Assembly (NCBI GenBank): GCA_024401455.1
Contig: JAKSLA010000033.1
Coordinates: 1 to 34,148 of the forward strand
Direction of reading: 5' to 3'
From: Paludibacteraceae bacterium
Lineage (GTDB): Bacteria > Bacteroidota > Bacteroidia > Bacteroidales > Paludibacteraceae
Length of the DNA stretch: 34,148 nucleotides
The position numbers and the translations under genes are program-made. Positions within the stretch are counted from its first letter, which is position 1. Each line of letters starts with the position of its first letter. Positions 1-34,148 of this stretch are shown in pieces. The notes below the pieces were generated by a model. It worked only from the letters and a program-made list of their open reading frames with translations, was not told where the DNA came from and ran no database searches.

Positions 1-2813
1 CCGTTTCTCGTGGCAATTCCAAACAATGAAATGAATCCGATCAGGGCAGGAATACTAACCACACCGCCCATCAAGGCGACACTGACCACTCCTCCTATCA
101 GCGCCAAAGGAAGGTTCAGCAACACCACCATCGTCGTACGCGCCTCCTTAAACTCCCGATAGAGCAAGCCAAATATCAGCAATATGGAGAAAATGGAGGT
201 AATCATAATGATACGGGAGGCCGCCTGCTCACTCTCAAACTGGCCACCATATTGCACATAATACCCTTCCGGAAGTGTCATATTCTTCTTTATAGCACGT
301 CGGATATCCTTTACAACACCGCGTAAATCCCGATCCACCACATTGGCAGAGATGACAATTCTACGCGCCACATTCTCATGGTTAATCGTATTGGGACCCA
401 TCGAGGAGACGAAATTCGCCAAATCGTGAAACGGCACCTTGCTTCCATTCGCATCCACCAACATCTCTTTAATCGCATTGATATCGCCACGGAAAGCCGA
501 ATCCACACGAAGCACCAACTCATAATTATTGCTGCCCTCATAAACATTGGAAACCACCTTTCCGGCTAAAAGCGTCTCCACCATTGTCGAGAACTGAGGG
601 ATAGTAACTCCATACTTCACCAACATCTCACGGCGAGGGGTAATTTTCAACTGAGGGCGCTCAACCTGCTGTTCAATCATCAAGTCTGCCACACCTTCCA
701 CCTCACTGACCGTGTTTTTTATCTTGCCTGCCACTTCATAGAGTTTGCTCAAATCATCACCAAACAACTTAATGGCAATATTGGCACGCGTACCCGAAAG
801 CATGGCATCTATTCTGTGCGAGATGGGAGAACCGATCTCCACGTTTACGCCAGGCAACGAATTCAACTTTCTTCGCACCTCCTTTTCTACTTCACTCTTT
901 GAACGACTCTTCAATACGAATGGTGCCTCCAATTCAGAGACATTTACGCCCAACGCATGCTCATCCAACTCCGAACGGCCCGTCTTCCTTCCCACCGTGG
1001 TGATTTCAGGAACAGAGAGAAGCGCCTCCTCTGCCATGCGACCTATCTTGTCCGACTCTTCCAACGAAACGCCCGGAATTGTATTGACATTGATCGTAAA
1101 CGAGCCTTCGTTGAACGACGGCAAGAAACTGCGGCCAAAGCCCCAGAAGAGCACCAACGACAAAAAGAAGCAAATCGAAACGACAGTCAAGATCGGTTTT
1201 CGAATCGGCAATGCCCTTTCCAACAAGATGCGATACAACTGCTTCATCTTGACCACCCACGCAGGCTCCGTTGCATCCTTTCCCGAAGATTTGAGCAAAT
1301 AACTACACAATACGGGTGTCAAAGTCAACGCCACAATCGTAGAGGCGAACAAAGAGACCACAAATGAGATGCCAAGCGGCACCAACATACGGCCCTCCAT
1401 TCCCGAAAGGAAGAACAATGGAATAAAGGTCGCCACAATAATCAAGGTGGAATTGAGGATCGGCATACGCACCTCCTTGGAGGCATTGAAGATCAAATCC
1501 AACTTGGAGAGTTGCTGTTCCTTGGGCAACAATGCGTTTTCACGCAATCGCTTATAGATATTCTCCACATCGACTATCGCATCATCGACCAACGAACCGA
1601 TAGCAATCGCCACACCACCCAAACTCATCGTATTGATAGAGAAGCCCAAGAGATTCAACACGACAAATGTCATCATTACCGACAACGGTATGGTAACCAA
1701 CGAGATGACTGTTGTACGCACATTCATCAAGAAGAGGAAGAGGACAATGACCACCAATACGCCTCCTTCGATAAGAGAATCTTTGACGTTATCTATTGAA
1801 CTCTCTATAAAAGTCGATTGCTTGAAAATATCCGTCGAAATCTTCACATCAGAAGGCAAACTTTTTTGCAGATCGGCCAACACCTGCTCTATATTTTCCG
1901 TCAATTCAATCGTTCCCGTATTCGGCTGTTTCGTGACGGTAAGCAACACGGCATTATGGGCTCTCTCCGAAGCCACGCCCAACTTAGGGAATTTCGCGCC
2001 CACCTTCACGTTGGCTACATTCTCCAACAGAATAGAACCGTTCTTATCATATTTAACCACGGCGTGCCCCAACTGCTCTACATCAAAATCCGAAAGCAGA
2101 CAACGAACAATGTACTCATTTCCATAAGCATACATCGTACCGCCCGACGCATTACGCGTCAAGCCCGACGTTGCCGCCAAAACATCATCGAGAGTCACCC
2201 CGTAGTGCTTCATTCGAAGCGGATCCAAATTGATTTGGTACTCCTTGATGTCGCCGCCCAAAATAGAGACCTGCGAGACACCTCCCACGGCAAGCAAACG
2301 AGGACGTATGGTCCAATCGGCCAAAGTGCGCAAATCCATCAGAGACGTGGAAGAATCGGCCTGCCCCGAATCGGCCGTCAAGCCAATAATCATCATCTCG
2401 CCCAAAATAGAAGACTGTGGACCTAAGATCGGCTCACCCACCCCTTCGGGCAACTGATCACCTACGACAGAGAGTTTCTCCGCCACAATCTGACGCGCTA
2501 AATAAATGTCCGTTCCCCAGTCAAACTCCACCCACACAACAGAGAATCCCGTCGTAGAAGAGGAGCGCACCCTACGCACATCCGTAGCACCGTTCAACAC
2601 GGTTTCGATGGGGAATGTCACCATTCGCTCCACCTCTTCCGGTGCCATACCCTCTGCCTCCGTCATCACTACAACCGTAGGCGCACTAAGGTCGGGAAAG
2701 ACATCCACCTCCATCTTTGTAATAGTATGGAATCCAAAAACAATCAGTAAGACTGAACCCACCAAGACAGCCAATCGGCTGCCCAATGACATCTGTATGA
2801 TTTTATTCAACAT
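1..2813 (-). CDS. Heavy-metal efflux RND transporter, CzcA/CusA family (partial, C-terminus outside window)
   Basis: Inner-membrane proton-driven pump of a tripartite metal exporter. The frame is open from an ATG at 2813 to the left edge, giving 937 residues; the family is about 1,030-1,050 long, so roughly the last 100 are missing. Seen directly: an N-terminal membrane segment (about residues 10-30), VDVFPDLSAPTV soon after it, the TM4 proton-relay motif GSLVDDAIVDVEN at about 406-418 with Asp410/Asp411, and FGIATRN near the cut edge. The porter domain carries RIDAMLSGTRANIAIKLFG, closer to what I know of CzcA-type pumps (divalent metals) than to CusA (Cu/Ag), so the metal is left open. It starts 11 bp after the adaptor gene's stop, so the two are co-transcribed. 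The family call is near certain. Confidence 0.95.
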   Translation of the reverse strand, partial: MLNKIIQMSLGSRLAVLVGSVLLIVFGFHTITKMEVDVFPDLSAPTVVVMTEAEGMAPEEVERMVTFPIETVLNGATDVRRVRSSSTTGFSVVWVEFDWGTDIYLARQIVAEKLSVVGDQLPEGVGEPILGPQSSILGEMMIIGLTADSGQADSSTSLMDLRTLADWTIRPRLLAVGGVSQVSILGGDIKEYQINLDPLRMKHYGVTLDDVLAATSGLTRNASGGTMYAYGNEYIVRCLLSDFDVEQLGHAVVKYDKNGSILLENVANVKVGAKFPKLGVASERAHNAVLLTVTKQPNTGTIELTENIEQVLADLQKSLPSDVKISTDIFKQSTFIESSIDNVKDSLIEGGVLVVIVLFLFLMNVRTTVISLVTIPLSVMMTFVVLNLLGFSINTMSLGGVAIAIGSLVDDAIVDVENIYKRLRENALLPKEQQLSKLDLIFNASKEVRMPILNSTLIIVATFIPLFFLSGMEGRMLVPLGISFVVSLFASTIVALTLTPVLCSYLLKSSGKDATEPAWVVKMKQLYRILLERALPIRKPILTVVSICFFLSLVLFWGFGRSFLPSFNEGSFTINVNTIPGVSLEESDKIGRMAEEALLSVPEITTVGRKTGRSELDEHALGVNVSELEAPFVLKSRSKSEVEKEVRRKLNSLPGVNVEIGSPISHRIDAMLSGTRANIAIKLFGDDLSKLYEVAGKIKNTVSEVEGVADLMIEQQVERPQLKITPRREMLVKYGVTIPQFSTMVETLLAGKVVSNVYEGSNNYELVLRVDSAFRGDINAIKEMLVDANGSKVPFHDLANFVSSMGPNTINHENVARRIVISANVVDRDLRGVVKDIRRAIKKNMTLPEGYYVQYGGQFESEQAASRIIMITSIFSILLIFGLLYREFKEARTTMVVLLNLPLALIGGVVSVALMGGVVSIPALIGFISLFGIATRN

Positions 2814-2824
2814 TGCCGAAAGTA

Positions 2825-4081
2825 TTAATGGTTATGACTATGACCTTCCGGAATGGAGGATGACATCGACGCCAACTTCACTTGATATGCGCCCTTAACC
2901 ACCAAACAGTCACCCGCCTTCAAACCAGAAAGCACTTTTATGCGAATGCCATCGCTCTCTCCCAATTTAACCGGCATCTTTCGGTAAAGACCTATACACT
3001 CTTGCACATAGACAAAATTGAGTCCTTGCTCCTCGGTCACCGCCGACAAAGGAATAGACAACACGTCTTTCTCCTCGTTTCCAAGAAGAAAAACTTCCAC
3101 ATAACTATCAGAAAGGAAATTACCCTTATTATCAAATTCAAATGTCACAGGAACAAAAGATGAGGCCGAGGAGGACTTGCCATACGAAAGCAACTTACCA
3201 TTCATCTTATCCAGCGAATAGGTCTCAGAACCATACGAAGGAATAAAGTTCGCCGAACGGAAAGAGCGTAACTGACGGAATCCACAAGCCGGAACATCGG
3301 CTACCAACTGCAGGCGATTGTTTTTCGAAACCACCGCAATAGGCTGGCCTACAGCCACATATTCACCTTGTTTCACCATCCATTGCTTTAAATAGCCCGA
3401 AGTCTTTGACACTACTTTGATGCCTGACGAAGTGGCATGGGAGGAAGAGGCTTGATAGGCAATCCGTGCCTGTTTATAAGCCAACTGAGCCTCGTCAAAT
3501 CGCTTTTGAGAGACAACGCCATCCTTCAATAAGGCCTGAACTCGTTCAAACTCTTTCTCGGCCGACTCATATTCAGCCTTTACCTTTTCAAACGAATCGC
3601 CCCCTTGCAACGTATTGGATGAGATGGATGCCAATAGGGCACCCGCTGAGACAGCAGAGCCTTCCGTAGCATTGCTCAACGTTGCTATACCGGCAGCGGT
3701 AGCCACCACCATCGTCTCGTCACTATTGGTTGTCAGTAACTGTCCTCCGACATGAAGGACAGAAAAGAAGGAACCCAAACGGAGCGTGTCCACCTCGACG
3801 CCCACCCTTGCAGCCTGCTTTGTGGAAAGATGAATGAGGCCATCTTCATCGTGATGATGTCCTTTATGGTCAGGAGCATCATGGTCATGATCGTGCTCCT
3901 CCTCTTCTTCCTCATCCGCATGGTCGTGGTCATGATCATCGTCCTCATCCGCATCATGGTCATGATGATGCTCTTCCGCCTCATCATGGTGATGCCCCTG
4001 CTCATGCGAATGACAAGCAGCCATAGAAAAAGAAAAGAAAAGAAAAAAAGAGAAGAGTAAAGTATAATTAATTTTTCTCAT
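2825..4081 (-). CDS. Periplasmic adaptor (membrane fusion) lipoprotein of metal RND efflux, with His-rich leader
   Basis: CusB/CzcB-type adaptor linking the RND pump to an outer-membrane channel. I chose the ATG at 4081 (418 residues), because it gives a proper signal peptide ending in SMAAC, a lipobox with Cys23; the frame stays open upstream without a plausible signal. Residues about 24-85 are almost only His, Asp and Glu (for example HHHDHDADEDDDHDHDHADE), likely a metal-binding tail on the outer face of its membrane. Then follow a beta-barrel/lipoyl half-motif, a helical hairpin (FEKVKAEYESAEKEFERVQ), a second lipoyl half (GYLKQWMVKQGEYVAVGQP) and a membrane-proximal domain. The protein ends in HSHNH. 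It lies between the small His-rich gene and the pump gene. Function is sure; metal specificity is not. Confidence 0.93.
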   Translation of the reverse strand: MRKINYTLLFSFFLFFSFSMAACHSHEQGHHHDEAEEHHHDHDADEDDDHDHDHADEEEEEEHDHDHDAPDHKGHHHDEDGLIHLSTKQAARVGVEVDTLRLGSFFSVLHVGGQLLTTNSDETMVVATAAGIATLSNATEGSAVSAGALLASISSNTLQGGDSFEKVKAEYESAEKEFERVQALLKDGVVSQKRFDEAQLAYKQARIAYQASSSHATSSGIKVVSKTSGYLKQWMVKQGEYVAVGQPIAVVSKNNRLQLVADVPACGFRQLRSFRSANFIPSYGSETYSLDKMNGKLLSYGKSSSASSFVPVTFEFDNKGNFLSDSYVEVFLLGNEEKDVLSIPLSAVTEEQGLNFVYVQECIGLYRKMPVKLGESDGIRIKVLSGLKAGDCLVVKGAYQVKLASMSSSIPEGHSHNH

Positions 4082-4219
4082 TATAATCCTAAAAAAGAAG
4101 TATTTATAAACTAAACAATACCCCCACTCAAAATCCATCGAGCACGTCAATAATGGGTACGTAATCGCTGATTGAAGGGGAAAGCGAGCAAAATATTCCG
4201 TTTAATGTAAACAAGAATA

Positions 4220-4630
4220 TCAACAAAGGAAAACAGGAGGAGCGCGCCCTGCTTTTAGAGAAAAATACCCTTGGGGCAGCGGAGGAAATGTAAAAGAAAT
4301 CGAATATATGATTTGCTGCAACCTCCATAAATTCATCTTTTTAAAAAAGAAGACGCCGCCCAAAAGAAACAATGAAACACCTAAAAAACAAGCGACAAAC
4401 TTTAGCAGATATTGAGGCAAAAAAGAGAAATGGATAATGCAATTATCCGGATGGGAATCATCGGAAGGCGCATGATGCGTATGTTCGTCATTTACCGCAT
4501 GATCTTGCTCACACTCAATACGTTCGAAGCAAAGTTGCTCTTGGTGGTGATGATGAGGAAGGGAGGCCATGACCAAAGAGGCTATGACCAAAACTACAAT
4601 CAACAATATATTGCGCTTCCTTTTTTTCAT
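4220..4630 (-). CDS. Small histidine-rich membrane protein heading the metal-efflux operon
   Basis: Protein of 136 residues with no function I can assign. Visible features: a basic start MKKRKR, a hydrophobic segment (about 8-24), then a His/Asp/Glu-rich stretch (HHHHQEQ at about 26-32, with DEHTHHAPSDDSHPDN further on), a second hydrophobic segment (about 73-97), and a Pro- and aromatic-rich tail. Two membrane segments with the His-rich stretch between them would put the His-rich loop outside the cytoplasm. It is on the same strand as the adaptor and pump, 138 bp ahead of the adaptor's start, so it probably belongs to the metal operon as a binding or sensing partner. Similar short His-rich proteins occur beside metal efflux genes in Bacteroidetes; that link is from memory. 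The coding call is good; the role is inferred. Confidence 0.75.
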   Translation of the reverse strand: MKKRKRNILLIVVLVIASLVMASLPHHHHQEQLCFERIECEQDHAVNDEHTHHAPSDDSHPDNCIIHFSFLPQYLLKFVACFLGVSLFLLGGVFFFKKMNLWRLQQIIYSISFTFPPLPQGYFSLKAGRAPPVFLC

Positions 4631-4634
4631 GTTA

Positions 4635-4664
4635 CAAATTTACGGAAAAGGAAATGCAACCAAA
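4635..4664 (-). promoter_or_regulatory. Possible promoter of the metal-efflux operon
   Basis: On the minus strand TAAATTTG (4642-4635) fits the Bacteroidetes -7 box TAnnTTTG, and TTTG lies 18 bases further upstream (4664-4661); the usual spacing is about 19-21. If used, transcription would begin at or near the start codon at 4630, leaving almost no leader. The region is AT-rich, so chance is a real alternative. Confidence 0.3.
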
Positions 4665-4713
4665 TTGCAAAATATCATTTTTTGCAGAATATTATAAGGT
4701 GACCTTTGTAACT

Positions 4714-5925
4714 TTATTCGCACCCACAAGGGGTGCCCCTACAAATTGGGCCAATCAAACAATAGGCCATGAATTCAGATTCATCACGAATATAAGTCAA
4801 AGGGAGAAAGCCCCTTTCTATTTTCCCATCCTTAATTACGAGCGGATGTTCTTCCTTCATTTGAGAGACAAAAGCACGCAACTCCGTTGAATCGATTCCA
4901 TGCCATATCGTATAACGACCAACTGCCTGCGAAGCCACATAACGCTCAAAAATGACATGAGCAACCACGCCCATATTATAGCGCAAATTCAGTTCTACAC
5001 AAGGATGCAAGAAAACACCTTCGGGAGAGTCACAGATCATCATATCAATACCAAAATAGCCCTCATAATGAGGAGCTAAATGTTCGGACAGGATTTCCAT
5101 CAATGCAGTACGCGCTTCGTCCAAAACTGCGGTTGATACATATTCCGCCAACAGTTGCTCGATACGCTCATCCGAGGCCAAAAGATTGCCACGATAAGTT
5201 CCCGCGACATCCGTCTGAAAGTATGAATAACCCACAAAAGTGAGTTCAGTGCCACTAACCCGAAACTCCATAGCGAAATCTTGCAACTTCGTATAACGAG
5301 GTTCACAAACCACCTCTCCTTGCCGTTTCAAGACATTGTTACACCACGCCGCAACAGAATCCGTCCATCCGCTACGCACCCATAAAAGCCCCTTGCCACT
5401 ACCCGACCACGGCGACTTCATCAGACAAGCAGAGTGAAACGACTCAACAGCGTTTGACAAATCTTCCAAAGAGGAGGCCACAACAGGAATCTTTACACGA
5501 GCATCCAAAGCCCTCTTCGCCTGCATCTGCTTCAAGATAGCAACGGCAAACTGACGACCAGAGAGTTTTCTGTATGCCGCCAAATCAGGCATAGATACTT
5601 TACCGCCACATAGATGTTCTAAACGATCTTCTAAGGCAGGACTCCATCCCCAAGGAATGAAAACATCATCCGAAGAATACACATAATCATCCTCAGACAC
5701 CCACTTCGCACTAATTTTCAAAGCATCAAAAATATCCTTCATATAATCTGAAGGAATATCGCACTGCATTAAAATCAACGAGTTAGCATCATTCTGTGCA
5801 TACCACACAGGAAGCAACGACATATCAGAAGCCAAACGGCGGGCAGGCTTGGGGGCATCATAGCGTTTTTTGCCATGGGCTATCGCCAAATCATTCTCCG
5901 GATTGAATAAATATATGTTTCGCAT
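4714..5925 (-). CDS. Conserved hypothetical protein with ATP-grasp-like features
   Basis: Protein of 403 residues starting at the ATG at 5925 (MRNIYLFNPENDLAIA); further upstream the frame reads as non-protein-like. The start NPENDLA is one I associate with an uncharacterised Bacteroidetes family. The middle resembles an ATP-grasp fold: a nucleotide-binding lysine strand followed by a Gly-rich loop (LMKSPWSGSGKGLLW), then VVCEPRYTKLQDFAMEF, and near the end HYEGYFGIDMMI and a metal-ligand-like motif CVELNLRYNMG. That would make it a carboxylate-amine ligase of unknown substrate. The last residues (about CRGTPCGCE) are encoded by a copy of the dispersed GC-rich repeat, so the natural C-terminus has probably been replaced. 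It stands alone, upstream of the metal operon on the same strand. Confidence 0.8.
   Translation of the reverse strand: MRNIYLFNPENDLAIAHGKKRYDAPKPARRLASDMSLLPVWYAQNDANSLILMQCDIPSDYMKDIFDALKISAKWVSEDDYVYSSDDVFIPWGWSPALEDRLEHLCGGKVSMPDLAAYRKLSGRQFAVAILKQMQAKRALDARVKIPVVASSLEDLSNAVESFHSACLMKSPWSGSGKGLLWVRSGWTDSVAAWCNNVLKRQGEVVCEPRYTKLQDFAMEFRVSGTELTFVGYSYFQTDVAGTYRGNLLASDERIEQLLAEYVSTAVLDEARTALMEILSEHLAPHYEGYFGIDMMICDSPEGVFLHPCVELNLRYNMGVVAHVIFERYVASQAVGRYTIWHGIDSTELRAFVSQMKEEHPLVIKDGKIERGFLPLTYIRDESEFMAYCLIGPICRGTPCGCE
4720..4750. repeat. Dispersed GC-rich hairpin repeat, copy 1
   Basis: On the plus strand it holds GCACCC, a 5-base loop, and GGGTGC, then CCCCTACAAATTGGGC. The tail matches the GCCCCTACAAAATGGGC junction of the array at 14313-14405. 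It lies in the last codons of the ATP-grasp-like gene and so encodes that protein's tail. It may also act as a transcription stop. Confidence 0.55.
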
Positions 5926-6026
5926 AAGTTTGTGCCTTTGTTTGAAATACCTATTTACTGTTTTTCCCGACAAAAGGAGATGTAGTCTAAACCAATACAA
6001 AAATACCCTATGACATCTTCAAGAGA

Positions 6027-6302
6027 TCATTTTGAGACGGCACGCACAGGCGCACCATAATACCTGGGATACGTTACCCTACTTGGATAAGATGACTCCT
6101 CTTTTACAAAATCAGTAGCCCCTTTAAAATAAATGGCATAAGGAGCCGAATAACTGTCACCCATCATTTCATCTTTTCGTATGTCAGAAGACCTCAACAA
6201 ACACTCTTGATCGCCCAAAGGGATTCTGGAGGAATCCATATAACCAGCAAGAGGAATAAAGATCGTATTATGATTCCTTTTTGAAGTTCCAATAAAACCT
6301 TT
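6027..6302 (-). pseudogene. C-terminal remnant of a FISUMP-like surface protein
   Basis: The frame is open only from just after a TAG at 6305-6303. It reads like the C-terminal end of a Fibrobacter succinogenes major paralogous (FISUMP) domain protein: NTIFIPLAGYMDSSRIPLGD, then ECLLRSSDI, SAPYAIYF, and the terminal RYYGAPVRAVSK, which matches the usual RxxGxPVRPV-type ending. At about 91 residues, with no signal peptide and no N-terminal part upstream in any frame I could see, it is a fragment. An internal ATG at 6239 could give a 70-residue product, but it would begin inside the domain. Such proteins are secreted surface proteins in Bacteroidetes. The call rests on motif memory. Confidence 0.6.
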
Positions 6303-6419
6303 CTAAAACCAGGCAAACTTAATCAAACATAAAGATTTAAACAATAAATTTCACTTCTAAAATGGTAATACTTTTAGATTCCAAAGTTTGAAGCCATTCA
6401 AGAATAGGCAAACAGACAA

Positions 6420-6446
6420 GAGAGGCCACCCGGAATCCGGATGGCC
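6420..6446 (-). terminator. Terminator after the OmpA gene
   Basis: A 10-bp stem (GGCCATCCGG / CCGGGTGGCC, one G-U pair) with a 3-base loop at 6424-6446 lies about 30 bases after the OmpA stop. The downstream minus-strand sequence is moderately T-rich (TCTCTTGTCTG). Confidence 0.7.
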
Positions 6447-6476
6447 TTTCCAATTATTTTAATGCTTACTTAAGAA

Positions 6477-7922
6477 TTATTCCTTAGTAACCATCTTTTG
6501 ATATACGATGTTGAACTCTACACGACGGTTCTCAGCGCGACCAGCCTTAGTCTTGTTATCAGCAACTGGCTTGTCTTGACCGAAACCTGCAGAAGTCATA
6601 CGATTGTCAGCGATACCCTTCTTAACGAGGTAATCTCTAACGGCTGCAGCACGATCCTCAGAAAGTTTTTGGTTCTTGTCTGCCTTACCTACGTTATCAG
6701 TGTGACCAGAGATCTCCAACTTGATGTTAGGATAAGCATTCATGATATTAACGATCTTATCAAGGATTGGGTTAGAAGCCTTCTTGATAGTTGACTTACC
6801 AGTCTCGAATTGGATACCGTGAACAGCTTGCTTGAATGTCTTCAACTCCTCTTCCTTCATCTTAGGGCAACCGTTGTTCTCGGCTACACCAGCTTGGTTA
6901 GGACATGCATCCTTCCAATCAGGAATTCCGTCACCGTCAGAATCAATCTCACAACCGTTAGCGTCAACGTGACCCTTAGCCTCAGCAGGAGTACCAGGAC
7001 ACTTCTCCAAGTAACCTGCTACACCGTCACCGTCAGTATCAACTGGGCAACCCTTCTCGTCAACTTGAACACCAGCAGGAGTGTCAGCACATTGATCCAA
7101 GTAGTCTGCAACGCCGTCCTTATCTGTATCAACTGGACAACCGTTCTCGTCAACTTGAACACCAGCAGGAGTGTTAGGACACTTATCCAAGTAATCAGGC
7201 ACACCGTCCTTATCAGAGTCGATTGGACAACCGTTCTCGTCAACCTTTACACCTTCTGGAGTATCAGGACACTTGTCATACTTGTTAGGCACACCATCCT
7301 TATCCTTATCTGCTGGCTTGAATGCGAAGCTATAAGTTACACCAAGGCTGTGAAGCAATTGTTGATCGTTGAAATCACCACACTCGCGTTGATCCAAATC
7401 GTCGCTTGTTCCGTAGCCATAACCACACATGTAACGCAAGCCCCAGTGCTCAGTAAGTGCTACATCACAACCTACACCTGCAGTTGGAACGATATCCAAA
7501 CCGTCCTTACCCAAATATCTCTCACTGATGTGAGTCAAATTTCTAACACCTACACCAGCGTAGATGAATGGACGCCATGCATAGTCCTCAGAAAGGATCT
7601 TATACTTAGCAGTCAAATCTCCATAGAACATGTTAGTCTTGAACTCTTGTGAAGTTGACTTAACAGCAGCGTTCAAATCCTCACTTCCGTAACGACCGAA
7701 TGCCAAATAGAGAGATGCATCAAAATATCTGTTCAAATAACGAGAGAAAGACAATGCTCCCATTCCTTGGAACTTTTGTGTAACATCAAAGAAGTTGTTA
7801 CCCAAGTCTCCATTGTACTCTGACTTAACACCGTAAAGACCAATGGTCCATGGGTATTCCTCAGTTTGTGCAGCAGCTGACAAAGAAAGCAATGCTGTAC
7901 CAATTAGAACTATTTTCTTCAT
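6477..7922 (-). CDS. OmpA-family outer-membrane protein with thrombospondin type-3 linker
   Basis: Protein of 481 residues. A signal peptide (about 1-18, cut near SAAAQ) is followed by an eight-strand-type beta-barrel (about 20-200). Residues about 205-354 form five thrombospondin type-3 repeats with DxDxDG calcium-binding loops and paired Cys (DKCPDTP, NGCP). The C-terminal OmpA peptidoglycan-binding domain (about 366-476) shows LEISGHTDNVG with the Asp that contacts meso-diaminopimelate, LSEDRAAAVRDYL, and the terminal NRRVEF. It anchors the outer membrane to the cell wall and is probably abundant. A good terminator and an upstream -7 box flank it, so it is likely transcribed alone. The fold is certain; no specific paralogue name is claimed. 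Confidence 0.96.
   Translation of the reverse strand: MKKIVLIGTALLSLSAAAQTEEYPWTIGLYGVKSEYNGDLGNNFFDVTQKFQGMGALSFSRYLNRYFDASLYLAFGRYGSEDLNAAVKSTSQEFKTNMFYGDLTAKYKILSEDYAWRPFIYAGVGVRNLTHISERYLGKDGLDIVPTAGVGCDVALTEHWGLRYMCGYGYGTSDDLDQRECGDFNDQQLLHSLGVTYSFAFKPADKDKDGVPNKYDKCPDTPEGVKVDENGCPIDSDKDGVPDYLDKCPNTPAGVQVDENGCPVDTDKDGVADYLDQCADTPAGVQVDEKGCPVDTDGDGVAGYLEKCPGTPAEAKGHVDANGCEIDSDGDGIPDWKDACPNQAGVAENNGCPKMKEEELKTFKQAVHGIQFETGKSTIKKASNPILDKIVNIMNAYPNIKLEISGHTDNVGKADKNQKLSEDRAAAVRDYLVKKGIADNRMTSAGFGQDKPVADNKTKAGRAENRRVEFNIVYQKMVTKE
6861..7310 (-). repeat. Tandem 90-bp coding repeats (thrombospondin type-3)
   Basis: Five consecutive units inside the OmpA gene. The first three are exactly 30 codons each and very similar in DNA (VDENGCP...DGVxDYLDxC); the fourth is 32 codons, the last 28. 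Direct repeats of this kind can change number by slippage or recombination. Confidence 0.85.
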
Positions 7923-8059
7923 TTTACTTGTTAAAAGATTTATTATTAATTATAAATTCACAATCTAACACCAGTCTGCCTCACCCCGCACCCGCGCAAT
8001 CAAACGATGCAAAAAGGCACGAGTATTTTATAAGCAATACATCTTTTCTATATTTTTCA

Positions 8060-8067
8060 CAAATATA
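8060..8067 (-). promoter_or_regulatory. Possible -7 box for the OmpA gene
   Basis: TATATTTG on the minus strand fits TAnnTTTG, about 138 bases ahead of the OmpA ATG. No good -33 TTTG is seen at the usual distance and the region is AT-rich, so this is tentative. If correct, the mRNA has a long leader, which is common for abundant outer-membrane proteins. Confidence 0.35.
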
Positions 8068-8129
8068 AAAACAAAGGACGAAAAAAATGAGATTTCAACG
8101 AAAAAAATAACACTTTTTCACCAAAAACA

Positions 8130-8735
8130 TCACTTTGTCAAATTTCTACCTTCCTTTGCCGATGAACTATTGGGCTGTATCAACAAGGCCTGCTCGAATA
8201 GAGATTTGGACTTTTCCATATCCTTTAAATAATATGAATTCCAAGCAGAAAGTATAACAACATCATAATCAAACGGATACAAAGAACACATCCGGTCGAA
8301 ATAGTTGGCTGCCACTTTATAATTGGCCATGTTGTAATACATCAGCCCCCTATAGTAATTTGCCTTGTAATTATTCGGATCCAATTTCAGTATGGCATCA
8401 TATTGCGCCCCGACATTCTTCCACGCCTTCAATTTAGCGGCAGGGAGCACATATCCAAGCCTCGCTTCCACCGATGTTGGCTGCAGATTTATCGCCTTGG
8501 AGTAATAATTCAACGAAACGGTATATTGACCATTCTGATAATAAAGCCACCCCAAACGAAGGTTGACGGCATAGGTGTTCTGCTTCAACCCCTCCAATTC
8601 GGCAGCGGCAGCGGCAAATTGCCCGTCGCCCTCCAACTGATAACTCTTGGAGAAGGCTGAATAGACGTCCGATTGCGCCCAAAGCGACAATGGGAAGAGT
8701 ACCCATACGAAAAGTATGTATCTCAAAACGACCAT
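8130..8735 (-). CDS. Secreted TPR-repeat protein
   Basis: Protein of 201 residues with a signal peptide (MVVLRYILFVWVLFPLSLWA, cut before QSD) followed by about four tetratricopeptide repeats, recognisable by spaced W/Y, G, Y, A positions: LRLGWLYYQNGQYTVSLNYY, then ANYYRGLMYYNMANYKVAANYF, and a last one around ILSAWNSYYLKDMEKSKSLFEQAL. TPR proteins act as scaffolds, here in the periplasm. Its start overlaps the end of the barrel gene by 13 bp, so the two are translationally coupled and probably work together. No catalytic motif is seen. The TPR call is strong; the partner is inferred. Confidence 0.88.
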   Translation of the reverse strand: MVVLRYILFVWVLFPLSLWAQSDVYSAFSKSYQLEGDGQFAAAAAELEGLKQNTYAVNLRLGWLYYQNGQYTVSLNYYSKAINLQPTSVEARLGYVLPAAKLKAWKNVGAQYDAILKLDPNNYKANYYRGLMYYNMANYKVAANYFDRMCSLYPFDYDVVILSAWNSYYLKDMEKSKSLFEQALLIQPNSSSAKEGRNLTK

Positions 8736-10210
8736 TTTACTCCTAAAAATATATTGTTAGCATATACTGAATAGTCCTTTCTTTCCACCAATTCGGATGT
8801 CGAAACATAATAAAGCGACGTTTCGCTCTTGACAAAACGATATAGCAAATTCAACGACATCTGGTTAGTGAGCGGAAATATCAAGTTGGAGAACAACTTA
8901 TAGGATGTCTGCGGTTGCAGGGCATAGACCACATTCAGCCTCCGGTCTGAATAACCATTCATATTGCCCCAGAGTCCGCCCAACTCCACCCAAAGCCAAT
9001 TTCTCGCCTTGAAGCCTACCAATCCTTCCAGCAAAACGTCATTGTCCACCAATTCTCGCATCAGATAGGATGCCCGCAAGACCGAATACAAGTCCAAATT
9101 CCCTTTCGGATAATAGAGCCATTGAGCGCTCACTTTCCAAAAGTCCTGCAGCGCGCCATGAAGATAGGTCAGCGCCGCCGAATATTCGGAACGGTAGAAT
9201 TGATTGGCCACCTCCAACTCGAAGGCATAGTTAAACGCATCGTCTTCTACACAATCGAACTTATAGGCATACGTGTCATTCCAATTCCACTCCTGACCTG
9301 GCATTCCCCACCACCACATCATCGGCATATAATAGCCGCCGAAACCTCCAAAGCCTCCAAAGCCATTGAAATTAGGGAAAGGCTGATAAGAATTAGGGAA
9401 TCCACCTCCAAAGCCACCTTGACGAAGAGTGCCCGCCCCATCGTACGGTGGGAAAGGGTTCCCCTGCCACGGGTCAAAAGGCACAAAACCGCCGTTGTCT
9501 CCATTGCCTCCCGCTTTCGCCGTGTCGTAGGAAACCACATAATACCGGTTCTTCACATACGAAAGGTAGGCCGACGGCGTCACTACCCACCCCTTGCCCA
9601 AATGAATGGGGGCATCAATTGTATAACTGAATTGACGGGTGGAAACATCTCCTTTGAAGATGCTGACCGCCATCGAATCCACGTATTGGTCGGCTGCCGA
9701 ATAGGTGTAAGAAACGCTATGCGAAACTTCCGTCATACTGCCTAAGTCATGGCTTACCTTGGCCGTATAGCATTGTCCCGTACCCGAAACGGCTTTCTCC
9801 TGATAGTACAATTCGCTCGGAAGCGAATAATCGCCTTCCACCATATTGAGCAAGCCACCTTCCAAATAGGCCGAACTGACCGTCTTGGGCTTCTCCAACC
9901 GATAGGCTGAACGAGTAGCAGGCGACAAAGCATAATAGAATTGGCGCGCCTCAAAGCCACGGTTCATATAGAGATAGGAGAAGTAGAGCAACTCCTGCGT
10001 CTCAACATCCCATCGGTCCAATTGGTAGGCTCGTTCCAAATAAGTGATGGCACTTGCGTAGTCTCTTTTGCTGAACATCAATCGTCCATTCTCCTTGTTG
10101 AACTCCAATCTCGACTTTTTCACGAAATTCGAGGGCTCGAACTCCTCCGCCTTAACAGAGAAGAGTGAAGAACAAGAAATCAATATGAACAATAAGACAT
10201 ACTTCATCAA
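8723..10210 (-). CDS. Outer-membrane beta-barrel protein with N-terminal TPR and Gly/aromatic-rich loop
   Basis: Protein of 495 residues. A signal peptide (about 1-21) is followed by a short TPR-like region (about 35-95: LMFSKRDYASAITYLERAYQLD). From about 110 to the end the sequence alternates polar and hydrophobic residues and ends in VKWSF, as expected for a Bam-inserted barrel with a C-terminal aromatic. Residues about 233-310 form an unusual loop rich in Gly, Phe, Pro, Trp and Met ([20 protein letters not shown]). The TPR-plus-barrel plan resembles YaiO-type proteins; that is a guess. It sits 36 bp after the UT-M23 gene and overlaps the TPR gene, so all three form one operon. Confidence 0.8.
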   Translation of the reverse strand: MMKYVLLFILISCSSLFSVKAEEFEPSNFVKKSRLEFNKENGRLMFSKRDYASAITYLERAYQLDRWDVETQELLYFSYLYMNRGFEARQFYYALSPATRSAYRLEKPKTVSSAYLEGGLLNMVEGDYSLPSELYYQEKAVSGTGQCYTAKVSHDLGSMTEVSHSVSYTYSAADQYVDSMAVSIFKGDVSTRQFSYTIDAPIHLGKGWVVTPSAYLSYVKNRYYVVSYDTAKAGGNGDNGGFVPFDPWQGNPFPPYDGAGTLRQGGFGGGFPNSYQPFPNFNGFGGFGGFGGYYMPMMWWWGMPGQEWNWNDTYAYKFDCVEDDAFNYAFELEVANQFYRSEYSAALTYLHGALQDFWKVSAQWLYYPKGNLDLYSVLRASYLMRELVDNDVLLEGLVGFKARNWLWVELGGLWGNMNGYSDRRLNVVYALQPQTSYKLFSNLIFPLTNQMSLNLLYRFVKSETSLYYVSTSELVERKDYSVYANNIFLGVKWSF

Positions 10211-10246
10211 TATACTATCTACTTAATCTACAAAGTAACATTTTTT

Positions 10247-12376
10247 TCAGTTCAGAAACAAAATTTTCACAATATTGTTTGGTCCCATAATGTCCACCTC
10301 ACTTATTTCATGCTGCTTGCAACAAGTGCGATAAAGAACTCTCGCCGTTTTAGCATTGACAATGAGATCTACCGTGCTTAGTTGCGCTATTGCCGTTTTC
10401 ACAAAGGCGTATTGCATATCAGCATAGACCCAAAATGGAGCAACTACATCTTGGAGAAATTTCATGAGGCCTCCCCGCCAATCCTCCAACGACATGACAT
10501 CCGTCACTTTACCTACTTCTACAAACGGCACATGGTAATTGGAACAATAGAAATGATAAAGAGCGCATTTTTCGCTGCCTTCATAACGAAGGAACCTGAA
10601 TTGTAGGCCGTCACACGAGAACCATGCCTTTACATTCTTTTTCTTCAGGTAAAAATAGGTGCCACCCCACGCATCTTCTTCTACGGTCCAACGCTCCTCG
10701 CCCCACAGTTCCGAACTCACCTTGACCGTCTGTCCCTTCGAAAAAGAATAGGCCTTTGCCATAGATTCATCGATTGGCAGGTTGGAAATGGACTCTCCAT
10801 TTTGGGGTTGAGCATCCGTAACTATATTTCCGTCAGCGACATACAATCCCATACGATAATCAAGTGTGGGTGCTCCCATCTGTGGATACGCCTGAAACTG
10901 GAAATGAAGGTGAGGAAACGGAGAATACCCCGAATTACCACAAAGCGCCAATATATCACCCTTGGACACTTTCATCCCCACGTTCCTCATAATCGTCCCT
11001 TTTTGCAGATGGCAAACGGCGGAATAGAGTTGTTCTCCATGTTTCAACACAATATAATTTCCCCAATTATTCACAGTATCCACTGCCCCAACGCCATTAT
11101 CGTCCAACCCATCATAAACGGCAGCCACAACACCTGCTGCTGGAGCAACCACCGGTTTGCGGAAACAATAATAATCGGTCAACTTGTCGCCCAGACCTTT
11201 GTATTGCCGTTTTTTCTCATCGGTCACCACAAAATCCCAAGCATAACGCCACGAACCTTTATGCGTATATTCGCCATTGATCCCCTGAGAGACCGTCCAT
11301 TCGCCCATAAACGGCCAAATGGCATCCAATCCATAATTCTTTCTGCCCGAAGTTCGATTATAATTGTAATAGTAAAATGTGCTTTCCGGCGTATCCCCCC
11401 GATAATAGGCCAACTGCAACGATTCGGAAGGCTTTTTTCTACCCAAAACATAAAGATAAACCACCGTAACTATACAAAACGGAAAGGTGAACGGAGAAAA
11501 ATCGATATAGGAAGAAATCACCCCAAAAAGCAACAGCACGACCAAGTGTAACGGAGCCAGCAACAACGCCCAAAGATAAGACTTTAAGGACGGTACGACA
11601 AAATAACACCCGACAGCAATCGAGGTGAGAATAAAATTGAAGCCATAAGAATAAAACGGGATTCCCCAGTTCTCGTCAACTACCGCCACCGCTCCTATCA
11701 AGAAATAGAGAATTGTATGCACAGCAAACGAAAGTGTAAAAGCCATTCGGGAGAAACAGAGCAAAGCAACTGCCATTATCACACCACAAAACACATTGGT
11801 CTGAAAGAAAATTGACGAGAAACTTTGGAAATAGGCATAAATAAATTCGGGTAGTATCGAATACAATAACCAATTCTGCATAAATGCAAACGGCTGGACG
11901 GCAACGACATCGGCCAACAAATCGCCCTCTCCAAACGAAACGAACTCCATCATCTGCCGTAATGGATCTGCCAATAGAATGGCTGTCTCAATGGCGAATA
12001 AAAAAGGGAAGGCTAAAAAAGGGAGCCTCAACCGTTCGCCAACAGACTCAAACGCAAAAGTCAAAAACAACGTGAGTAGGGCGAGCAGAAACAAGGCTAA
12101 AAAGTTGCACGGAAAAAAAAGAGGCAATGCCAAACCGGTAAAAACGGCATTGAATCCATAAATGCCTGTGGAAACTTTTGCTAAATCCTTTCCCAAAAGC
12201 AAAGCAAAGCCATTGGCAAACAAACAACTCAAAAGGCCACACAAACCTCCCAACGGATAGATAAAAGAGAGCAACAAAAGAACGCACCCATACCACAGGC
12301 TTTGTGAAAAAAAGATAGAAGAGTAGCTCAATACTACTCCTCTACCAAACTCTTTTATGCGAGACCATCTCTTCAT
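10247..12376 (-). CDS. Urea-transporter-family membrane domain fused to an M23 (LytM-like) peptidase domain
   Basis: Protein of 709 residues from the ATG at 12376; a TTG at 12439 could add 21, but the domain begins after the ATG. About the first 310 residues are strongly hydrophobic with urea-transporter signatures (YGFNAVFTGLALPLFF in one half, YGFNFILTSIAVGCYF in the second), fitting the internally duplicated UT fold. After a linker comes an M23 domain: RYAWDF (about 377-382), GNYIVLKHG, YSAVCHLQKG (His456) and the zinc motif HLHF (His489, His491). The first M23 zinc ligand, normally a His four residues before the Asp, is Arg here, so activity is uncertain. About 200 further residues follow with no clear domain. 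UT-M23 fusions exist in Bacteroidetes, from memory. It leads the operon with the barrel and TPR genes. Confidence 0.85.
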   Translation of the reverse strand: MKRWSRIKEFGRGVVLSYSSIFFSQSLWYGCVLLLLSFIYPLGGLCGLLSCLFANGFALLLGKDLAKVSTGIYGFNAVFTGLALPLFFPCNFLALFLLALLTLFLTFAFESVGERLRLPFLAFPFLFAIETAILLADPLRQMMEFVSFGEGDLLADVVAVQPFAFMQNWLLYSILPEFIYAYFQSFSSIFFQTNVFCGVIMAVALLCFSRMAFTLSFAVHTILYFLIGAVAVVDENWGIPFYSYGFNFILTSIAVGCYFVVPSLKSYLWALLLAPLHLVVLLLFGVISSYIDFSPFTFPFCIVTVVYLYVLGRKKPSESLQLAYYRGDTPESTFYYYNYNRTSGRKNYGLDAIWPFMGEWTVSQGINGEYTHKGSWRYAWDFVVTDEKKRQYKGLGDKLTDYYCFRKPVVAPAAGVVAAVYDGLDDNGVGAVDTVNNWGNYIVLKHGEQLYSAVCHLQKGTIMRNVGMKVSKGDILALCGNSGYSPFPHLHFQFQAYPQMGAPTLDYRMGLYVADGNIVTDAQPQNGESISNLPIDESMAKAYSFSKGQTVKVSSELWGEERWTVEEDAWGGTYFYLKKKNVKAWFSCDGLQFRFLRYEGSEKCALYHFYCSNYHVPFVEVGKVTDVMSLEDWRGGLMKFLQDVVAPFWVYADMQYAFVKTAIAQLSTVDLIVNAKTARVLYRTCCKQHEISEVDIMGPNNIVKILFLN

Positions 12377-12466
12377 AAGCCGAATAATTAAGGGGACTTC
12401 TAAAAATTGCTTCACCTCGATTTCTGAAGAACCTATCAAGATGGCGACAAAAATCCAAGAACACGC

Positions 12467-12526
12467 AAAAAAAAATTTTCAAGGAACCCCTATTTGAAAA
12501 ACCGGGGATTTAAAGGACGGTTCCTT
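12467..12526 (-). terminator. Terminator after the WG-repeat gene
   Basis: A stem AAGGAACC / GGTTCCTT (12526-12519 with 12488-12481), with CCCC/GGGG pairing inside, is followed on the minus strand by a run of nine T (12475-12467). It lies about 30 bases after the stop at 12554 and ahead of the UT-M23 gene, so it separates the two units. Confidence 0.75.
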
Positions 12527-12553
12527 AAAATGGCCTACCAACGCATAGTCTGC

Positions 12554-14011
12554 TTATTTCTTATAGGCTGCGTCAGGAAGGCCTTCTCCCTTATTATTGA
12601 TATAATATTGACGGCCGCCATAATAGGCAACAGCCATGCCATTTTTCTCTGGCGTACCACATTTATCACAAACGAACGGAATCAAGACCTTCATATCCTT
12701 CACTTTACAAAGGCCGAACTTTCCTTCGTCATTCATCAGCCACATCACGCCATTCTCTGTCAATGGAGTTCCGAAATGTGCAGTCGTTGAATCAACGTAT
12801 GGATCGTATATGAATGGGCCCCCTTTCAATCGCTTTCCTGAAATCGAATAAAATGAAAAGCCCGAAACAACAGAATCTCCAAACTGAACATCATCGAAAA
12901 CCTTCACATTTCCACTTGGATGGAAACGAACCGATTTGTATTTGAGCGGCACGATCTCCTTTCCTTTAAGATTAACCGCGCCATATTTTCCAGCATCGCC
13001 GACAATATGAGCCAACTCCTGATCGTCTTGGTCCAAGAAATCGAACTCGTCATACGGACCTGCCAACTTCTTGGCTTCCGTTGTCCTGAACACCCATTTG
13101 TCCTTCTTGTACTGCCAGCATAGATTATCAACCGTCTTCAAAATGAGAACCGACTTACCTCCCCTATTTACAATCTTCAACGGGATGTTTCTCTCCTCGC
13201 CACCTTTGCTAACGACAATATACTTGTTCTTCCAATAGCAGAACTCCTCCTCCGGATACTTCATAACCGATTTGCCGTCGGACGTGTAGATATAATCCAA
13301 GGAATCCTTCTTATTCATACCCACATAAAAGCTAACCGCATTGTTCCAGAATTTATAAGAACGGACATTCTCCCTAAAAGGTACAATCTCCTTCAACTCC
13401 TTACAGTCGAACACAGAAGTAGCAGAGCCGATCGTCACCAACAAATAGTGGTCTGAAATGAATTTAGGTGCCTCACTATAAACATACTCCGAAATCCAAT
13501 TAGTTTTAGGATAAGACAATGCCCACATACCCGTCTCATTACGAAGGGCAAACATATATTCACCATCGGATAAAGTATATACGACATAATCAGATTCATG
13601 ATACTTGACCGGAAGGACCATCAATGAAGAGGGGCCGTAGAAGCCGTGCTTGCCTTCATGGTCAATCAGTCTGGCAAGATTACCACATAAGGTAATGGAA
13701 GAATATTGGGTCGAATCGCCCAAAAATTCAGCGGCAGAATTCAACAAAATGGATTTGCCGTCTTTCAAAAGATTAAAATACTCTGATGACGAAATGATTG
13801 TGTCATACTCTGCAGGATAAACCAACTGACCGGTTTGATCTATCAAGCCGTAATGTCCGACCGAATTCTTCACGACTGCGTAATCACCTTCGAAAGGCAT
13901 GAGTTCGTAGCCACTAACATTCATATTCAGATCTTTTAACTGCTTCTTTGATAGTGCCTGCGAATTTCCCCAACACATCATCAATAAGATAATCGCAACT
14001 ATGTTCTTCAT
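12554..14011 (-). CDS. Secreted WG-repeat protein
   Basis: Protein of 485 residues with a signal peptide (MKNIVAIILLMMCWGNSQA). Several degenerate WG-type repeats can be seen, each with a glycine turn and an I/V-P strand: VGHYGLIDQTGQLVYPAEYD at about 51-70, GKHGFYGPSSLMVLPVKYH, GKYGAVNLKGKEIVPLKYK, and GKFGLCKVKDMKVLIPFVCD near the end. WG repeats form beta-rich proteins of mostly unknown role, often on the surface or in the periplasm. It is transcribed alone: a hairpin terminator follows and the pqqD-like cassette ends 390 bases upstream. The repeat family is recognised; the function is not. Confidence 0.8.
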   Translation of the reverse strand: MKNIVAIILLMMCWGNSQALSKKQLKDLNMNVSGYELMPFEGDYAVVKNSVGHYGLIDQTGQLVYPAEYDTIISSSEYFNLLKDGKSILLNSAAEFLGDSTQYSSITLCGNLARLIDHEGKHGFYGPSSLMVLPVKYHESDYVVYTLSDGEYMFALRNETGMWALSYPKTNWISEYVYSEAPKFISDHYLLVTIGSATSVFDCKELKEIVPFRENVRSYKFWNNAVSFYVGMNKKDSLDYIYTSDGKSVMKYPEEEFCYWKNKYIVVSKGGEERNIPLKIVNRGGKSVLILKTVDNLCWQYKKDKWVFRTTEAKKLAGPYDEFDFLDQDDQELAHIVGDAGKYGAVNLKGKEIVPLKYKSVRFHPSGNVKVFDDVQFGDSVVSGFSFYSISGKRLKGGPFIYDPYVDSTTAHFGTPLTENGVMWLMNDEGKFGLCKVKDMKVLIPFVCDKCGTPEKNGMAVAYYGGRQYYINNKGEGLPDAAYKK

Positions 14012-14312
14012 CTTTCTACTACATTAGTTCGTTCATAGAACGGATAAACAATACTTTACCTCTTAAACAGACTGTATGGCAACAGTTTGTCTATATATAA
14101 GTCCAATGCAGGCTATTTAAAATCCCCACCGACTTGTAGTTTTCATGGCAAAAGCCGAAAATACATTGCAAAAATATGTTTTTTTTTGAATTTTGAAATC
14201 AAATATAACACAGATAGTACAAGTTGTTGAAAACTTATATTTTTATCGTCATTTATAAAAAACGGGGAGAAATTACTGTATTCGCGGAGAGGGATGGGAG
14301 ACACATGGCATT
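14012..14312. other. Intergenic stretch with no gene
   Basis: About 300 AT-rich bases between the WG-repeat gene and the repeat array. I see no convincing coding frame. It probably holds the WG gene's promoter: CAAATATA at 14200-14207 is TATATTTG on the minus strand, but with no matching -33 box. Confidence 0.5.
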
Positions 14313-14405
14313 GGGCGGGCGCATGGCATTGGGCGGGCACAAGGCACGGGGCGGGCACAAGGCACTGCCCCTACAAAATGGGCGGGCACAAGGCACCGCC
14401 CCTAC
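14313..14405. repeat. Tandem array of the GC-rich hairpin repeat, copy 2
   Basis: Four 18-base units starting GGGCGGGC (14313-14330, 14331-14348, 14349-14366, 14380-14397). The last two are each followed by GCCCCTAC, giving hairpins such as GGGCGG / CCGCCC (14380-14385 with 14396-14401). A partial unit precedes the first (ACACATGGCATT). The right end contains the stop codon of the decarboxylase gene. GC content is far above its surroundings. Confidence 0.8.
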
Positions 14406-15730
14406 CCTTCTTTTTCACAAACATCAGACAATGATTCAGACTGCCTAACACGAACAACGCTGCCATCCGACTTCACCATCACTACATTGGGACGCAACGT
14501 GATGAACTGCATCCATTGGGTGACATTATAGGCACCTACATTATGGATGACAAGATGGTCGCCCCGGTTCAAAAGCGGAAGGCAAACATATTCTCGAATC
14601 ATATCGATATTCATACAAAGCGGACCGAACAACGAGACATCTTCAAAATATTTGGAGTACGGCTGTGCCGGTGAAATCTTGTGGTCGTACCAAAAAGAGG
14701 TGAAAAGCATATTGACGCCAGCATCGATTACAACATATCGACGCCCCGTTGCCGAACGCTTGTTTGAAAGAACCGTGGAAAGCAAATACCCAGCATCGTC
14801 AATCAATGCCCTACCCGTTTCCAAAACAAGCATAGGAAGTTCTGACGTCTTGAAAGGCACCTTGTATATTGCCTCCGTGATTGCTTCCGCATAATCGTCA
14901 AACGAAGGACAGACATCCGGCCCCACCAAATAGGAAGCCTTCAGCGTATTGTGTGAGGCAAACCCTCCACCTAAATCAATATATTCCAACCGTACGCCCA
15001 ACTTTTGCCAGACATCGTAGGCCAAACGCGCCATCTTTTCGGACGCTTTAGCGTAAGCCTTCGTGGAGAGGATGAATGTGCCGATATGACAATGCAATCC
15101 CTTCAAATCAAGTTTCTCCATCTGAGCCACTTTCGCTATGGCACTCCAAGCCTGACCATCCTCCAAGTTGAAACCGAAACGGTCCCACTTTTGAGCCAAA
15201 CCTGCATCCAGATTGACACGAATCGCCACTTTAGGACGTTCAGCCTCCTCGTCGGCCACTTCCTCCAAGAGATACAACTCGTCCAAACTATCTAAATGGA
15301 TAAATGCCCCTTTCTGAACCGCTTTGCGCAAATCCTCCTTGGTCTTGGCCGGACCATTGAAAAGGATATGGGAGCCTTGAACGCCATTCTTCACCGCCTT
15401 GTCAAACTCAAAGCCCGAAACGACCTCTGCCCATGACCCCTCTTCGTGAAAGATCTTGCAGATGCTACTCAAATAGTTGGTCTTGTAGGACCAAGCGAAC
15501 TGCACCTTGGGATAGCGCGTTGCAAAAGCACGTTTCGCTGCCTGAATGTTGGATCGAACCGTCTGCTCGGAAAAGGCGAATAAAGGCGAGCCATATTCAC
15601 GCACCAAACGATCAACAGAGAGTCCGTCTATCTCCGTCACGGGAGAAAGGTAGGTGTCAGTCCCCACCTTGCCCGGCATCATTGCATTTATCGGCTTTAT
15701 CAAAGGCCTTTCATATCTTCGTTTTTCCAT
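14402..15730 (-). CDS. PLP-dependent decarboxylase, diaminopimelate/carboxynorspermidine decarboxylase-like (fold type III)
   Basis: Protein of 442 residues. Alanine-racemase-fold barrel: the PLP lysine is Lys83 in FAWSYKTN; LHCHIGT at 212-218 matches the HxHxGS phosphate/ring motif; IDLGGGFA at 251-258; LETGR at 303-307 stands where diaminopimelate decarboxylase has EPGR; GPLC with Cys372 and Asp376 is the cross-subunit active-site loop; GAY at 399-401. It should decarboxylate a basic or dicarboxylic amino acid. The ETGR change and the cassette context argue against a plain lysA. It starts 12 bp after the ATP-grasp gene. Its stop (TAG) falls inside the GC-rich repeat array, so the extreme C-terminus may not be ancestral. 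The enzyme class is strong; the substrate is unknown. Confidence 0.88.
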   Translation of the reverse strand: MEKRRYERPLIKPINAMMPGKVGTDTYLSPVTEIDGLSVDRLVREYGSPLFAFSEQTVRSNIQAAKRAFATRYPKVQFAWSYKTNYLSSICKIFHEEGSWAEVVSGFEFDKAVKNGVQGSHILFNGPAKTKEDLRKAVQKGAFIHLDSLDELYLLEEVADEEAERPKVAIRVNLDAGLAQKWDRFGFNLEDGQAWSAIAKVAQMEKLDLKGLHCHIGTFILSTKAYAKASEKMARLAYDVWQKLGVRLEYIDLGGGFASHNTLKASYLVGPDVCPSFDDYAEAITEAIYKVPFKTSELPMLVLETGRALIDDAGYLLSTVLSNKRSATGRRYVVIDAGVNMLFTSFWYDHKISPAQPYSKYFEDVSLFGPLCMNIDMIREYVCLPLLNRGDHLVIHNVGAYNVTQWMQFITLRPNVVMVKSDGSVVRVRQSESLSDVCEKEG

Positions 15731-15742
15731 ACACCTTTATAT

Positions 15743-16786
15743 TCAATGGTTATGCTTCACTCCCGTTACGGAGAACTCGGCAAATTCGGATTGGTCAACT
15801 ATCATATCCCACGAATAGCGAACAAACATCTTTCCCACCGCGTATTTTTGTTGAGGCTCAACCTCTTGGCCCAAAGCAAGATGCACCAACATTTCGGGGA
15901 TATTCACACCTGCCGCAGTGGATAAGTACACCCAAGCCGGGATGCGGGGATTCACCTCCAATACATATAAGTCACCGTTTTTCGCTTTTATCAACTCCAG
16001 TTCAAACGCACCACACCAACGAGTGGCAAATTGCTCCGCCAAACGGATGATTCGTTCATCACAGATTGAGACACCTGCCCAAGCCTTTCCCTTGTCTGTA
16101 ATATACTGCTTCCTCATTGGAACAGCAGCCAGAAGCCGTCCATGCCCATCACTACATCCTATCACATTGAACTCCACCCCATCAATGTACTCCTGCACGA
16201 TGGCCGGTGCCCCCCAACAAGATATGATGTGCGAGAAAACAGACAAAAAATGTTCCTTGTCCGAAACGACATACGCCTCATAGAATTTTCCTTTCAAGAC
16301 CACGGGATAGTTCCATTCCTCCTTGAAAAAGGCTTCCGGCGAAGTACAATTGAACGACTTTGGGGACCGAATGCCACAACTATTGCAAAAAGCCTCCAAA
16401 TTATATTTTTGCCTTGACTCAAATTGCTCAAACGTAGGCAAAAAAAGATGCATTCCTATCCGAAGAAGATCGGCACGCAACTTTATATATGAGAAAAGTT
16501 CTGCATCGAAATTGGGTATCACCACATCAATCTTCTCCACTTCCTGAATCTCCTTCAAACGTACCCACAAGGCATCCGCACCCGCACTTGGATATGGGAC
16601 CTGATAACAGACATCCACCAAATCTTTCATATACGCGCCGGGCTCCAGCATCTCATAACAAAAGCCAACAATGCGACAGTCAAAAGAGGTGGCCTCCTTC
16701 AAACTACGAATGACAGGGACACCCGGACCAGGATTGTCCACCGCATTCAAACCCGTAACTGCTATGGTATAAAACGGTTTAGTCAT
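15743..16786 (-). CDS. ATP-grasp carboxylate-amine ligase (CarB/PylC-like)
   Basis: Protein of 347 residues. An N-terminal Rossmann-like part (IAVTGLNAVDNPGPGVPVIRSL) leads to the ATP-grasp fold: VVIPNFDAELF at about 88-98, Lys165 in YPVVLKGKF (ATP phosphate contact), IVQEYIDGVEFNV at about 196-208 (adenine-binding hinge), and the metal site with Glu264 in FELELIKAKNG and Glu277/Asn279/Arg281 in LEVNPRIPAW. This is the layout of carbamoyl-phosphate-synthase-like and PylC-like amino-acid ligases, which join an acyl-phosphate to an amine. Its start overlaps the PqqD-like gene by 8 bp, and the decarboxylase follows 12 bp after it. Substrates cannot be told from sequence. Confidence 0.88.
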   Translation of the reverse strand: MTKPFYTIAVTGLNAVDNPGPGVPVIRSLKEATSFDCRIVGFCYEMLEPGAYMKDLVDVCYQVPYPSAGADALWVRLKEIQEVEKIDVVIPNFDAELFSYIKLRADLLRIGMHLFLPTFEQFESRQKYNLEAFCNSCGIRSPKSFNCTSPEAFFKEEWNYPVVLKGKFYEAYVVSDKEHFLSVFSHIISCWGAPAIVQEYIDGVEFNVIGCSDGHGRLLAAVPMRKQYITDKGKAWAGVSICDERIIRLAEQFATRWCGAFELELIKAKNGDLYVLEVNPRIPAWVYLSTAAGVNIPEMLVHLALGQEVEPQQKYAVGKMFVRYSWDMIVDQSEFAEFSVTGVKHNH

Positions 16787-17024
16787 TCATCAAAATATCG
16801 TATTGTTGCAACAGATGTAGGAAATCAGCAAAATCACAAAGGAAGATGGACTTAGGCACATCATACCGGGAAGTAATCTCTTCTGTGATTTCATCGCGGT
16901 CTTTGCCCTCTTGAAGCATTTTCATCACCTCTATGGCAGTCGGATTCAAGGAAAAACTCTCTCCCGTCTGTGGATTAAAGACATACCCAGACTGACTTAT
17001 CGCTATATTACCATTTATCTTCAT
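16779..17024 (-). CDS. PqqD-like small protein (possible peptide-binding RRE-type domain)
   Basis: Protein of 81 residues, about the size of a single PqqD domain. The pattern fits the family: GYVFNPQTGESFSLNPTAIEV (strand, turn, then the L-N-x-x-A helix start), EGKDRDEITEEI, then a C-terminal helix ending FADFLHLLQQYDIL. PqqD-like domains (RiPP recognition elements) are winged-helix folds that bind a precursor peptide and present it to a modifying enzyme; PqqD-like proteins also occur where no peptide is known. An AAGGAG stretch sits only one base ahead of the ATG, unusually close for a ribosome-binding site. It is the first gene of the cassette and overlaps the ATP-grasp gene. No precursor peptide gene is visible nearby. 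Confidence 0.75.
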   Translation of the reverse strand: MKINGNIAISQSGYVFNPQTGESFSLNPTAIEVMKMLQEGKDRDEITEEITSRYDVPKSIFLCDFADFLHLLQQYDILMND

Positions 17025-17057
17025 ACTCCTTATGTATTCTCCGAATATCTGTCAATA

Positions 17058-17065
17058 CAAAGTTA
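17058..17065 (-). promoter_or_regulatory. Probable -7 box for the pqqD-like cassette
   Basis: TAACTTTG on the minus strand fits TAnnTTTG and lies 33 bases ahead of the PqqD-like start, a typical distance. No clear -33 TTTG is seen at 19-21 bases. Confidence 0.45.
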
Positions 17066-17355
17066 TACTACAAATTAATATATAAAAACAGATTTCAACA
17101 AATGACGAAAAAAATAGGGATAAAAAGACAAAAGAAGGCTACAAAAGTGTTTTTTGCCCGAAAAAAAACATAGAGAATCATCTGAACAGCCACAAACTAC
17201 CCCATTCATCGTAAAAAAAAAAAATTGATTGAATGGACTGTAAACAAAAGATTTCAAGGGGAGTTCCAACTGTACATATAGAAATCGAGAAATTTATAGG
17301 ACGCTCCCTGAATCTCTAATTCAAGGAAACAATAGGATATATCATCTTTATTAAC
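17066..17355. other. Intergenic region between divergent units
   Basis: AT-rich spacer between the pqqD-like cassette (minus) and the DUF3298 lipoprotein gene (plus), with a run of A at about 17213-17223. An open minus-strand frame at 17075-17269 is Phe-rich and looks non-coding. Apart from the two flanking -7 boxes I see nothing in it. Confidence 0.5.
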
Positions 17356-17363
17356 TACATTTG
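17356..17363 (+). promoter_or_regulatory. Probable -7 box for the DUF3298 lipoprotein gene
   Basis: TACATTTG fits TAnnTTTG and lies 25 bases ahead of the ATG at 17389. There is no convincing -33 element. Confidence 0.45.
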
Positions 17364-17388
17364 CCTGCATCTAATTAAGTCATCAACG

Positions 17389-18231
17389 ATGAAAACACAA
17401 TCATTCATCCTAACATTACTCTCGCTGACCGTTGCACTCTTGGTGGGTTCATGCTCGCAAAACGAGAAAAAAAGTGTAATCAATCCCATCAAGTTTCAAA
17501 CCTGCACATTGGATAGAAGCTTTGACGGCGACTCTACTATGCCATCCCTTACCCTTTCTCTTAAAATGGAATACCCCATCAGTTTTTCCGATGCCAACAT
17601 TTTAAAGCAGATCCAACTATCCGTCATTCAATCGGTTACAGGAGGGACTATAAACGACAGCGCAACCATTACACCCGAATATGAAATGGAGAAAATGGCT
17701 TCGAACATGATCAACGACCATAGGCAAAGAATTAGCGAAATAAAGAAAAACCCTCAATTGGAAGACGGAGACTGCAACTCTTCCACCTACTACAAGACAA
17801 GCCAAGAGGTGCTTTTCAACCAAGATGGGCTCCTTACCATCCAGACGACCGACTCTTCTTTCTACGGGGGCTCACAAGGAATAAAGTTCCTCTACTTCAA
17901 CAACTTCGACCTCTCAACAGGAAAAGACTTGAACTATAACGACCTTTTCATCGAAGATTCGGAAGATATAATTGGCTCTTTTATCGTCCAAAAACTTATG
18001 GATCAATTCGAAGTCACCAATGCCAAGCAACTGGATGAAATCGGATTCATCGACATCGAGCATTCCCTCCCTATTGACAAATTCTACCTTGAAAAGAGCG
18101 GCATCACCTTCGTCTATAACCCAGAAGACATTGCCATCTCCCATTTGGGCGTCATCAAAGTTTTCCTTCCCTACGAAATGGTCAGTTTCCTTATGAAGGA
18201 AGACTCTCCTATAGCCAAATATGCCGATTAA
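17389..18231 (+). CDS. RsiV-like (DUF3298) lipoprotein
   Basis: Protein of 280 residues. Signal peptide with lipobox LVGSC (Cys22), so lipid-anchored and outside the cytoplasm. The second half carries DUF3298 features: QEVLFNQDGLLTIQTTDSSF, YGGSQG, FDLSTGKDLNYNDLF, and the C-terminal FYLEKSGITFVYNPEDIA followed by GVIKVFLPYEMVSFLM. In Bacillus RsiV this domain binds lysozyme outside the cell; Bacteroidetes carry it as stand-alone lipoproteins of unknown role, often thought envelope-related. There is no sigma factor or transmembrane anti-sigma part here. It is the first gene of a plus-strand block, with its own promoter signal. Confidence 0.85.
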   Translation: MKTQSFILTLLSLTVALLVGSCSQNEKKSVINPIKFQTCTLDRSFDGDSTMPSLTLSLKMEYPISFSDANILKQIQLSVIQSVTGGTINDSATITPEYEMEKMASNMINDHRQRISEIKKNPQLEDGDCNSSTYYKTSQEVLFNQDGLLTIQTTDSSFYGGSQGIKFLYFNNFDLSTGKDLNYNDLFIEDSEDIIGSFIVQKLMDQFEVTNAKQLDEIGFIDIEHSLPIDKFYLEKSGITFVYNPEDIAISHLGVIKVFLPYEMVSFLMKEDSPIAKYAD

Positions 18232-18280
18232 TTCGGGGGAATATAGGGATTTTAATCTTGCAAAACAAAAGAATTGCGCC

Positions 18281-18311
18281 TTGCGAAATTCATTTCATAG
18301 GCGTATATTTG
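18281..18311 (+). promoter_or_regulatory. Probable promoter of rsmG (and pcm, MBL gene)
   Basis: TTG at 18281-18283, a 20-base spacer, then TATATTTG at 18304-18311: a good match to the Bacteroidetes -33/-7 promoter. It lies about 134 bases ahead of the rsmG ATG, giving a leader of about 125 bases. Confidence 0.5.
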
Positions 18312-18444
18312 TAGTGGCGATAAAAGAGCAGACTACCCTTTACTATGGTCTGATTTTCAACAACACAGCCACATTTCTCGAAAATTCAGTTTGGGAACGA
18401 AGGTCCCCCTTCTTCCTCCCAGCAATTCGCAAAAGAATACGACA

Positions 18445-19068
18445 ATGGATATAATTCTTAAATATTTCACGAACCTATCGGAAGCGCAGAAACAACAGTT
18501 CGCCGCACTTTACGACCTCTATTTCGACTGGAATAGCAAAATAAACGTCATCTCTCGTAAAGACATCGAAAATCTGTATGAGCACCATGTGTTGCATTCG
18601 TTGGCCATCGGCAAGTTCATCAACTTCAAAGACGGCACTACGGTTATGGACGTCGGCACGGGTGGCGGTTTTCCAGGTGTTCCTTTGGCGATCCTCTTTC
18701 CTAACGTACAATTCCATTTGGTCGATTCCATCGGGAAAAAGATAAAGGTAGCCACGGAAATATCCAACGCCATCGGATTGAAAAACATCACATTCCGTCA
18801 TTGCCGCGTTGAAGAGGAGAAGAACAAGTTCGACTTTGTAGTGAGCCGTGCCGTAATGCCGTTAGGCGATTTGGTGAAACTCTGCCAAAAGAACATCCAG
18901 CAGAAGAACCAACAGAACAGTTACCCCAACGGGCTCATCTGCCTCAAAGGAGGAGAACTCGCGGAAGAGATGAAACCTTATGCAAAGAAAGCGGATGCCA
19001 TTGATTTGGACACTATCTTCCAAGAAGAGTTCTTCGCAACAAAGAAATTGATTTACATGCCTCTATAA
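18445..19068 (+). CDS. rsmG: 16S rRNA (guanine527-N7)-methyltransferase RsmG
   Basis: Protein of 207 residues from the ATG at 18445; an upstream TTG at 18391 would add 18 residues outside the family. It methylates N7 of G527 in 16S rRNA using S-adenosylmethionine. Family motifs: WNSKINVISRKDIENLYEHH, the SAM-binding loop VMDVGTGGGFPGVPLAILFP, HLVDSIGKKIKVA, and the catalytic-side DFVVSRAV. C-terminally LICLKGGELAEE is also typical. Length is normal. It is followed 34 bp later by pcm on the same strand. Confidence 0.96.
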   Translation: MDIILKYFTNLSEAQKQQFAALYDLYFDWNSKINVISRKDIENLYEHHVLHSLAIGKFINFKDGTTVMDVGTGGGFPGVPLAILFPNVQFHLVDSIGKKIKVATEISNAIGLKNITFRHCRVEEEKNKFDFVVSRAVMPLGDLVKLCQKNIQQKNQQNSYPNGLICLKGGELAEEMKPYAKKADAIDLDTIFQEEFFATKKLIYMPL

Positions 19069-19102
19069 TAGATAAAAAAAGCAACAACAAGGATTTAGTG
19101 AT

Positions 19103-19840
19103 ATGGAAAACATCGTCAACTTCGTGCAAAAAGTCTCCAGCCGCTCCATTGACGAACTAAAGAAAAGAACGGCCATCGACGACATATTTCCACAGAAAGA
19201 GGACAGCAAGTACATTGCCAGAAGAAAAAAGTTAGTCGAACTGCTTCGAAAGAAAGGCATCTCATCGCAACTCGTTTTGGATGCCATCGGAAAAGTTCCC
19301 CGCCAATTCTTCATGCCAGAATCTTTGTCAGAATTGGCCTACGAAGACAAGCCATTACCTATCGGTGCCGGGCAAACCATATCCCAACCTTTCACAGTTG
19401 CGAAAGAGACTGAAATACTTGACATTCAAAAGAATGACAAAGTTTTGGAGATTGGCACAGGTTCGGGTTATCAGGCAGCCGTGCTATTGGAATGTGGATG
19501 CCATCTCTTCTCTTTGGAACGTCAAGAGGTGCTTTACAACCCAACGAAAAAAAGGCTCAACGACTTGGAATACAAGGCCACCTGTCTTTTGAAGGACGGC
19601 TTTGAAGGTCTAATTGAAGAGGCTCCTTTCGACAAGATCATGGTCACGGCAGGCGCAAGCGAGATTCCAAACAAACTGCTAAGGCAATTGAAAATTGGCG
19701 GAATCATGGCCCTCCCCTTTGGCGAAGGAGAGCAAAAACGCTTATACCGCATCAGACGCTTATCGGAAACTGATTTCGAAAAAATGGATTGCGGACCTTG
19801 CGCCTTCGTCCCAATGCTAAAAGGCATCAATAGAAAATAA
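19103..19840 (+). CDS. pcm: Protein-L-isoaspartate O-methyltransferase
   Basis: Protein of 245 residues. It methylates the alpha-carboxyl of isoaspartyl residues in damaged proteins so they can revert. Motifs: VPRQFFMPES (VPRHxFVP), GAGQTISQPFTVA (the conserved GxGQTISQP loop), the SAM site VLEIGTGSGYQAAVL, and FDKIMVTAGASEIP, then GGIMALPFGEGEQ. The N-terminal about 40 residues (VSSRSIDELKKRTAIDDIFP) extend beyond bacterial Pcm of about 210 residues; no better start is visible downstream, so this looks like a genuine extension. It sits between rsmG and the MBL gene. Confidence 0.93.
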   Translation: MENIVNFVQKVSSRSIDELKKRTAIDDIFPQKEDSKYIARRKKLVELLRKKGISSQLVLDAIGKVPRQFFMPESLSELAYEDKPLPIGAGQTISQPFTVAKETEILDIQKNDKVLEIGTGSGYQAAVLLECGCHLFSLERQEVLYNPTKKRLNDLEYKATCLLKDGFEGLIEEAPFDKIMVTAGASEIPNKLLRQLKIGGIMALPFGEGEQKRLYRIRRLSETDFEKMDCGPCAFVPMLKGINRK

Positions 19841-19862
19841 AACAAAAAAGCCCCTACACAAT

Positions 19863-20504
19863 ATGGAGATTAAGAAATTCGTTTTCAATCCTTTTCAGGA
19901 GAACACATACTTGGTTATAAACCAATCCAAAGAGTGTCTCATCATCGATCCAGGATGCTTGGATCAAAACGAAAAGGAGGAATTAGCCAACTACATCACA
20001 GAAAACGGTTTGACACTTAAACGTGTGATCAACACGCACTTGCACCTTGATCATGCTTTCGGGTGTAACTTCATTGCACAGAAATTCGGAGTGCAAACAG
20101 AGGCTTCAAAATTAGACGAACCATTATTGGAACGCATCAGAGATTATGCCACAGCCTTTGGTCTATTACCTAATGCCGTTGAATCGGCAAGATTAGGCGG
20201 GCACCTAAAAGGGGGCGATGTGGTAACATTGGGCGAACTATCATTCGACGTATTGGAGAATCCCGGGCACTCCATGGGTGGCTTGCTTTTCTACGAGAAG
20301 AAAGAAGGCGTCGTCTTCGTGGGCGATTCCATTTTCAAAGGCAGCATAGGCCGTACGGACCTCCCTGGCGGAGATTATCACCAATTGATCGACTGTCTTC
20401 GCAAAAATCTATTCTCCCTTCCTAAAGAGACCATCCTCTACCCTGGTCATGGTCCTTCAACCACCGTTGATTGGGAACGCTGCCACAATCCCTATTTGGA
20501 ATAG
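19863..20504 (+). CDS. MBL-fold metallohydrolase (glyoxalase II-like)
   Basis: Protein of 213 residues. A metallo-beta-lactamase fold with the dinuclear metal motif THLHLDH at about 58-64, a downstream metal His in PGHSMGG, the bridging Asp in VFVGDSIFKGSIGRTDLPGG, and the last His in LYPGHGPST. This matches the short YcbL-type glyoxalase II relatives, cytoplasmic thiolester or related hydrolases; the exact substrate is unknown. The ATG lies 22 bp after the pcm stop. Just ahead of it is CCCCTACACAAT, which resembles part of the dispersed repeat and may be coincidence. Confidence 0.93.
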   Translation: MEIKKFVFNPFQENTYLVINQSKECLIIDPGCLDQNEKEELANYITENGLTLKRVINTHLHLDHAFGCNFIAQKFGVQTEASKLDEPLLERIRDYATAFGLLPNAVESARLGGHLKGGDVVTLGELSFDVLENPGHSMGGLLFYEKKEGVVFVGDSIFKGSIGRTDLPGGDYHQLIDCLRKNLFSLPKETILYPGHGPSTTVDWERCHNPYLE

Positions 20505-20525
20505 GGATGACTTAAACACAATCTT

Positions 20526-22139
20526 TCAATAAGCCTCCACTTTCTCAATCCGCCATCTTTTCAACTCTTTGTCTTTTGCGTCAAACTCAATGGCAAAAGT
20601 GAGTAGTTCCTTGTCATCTGTGAGGAATGGAGCAGCGTATTTCCTGTCGGCTATCTGCTCGCTTGCCGCATCAAGGCCTCCGTTTGAAGTCATTTTCAAC
20701 TCAAAAATTGCGTTTTTCCATTTCGTCTTGCAGACGATGTCCATTCTGCCGGTGGCGATTGAAACCTCTGACTGTGGCTTGAACCCACATAGGAAAAGCA
20801 CCTGCATGATGATGAACTGGAATCGCTCTTCTATCGCCTTTGACGTGTTGTCCTGTGAATATGGCGTTCCTGCCACCAATGCCTGAAGAAACTGCATGGC
20901 TTTTTCCTCGTCGCCAAGAATAAAGTTACGTTTAAAGTTTAAGATATTGTTATTTACAATGTTATCATCTTTTTCTAAAAGACGAGGAATCAACAACTTC
21001 GAAATCGCTTCCTTTACTTCTGAATTAGGCACAGCAAGAATATAGGTTTGCGTCTCCTTCTCATATTTTTTTATCGTCAGATAGCCTGTCTGATAAAGAG
21101 ATAACACAAGGTTCTTCCTGTCTGCGTCATTGCCTTCAAGAGCCAGTTTATCCATATATTCGCACTCCCAATTAGGCATTTGATGCTCGCCACTGTCGAT
21201 AGTGTCCATCAATACCTTTGTTGAGCCGGAGATGGTCCAGTAGTTATTTAGTTCACAATCGGCAAGCGCATTAAGCAGGCTATATGGATTGATCACTTTT
21301 GTAAGATTCTTGCTGAACGAATAACTATCGTATCTATCTATAATTGACTGGTATGCTTGATTGTAAGTCATTTCGCTTGCATCAGCAAGTCTTTCCACGT
21401 GTCGCCTTAAACATGATTGCAACTCCTCATGCGTAAATCCACAGACTCCTGCATATTCATCATTCGCACTCAGAATTTTGATGTTATTAAGAACAGAGAA
21501 CAGACTCAACTGAGTGAACTTCATGATTCCTGTAAGGAAAATCTTGAATATGTAGTGGCTCTCAGATTTCAGCACGGCAAAGAATGAGCGATAGAAATCA
21601 CGCATCTTCTCATGTTCCTCTTCATTATACAATGTCTGTTGAAGCGCTGAATCGTATTCATCAAAGAGCACAACAACGCGCTGCTGTTCTCCATTCGCAG
21701 CGGTCTTTATGACACTTGAAAATCTATCTTTGATTTCGAAATGTTCATTGTGTTTAATGTTATATTTTTCTTCGTATTCTACGATACTATGTGTTATAGA
21801 ACTTCGTAATTCTATGACGGTCTTACATCCACTCAAATCGAATCTTAACACTTCGTATTTGATCCATTTCTGCTCAAGATCCATTATCTTAAGCCCTTCG
21901 AACAGATCCTTGCGGGCATTGAAATAACATTCCAAAGTGGAAAGGAAAAGAGATTTTCCGAAGCGACGCGGACGACCAAGAAAATAAACTTCCCCGTTAG
22001 GATCATTGGCTAACTTATAGACATACTCAGTCTTGTCTGCATAGAGCAAACCGTTTGTCCTAATTTTCTCGAAATCCTGAATGCCACATGGCAAAGGTTG
22101 CAAGTCCTTGTATTTTTCTTTGATGTCCACCATAATCAT
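20526..22139 (-). CDS. AAA-ATPase-like protein with C-terminal PD-(D/E)XK nuclease-like domain
   Basis: Protein of 537 residues of the Bacteroidetes-expanded AAA-ATPase_like + PDDEXK family. N-terminal PCGIQDFEKIRTNGLLYADKT is the family hallmark; Walker A-like loop GRPRRFGKS at 55-63; Walker B VVVLFDEYD with Asp160/Glu161; FLTGIMKFTQLSLFSVLNN as the sensor-like strand. C-terminal nuclease core: GRMDIV (Asp467), then FELKM (Glu480, Lys482), leaving the catalytic D-ExK set intact. The biological role of the family is unsettled; defence, toxin and mobile-element links have been proposed. Genes of this family are often multi-copy and scattered. It is alone on its strand between plus-strand genes. 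Two nearby ATGs (22139 and 22133) are possible starts. Confidence 0.92.
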   Translation of the reverse strand: MIMVDIKEKYKDLQPLPCGIQDFEKIRTNGLLYADKTEYVYKLANDPNGEVYFLGRPRRFGKSLFLSTLECYFNARKDLFEGLKIMDLEQKWIKYEVLRFDLSGCKTVIELRSSITHSIVEYEEKYNIKHNEHFEIKDRFSSVIKTAANGEQQRVVVLFDEYDSALQQTLYNEEEHEKMRDFYRSFFAVLKSESHYIFKIFLTGIMKFTQLSLFSVLNNIKILSANDEYAGVCGFTHEELQSCLRRHVERLADASEMTYNQAYQSIIDRYDSYSFSKNLTKVINPYSLLNALADCELNNYWTISGSTKVLMDTIDSGEHQMPNWECEYMDKLALEGNDADRKNLVLSLYQTGYLTIKKYEKETQTYILAVPNSEVKEAISKLLIPRLLEKDDNIVNNNILNFKRNFILGDEEKAMQFLQALVAGTPYSQDNTSKAIEERFQFIIMQVLFLCGFKPQSEVSIATGRMDIVCKTKWKNAIFELKMTSNGGLDAASEQIADRKYAAPFLTDDKELLTFAIEFDAKDKELKRWRIEKVEAY

Positions 22140-22289
22140 GTCTCTTTTTGCAAATGTAGTGTTTTAATCGCACAAATTGGATTATTTATCTGGAAATGTA
22201 TAGTTGCAATAATAAATATGGCTTTAGCAAAAGAAAGGGGCAACTAATGACGTAAAGCAGTCATAAGAAAACTTTTTGATATAAACAAC

Positions 22290-22304
22290 TTGTTAATATA
22301 ACAA
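22290..22304. promoter_or_regulatory. Inverted repeat, candidate TetR operator in a divergent promoter region
   Basis: Perfect palindrome TTGTTA-ATA-TAACAA, 52 bases ahead of the tetR ATG. Its left TTG could be the -33 of a tetR promoter (20-base spacer to TAACTTTA at 22313-22320), and its right end overlaps a minus-strand -7 box. Confidence 0.45.
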
Positions 22305-22334
22305 ATATAAACTAACTTTACAAAATATATCAAA
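22302..22334 (-). promoter_or_regulatory. Possible promoter of the AAA-ATPase/nuclease gene
   Basis: On the minus strand TTTG (22334-22331), a 21-base spacer, and TATATTTG (22309-22302) fit the Bacteroidetes consensus, with a leader of about 160 bases. The sequence is very AT-rich, so chance matches are easy. Confidence 0.4.
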
Positions 22335-22355
22335 AACGAATCAGATTCTTAGATT

Positions 22356-22937
22356 ATGGGAACCACCAAGACCAAGGACATATTAGTGGACGCAGCTCGA
22401 AAACTCTTTGCTACACAAGGAGTTGAGAATACGACCATGAACGATATTGCCCTAGCCTCCCATAAAGGAAGAAGAACCCTTTACACCTATTTCAAGAACA
22501 AGGACGAGATTTTCTTCTCCGTCATCGAGACTGAATTGGATTTGGTGGCCAACCGATTGTCAGAAATCGCCCAAAGCCAAGAAAGCCCAGAAAAGAAGTT
22601 AATCAACTACATATATACACGAATGGAAGCCATCAAAGAGGTGGTGATTCGTAACGGAAATTTGAACGCAGATTTTTTCCTCGACATCCGTATGGTGGCC
22701 CGTGTTAGGCGTAAACTCGACAAGAAAGAACGTATCATTCTGACCAGCATCTTTCAAAATGGCATGGACAAGGGTATCTTCAACGTCAAAGATGCCGCCT
22801 ACTCTGCGAAAATGTTCCACCTTGCCCTTTGTGGTTATGAAGTAGCTTTCATTCAAAGCAATAGCTTCAAAGACCTATTGATAGAAAAAAGGAGAGAAGT
22901 TATAAACTTCATTTTCAACGGATTGATTCAGAGATAA
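22356..22937 (+). CDS. TetR/AcrR-family transcriptional regulator
   Basis: Protein of 193 residues. The N-terminal helix-turn-helix is typical: KDILVDAARKLFATQGVEN, TTMNDIALASHKGRRTLYTYF (recognition helix near SHKGRRTLY), then KNKDEIFFSVI. The rest is an all-helical ligand-binding domain with no recognisable ligand signature. It likely represses its own promoter and perhaps the divergent AAA-ATPase gene through the 15-bp palindrome at 22290-22304. No efflux pump is adjacent, so the usual drug-efflux partner is missing. The rsmE gene is convergent to it. Confidence 0.93.
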   Translation: MGTTKTKDILVDAARKLFATQGVENTTMNDIALASHKGRRTLYTYFKNKDEIFFSVIETELDLVANRLSEIAQSQESPEKKLINYIYTRMEAIKEVVIRNGNLNADFFLDIRMVARVRRKLDKKERIILTSIFQNGMDKGIFNVKDAAYSAKMFHLALCGYEVAFIQSNSFKDLLIEKRREVINFIFNGLIQR

Positions 22938-22976
22938 ACAATTCGCCTCTCCAAATCATTTCTTCTTTTGAGATTG

Positions 22977-23684
22977 TCAGAATCCTTTAATTTCCGATAA
23001 AAGATCCATCGTGTGACAAGCAACTACGCCTGCAGTCTCTGTGCGCAAACGACTGTTACCTAAAGAGACGGGCGCAAATCCAATCTGCAACGCCTTCTCC
23101 ACCTCTGCTTCACTGAAATCACCTTCGGGACCAATCATAATCGTTGCATCCTGCCCTGGCACATAAAGGTCAGAGAGCGATTTCTTGTCCTGCTCGTAGC
23201 AATGGGCGATGAAACGCTGACCCAAGTCCTGACGACGGATAAATTCGGAGAAATCACACTGCTCGTTCAATTTCGGCAAATATGCCTTCTTCGACTGCTT
23301 CATAGCAGAGACCAAAATCTTCTCCAAACGATCACACTTAATGACCTTACGTTCTGAGAAACGACAAATGATTGGAGTTATCTCGTCCACGCCTATTTCA
23401 GTCACCTTTTCGGCAAACCACTCCATCCTATCCATATTTTTCGTAGGTGCAATGGCCACATGGACACGGAACGGACGTTTGCGATATTCAGCTATGTGGT
23501 TCAAAATCTTCACCTCGCATCGCTTATGATGCGGCACCGTTATCTCTGCCTCGAAATAACCGCCACAACCATCAATCAGTTCCACCTTGTCGCCTGCCTG
23601 CAAACGAAGTACTTTTATGGCATGGTTAGACTCCTCCTCCGGGAGAAAATTCGATTGAGCAATTTGAGGTGTATAAAACAACAT
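22977..23684 (-). CDS. rsmE: 16S rRNA (uracil1498-N3)-methyltransferase RsmE
   Basis: Protein of 235 residues from the ATG at 23684 (MLFYTPQI); an open extension to 23774 overlaps the folD terminator and is not expected to be translated. It methylates N3 of U1498 in 16S rRNA and has a SPOUT knot. Motifs: N-terminal PUA-like HAIKVLRLQAGDKVELIDG, then AIAPTKNMDRMEWFAEKVTEIG, SERKVIKCDRLEKIL, AMKQSKKAYLP, and the knot IMIGPEGDFSEAEVEKA followed by SLGNSRLRTETAGVVA. All family landmarks are present at normal length. It is downstream of folD and behind a hairpin. Confidence 0.96.
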   Translation of the reverse strand: MLFYTPQIAQSNFLPEEESNHAIKVLRLQAGDKVELIDGCGGYFEAEITVPHHKRCEVKILNHIAEYRKRPFRVHVAIAPTKNMDRMEWFAEKVTEIGVDEITPIICRFSERKVIKCDRLEKILVSAMKQSKKAYLPKLNEQCDFSEFIRRQDLGQRFIAHCYEQDKKSLSDLYVPGQDATIMIGPEGDFSEAEVEKALQIGFAPVSLGNSRLRTETAGVVACHTMDLLSEIKGF

Positions 23685-23751
23685 AACCTTTTTATCTTTA
23701 ATGAAATCTATATGATTATTTTGGGGAAATCCATGTAAATCCCCTATATAC

Positions 23752-23790
23752 AAAAGAAAGAAGGATTGCAGCAAAAATCCACAATCCTTC
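23752..23790 (-). terminator. Terminator after folD
   Basis: Perfect 9-bp stem GAAGGATTG / CAATCCTTC (23790-23782 with 23768-23760) followed on the minus strand by a T-rich run (TTTCTTTTG). It lies 16 bases after the folD stop and ahead of rsmE. Confidence 0.75.
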
Positions 23791-23805
23791 CATTTCTATG
23801 CTATA

Positions 23806-24687
23806 TTATTTGTAGATAGCCTTCTTACCGGCCAAAAGTGTGTTACGCAACAATGAACAGATAGTCATTGGACCAACACCTCCAGGCACTGGAGTGATAT
23901 AGCTACACTTTGGAGCAACATTCTCGAAGTCAACGTCACCCGACAATCTGAAACCTGTCTTGGTTTCTGGAGCAGCAACGCGAGTTGTACCGACATCAAC
24001 AATCACTACGCCATCCTTAACCATATCAGCCTTCAAGAACTTAGGCGAACCAAGAGCTGCGATGATGATGTCAGCTTGAAGTGTAATCTCCTTCAAATTT
24101 TTCGTGCGGCTATGACAAACCGTTACTGTTGCATCACCAGGGAACGCCTTCTGCATCATAAGAGAAGCCACTGGCTTACCCACGATATTGCTTCGACCAA
24201 TTACGACGCAGTGTTTACCTGCCGTTTCGATATTGTATCGCTTAAGAAGTTCCATAATACCTGCAGGTGTAGCCGACACGAATGAAGGAAGGCCGATGCT
24301 TGTGCGGCCCACGTTGATTGGGTGGAATCCGTCAACGTCCTTCTTGTAGTCGATTGCCTCTATTACCTTCTGCTCAGATATGTGCTTAGGCAAAGGCAAT
24401 TGTACGATGAAGCCATCTACATCAGGATCTTCGTTAAGCATCTTGATTTGCTCCAACAACTCATCCTCTGTGATTGTAGCCTCGAACGCCAACTTCGTTG
24501 ATTTGAAGCCGACTTGCTCGCACGACTTAACCTTATGAGCCACATACGTCTCACTACCTCCATCATGGCCTACAATGATTACGGCCAAGTGCGGAGTCTT
24601 GCCACCGTTAGCCTTGATTTGTGCTACCTCTTCAGCAATCTCCTGTTTAATTTGATCGGCAACTGCCTTTCCGTCTATCAACTGCAT
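23806..24687 (-). CDS. folD: Bifunctional methylenetetrahydrofolate dehydrogenase/cyclohydrolase FolD
   Basis: Protein of 293 residues. It interconverts 5,10-methylene- and 10-formyl-tetrahydrofolate, supplying one-carbon units for purines and formyl-methionine. Motifs: [12 protein letters not shown] with Lys52, equivalent to the catalytic lysine four residues after the Tyr; [32 protein letters not shown]; the NADP loop [14 protein letters not shown]; and the terminal [11 protein letters not shown]. Length and order are standard. It begins 24 bp after ffh on the same strand, so the two are probably co-transcribed, with a terminator after folD. Confidence 0.98.
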
Positions 24688-24711
24688 ATATACAATGTTT
24701 TATTGATAATC

Positions 24712-26040
24712 TTATTTCTTAAAACCGAGTTTCAACTTGCCTTGGTTTTGAGTCACCATGCGCATCATCTTGCGGGTGTCATCAAATTGCTTCAACAAGC
24801 GGTTAACCTCTTGAATGGTAGTACCACTACCCTTTGCTATACGAGTTCTACGAGTACCGTTCAAGATGGCAGGATTCGTACGCTCTTCCGGTGTCATTGA
24901 GTAGATGATGGCCTCAATGCCCTTGAATGCGTTGTCATCGATTTCCACATCCTTCAATGCTTTGCCGACACCAGGAATCATCGATGCCAAATCCTTCAAG
25001 TTACCCATCTTCTTGATTTGCTGGATTTGACCCAAGAAATCATTGAAGTCGAACTGGTTCTTCGCAATCTTTTTCTGCAAACGTTTTGCCTCTTCCTCGT
25101 CAAACTGCTCTTGCGCACGCTCAACCAAAGAGACGATATCACCCATACCCAAGATACGGTCGGCCATACGTTCAGGGTGGAACACATCAATTGCTTCCAT
25201 CTTCTCGCCTGTTCCGACGAACTTGATAGGCTTCTCCACTACCGAACGGATAGAAAGAGCGGCACCACCTCGCGTATCACCATCCAACTTGGTGAGGACA
25301 ACGCCATCGAAATCCAAACGGTCGTTGAACTCCTTCGCCGTATTCACTGCGTCTTGACCAGTCATTGCATCAACCACGAACAATATCTCTTGTGGTTGGA
25401 TAGCCTCCTTAATGGCAGCGATCTCCTTCATCATCTGCTCATCAACAGCCAAACGACCGGCGGTATCTATGATAACGATATCATTAGCCTTTGCCTTCGC
25501 CTCCTGAATAGCGTTTTGTGCAATCTGAACTGGGTTGTTATTCCCCTCTTCCGTATAGACAGGAACTCCAATCTGAGTACCTAACACCTTCAACTGCTCG
25601 ATAGCGGCAGGACGATAGACGTCACAAGCAACCAACAATGGCTTCTTGCTCTTCTTCGTCTTAAGCATATTGGCCAACTTACCTGAGAAAGTAGTCTTAC
25701 CAGAACCCTGCAAACCAGACATCAAAATAACGGCCGGTGCACCAGGAGCGCCCTTGATATTGATTTCCACGCTTGAACCACCCATCAGTTGAGCCAACTC
25801 ATCGTGAACAATCTTTACCATCAACTGGCTTGGCTTCACTGACGTAAGCACGTTCTGGCCCATGGCCTTCTGCTTCACAGTCTCCGTGAAGTTCTTGGCA
25901 ATCTTATAGTTTACGTCGGCATCGAGCAACGCCTTACGAACATCTTTGAGGGTTTCGGCCACATTGATTTCGGTGATCTTTCCTTCACCTTTCAAAATTT
26001 TGAATGACCTTTCTAATCTTTCTCCTAAATTTTCAAACAT
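24712..26040 (-). CDS. ffh: Signal recognition particle protein Ffh (SRP54)
   Basis: Protein of 442 residues. GTPase that binds signal peptides of nascent membrane proteins together with the SRP RNA and docks with FtsY. N domain about 1-88; G domain with P-loop GLQGSGKTT at about 109-117, DVYRPAAIEQL, DTAGRLAVDEQM, TKLDGDTRGGAAL and GTGEKMEAID; then an M domain from about 300, with GMGDIVSLVERAQ, SMIPG and the RNA-binding helix near TRRTRIAKGSGTTIQEVNRLL. Length is normal. It lies between the unknown secreted gene and folD, all on the minus strand. The SRP RNA gene is not in the window. Confidence 0.98.
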   Translation of the reverse strand: MFENLGERLERSFKILKGEGKITEINVAETLKDVRKALLDADVNYKIAKNFTETVKQKAMGQNVLTSVKPSQLMVKIVHDELAQLMGGSSVEINIKGAPGAPAVILMSGLQGSGKTTFSGKLANMLKTKKSKKPLLVACDVYRPAAIEQLKVLGTQIGVPVYTEEGNNNPVQIAQNAIQEAKAKANDIVIIDTAGRLAVDEQMMKEIAAIKEAIQPQEILFVVDAMTGQDAVNTAKEFNDRLDFDGVVLTKLDGDTRGGAALSIRSVVEKPIKFVGTGEKMEAIDVFHPERMADRILGMGDIVSLVERAQEQFDEEEAKRLQKKIAKNQFDFNDFLGQIQQIKKMGNLKDLASMIPGVGKALKDVEIDDNAFKGIEAIIYSMTPEERTNPAILNGTRRTRIAKGSGTTIQEVNRLLKQFDDTRKMMRMVTQNQGKLKLGFKK

Positions 26041-26108
26041 AATTTATATTGTCTATTGCATTAATCACATTAATAAAGGCTGCCTTTTCATCGACTCCTT
26101 TGCACTTC

Positions 26109-26675
26109 TTACTCCTTAACTGTGAGGGTTGGTATTTTATAAGAAACGATGTCATTCACCCATTCAGCCCTCTTCTTTTCGACCTGAAGCATGAATTTAT
26201 CCATCTTAATGTCGTACTCTCTATGCTTCGTCTGAAGTTGCACGACACCCATCTCTCCATTCTTCACAAATCGGCAGATGTTCCACTCTGCCACTCTCAT
26301 CTTTTCTCCATTCTGAGCAAAAGTCACATATTCAATGAGTACGTCTCCGTTTGAAGCAACACTCTTTTGCAAATTCGCCAAGCGGTTTTCCTCCTTGCTG
26401 GCCTCAAACTCAGCCATCTTAAAGTTGACCACCTTCTCCAGTTCTACATCAGCGTTGTAGAAATCGAGACTCACTTTTGAGGTAAAAGTGTTGTTGGAAG
26501 CCTTCTTGGGCAAAAAATCCTCCACATATCTGAACTTGATTTTTGCCGACCACACAAGCGAATACTCTTCGCCGCCGACCGTCATCTTCTGAATTCCAAA
26601 AAAGTCAGTCTGCGCGTTCGCACCCAACGAAAACGCCGCCAACAAGAGCAACAAATAATACTTCATTCGATTCAT
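26109..26675 (-). CDS. Secreted protein of unknown function
   Basis: Protein of 188 residues. A signal peptide (MNRMKYYLLLLLAAFSLGANA, cut before QTD) is clear; translation could start at either Met1 or Met4. The mature part has no motif I recognise: mixed strands and helices, a KFRYVEDFLPKKASNN stretch, a charged helix FEASKEENRLANLQKS, and a closing KTKHREYDI-like basic region. There is no lipobox and no extra membrane segment, so it is periplasmic or exported. It starts 35 bp after pyrG and ends 68 bp before ffh, so it appears to be part of this housekeeping operon. Relatives are probably confined to Bacteroidetes. Coding status is good. Confidence 0.75.
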   Translation of the reverse strand: MNRMKYYLLLLLAAFSLGANAQTDFFGIQKMTVGGEEYSLVWSAKIKFRYVEDFLPKKASNNTFTSKVSLDFYNADVELEKVVNFKMAEFEASKEENRLANLQKSVASNGDVLIEYVTFAQNGEKMRVAEWNICRFVKNGEMGVVQLQTKHREYDIKMDKFMLQVEKKRAEWVNDIVSYKIPTLTVKE

Positions 26676-26710
26676 AATACTTCATTCTTAAAATGAAAAG
26701 GCCGAAACCT

Positions 26711-28593
<1,883 letters not shown>

Positions 28594-28631
28594 AAAAAAA
28601 GACCGACTCCGTCGTCGAGACAGAGCCGGTC
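28594..28631 (-). terminator. Terminator after the RDD/TM2/DUF805 operon
   Basis: A 9-bp stem GACCGGCTC / GAGTCGGTC (28631-28623 with 28609-28601, one G-U pair) followed on the minus strand by seven T (28600-28594). It lies about 35 bases after the DUF805 stop. Confidence 0.85.
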
Positions 28632-28665
28632 ACATTTTATGTTTTATTCAAAGACTAATAAACCA

Positions 28666-29034
28666 TTAAGCCTCCAAAGCCTTTGGATCCTCGCCATATT
28701 GGTTTGCACCCTTGTCTCCCTCGCTTGCGAGTTTGATGAGCAACCAAATACCACCAATGATAGGAATCAATGCAATCAACATAAACCATCCGCTCTTGTT
28801 GATATCGTGAAGACGACGTATGCAAACTGCGATAGATGGGATAAGCACAGCCAATCCATAAATAGCAGAAGGAAGAGCAGCAAGCGTGCCCAATGAATCA
28901 ACCAACATTTGACCCAAGAAGTTCAAAGCATAGCTGATAATCATGTTAAACAAGAAAAACATCCAATACTCTTTTCTTCTTGCTCTACCACTGAATGCGG
29001 TGTAGTTCTTTAGAACTTTCAAATACCATTCCAT
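28666..29034 (-). CDS. DUF805 membrane protein
   Basis: Protein of 122 residues with the DUF805 layout: YTAFSGRARRKEYWMFFLFN at about 12-31 (the GRxxRxEYW motif just before the first membrane segment), four hydrophobic segments, and CIRRLHDINKSGW at about 92-104 (the RRLHDxxxSGW motif). It is an inner-membrane protein of unknown function, common and often multi-copy in bacteria. It is the last gene of a three-gene membrane operon, just ahead of a strong terminator. Confidence 0.93.
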   Translation of the reverse strand: MEWYLKVLKNYTAFSGRARRKEYWMFFLFNMIISYALNFLGQMLVDSLGTLAALPSAIYGLAVLIPSIAVCIRRLHDINKSGWFMLIALIPIIGGIWLLIKLASEGDKGANQYGEDPKALEA

Positions 29035-29057
29035 AATTAATATTTTTGTATTTACAA

Positions 29058-29306
29058 TTAGTTATTCTCTATTTCTTTATTGTTGTATTTCTTATTGAAA
29101 ACCGCATCTGGTGTAATGCAAAGTTTGACAAAGTCAAAGATTACCCAAATGGCAAGCACAATTGAAAGAATACCAAAAGTAAAGAAACCTCCAACAAAAA
29201 GAGCCAACTGAGCAATTCCTTTACCCTTATTTCCCAAATAAAAATTTCCTACGCCCAATGCACCTAAAAAGAAGGTCAACAAAAGGGCTGTCACTCTACT
29301 TTTCAT
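29058..29306 (-). CDS. TM2-domain protein
   Basis: Protein of 82 residues. Family pattern: KSRVTALLLTFFLGALGVGNFYLGNKGKGIAQL (first membrane helix plus the G-x-x-x-FYLG turn) and a second helix with IWVIFDFVKLC, in which the FD and the polar residues before the tail match TM2 proteins. It is a small two-helix inner-membrane protein of unknown function. It lies 23 bp before the DUF805 gene and 50 bp after the RDD gene, so all three appear to be one operon. Confidence 0.9.
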   Translation of the reverse strand: MKSRVTALLLTFFLGALGVGNFYLGNKGKGIAQLALFVGGFFTFGILSIVLAIWVIFDFVKLCITPDAVFNKKYNNKEIENN

Positions 29307-29356
29307 TTCTGTATCTAATTTAATTATTATATTACCTTTCTTTCAAAACGCCGCCT

Positions 29357-30046
29357 CTACTCTTCATACACTTGCTCATAATACAAGTAATCATTACGGA
29401 GAGTCAGAAGGAACTCTTTATCACTCAAATCGCCTTTGCTTATACCAAGATGCTTCTCCATACGGTGAGCCACCACATCCAACTGCGTAACATAGCGTAC
29501 GTCATAAAGAATCTTCGGCAAAAGCGCCCAATCAATTTCGTCCATCTCGCGCACTTCCGGATAAGTAGGTTTGTAACCTGCCACCGTATAACGATAATCC
29601 TCCTTCAGAGAAACGCGCTCCTCACTGCTATTCTTGGCCAAGACCACCATACAGCCTGAAGCCATATCTCCTAATCGTTTGGCTTTCTTCGATATGAGGA
29701 TAGCACCCACCAACCAAAAGTCCAAGACATAAAGAAAAGAGCGAATGGCACATTGAGAAAACGAGGGGGGCGTACATTCGTCCGTCACCACTACAATCTT
29801 CATAATCTTCTTGCCTATTGTCTGTCCATCAAGCAAATACTCTAAAAACATCGGAGCAGAGAAAAGAGCAATATAGAAAATATAGGCAGTGCTCTCCGTC
29901 ACAATATCAGACAAATCAACGAGAATTAAAATCATATATTGAATGAACCTATCTATCGACAAAGCAACAATACGCTTCACAATAGGTGCTGGCACATATT
30001 CCAAGTCAACATAGAGTCCAGATAATATATTAAGTTTGTCTATCAT
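29357..30046 (-). CDS. RDD-family membrane protein
   Basis: Protein of 229 residues. RDD features: VPAPIVKRIVALSIDRFIQY at about 18-37 (here R-x-x-x-x-x-x-D rather than a textbook R-x-x-A-x-x-x-D), the central DGQTIGKKIMKIVVV (the G-x-T-x-G-K motif), and KKAKRLGDMASGCMVV (R-x-GD). It has three membrane segments in the first 140 residues. The C-terminal 90 residues are soluble, acidic and uncharacterised, ending in a Tyr-rich stretch. RDD proteins have been linked to ion transport in some bacteria, which is not shown here. A near-consensus promoter precedes it, making it the operon's first gene. Confidence 0.9.
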   Translation of the reverse strand: MIDKLNILSGLYVDLEYVPAPIVKRIVALSIDRFIQYMILILVDLSDIVTESTAYIFYIALFSAPMFLEYLLDGQTIGKKIMKIVVVTDECTPPSFSQCAIRSFLYVLDFWLVGAILISKKAKRLGDMASGCMVVLAKNSSEERVSLKEDYRYTVAGYKPTYPEVREMDEIDWALLPKILYDVRYVTQLDVVAHRMEKHLGISKGDLSDKEFLLTLRNDYLYYEQVYEE

Positions 30047-30084
30047 AAGGTATCCAACGGAAACGCCCTTTCAATATTTCCGCA

Positions 30085-30116
30085 CAAAATTAGAGTAAAT
30101 ATTGGAATATATCAAA
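30085..30116 (-). promoter_or_regulatory. Promoter of the RDD/TM2/DUF805 operon
   Basis: On the minus strand TTTG (30116-30113), a 20-base spacer and TAATTTTG (30092-30085), 38 bases ahead of the ATG: the best match to the Bacteroidetes -33/-7 consensus in this window. Confidence 0.6.
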
Positions 30117-30274
30117 AAAAAAGGAAAATATTACGATATAAACACCATACATACACTTCTCTACTTTTGCCTATAACATACGCACCATAAAAGAGGGAAA
30201 GGATCAAAAAAAATCGGCTTTTCATAGAAGGTTGGAACAGGACAATGAATCTGCGCCATTGGTCCTCCTTCGTA

Positions 30275-30299
30275 GGGGCGGTACCTATATGCCCGCCCC
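30275..30299. repeat. Dispersed GC-rich hairpin repeat, copy 3 (inverted relative to copies 1 and 2)
   Basis: GGGGCGG (30275-30281), an 11-base loop, and CCGCCCC (30293-30299). Read on the minus strand it resembles the GGGCGGGCACAAGGCACCGC unit at 14380 followed by CCCTAC. It lies about 95 bases after the dnaB stop and could end transcription. Confidence 0.6.
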
Positions 30300-30374
30300 A
30301 TCCTCTCGCTCTGCTTTTTCTTTCAACGCATCAATCTGCCTGAGTATTTCTTTAAAATCACAGTCAAGCCATTT
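30285..30374 (-). pseudogene. Possible tail of a lost gene downstream of dnaB
   Basis: A short open minus-strand frame of 29 codons begins straight after a TAA and reads KWLDCDFKEILRQIDALK and on to EREDGAGI. It looks like the end of a helical protein. It has no start codon, and its stop lies in the GC-rich repeat. It may be chance; the rest of 30047-30391 shows no gene. Confidence 0.25.
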
Positions 30375-30391
30375 TTAGAAGTCACACTCAA

Positions 30392-31945
30392 TCAGAATGG
30401 CATCGAATCATCCGGCACTGGATTCATCGACTGGACGTCTGGCAATGGGGCGGCTTGGCTCTCAAAGTCTTCTTCCGAATTGAAACGAGATTCACGCACC
30501 ACCTCCCCTTCTGGAGAGAAACTTGATTCATATTCGCCAGAAAGGTTCATAAACTTCGCCAATTCGCTCTTGAATCGAAGACGAACATCTCCCACCGCAC
30601 CATTACGGTGCTTGGCTATAATAATCTCTGCGAGGCCAATCAACGAATTTCCATTCTTATCTTCTGTAATCTTATAATATTCAGGACGATGGATAAAGAG
30701 CACCATATCGGCATCTTGCTCAATGGCACCCGACTCACGCAAATCGGCCAACTGAGGTCGTTTATCGTCGCCCGAACGGCTCTCAACACCACGGTTCAAC
30801 TGAGACAAGGCTATGATCGGAATGTTCAACTCCTTGGCCAACTGCTTCAAAGAACGGGAAATCATACTGACCTCCTGCTCACGGCTACCGAAATTCATTC
30901 CACTGGCATTCATCAACTGGAGATAGTCGATGATGATACAACTCACACCATGTTCCTTTACCAAACGACGCGCCTTCGTGTTAAGTTCGAACACGGAAAG
31001 GCTCGGCGTATCATCCACATAAATCGGCATGTCTATGAGTTTCCTCACCCTACTATGCAACTGCTCCCACTCATATTTGTCAAGGTTACCATTCTTGATC
31101 TTTTCGGCAGGAATCTCACACACATTGACGAGCAGACGGTTGACCAACTGCACGTTCGACATCTCCAAAGAGAACAACGCTACAGCACTGTTGCTTTCCG
31201 CCATATTTTTCGCCATCGAAAGGACGAAGGCCGTCTTACCCATGGCCGGACGCGCCGCTATGATGATCAAGTCAGAGCGTTGCCAACCCGATGTCATCTT
31301 GTCCAAATCGTGGAAACCGCTGGTGATACCACTCAAACCATCTGGACGATTGGCCGCCACCTCAATCAACTTCAAAGCCTCATCAATGACCGGATTGATC
31401 TGGGTATAGTCCTTCTTTACATTTCGTTGTGAAATTTCGAAGAGCGTACCTTCCGCCTCCTGCATCAAATCATCCACATCTGTCTTTTCGTCAAAAGCCT
31501 TCGCCTGGATATCTGTCGTGAACCGAATCAACTCACGGGCCAAATACTTCTGCGCCAAGATGCGGGCATGGTACTCTATATGGACGGAAGAAGAGACTCG
31601 CGACGTAAGTTGGGCTATATAATACGGACCTCCCGCCTCTTCCAACTTTCCGTCCTTCCGCAACTGCTCCGCCACTGTCATCATATCGATAGGCTCCTGC
31701 TTGGATGCAAGGTTCATAATGGAAGTGTAGATATAACGGTGAGCATCCTTGTAAAAGCAATCTGGTTTCAAAAAGTCGCAAACCTGACTGTATGCGTCCT
31801 TTTGTAACATAAGCGCACCCAAGACAGCCTCTTCAAGTTCCAAGGCTTGTGGCGGCAACTTGCCATACTCGTTCAATATCGGGGCATTAGGATTGGTCTG
31901 AGACGTCTTCTTCGTACGCGTCCCTCGCTTCACAACTTCTACCAT
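30392..31945 (-). CDS. dnaB: Replicative DNA helicase DnaB
   Basis: Protein of 517 residues. Hexameric fork helicase. The N-terminal interaction domain begins near LPPQALELEEAVLGALML and has GGPYYIAQLTSRV. The C-terminal RecA-like domain has GFHDLDKMTSGWQRSDLIII, Walker A ARPAMGKT at 231-238, ALFSLEMSNVQLVNRLL, IIIDYLQLMN (Walker B), and the DR-like region GGVESRSGDDKRPQLADLRESGAIEQDAD with FIHRPEYY. The tail PDDSMPF is typical of Bacteroidetes DnaB. No intein or insertion is seen. It is transcribed alone, with a -7 box upstream and a hairpin repeat downstream. Confidence 0.98.
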   Translation of the reverse strand: MVEVVKRGTRTKKTSQTNPNAPILNEYGKLPPQALELEEAVLGALMLQKDAYSQVCDFLKPDCFYKDAHRYIYTSIMNLASKQEPIDMMTVAEQLRKDGKLEEAGGPYYIAQLTSRVSSSVHIEYHARILAQKYLARELIRFTTDIQAKAFDEKTDVDDLMQEAEGTLFEISQRNVKKDYTQINPVIDEALKLIEVAANRPDGLSGITSGFHDLDKMTSGWQRSDLIIIAARPAMGKTAFVLSMAKNMAESNSAVALFSLEMSNVQLVNRLLVNVCEIPAEKIKNGNLDKYEWEQLHSRVRKLIDMPIYVDDTPSLSVFELNTKARRLVKEHGVSCIIIDYLQLMNASGMNFGSREQEVSMISRSLKQLAKELNIPIIALSQLNRGVESRSGDDKRPQLADLRESGAIEQDADMVLFIHRPEYYKITEDKNGNSLIGLAEIIIAKHRNGAVGDVRLRFKSELAKFMNLSGEYESSFSPEGEVVRESRFNSEEDFESQAAPLPDVQSMNPVPDDSMPF

Positions 31946-31973
31946 ACGTTATATCTTGTTTGTTTTACGGATA

Positions 31974-31981
31974 CAAAATTA
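31974..31981 (-). promoter_or_regulatory. Probable -7 box for dnaB
   Basis: TAATTTTG on the minus strand, 28 bases ahead of the dnaB ATG, fits TAnnTTTG. No clear -33 TTTG at the usual spacing. Confidence 0.45.
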
Positions 31982-32039
31982 GTAAAACATAAAAAAGTGG
32001 CTCCCTTATAAGCCATTCTTTTATTCACATTCTTTTAAC

Positions 32040-32080
32040 AAAAAAAGAAGAGGCTACAAACGCGAGTCTGCAACCTCTTC
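32040..32080 (-). terminator. Terminator after dnaJ
   Basis: A 12-bp stem GAAGAGGTTGCA / TGTAGCCTCTTC (32080-32069 with 32058-32047, containing G-U pairs), followed on the minus strand by seven T (32046-32040). It lies about 25 bases after the dnaJ stop. Confidence 0.85.
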
Positions 32081-32104
32081 AATTATCATTGAATAATACC
32101 TTTA

Positions 32105-33262
32105 TTAATCGAACATACTTCTGAATCTGTCAAAGAAACTCTTCTTGGCCGAATCACTTGGCTTCATATTCTCCGAATCTTGCAACTTTTCAAAAATCTT
32201 GCGCTCATCCTTCGACAAGTTTTCTGGAATATATACGCCGATGTTGACCAACAAGTCGCCAGTGCCGTAGCCATTGACGTTTGGCAAACCTTTGCCCTTG
32301 AGTCGCAACACTTTGCCTGGCTGCGTACCTGCGTCAATCTTGACTTTTGCCTTGCCTTCTACGGTAGGGATCTCAATCGTCCCTCCATTCACAGCGATTG
32401 GCAATGTAAGCAACGCATTGTAGATGAGGTCATTCTCGTCACGAAGCAACTCAGGATGAGCCTCCTCCTCTATCAAAACGTAAAGGTCGCCGTTCACGCC
32501 TCCGTGACGTGCCGCATTACCTTTGCCTCTCAACGGGATCTGCATACCCTCGGCAACACCTGCAGGAATGTTCAATGTAATCACCTCCTCTTCGCTCACA
32601 ACGCCCTCTCCGGAACAGTGAGGACACTTCTTGCTGATGATCTTGCCTTCGCCGCCACAAGTAGGACAAGCCGATTGCGTCTGCATACGACCCAACATCG
32701 TATTTTGGATACGAGTCACGACACCCGAACCATTACAAGTAGAACATGTGGAATAGTTATTGCCTTCCGCACCTGTTCCGTTACAATGTTTACAAGCGAC
32801 ATGCTTACGCACCTTGATTTTCTTTTCAACGCCGGTAGCCACCTCCTTCAACGTCAACTTCACACGCACACGCAAGTCGGAACCGCGACGAGTCCGACGA
32901 GCGCTACCGCCACCGCCGAAACCGCCAAAGCCGCCGAAGCCACCAAAGCCGCCACCGCCGAAGATATCACCGAAATGAGAGAAGATATCCTCCATAGACA
33001 TTCCGCCGCCGCTGAAGCCACCACCTGCAGCACCGCCCATGCCGGCATGACCGAACTGGTCATAACGCTGACGCTTTTGCGGATCACTGAGCACCTCATA
33101 AGCCTCGGCTGCCTCCTTAAACTTCTCCTCAGCCTCCTTATCGCCCGGATTCTTATCAGGGTGATATTTGATAGCCAACTTTCTATATGCTTTTTTCAAT
33201 TCATCTGCGCTTGCCGACTTCGAAACGCCAAGCACTTCATAATAATCTCTTTTGTCTGCCAT
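32105..33262 (-). CDS. dnaJ: Chaperone DnaJ
   Basis: Protein of 385 residues. Co-chaperone that stimulates the DnaK ATPase and delivers unfolded clients. J domain about 1-70 with [10 protein letters not shown] carrying the essential HPD; a Gly/Phe-rich segment ([15 protein letters not shown]); then four CxxCxGxG zinc motifs ([32 protein letters not shown]), so it is a full type-I DnaJ; C-terminal substrate-binding domains with [19 protein letters not shown]. It follows grpE by 71 bp on the same strand and ends in a strong terminator, so grpE-dnaJ looks like one unit. dnaK is not in the window. Confidence 0.98.
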
Positions 33263-33333
33263 AACACTCTTTTTTTCAGATTAAATACTTCCGCCCTAAT
33301 TCCATAGAACGGACAATAACCATTAAAAAGCAA

Positions 33334-33879
33334 TTATTCGCCAATCACCACTTTTGAGTAACGGATAACCTTGTCATATAGGGTATAACCCTTTTGAGTA
33401 CAATCAATAATTTTACCCTTCATGTCTTCTGACGGAGCAGGAATCGTCGTGATTGCATCGTGGAACTCCGTATCGAAAGGCAAGCCTACCGCTTCGATCT
33501 CTTTAACGCCCTTTGCGGACAAGAAAGACAACAACTTATTGTAAATCAAAGACACGCCCTCTTTAACAGCATCCACCGAATCCGTATTATCCATAGATTG
33601 GATCGCACGCTCGAAATCGTCCACCAAAGGCAATACATCCACCAAAACACCCTCAGAAGCCGTTTTGATTAGTTCTGACTTCTCCTTCATCGTACGCTTA
33701 CGATAGTTGTCGAAATCAGCATACAAACGCATATATTCATCATGCAACTTCTGACATTTAACCGTCAACTCCTCAACCGGATCAACTGGCTCATTGTTCT
33801 CTGCCTGAGCGTTGTTCTCAACACCTGCTGCTGCATTCTCTTCCATTTGCGACTTCTCTTGTGCTTCTTGTTGTTCCAT
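33334..33879 (-). CDS. grpE: Nucleotide exchange factor GrpE
   Basis: Protein of 181 residues from the ATG at 33879 (MEQQEAQEKSQMEE); the frame is open further upstream, but that part reads as intergenic and includes the repeated operator-like motif. GrpE releases ADP from DnaK. Visible parts: an acidic unstructured N-terminus, the long coiled-coil (VEELTVKCQKLHDEYMRLY), the hallmark YADFDNYRKRTMKEKSELIK, LPLVDDFERAI, and the beta domain FDTEFHDAITTIPAP with the terminal GYTLYDKVIRYSKVVIGE. Length is normal. It leads the grpE-dnaJ unit and is probably heat-inducible. Confidence 0.97.
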   Translation of the reverse strand: MEQQEAQEKSQMEENAAAGVENNAQAENNEPVDPVEELTVKCQKLHDEYMRLYADFDNYRKRTMKEKSELIKTASEGVLVDVLPLVDDFERAIQSMDNTDSVDAVKEGVSLIYNKLLSFLSAKGVKEIEAVGLPFDTEFHDAITTIPAPSEDMKGKIIDCTQKGYTLYDKVIRYSKVVIGE

Positions 33880-33952
33880 ATCTTTCGTTTTTACTTTATT
33901 TTCATTTTGTTTTATCAATACAATACAAAAGATTTGCCGTTGTCCGTTTTTA

Positions 33953-33996
33953 GGAAGTTTTGGCAGATTATCAGACATAACTGGAAGTTTTGGCAG
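33953..33996. promoter_or_regulatory. Direct repeats upstream of grpE, possible regulator site
   Basis: The 14-mer GGAAGTTTTGGCAG occurs identically at 33953-33966 and 33983-33996, a 30-bp period (about three helical turns), 74-117 bases ahead of the grpE start. Exact repeats placed on one face of the helix suggest a protein-binding site, perhaps for stress control of grpE-dnaJ. Confidence 0.45.
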
Positions 33997-34076
33997 TTCA
34001 AACCGACGAATCGCATGACAAAACGGCGCAGAACCGAGAAATGCCACGGCACAAAAAAGGTGGTCCGGCAACGCAT

Positions 34077-34109
34077 AAAAAAAGCGGTTCGACAAAATCG
34101 AACCGCTTT
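34077..34109 (-). terminator. Strong terminator directly after the tRNA
   Basis: Perfect 12-bp stem AAAGCGGTTCGA / TCGAACCGCTTT with a 5-base loop (34081-34109). On the minus strand the stem runs into a T-run ending at 34077. It abuts the tRNA's CCA end, sharing the base at 34109. Confidence 0.9.
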
Positions 34110-34148
34110 GGTGAGCCAGTTGGGGCTCGAACCCAAGACCCCATCCTT
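34109..34148 (-). tRNA. tRNA (partial, 5' part beyond the right edge)
   Basis: The minus strand carries a tRNA 3' half: the anticodon-stem end GGATG, a short variable loop, T arm TTGGG-TTCGAGC-CCCAA, acceptor strand CTGGCTC, discriminator A and an encoded CCA. The 5' acceptor should therefore read GAGCCAG. The two loop bases before the stem are AA, but the anticodon itself is cut off, so the isotype cannot be given. The short variable loop excludes Ser, Leu and Tyr. Confidence 0.88.

Follow-up and report, generated by a model that had tools for sequence, protein, structure and literature searches.

What could a PqqD-like protein, an ATP-grasp ligase and a PLP decarboxylase make when they are encoded side by side, and do they form a unit of their own? 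The question is raised by three minus-strand genes of the window, the term used here for the whole stretch of 34,148 nucleotides that was analysed. They encode a PqqD-like protein of RRE fold (16779-17024, 81 aa; Pfam PqqD, E 3e-12), an ATP-grasp ligase (15743-16786, 347 aa; Pfam ATPgrasp_Ter, E 1.6e-13) and a fold III PLP decarboxylase with an alanine-racemase fold (14402-15730, 442 aa; Pfam Orn_Arg_deC_N, E 6.7e-36). An earlier note had described an 8-bp overlap and a 12-bp gap between them, which the coordinates confirm, and had taken 14402..17024 as the cassette. The trio is real, but the extent given was too short, as the conserved unit runs on to 8130 and includes three further minus-strand genes omitted from that set. 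These encode a fusion of a urea-transporter-family channel with an M23 metallopeptidase (10247-12439, 730 aa; Pfam UT, E 2.1e-39; Peptidase_M23, E 2.7e-13), a predicted secreted outer-membrane protein, or barrel, with a TPR-like N-terminus (8723-10210, 495 aa; weak TPR matches) and, as the last core gene, a TPR protein (8130-8735, 201 aa; Pfam TPR).

The trio is half of a conserved six-gene Bacteroidota operon with the order PqqD, ATP-grasp, decarboxylase, UT-M23 fusion, outer-membrane barrel and TPR protein. This order is complete in 57 of 80 loci, 21 being truncated where the DNA ends and 2 differing. A gene for a WG-repeat protein (12554-14011, minus strand; Pfam WG_beta_rep) was rejected as a core member: it lies between the decarboxylase and channel genes in L024-L026 and L036-L037, close relatives of the window, and is absent there in the other neighbourhoods inspected. 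Among 41 genomes searched, own genome included, 12 others gave a strong ATP-grasp match. PqqD adjoins the ligase gene in all 12 of their loci and the decarboxylase in 11 (it is in two pieces in L011, is present in L032, and the contig ends in L010). On a larger scale, the ATP-grasp gene of the operon was found in 85 of the 198 genomes sampled from the order and in 27 of 296 from the phylum; in the order, it occurs together with the channel fusion in 83 genomes, each of the two alone in 2, and neither in 111. The possibility, raised earlier, that the three genes are adjacent only here is thus contradicted, since they stand together in many other genomes. Carriers of the operon include records with the titles Maribellus sp. 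CM-23 and Ancylomarina salipaludis. A description of the operon was not found in the literature searched. A defence system was considered and rejected (no PADLOC match for six proteins).

Lys83 and Cys372 of the decarboxylase, already pointed out from the window alone, are kept in 75/75 sequences. The enzyme could be an ordinary LysA with accidental neighbours, and its score with the lysA model TIGR01048 (242.5 bits) is close to that with the FslC model (242.8 bits, cut-off 500). However, the lysA cut-off is 297.9, and the Glu and Arg that bind diaminopimelate are replaced in 75/75 sequences by M373, beside the catalytic Cys, and T344. A separate LysA elsewhere in the same genome (L001) reaches 432 bits against the same cut-off and keeps R and E at those positions, so that the enzyme is not the only diaminopimelate decarboxylase of the genome, as had been envisaged, and the identification with LysA, hardly credible, is rejected. 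The closest solved structure in a single-sequence search is 7kh2, an N-citrylornithine decarboxylase, and FslC gives a higher score (207 bits) than BtrK (117 bits). PMC7857480 describes FslC/FigC as having a Met beside the catalytic Cys and, where diaminopimelate decarboxylases have their Arg, a Thr; in the same paper, BtrK removes the carboxylate of an amino acid that is bound to a carrier protein. No carrier family was found among the ten window proteins scanned, hence no acyl-carrier protein with a phosphopantetheine site. By its residues, the decarboxylase appears to be of a conjugate-decarboxylase type, resembling enzymes whose amino acid substrate is already part of a conjugate.

Kinship with FslC/FigC also bears on the idea that the product is a metallophore or a metabolite of metal or oxidative stress, with an AraC-family protein controlling the operon and a DUF2202 gene, and a product that would bind metal in the manner of citrate-diamine siderophores. 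This idea, compatible with the docking discussed below, can draw on the upstream region. An AraC-family gene on the same strand ends less than 1.5 kb upstream in 29 of the 75 loci with enough DNA, and a tandem operator was found in 10/10 chosen genomes. As the operator pattern was adjusted to the cassette sequences, a match at each of the ten cassettes was to be expected, and information comes only from seven further sites; 5 of these 7 precede genes for DUF2202 proteins, which are ferritin-like. A DUF2202-like gene lies directly upstream of PqqD in L072, L074, L076, L081, L108 and L112 (Pfam-checked in L072 and L108). However, 46 of the 75 loci showed no such regulator at that place, and the window has no operator match at up to 3 mismatches. 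Further, the citrate-contacting His357, Arg387 and Asn389 of FigC correspond to I375 (75/75), Q405 (75/75) and M407 (68/75), with FigC numbering aligned by our own reading, and no siderophore synthetase family was found among the ten window proteins scanned. A citrate siderophore enzyme is rejected, as the citrate residues are absent, and the broader metallophore or stress reading is doubtful. Such an AraC-linked regulon hints at a stress response, which the explanation preferred here does not use.

The ATP-grasp protein carries the catalytic residues of the earlier description, K165, E277, N279 and R281, each kept in 81/81 sequences. It belongs to the carbamoyl-phosphate-synthase-like group (match to the CPS large chain, E 1e-15; sub-threshold matches to CPS-like NCBIfam models), in line with the CPS/BtrJ group of ATP-grasp enzymes described in PMC4431377. 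A Ter-operon ATP-grasp system was set aside, no TerD-type genes being present among the ten window proteins scanned. The succession proposed earlier, a ligase of amide-forming type followed by an amine-forming decarboxylase, is supported as a conserved cassette.

How PqqD connects these enzymes is suggested by the decarboxylase itself, which bears a leader-like N-terminal tail (residues 1-32; 15635-15730, minus strand). The lasso-leader motif [YF]xxPx[ILVM] is present in this tail in 94/94 full-length decarboxylases, with a Gly at lasso position +1 in register in 93/94 and a Lys at -2 in 94/94; in a second, partly overlapping set, Lys was found in 82/82 scored and Gly in 81/82. In the window, Y6, P9 and I11 correspond to lasso positions -17, -14 and -12, K21 to -2 and G23 to +1. 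The motif with the Lys 15 residues on distinguishes 94/94 decarboxylases from the remaining ORFs of these loci that reach 200 aa or more (0/633). Relaxing the Lys requirement gives 20/633 other ORFs, a wider form of the motif 49/633, and a narrower one 0/633 while fitting 90/94 decarboxylases. The distance from tail to domain is 77 residues in 91/93; so nearly constant a spacing means that a portion of the tail may serve a structural purpose. On the side of PqqD, TbiB1 and TfuB1, two RREs of lasso systems, are the nearest relatives among solved structures (E 2.7e-12 and 4.2e-9). A recognition domain of the kind used in RiPP pathways is therefore present on the evidence of both Pfam (E 3e-12) and lasso RRE (E 2.7e-12) matches. 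Lasso RREs bind a ligand consisting of YxxP and a conserved Leu (PMC6784204).

The two sides also covary. PqqD residue 64 (codon 16833-16835) is aligned with an Asp in both TbiB1 and TfuB1 and changes together with tail position -17: tail Tyr pairs with Asp/Asn at position 64 and tail Phe never does, in 162/162 unique loci. The rule was seen in 93/93 discovery loci, after which the acceptor (D/N) and non-acceptor classes were chosen, and in 68/68 new held-out pairs. This pair ranks first among 2187 PqqD-tail pairs and second among 224,848 between-segment pairs, the top one joining the ligase to the catalytic domain of the decarboxylase; other between-segment pairs also score high, which shows that clade structure inflates the covariation measure. 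On a tree of the 162 loci, the tail undergoes 8 Tyr/Phe changes, position 64 needs 15 changes (exact residues) and both sites jointly 15; the joint count equalling that of position 64, all Tyr/Phe changes can be placed on changes at position 64. One arbitrary exact-residue reconstruction places 4/8 Tyr/Phe changes on branches with a position-64 change. The coincidence of 8/8 class changes, reached in 0/20,000 random placements, follows from the association being perfect and adds only the number of switches. Tail motif, lasso-RRE kinship and covariation together argue that PqqD very probably docks on the decarboxylase tail, which is the best-supported step of the scheme proposed below; the recognition role assigned earlier to the PqqD-like protein is supported.

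Docking alone leaves the invariant K21 and the near-invariant G23 unexplained. These residues (Lys at -2 in 94/94, Gly at +1 in 93/94) would make sense if the tail were itself the substrate, with PqqD presenting it, the ATP-grasp enzyme loading K21, the decarboxylase acting on the loaded amino acid and the M23 peptidase cutting next to G23, which would set the product free. A lysine side chain is what a PylC-type ligase acts on. BtrK provides a precedent for a carrier-held amino acid (PMC7857480), lasso precursors carry YxxPxL from -17 to -12 and then Gly1 (PMC10368454), and the M23 ligands are kept in 65/65 sequences. However, an enzyme-bound carrier needed in stoichiometric amounts would be an expensive solution, and a tail used for docking only could be conserved for structural reasons. 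Such a loaded tail seems unlikely. Its fuller version is slightly more so: the decarboxylase would serve as its own ribosomally made carrier, the M23 domain, facing the cytoplasm, would cut beside the Gly at the mouth of the urea-type channel, and the product would pass out by that route, giving a channel exporter coupled to a peptidase and a metabolic enzyme with an inbuilt leader.

A RiPP pathway with its precursor elsewhere, as one of the options of the earlier note had it, would make the decarboxylase tail a secondary dock. It would account for an RRE-fold PqqD beside an ATP-grasp ligase and for the presence of channel, barrel and peptidase within one operon. However, clustering by BLAST of 694 ORFs of 18-110 aa from 79 loci gave no conserved short ORF near the operon. 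The largest clusters cover 6 loci; most of their members are antisense and sit immediately upstream of PqqD, and they seem to arise from the repetition of the operator. In 12 genomes, a profile of the tail matched only the decarboxylase, the next match having E 0.11, but a precursor whose sole signature is a short YxxP motif would go unnoticed both here and in the survey of short ORFs, and one that is encoded far away and poorly conserved may have done so too. The modified-peptide option, with its conserved short ORF, thus loses ground: the leader motif sits on the decarboxylase, and a precursor elsewhere is quite unlikely.

The UT domain of the fusion scores 135.9 bits against a curated cut-off of 25, and both its GFN motifs are largely kept. 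Its charge pattern is N-in/C-in, with a higher K+R density in the assigned inside loops in 65/65 sequences (loop boundaries set by us), and this bias would place the M23 domain on the cytoplasmic side of the membrane. Within that domain, H393, D402, H477, H510 and H512 are each found in 65/65, and by our reading they would form the zinc/catalytic set H, D, H, HxH with a wider H-D spacing. The C-terminal region of the fusion has no Pfam match. Short stand-alone UT matches occur in 13 genomes (our classing, one below cut-off), of which only G209 also has the ATP-grasp gene, together with the fusion. The barrel protein has a signal-like N-terminus by eye and a conserved position; its relative in L061 gives a weak VexE match (E 5e-5), and its profile recognised 6 of 19 distant loci. 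The TPR protein also shows a signal-like N-terminus by eye, and its gene overlaps that of the barrel by 13 bp, as in 47 of 57 measured gene pairs. Urea-type channels normally pass only very small molecules.

From these elements it can be proposed that the operon probably makes and exports a small amide or amine. The ATP-grasp enzyme would join an amino acid to a partner as an amide, PqqD would act as an adaptor holding the decarboxylase by its tail beside the ligase, and the decarboxylase would remove the carboxylate of the conjugate to give an amine. The small product would then exit through the urea-type channel, with M23 on the cytoplasmic side, and through the barrel/TPR pair. That amide formation precedes decarboxylation is somewhat favoured, export by the channel and the barrel/TPR pair has about an even chance, and the whole picture of docking, amide formation then decarboxylation, and export is likewise evenly poised. 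If true, the way in which RiPP pathways recognize leaders would have been turned to another use, the docking of metabolic enzymes, and such pathways could be sought through leader motifs carried by enzymes instead of small peptides. The switch between Tyr with Asp/Asn and Phe with other residues offers a ready-made test of specificity. Under the same proviso, an exporter in which a urea-type channel bears a peptidase domain on its inner side would be unusual, and the operon would yield a metabolite widespread among bacteria of animal guts, lakes and other waters (habitats according to record titles).

Several known systems share parts of this organization. With FslC/FigC of rhizoferrin, the cassette decarboxylase has in common the Met next to Cys and the Thr for Arg (75/75), but it is without the citrate-binding residues, falls below the FslC cut-off and has no citrate-using synthetase among the window proteins scanned. 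Butirosin BtrI/BtrJ/BtrK offers a small binding protein, an ATP-grasp enzyme of the CPS/BtrJ group and an alanine-racemase-fold decarboxylase, with BtrK acting on a tethered amino acid; here, however, the small protein is of PqqD/RRE fold and not an acyl carrier. The urea transporters dvUT and UT-B resemble the channel in UT domain, largely kept GFN motifs and N-in/C-in charge pattern, but in the operon this domain is fused to an M23 domain and a C-terminal region. Closest to the recognition step are the lasso systems, of which the B2 peptidase and the asparagine-synthetase-like cyclase have no Pfam counterpart among the ten window proteins scanned. Their discrete RREs (B1: TbiB1, TfuB1) are the best solved relatives of PqqD, and their leaders carry the same YxxPxL motif as the decarboxylase tail with the same spacing to Gly. 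The tail differs in having Lys at -2 where the lasso leader has Thr, and in its location, as the lasso leader sits on a small precursor whereas here it sits on an enzyme.

The trio of the earlier note, all on the minus strand, is present as described there: a PqqD-like gene (16779-17024), an ATP-grasp gene (15743-16786) and a decarboxylase gene (14402-15730). In the window, four more genes come after it in the same orientation, encoding in turn a WG-repeat protein, a urea-transporter/M23 fusion, a barrel-like protein and a TPR protein. What recurs in relatives is the trio together with the last three of these; the WG-repeat gene recurs with this operon only in the closest relatives of the window. 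Eighty named loci were fetched with an ATP-grasp profile, being the best 80 of at least 580 confirmed matches. By profile matches, the complete six-gene order, with every gene in the same orientation, is kept in 57 of these 80, the gene profiles having been built largely from the same loci, and 21 others are without only those genes that would fall past the end of the DNA examined. Two loci deviate, namely L060, where the TPR gene was not recognised, and L104, where ∼1.1 kb of DNA follows the decarboxylase and no channel gene was found in it.

Twenty further loci comprise 19 from other orders or classes of the phylum Bacteroidota and one, L171 (G098:C58), from Bacteroidales. PqqD, ATP-grasp, decarboxylase and channel genes stand in that order in 19/20, the channel gene being recognised only in part in L156 and spread over two frames in L164. 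L171 is an ATP-grasp paralogue (∼240 bits) beside which neither PqqD nor decarboxylase was recognised, and its genome also holds the main copy. Among the 19 distant loci, the TPR profile matches 15 and the barrel profile six; the barrel is thus the least recognisable part of the operon. By eye, the operon lies shortly after apparent cell-elongation genes in L048, L049, L050, L054, L055, L061 and L069 (RodA-like, 419-422 amino acids; PBP2-like in L055). Elsewhere in the window, the 428-residue protein encoded at 4714-6000 (minus strand) has no Pfam or NCBIfam match, and the minus-strand stretch 3-4150, with a histidine-rich protein (2825-4150) and a 937-residue ORF running off the window, looks by eye like a metal efflux pair.

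Among 198 genomes drawn from the order, the ATP-grasp protein occurs in 85 (E ≤1e-40) and a urea transporter (UT) domain in 97. The co-occurrence count, which leaves out 12 genomes whose sole UT match is short and stand-alone, gives 83 genomes with both ATP-grasp and fusion, two with ATP-grasp alone (78% and 83% complete), two with the fusion alone and 111 with neither (Fisher p = 7e-51, relatedness not corrected). Fused and stand-alone classes were assigned by frame length; in five genomes of the fused class (G056, G116, G140, G173 and G195), the UT frame is <600 residues or cut by a contig end. Across the phylum, the ATP-grasp protein was found in 27/296 genomes (E ≤1e-60). The M23 residues are complete in all 65 channel-peptidase sequences, in each of which Lys and Arg are denser in the loops assigned inside (mean 11.0 in 61 residues versus 3.9 in 92, with loop boundaries set by us), including the stretch that links channel to peptidase. 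Both termini of UT-B are intracellular (PMC5700210), and this, together with the charge bias, leads us to predict that the peptidase domain faces the cytoplasm. A gene of 276-318 codons is inserted between decarboxylase and channel genes in L044, L041, L058, L065 and L095; that of L044, the one tested, encodes an IF-2B-family protein.

Upstream, an AraC-family gene on the same strand ends within 1.5 kb in 29/75 loci (e.g. L061:7030-7629), and several of these regulators have an N-terminal KNMxCxCC-like stretch, a part without Pfam match. The tandem element AATYTYATACA-N10-AATTTYRTAACA precedes PqqD in 10/10 genomes (≤2 mismatches; backward control 0; loci L116-L132), these genomes having been picked once the element had been noticed upstream in the majority of them. 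They contain seven further sites, five of which precede DUF2202 genes, in five genomes (L126, L127, L128, L130 and L132). In the window, the element was not matched at ≤3 mismatches and no AraC-type gene was seen beside the operon. In L072, L074, L076, L081, L108 and L112, the gene immediately preceding the operon, and sharing its strand, is DUF2202-like, and one protein of L126 has two DUF2202 stretches.

In a single-sequence search, the best solved match of the decarboxylase is the N-citrylornithine decarboxylase FslC/FigC (207 bits), followed by diaminopimelate decarboxylase (158 bits) and BtrK (117); an alignment search including one LysA scores diaminopimelate decarboxylase (299) and FslC (297) about equally. 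In FigC, Met replaces the acid beside the catalytic Cys and Thr replaces the diaminopimelate-binding Arg (PMC7857480). Cassette decarboxylases have this Met and Thr in 75/75 cases, whereas the LysA of the window's own genome has Glu and Arg. The three citrate-contacting residues of FigC are not retained in the family. The combination suggests a substrate whose side-chain amine would already be acylated by something other than citrate. The same paper groups FigC with SbnH, AcsE, MccE and BtrK, which act on amino acids attached to a larger partner. The order of pathway steps and the direction of flow are what we infer. In L030 and L109, the decarboxylase gene is in two ORFs, through assembly error or decay.

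About 32 residues precede the catalytic domain in this family. Full-length sequences number 94 (the window, 74/80 named and 19/20 distant loci, excluding those that are short, split or missing); all contain [YF]xxPx[ILVM] with Lys placed 15 residues downstream of the Tyr/Phe, and 93 a Gly two residues beyond that Lys (Y6, K21 and G23 in the window). Within the first 60 residues of 633 other ORFs of ≥200 residues from the same loci, the motif with Lys occurs in none, and the motif without the Lys requirement in 20. Over 93 loci, the top of 2187 tail-PqqD column pairs joins the Tyr/Phe position (−17 in lasso-leader numbering) to PqqD residue 64, which, by our helix assignment, should lie in the last helix. 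Without exception, residue 64 is Asp (72 loci) or Asn (8) when the tail has Tyr; when the tail has Phe, it is Tyr (10), Ser (2) or His (1). A held-out set of 86 loci (74 newly fetched, 12 earlier) left 82 scored, no decarboxylase having been found in the DNA examined for the other four; 14 duplicate earlier pairs, and the 68 new ones, which share ancestry with the first 93, give Tyr with Asp/Asn in 49/49 and Phe with Tyr, Ser or Ala in 19/19. The rule holds in all 162 unique loci, 130 of them with Tyr and 32 with Phe.

The ATP-grasp tree of these loci, midpoint-rooted and with one change branch of low support (0.47), has eight Tyr/Phe changes. For exact residues, position 64 requires 15 changes and both sites jointly also 15, so that all eight can sit on branches where position 64 changes; one arbitrary reconstruction places four of them there. 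In a comparison across the four segments, the tail-PqqD pair ranks second of 224,848, after ligase 206 with decarboxylase 397 (window numbering), just before the GAY motif, a pair that may reflect a shared substrate differing between clades, or only clade structure.

The tail resembles the leaders of lasso peptides, where YxxPxL occupies −17 to −12 ahead of Gly1 (PMC10368454), with the same motif-to-Gly spacing. The cleft of the lasso RRE, the recognition fold, accommodates YxxP plus the Leu of the leader (PMC6784204), and the lasso RREs TbiB1 and TfuB1 are the nearest solved relatives of the PqqD-like protein.
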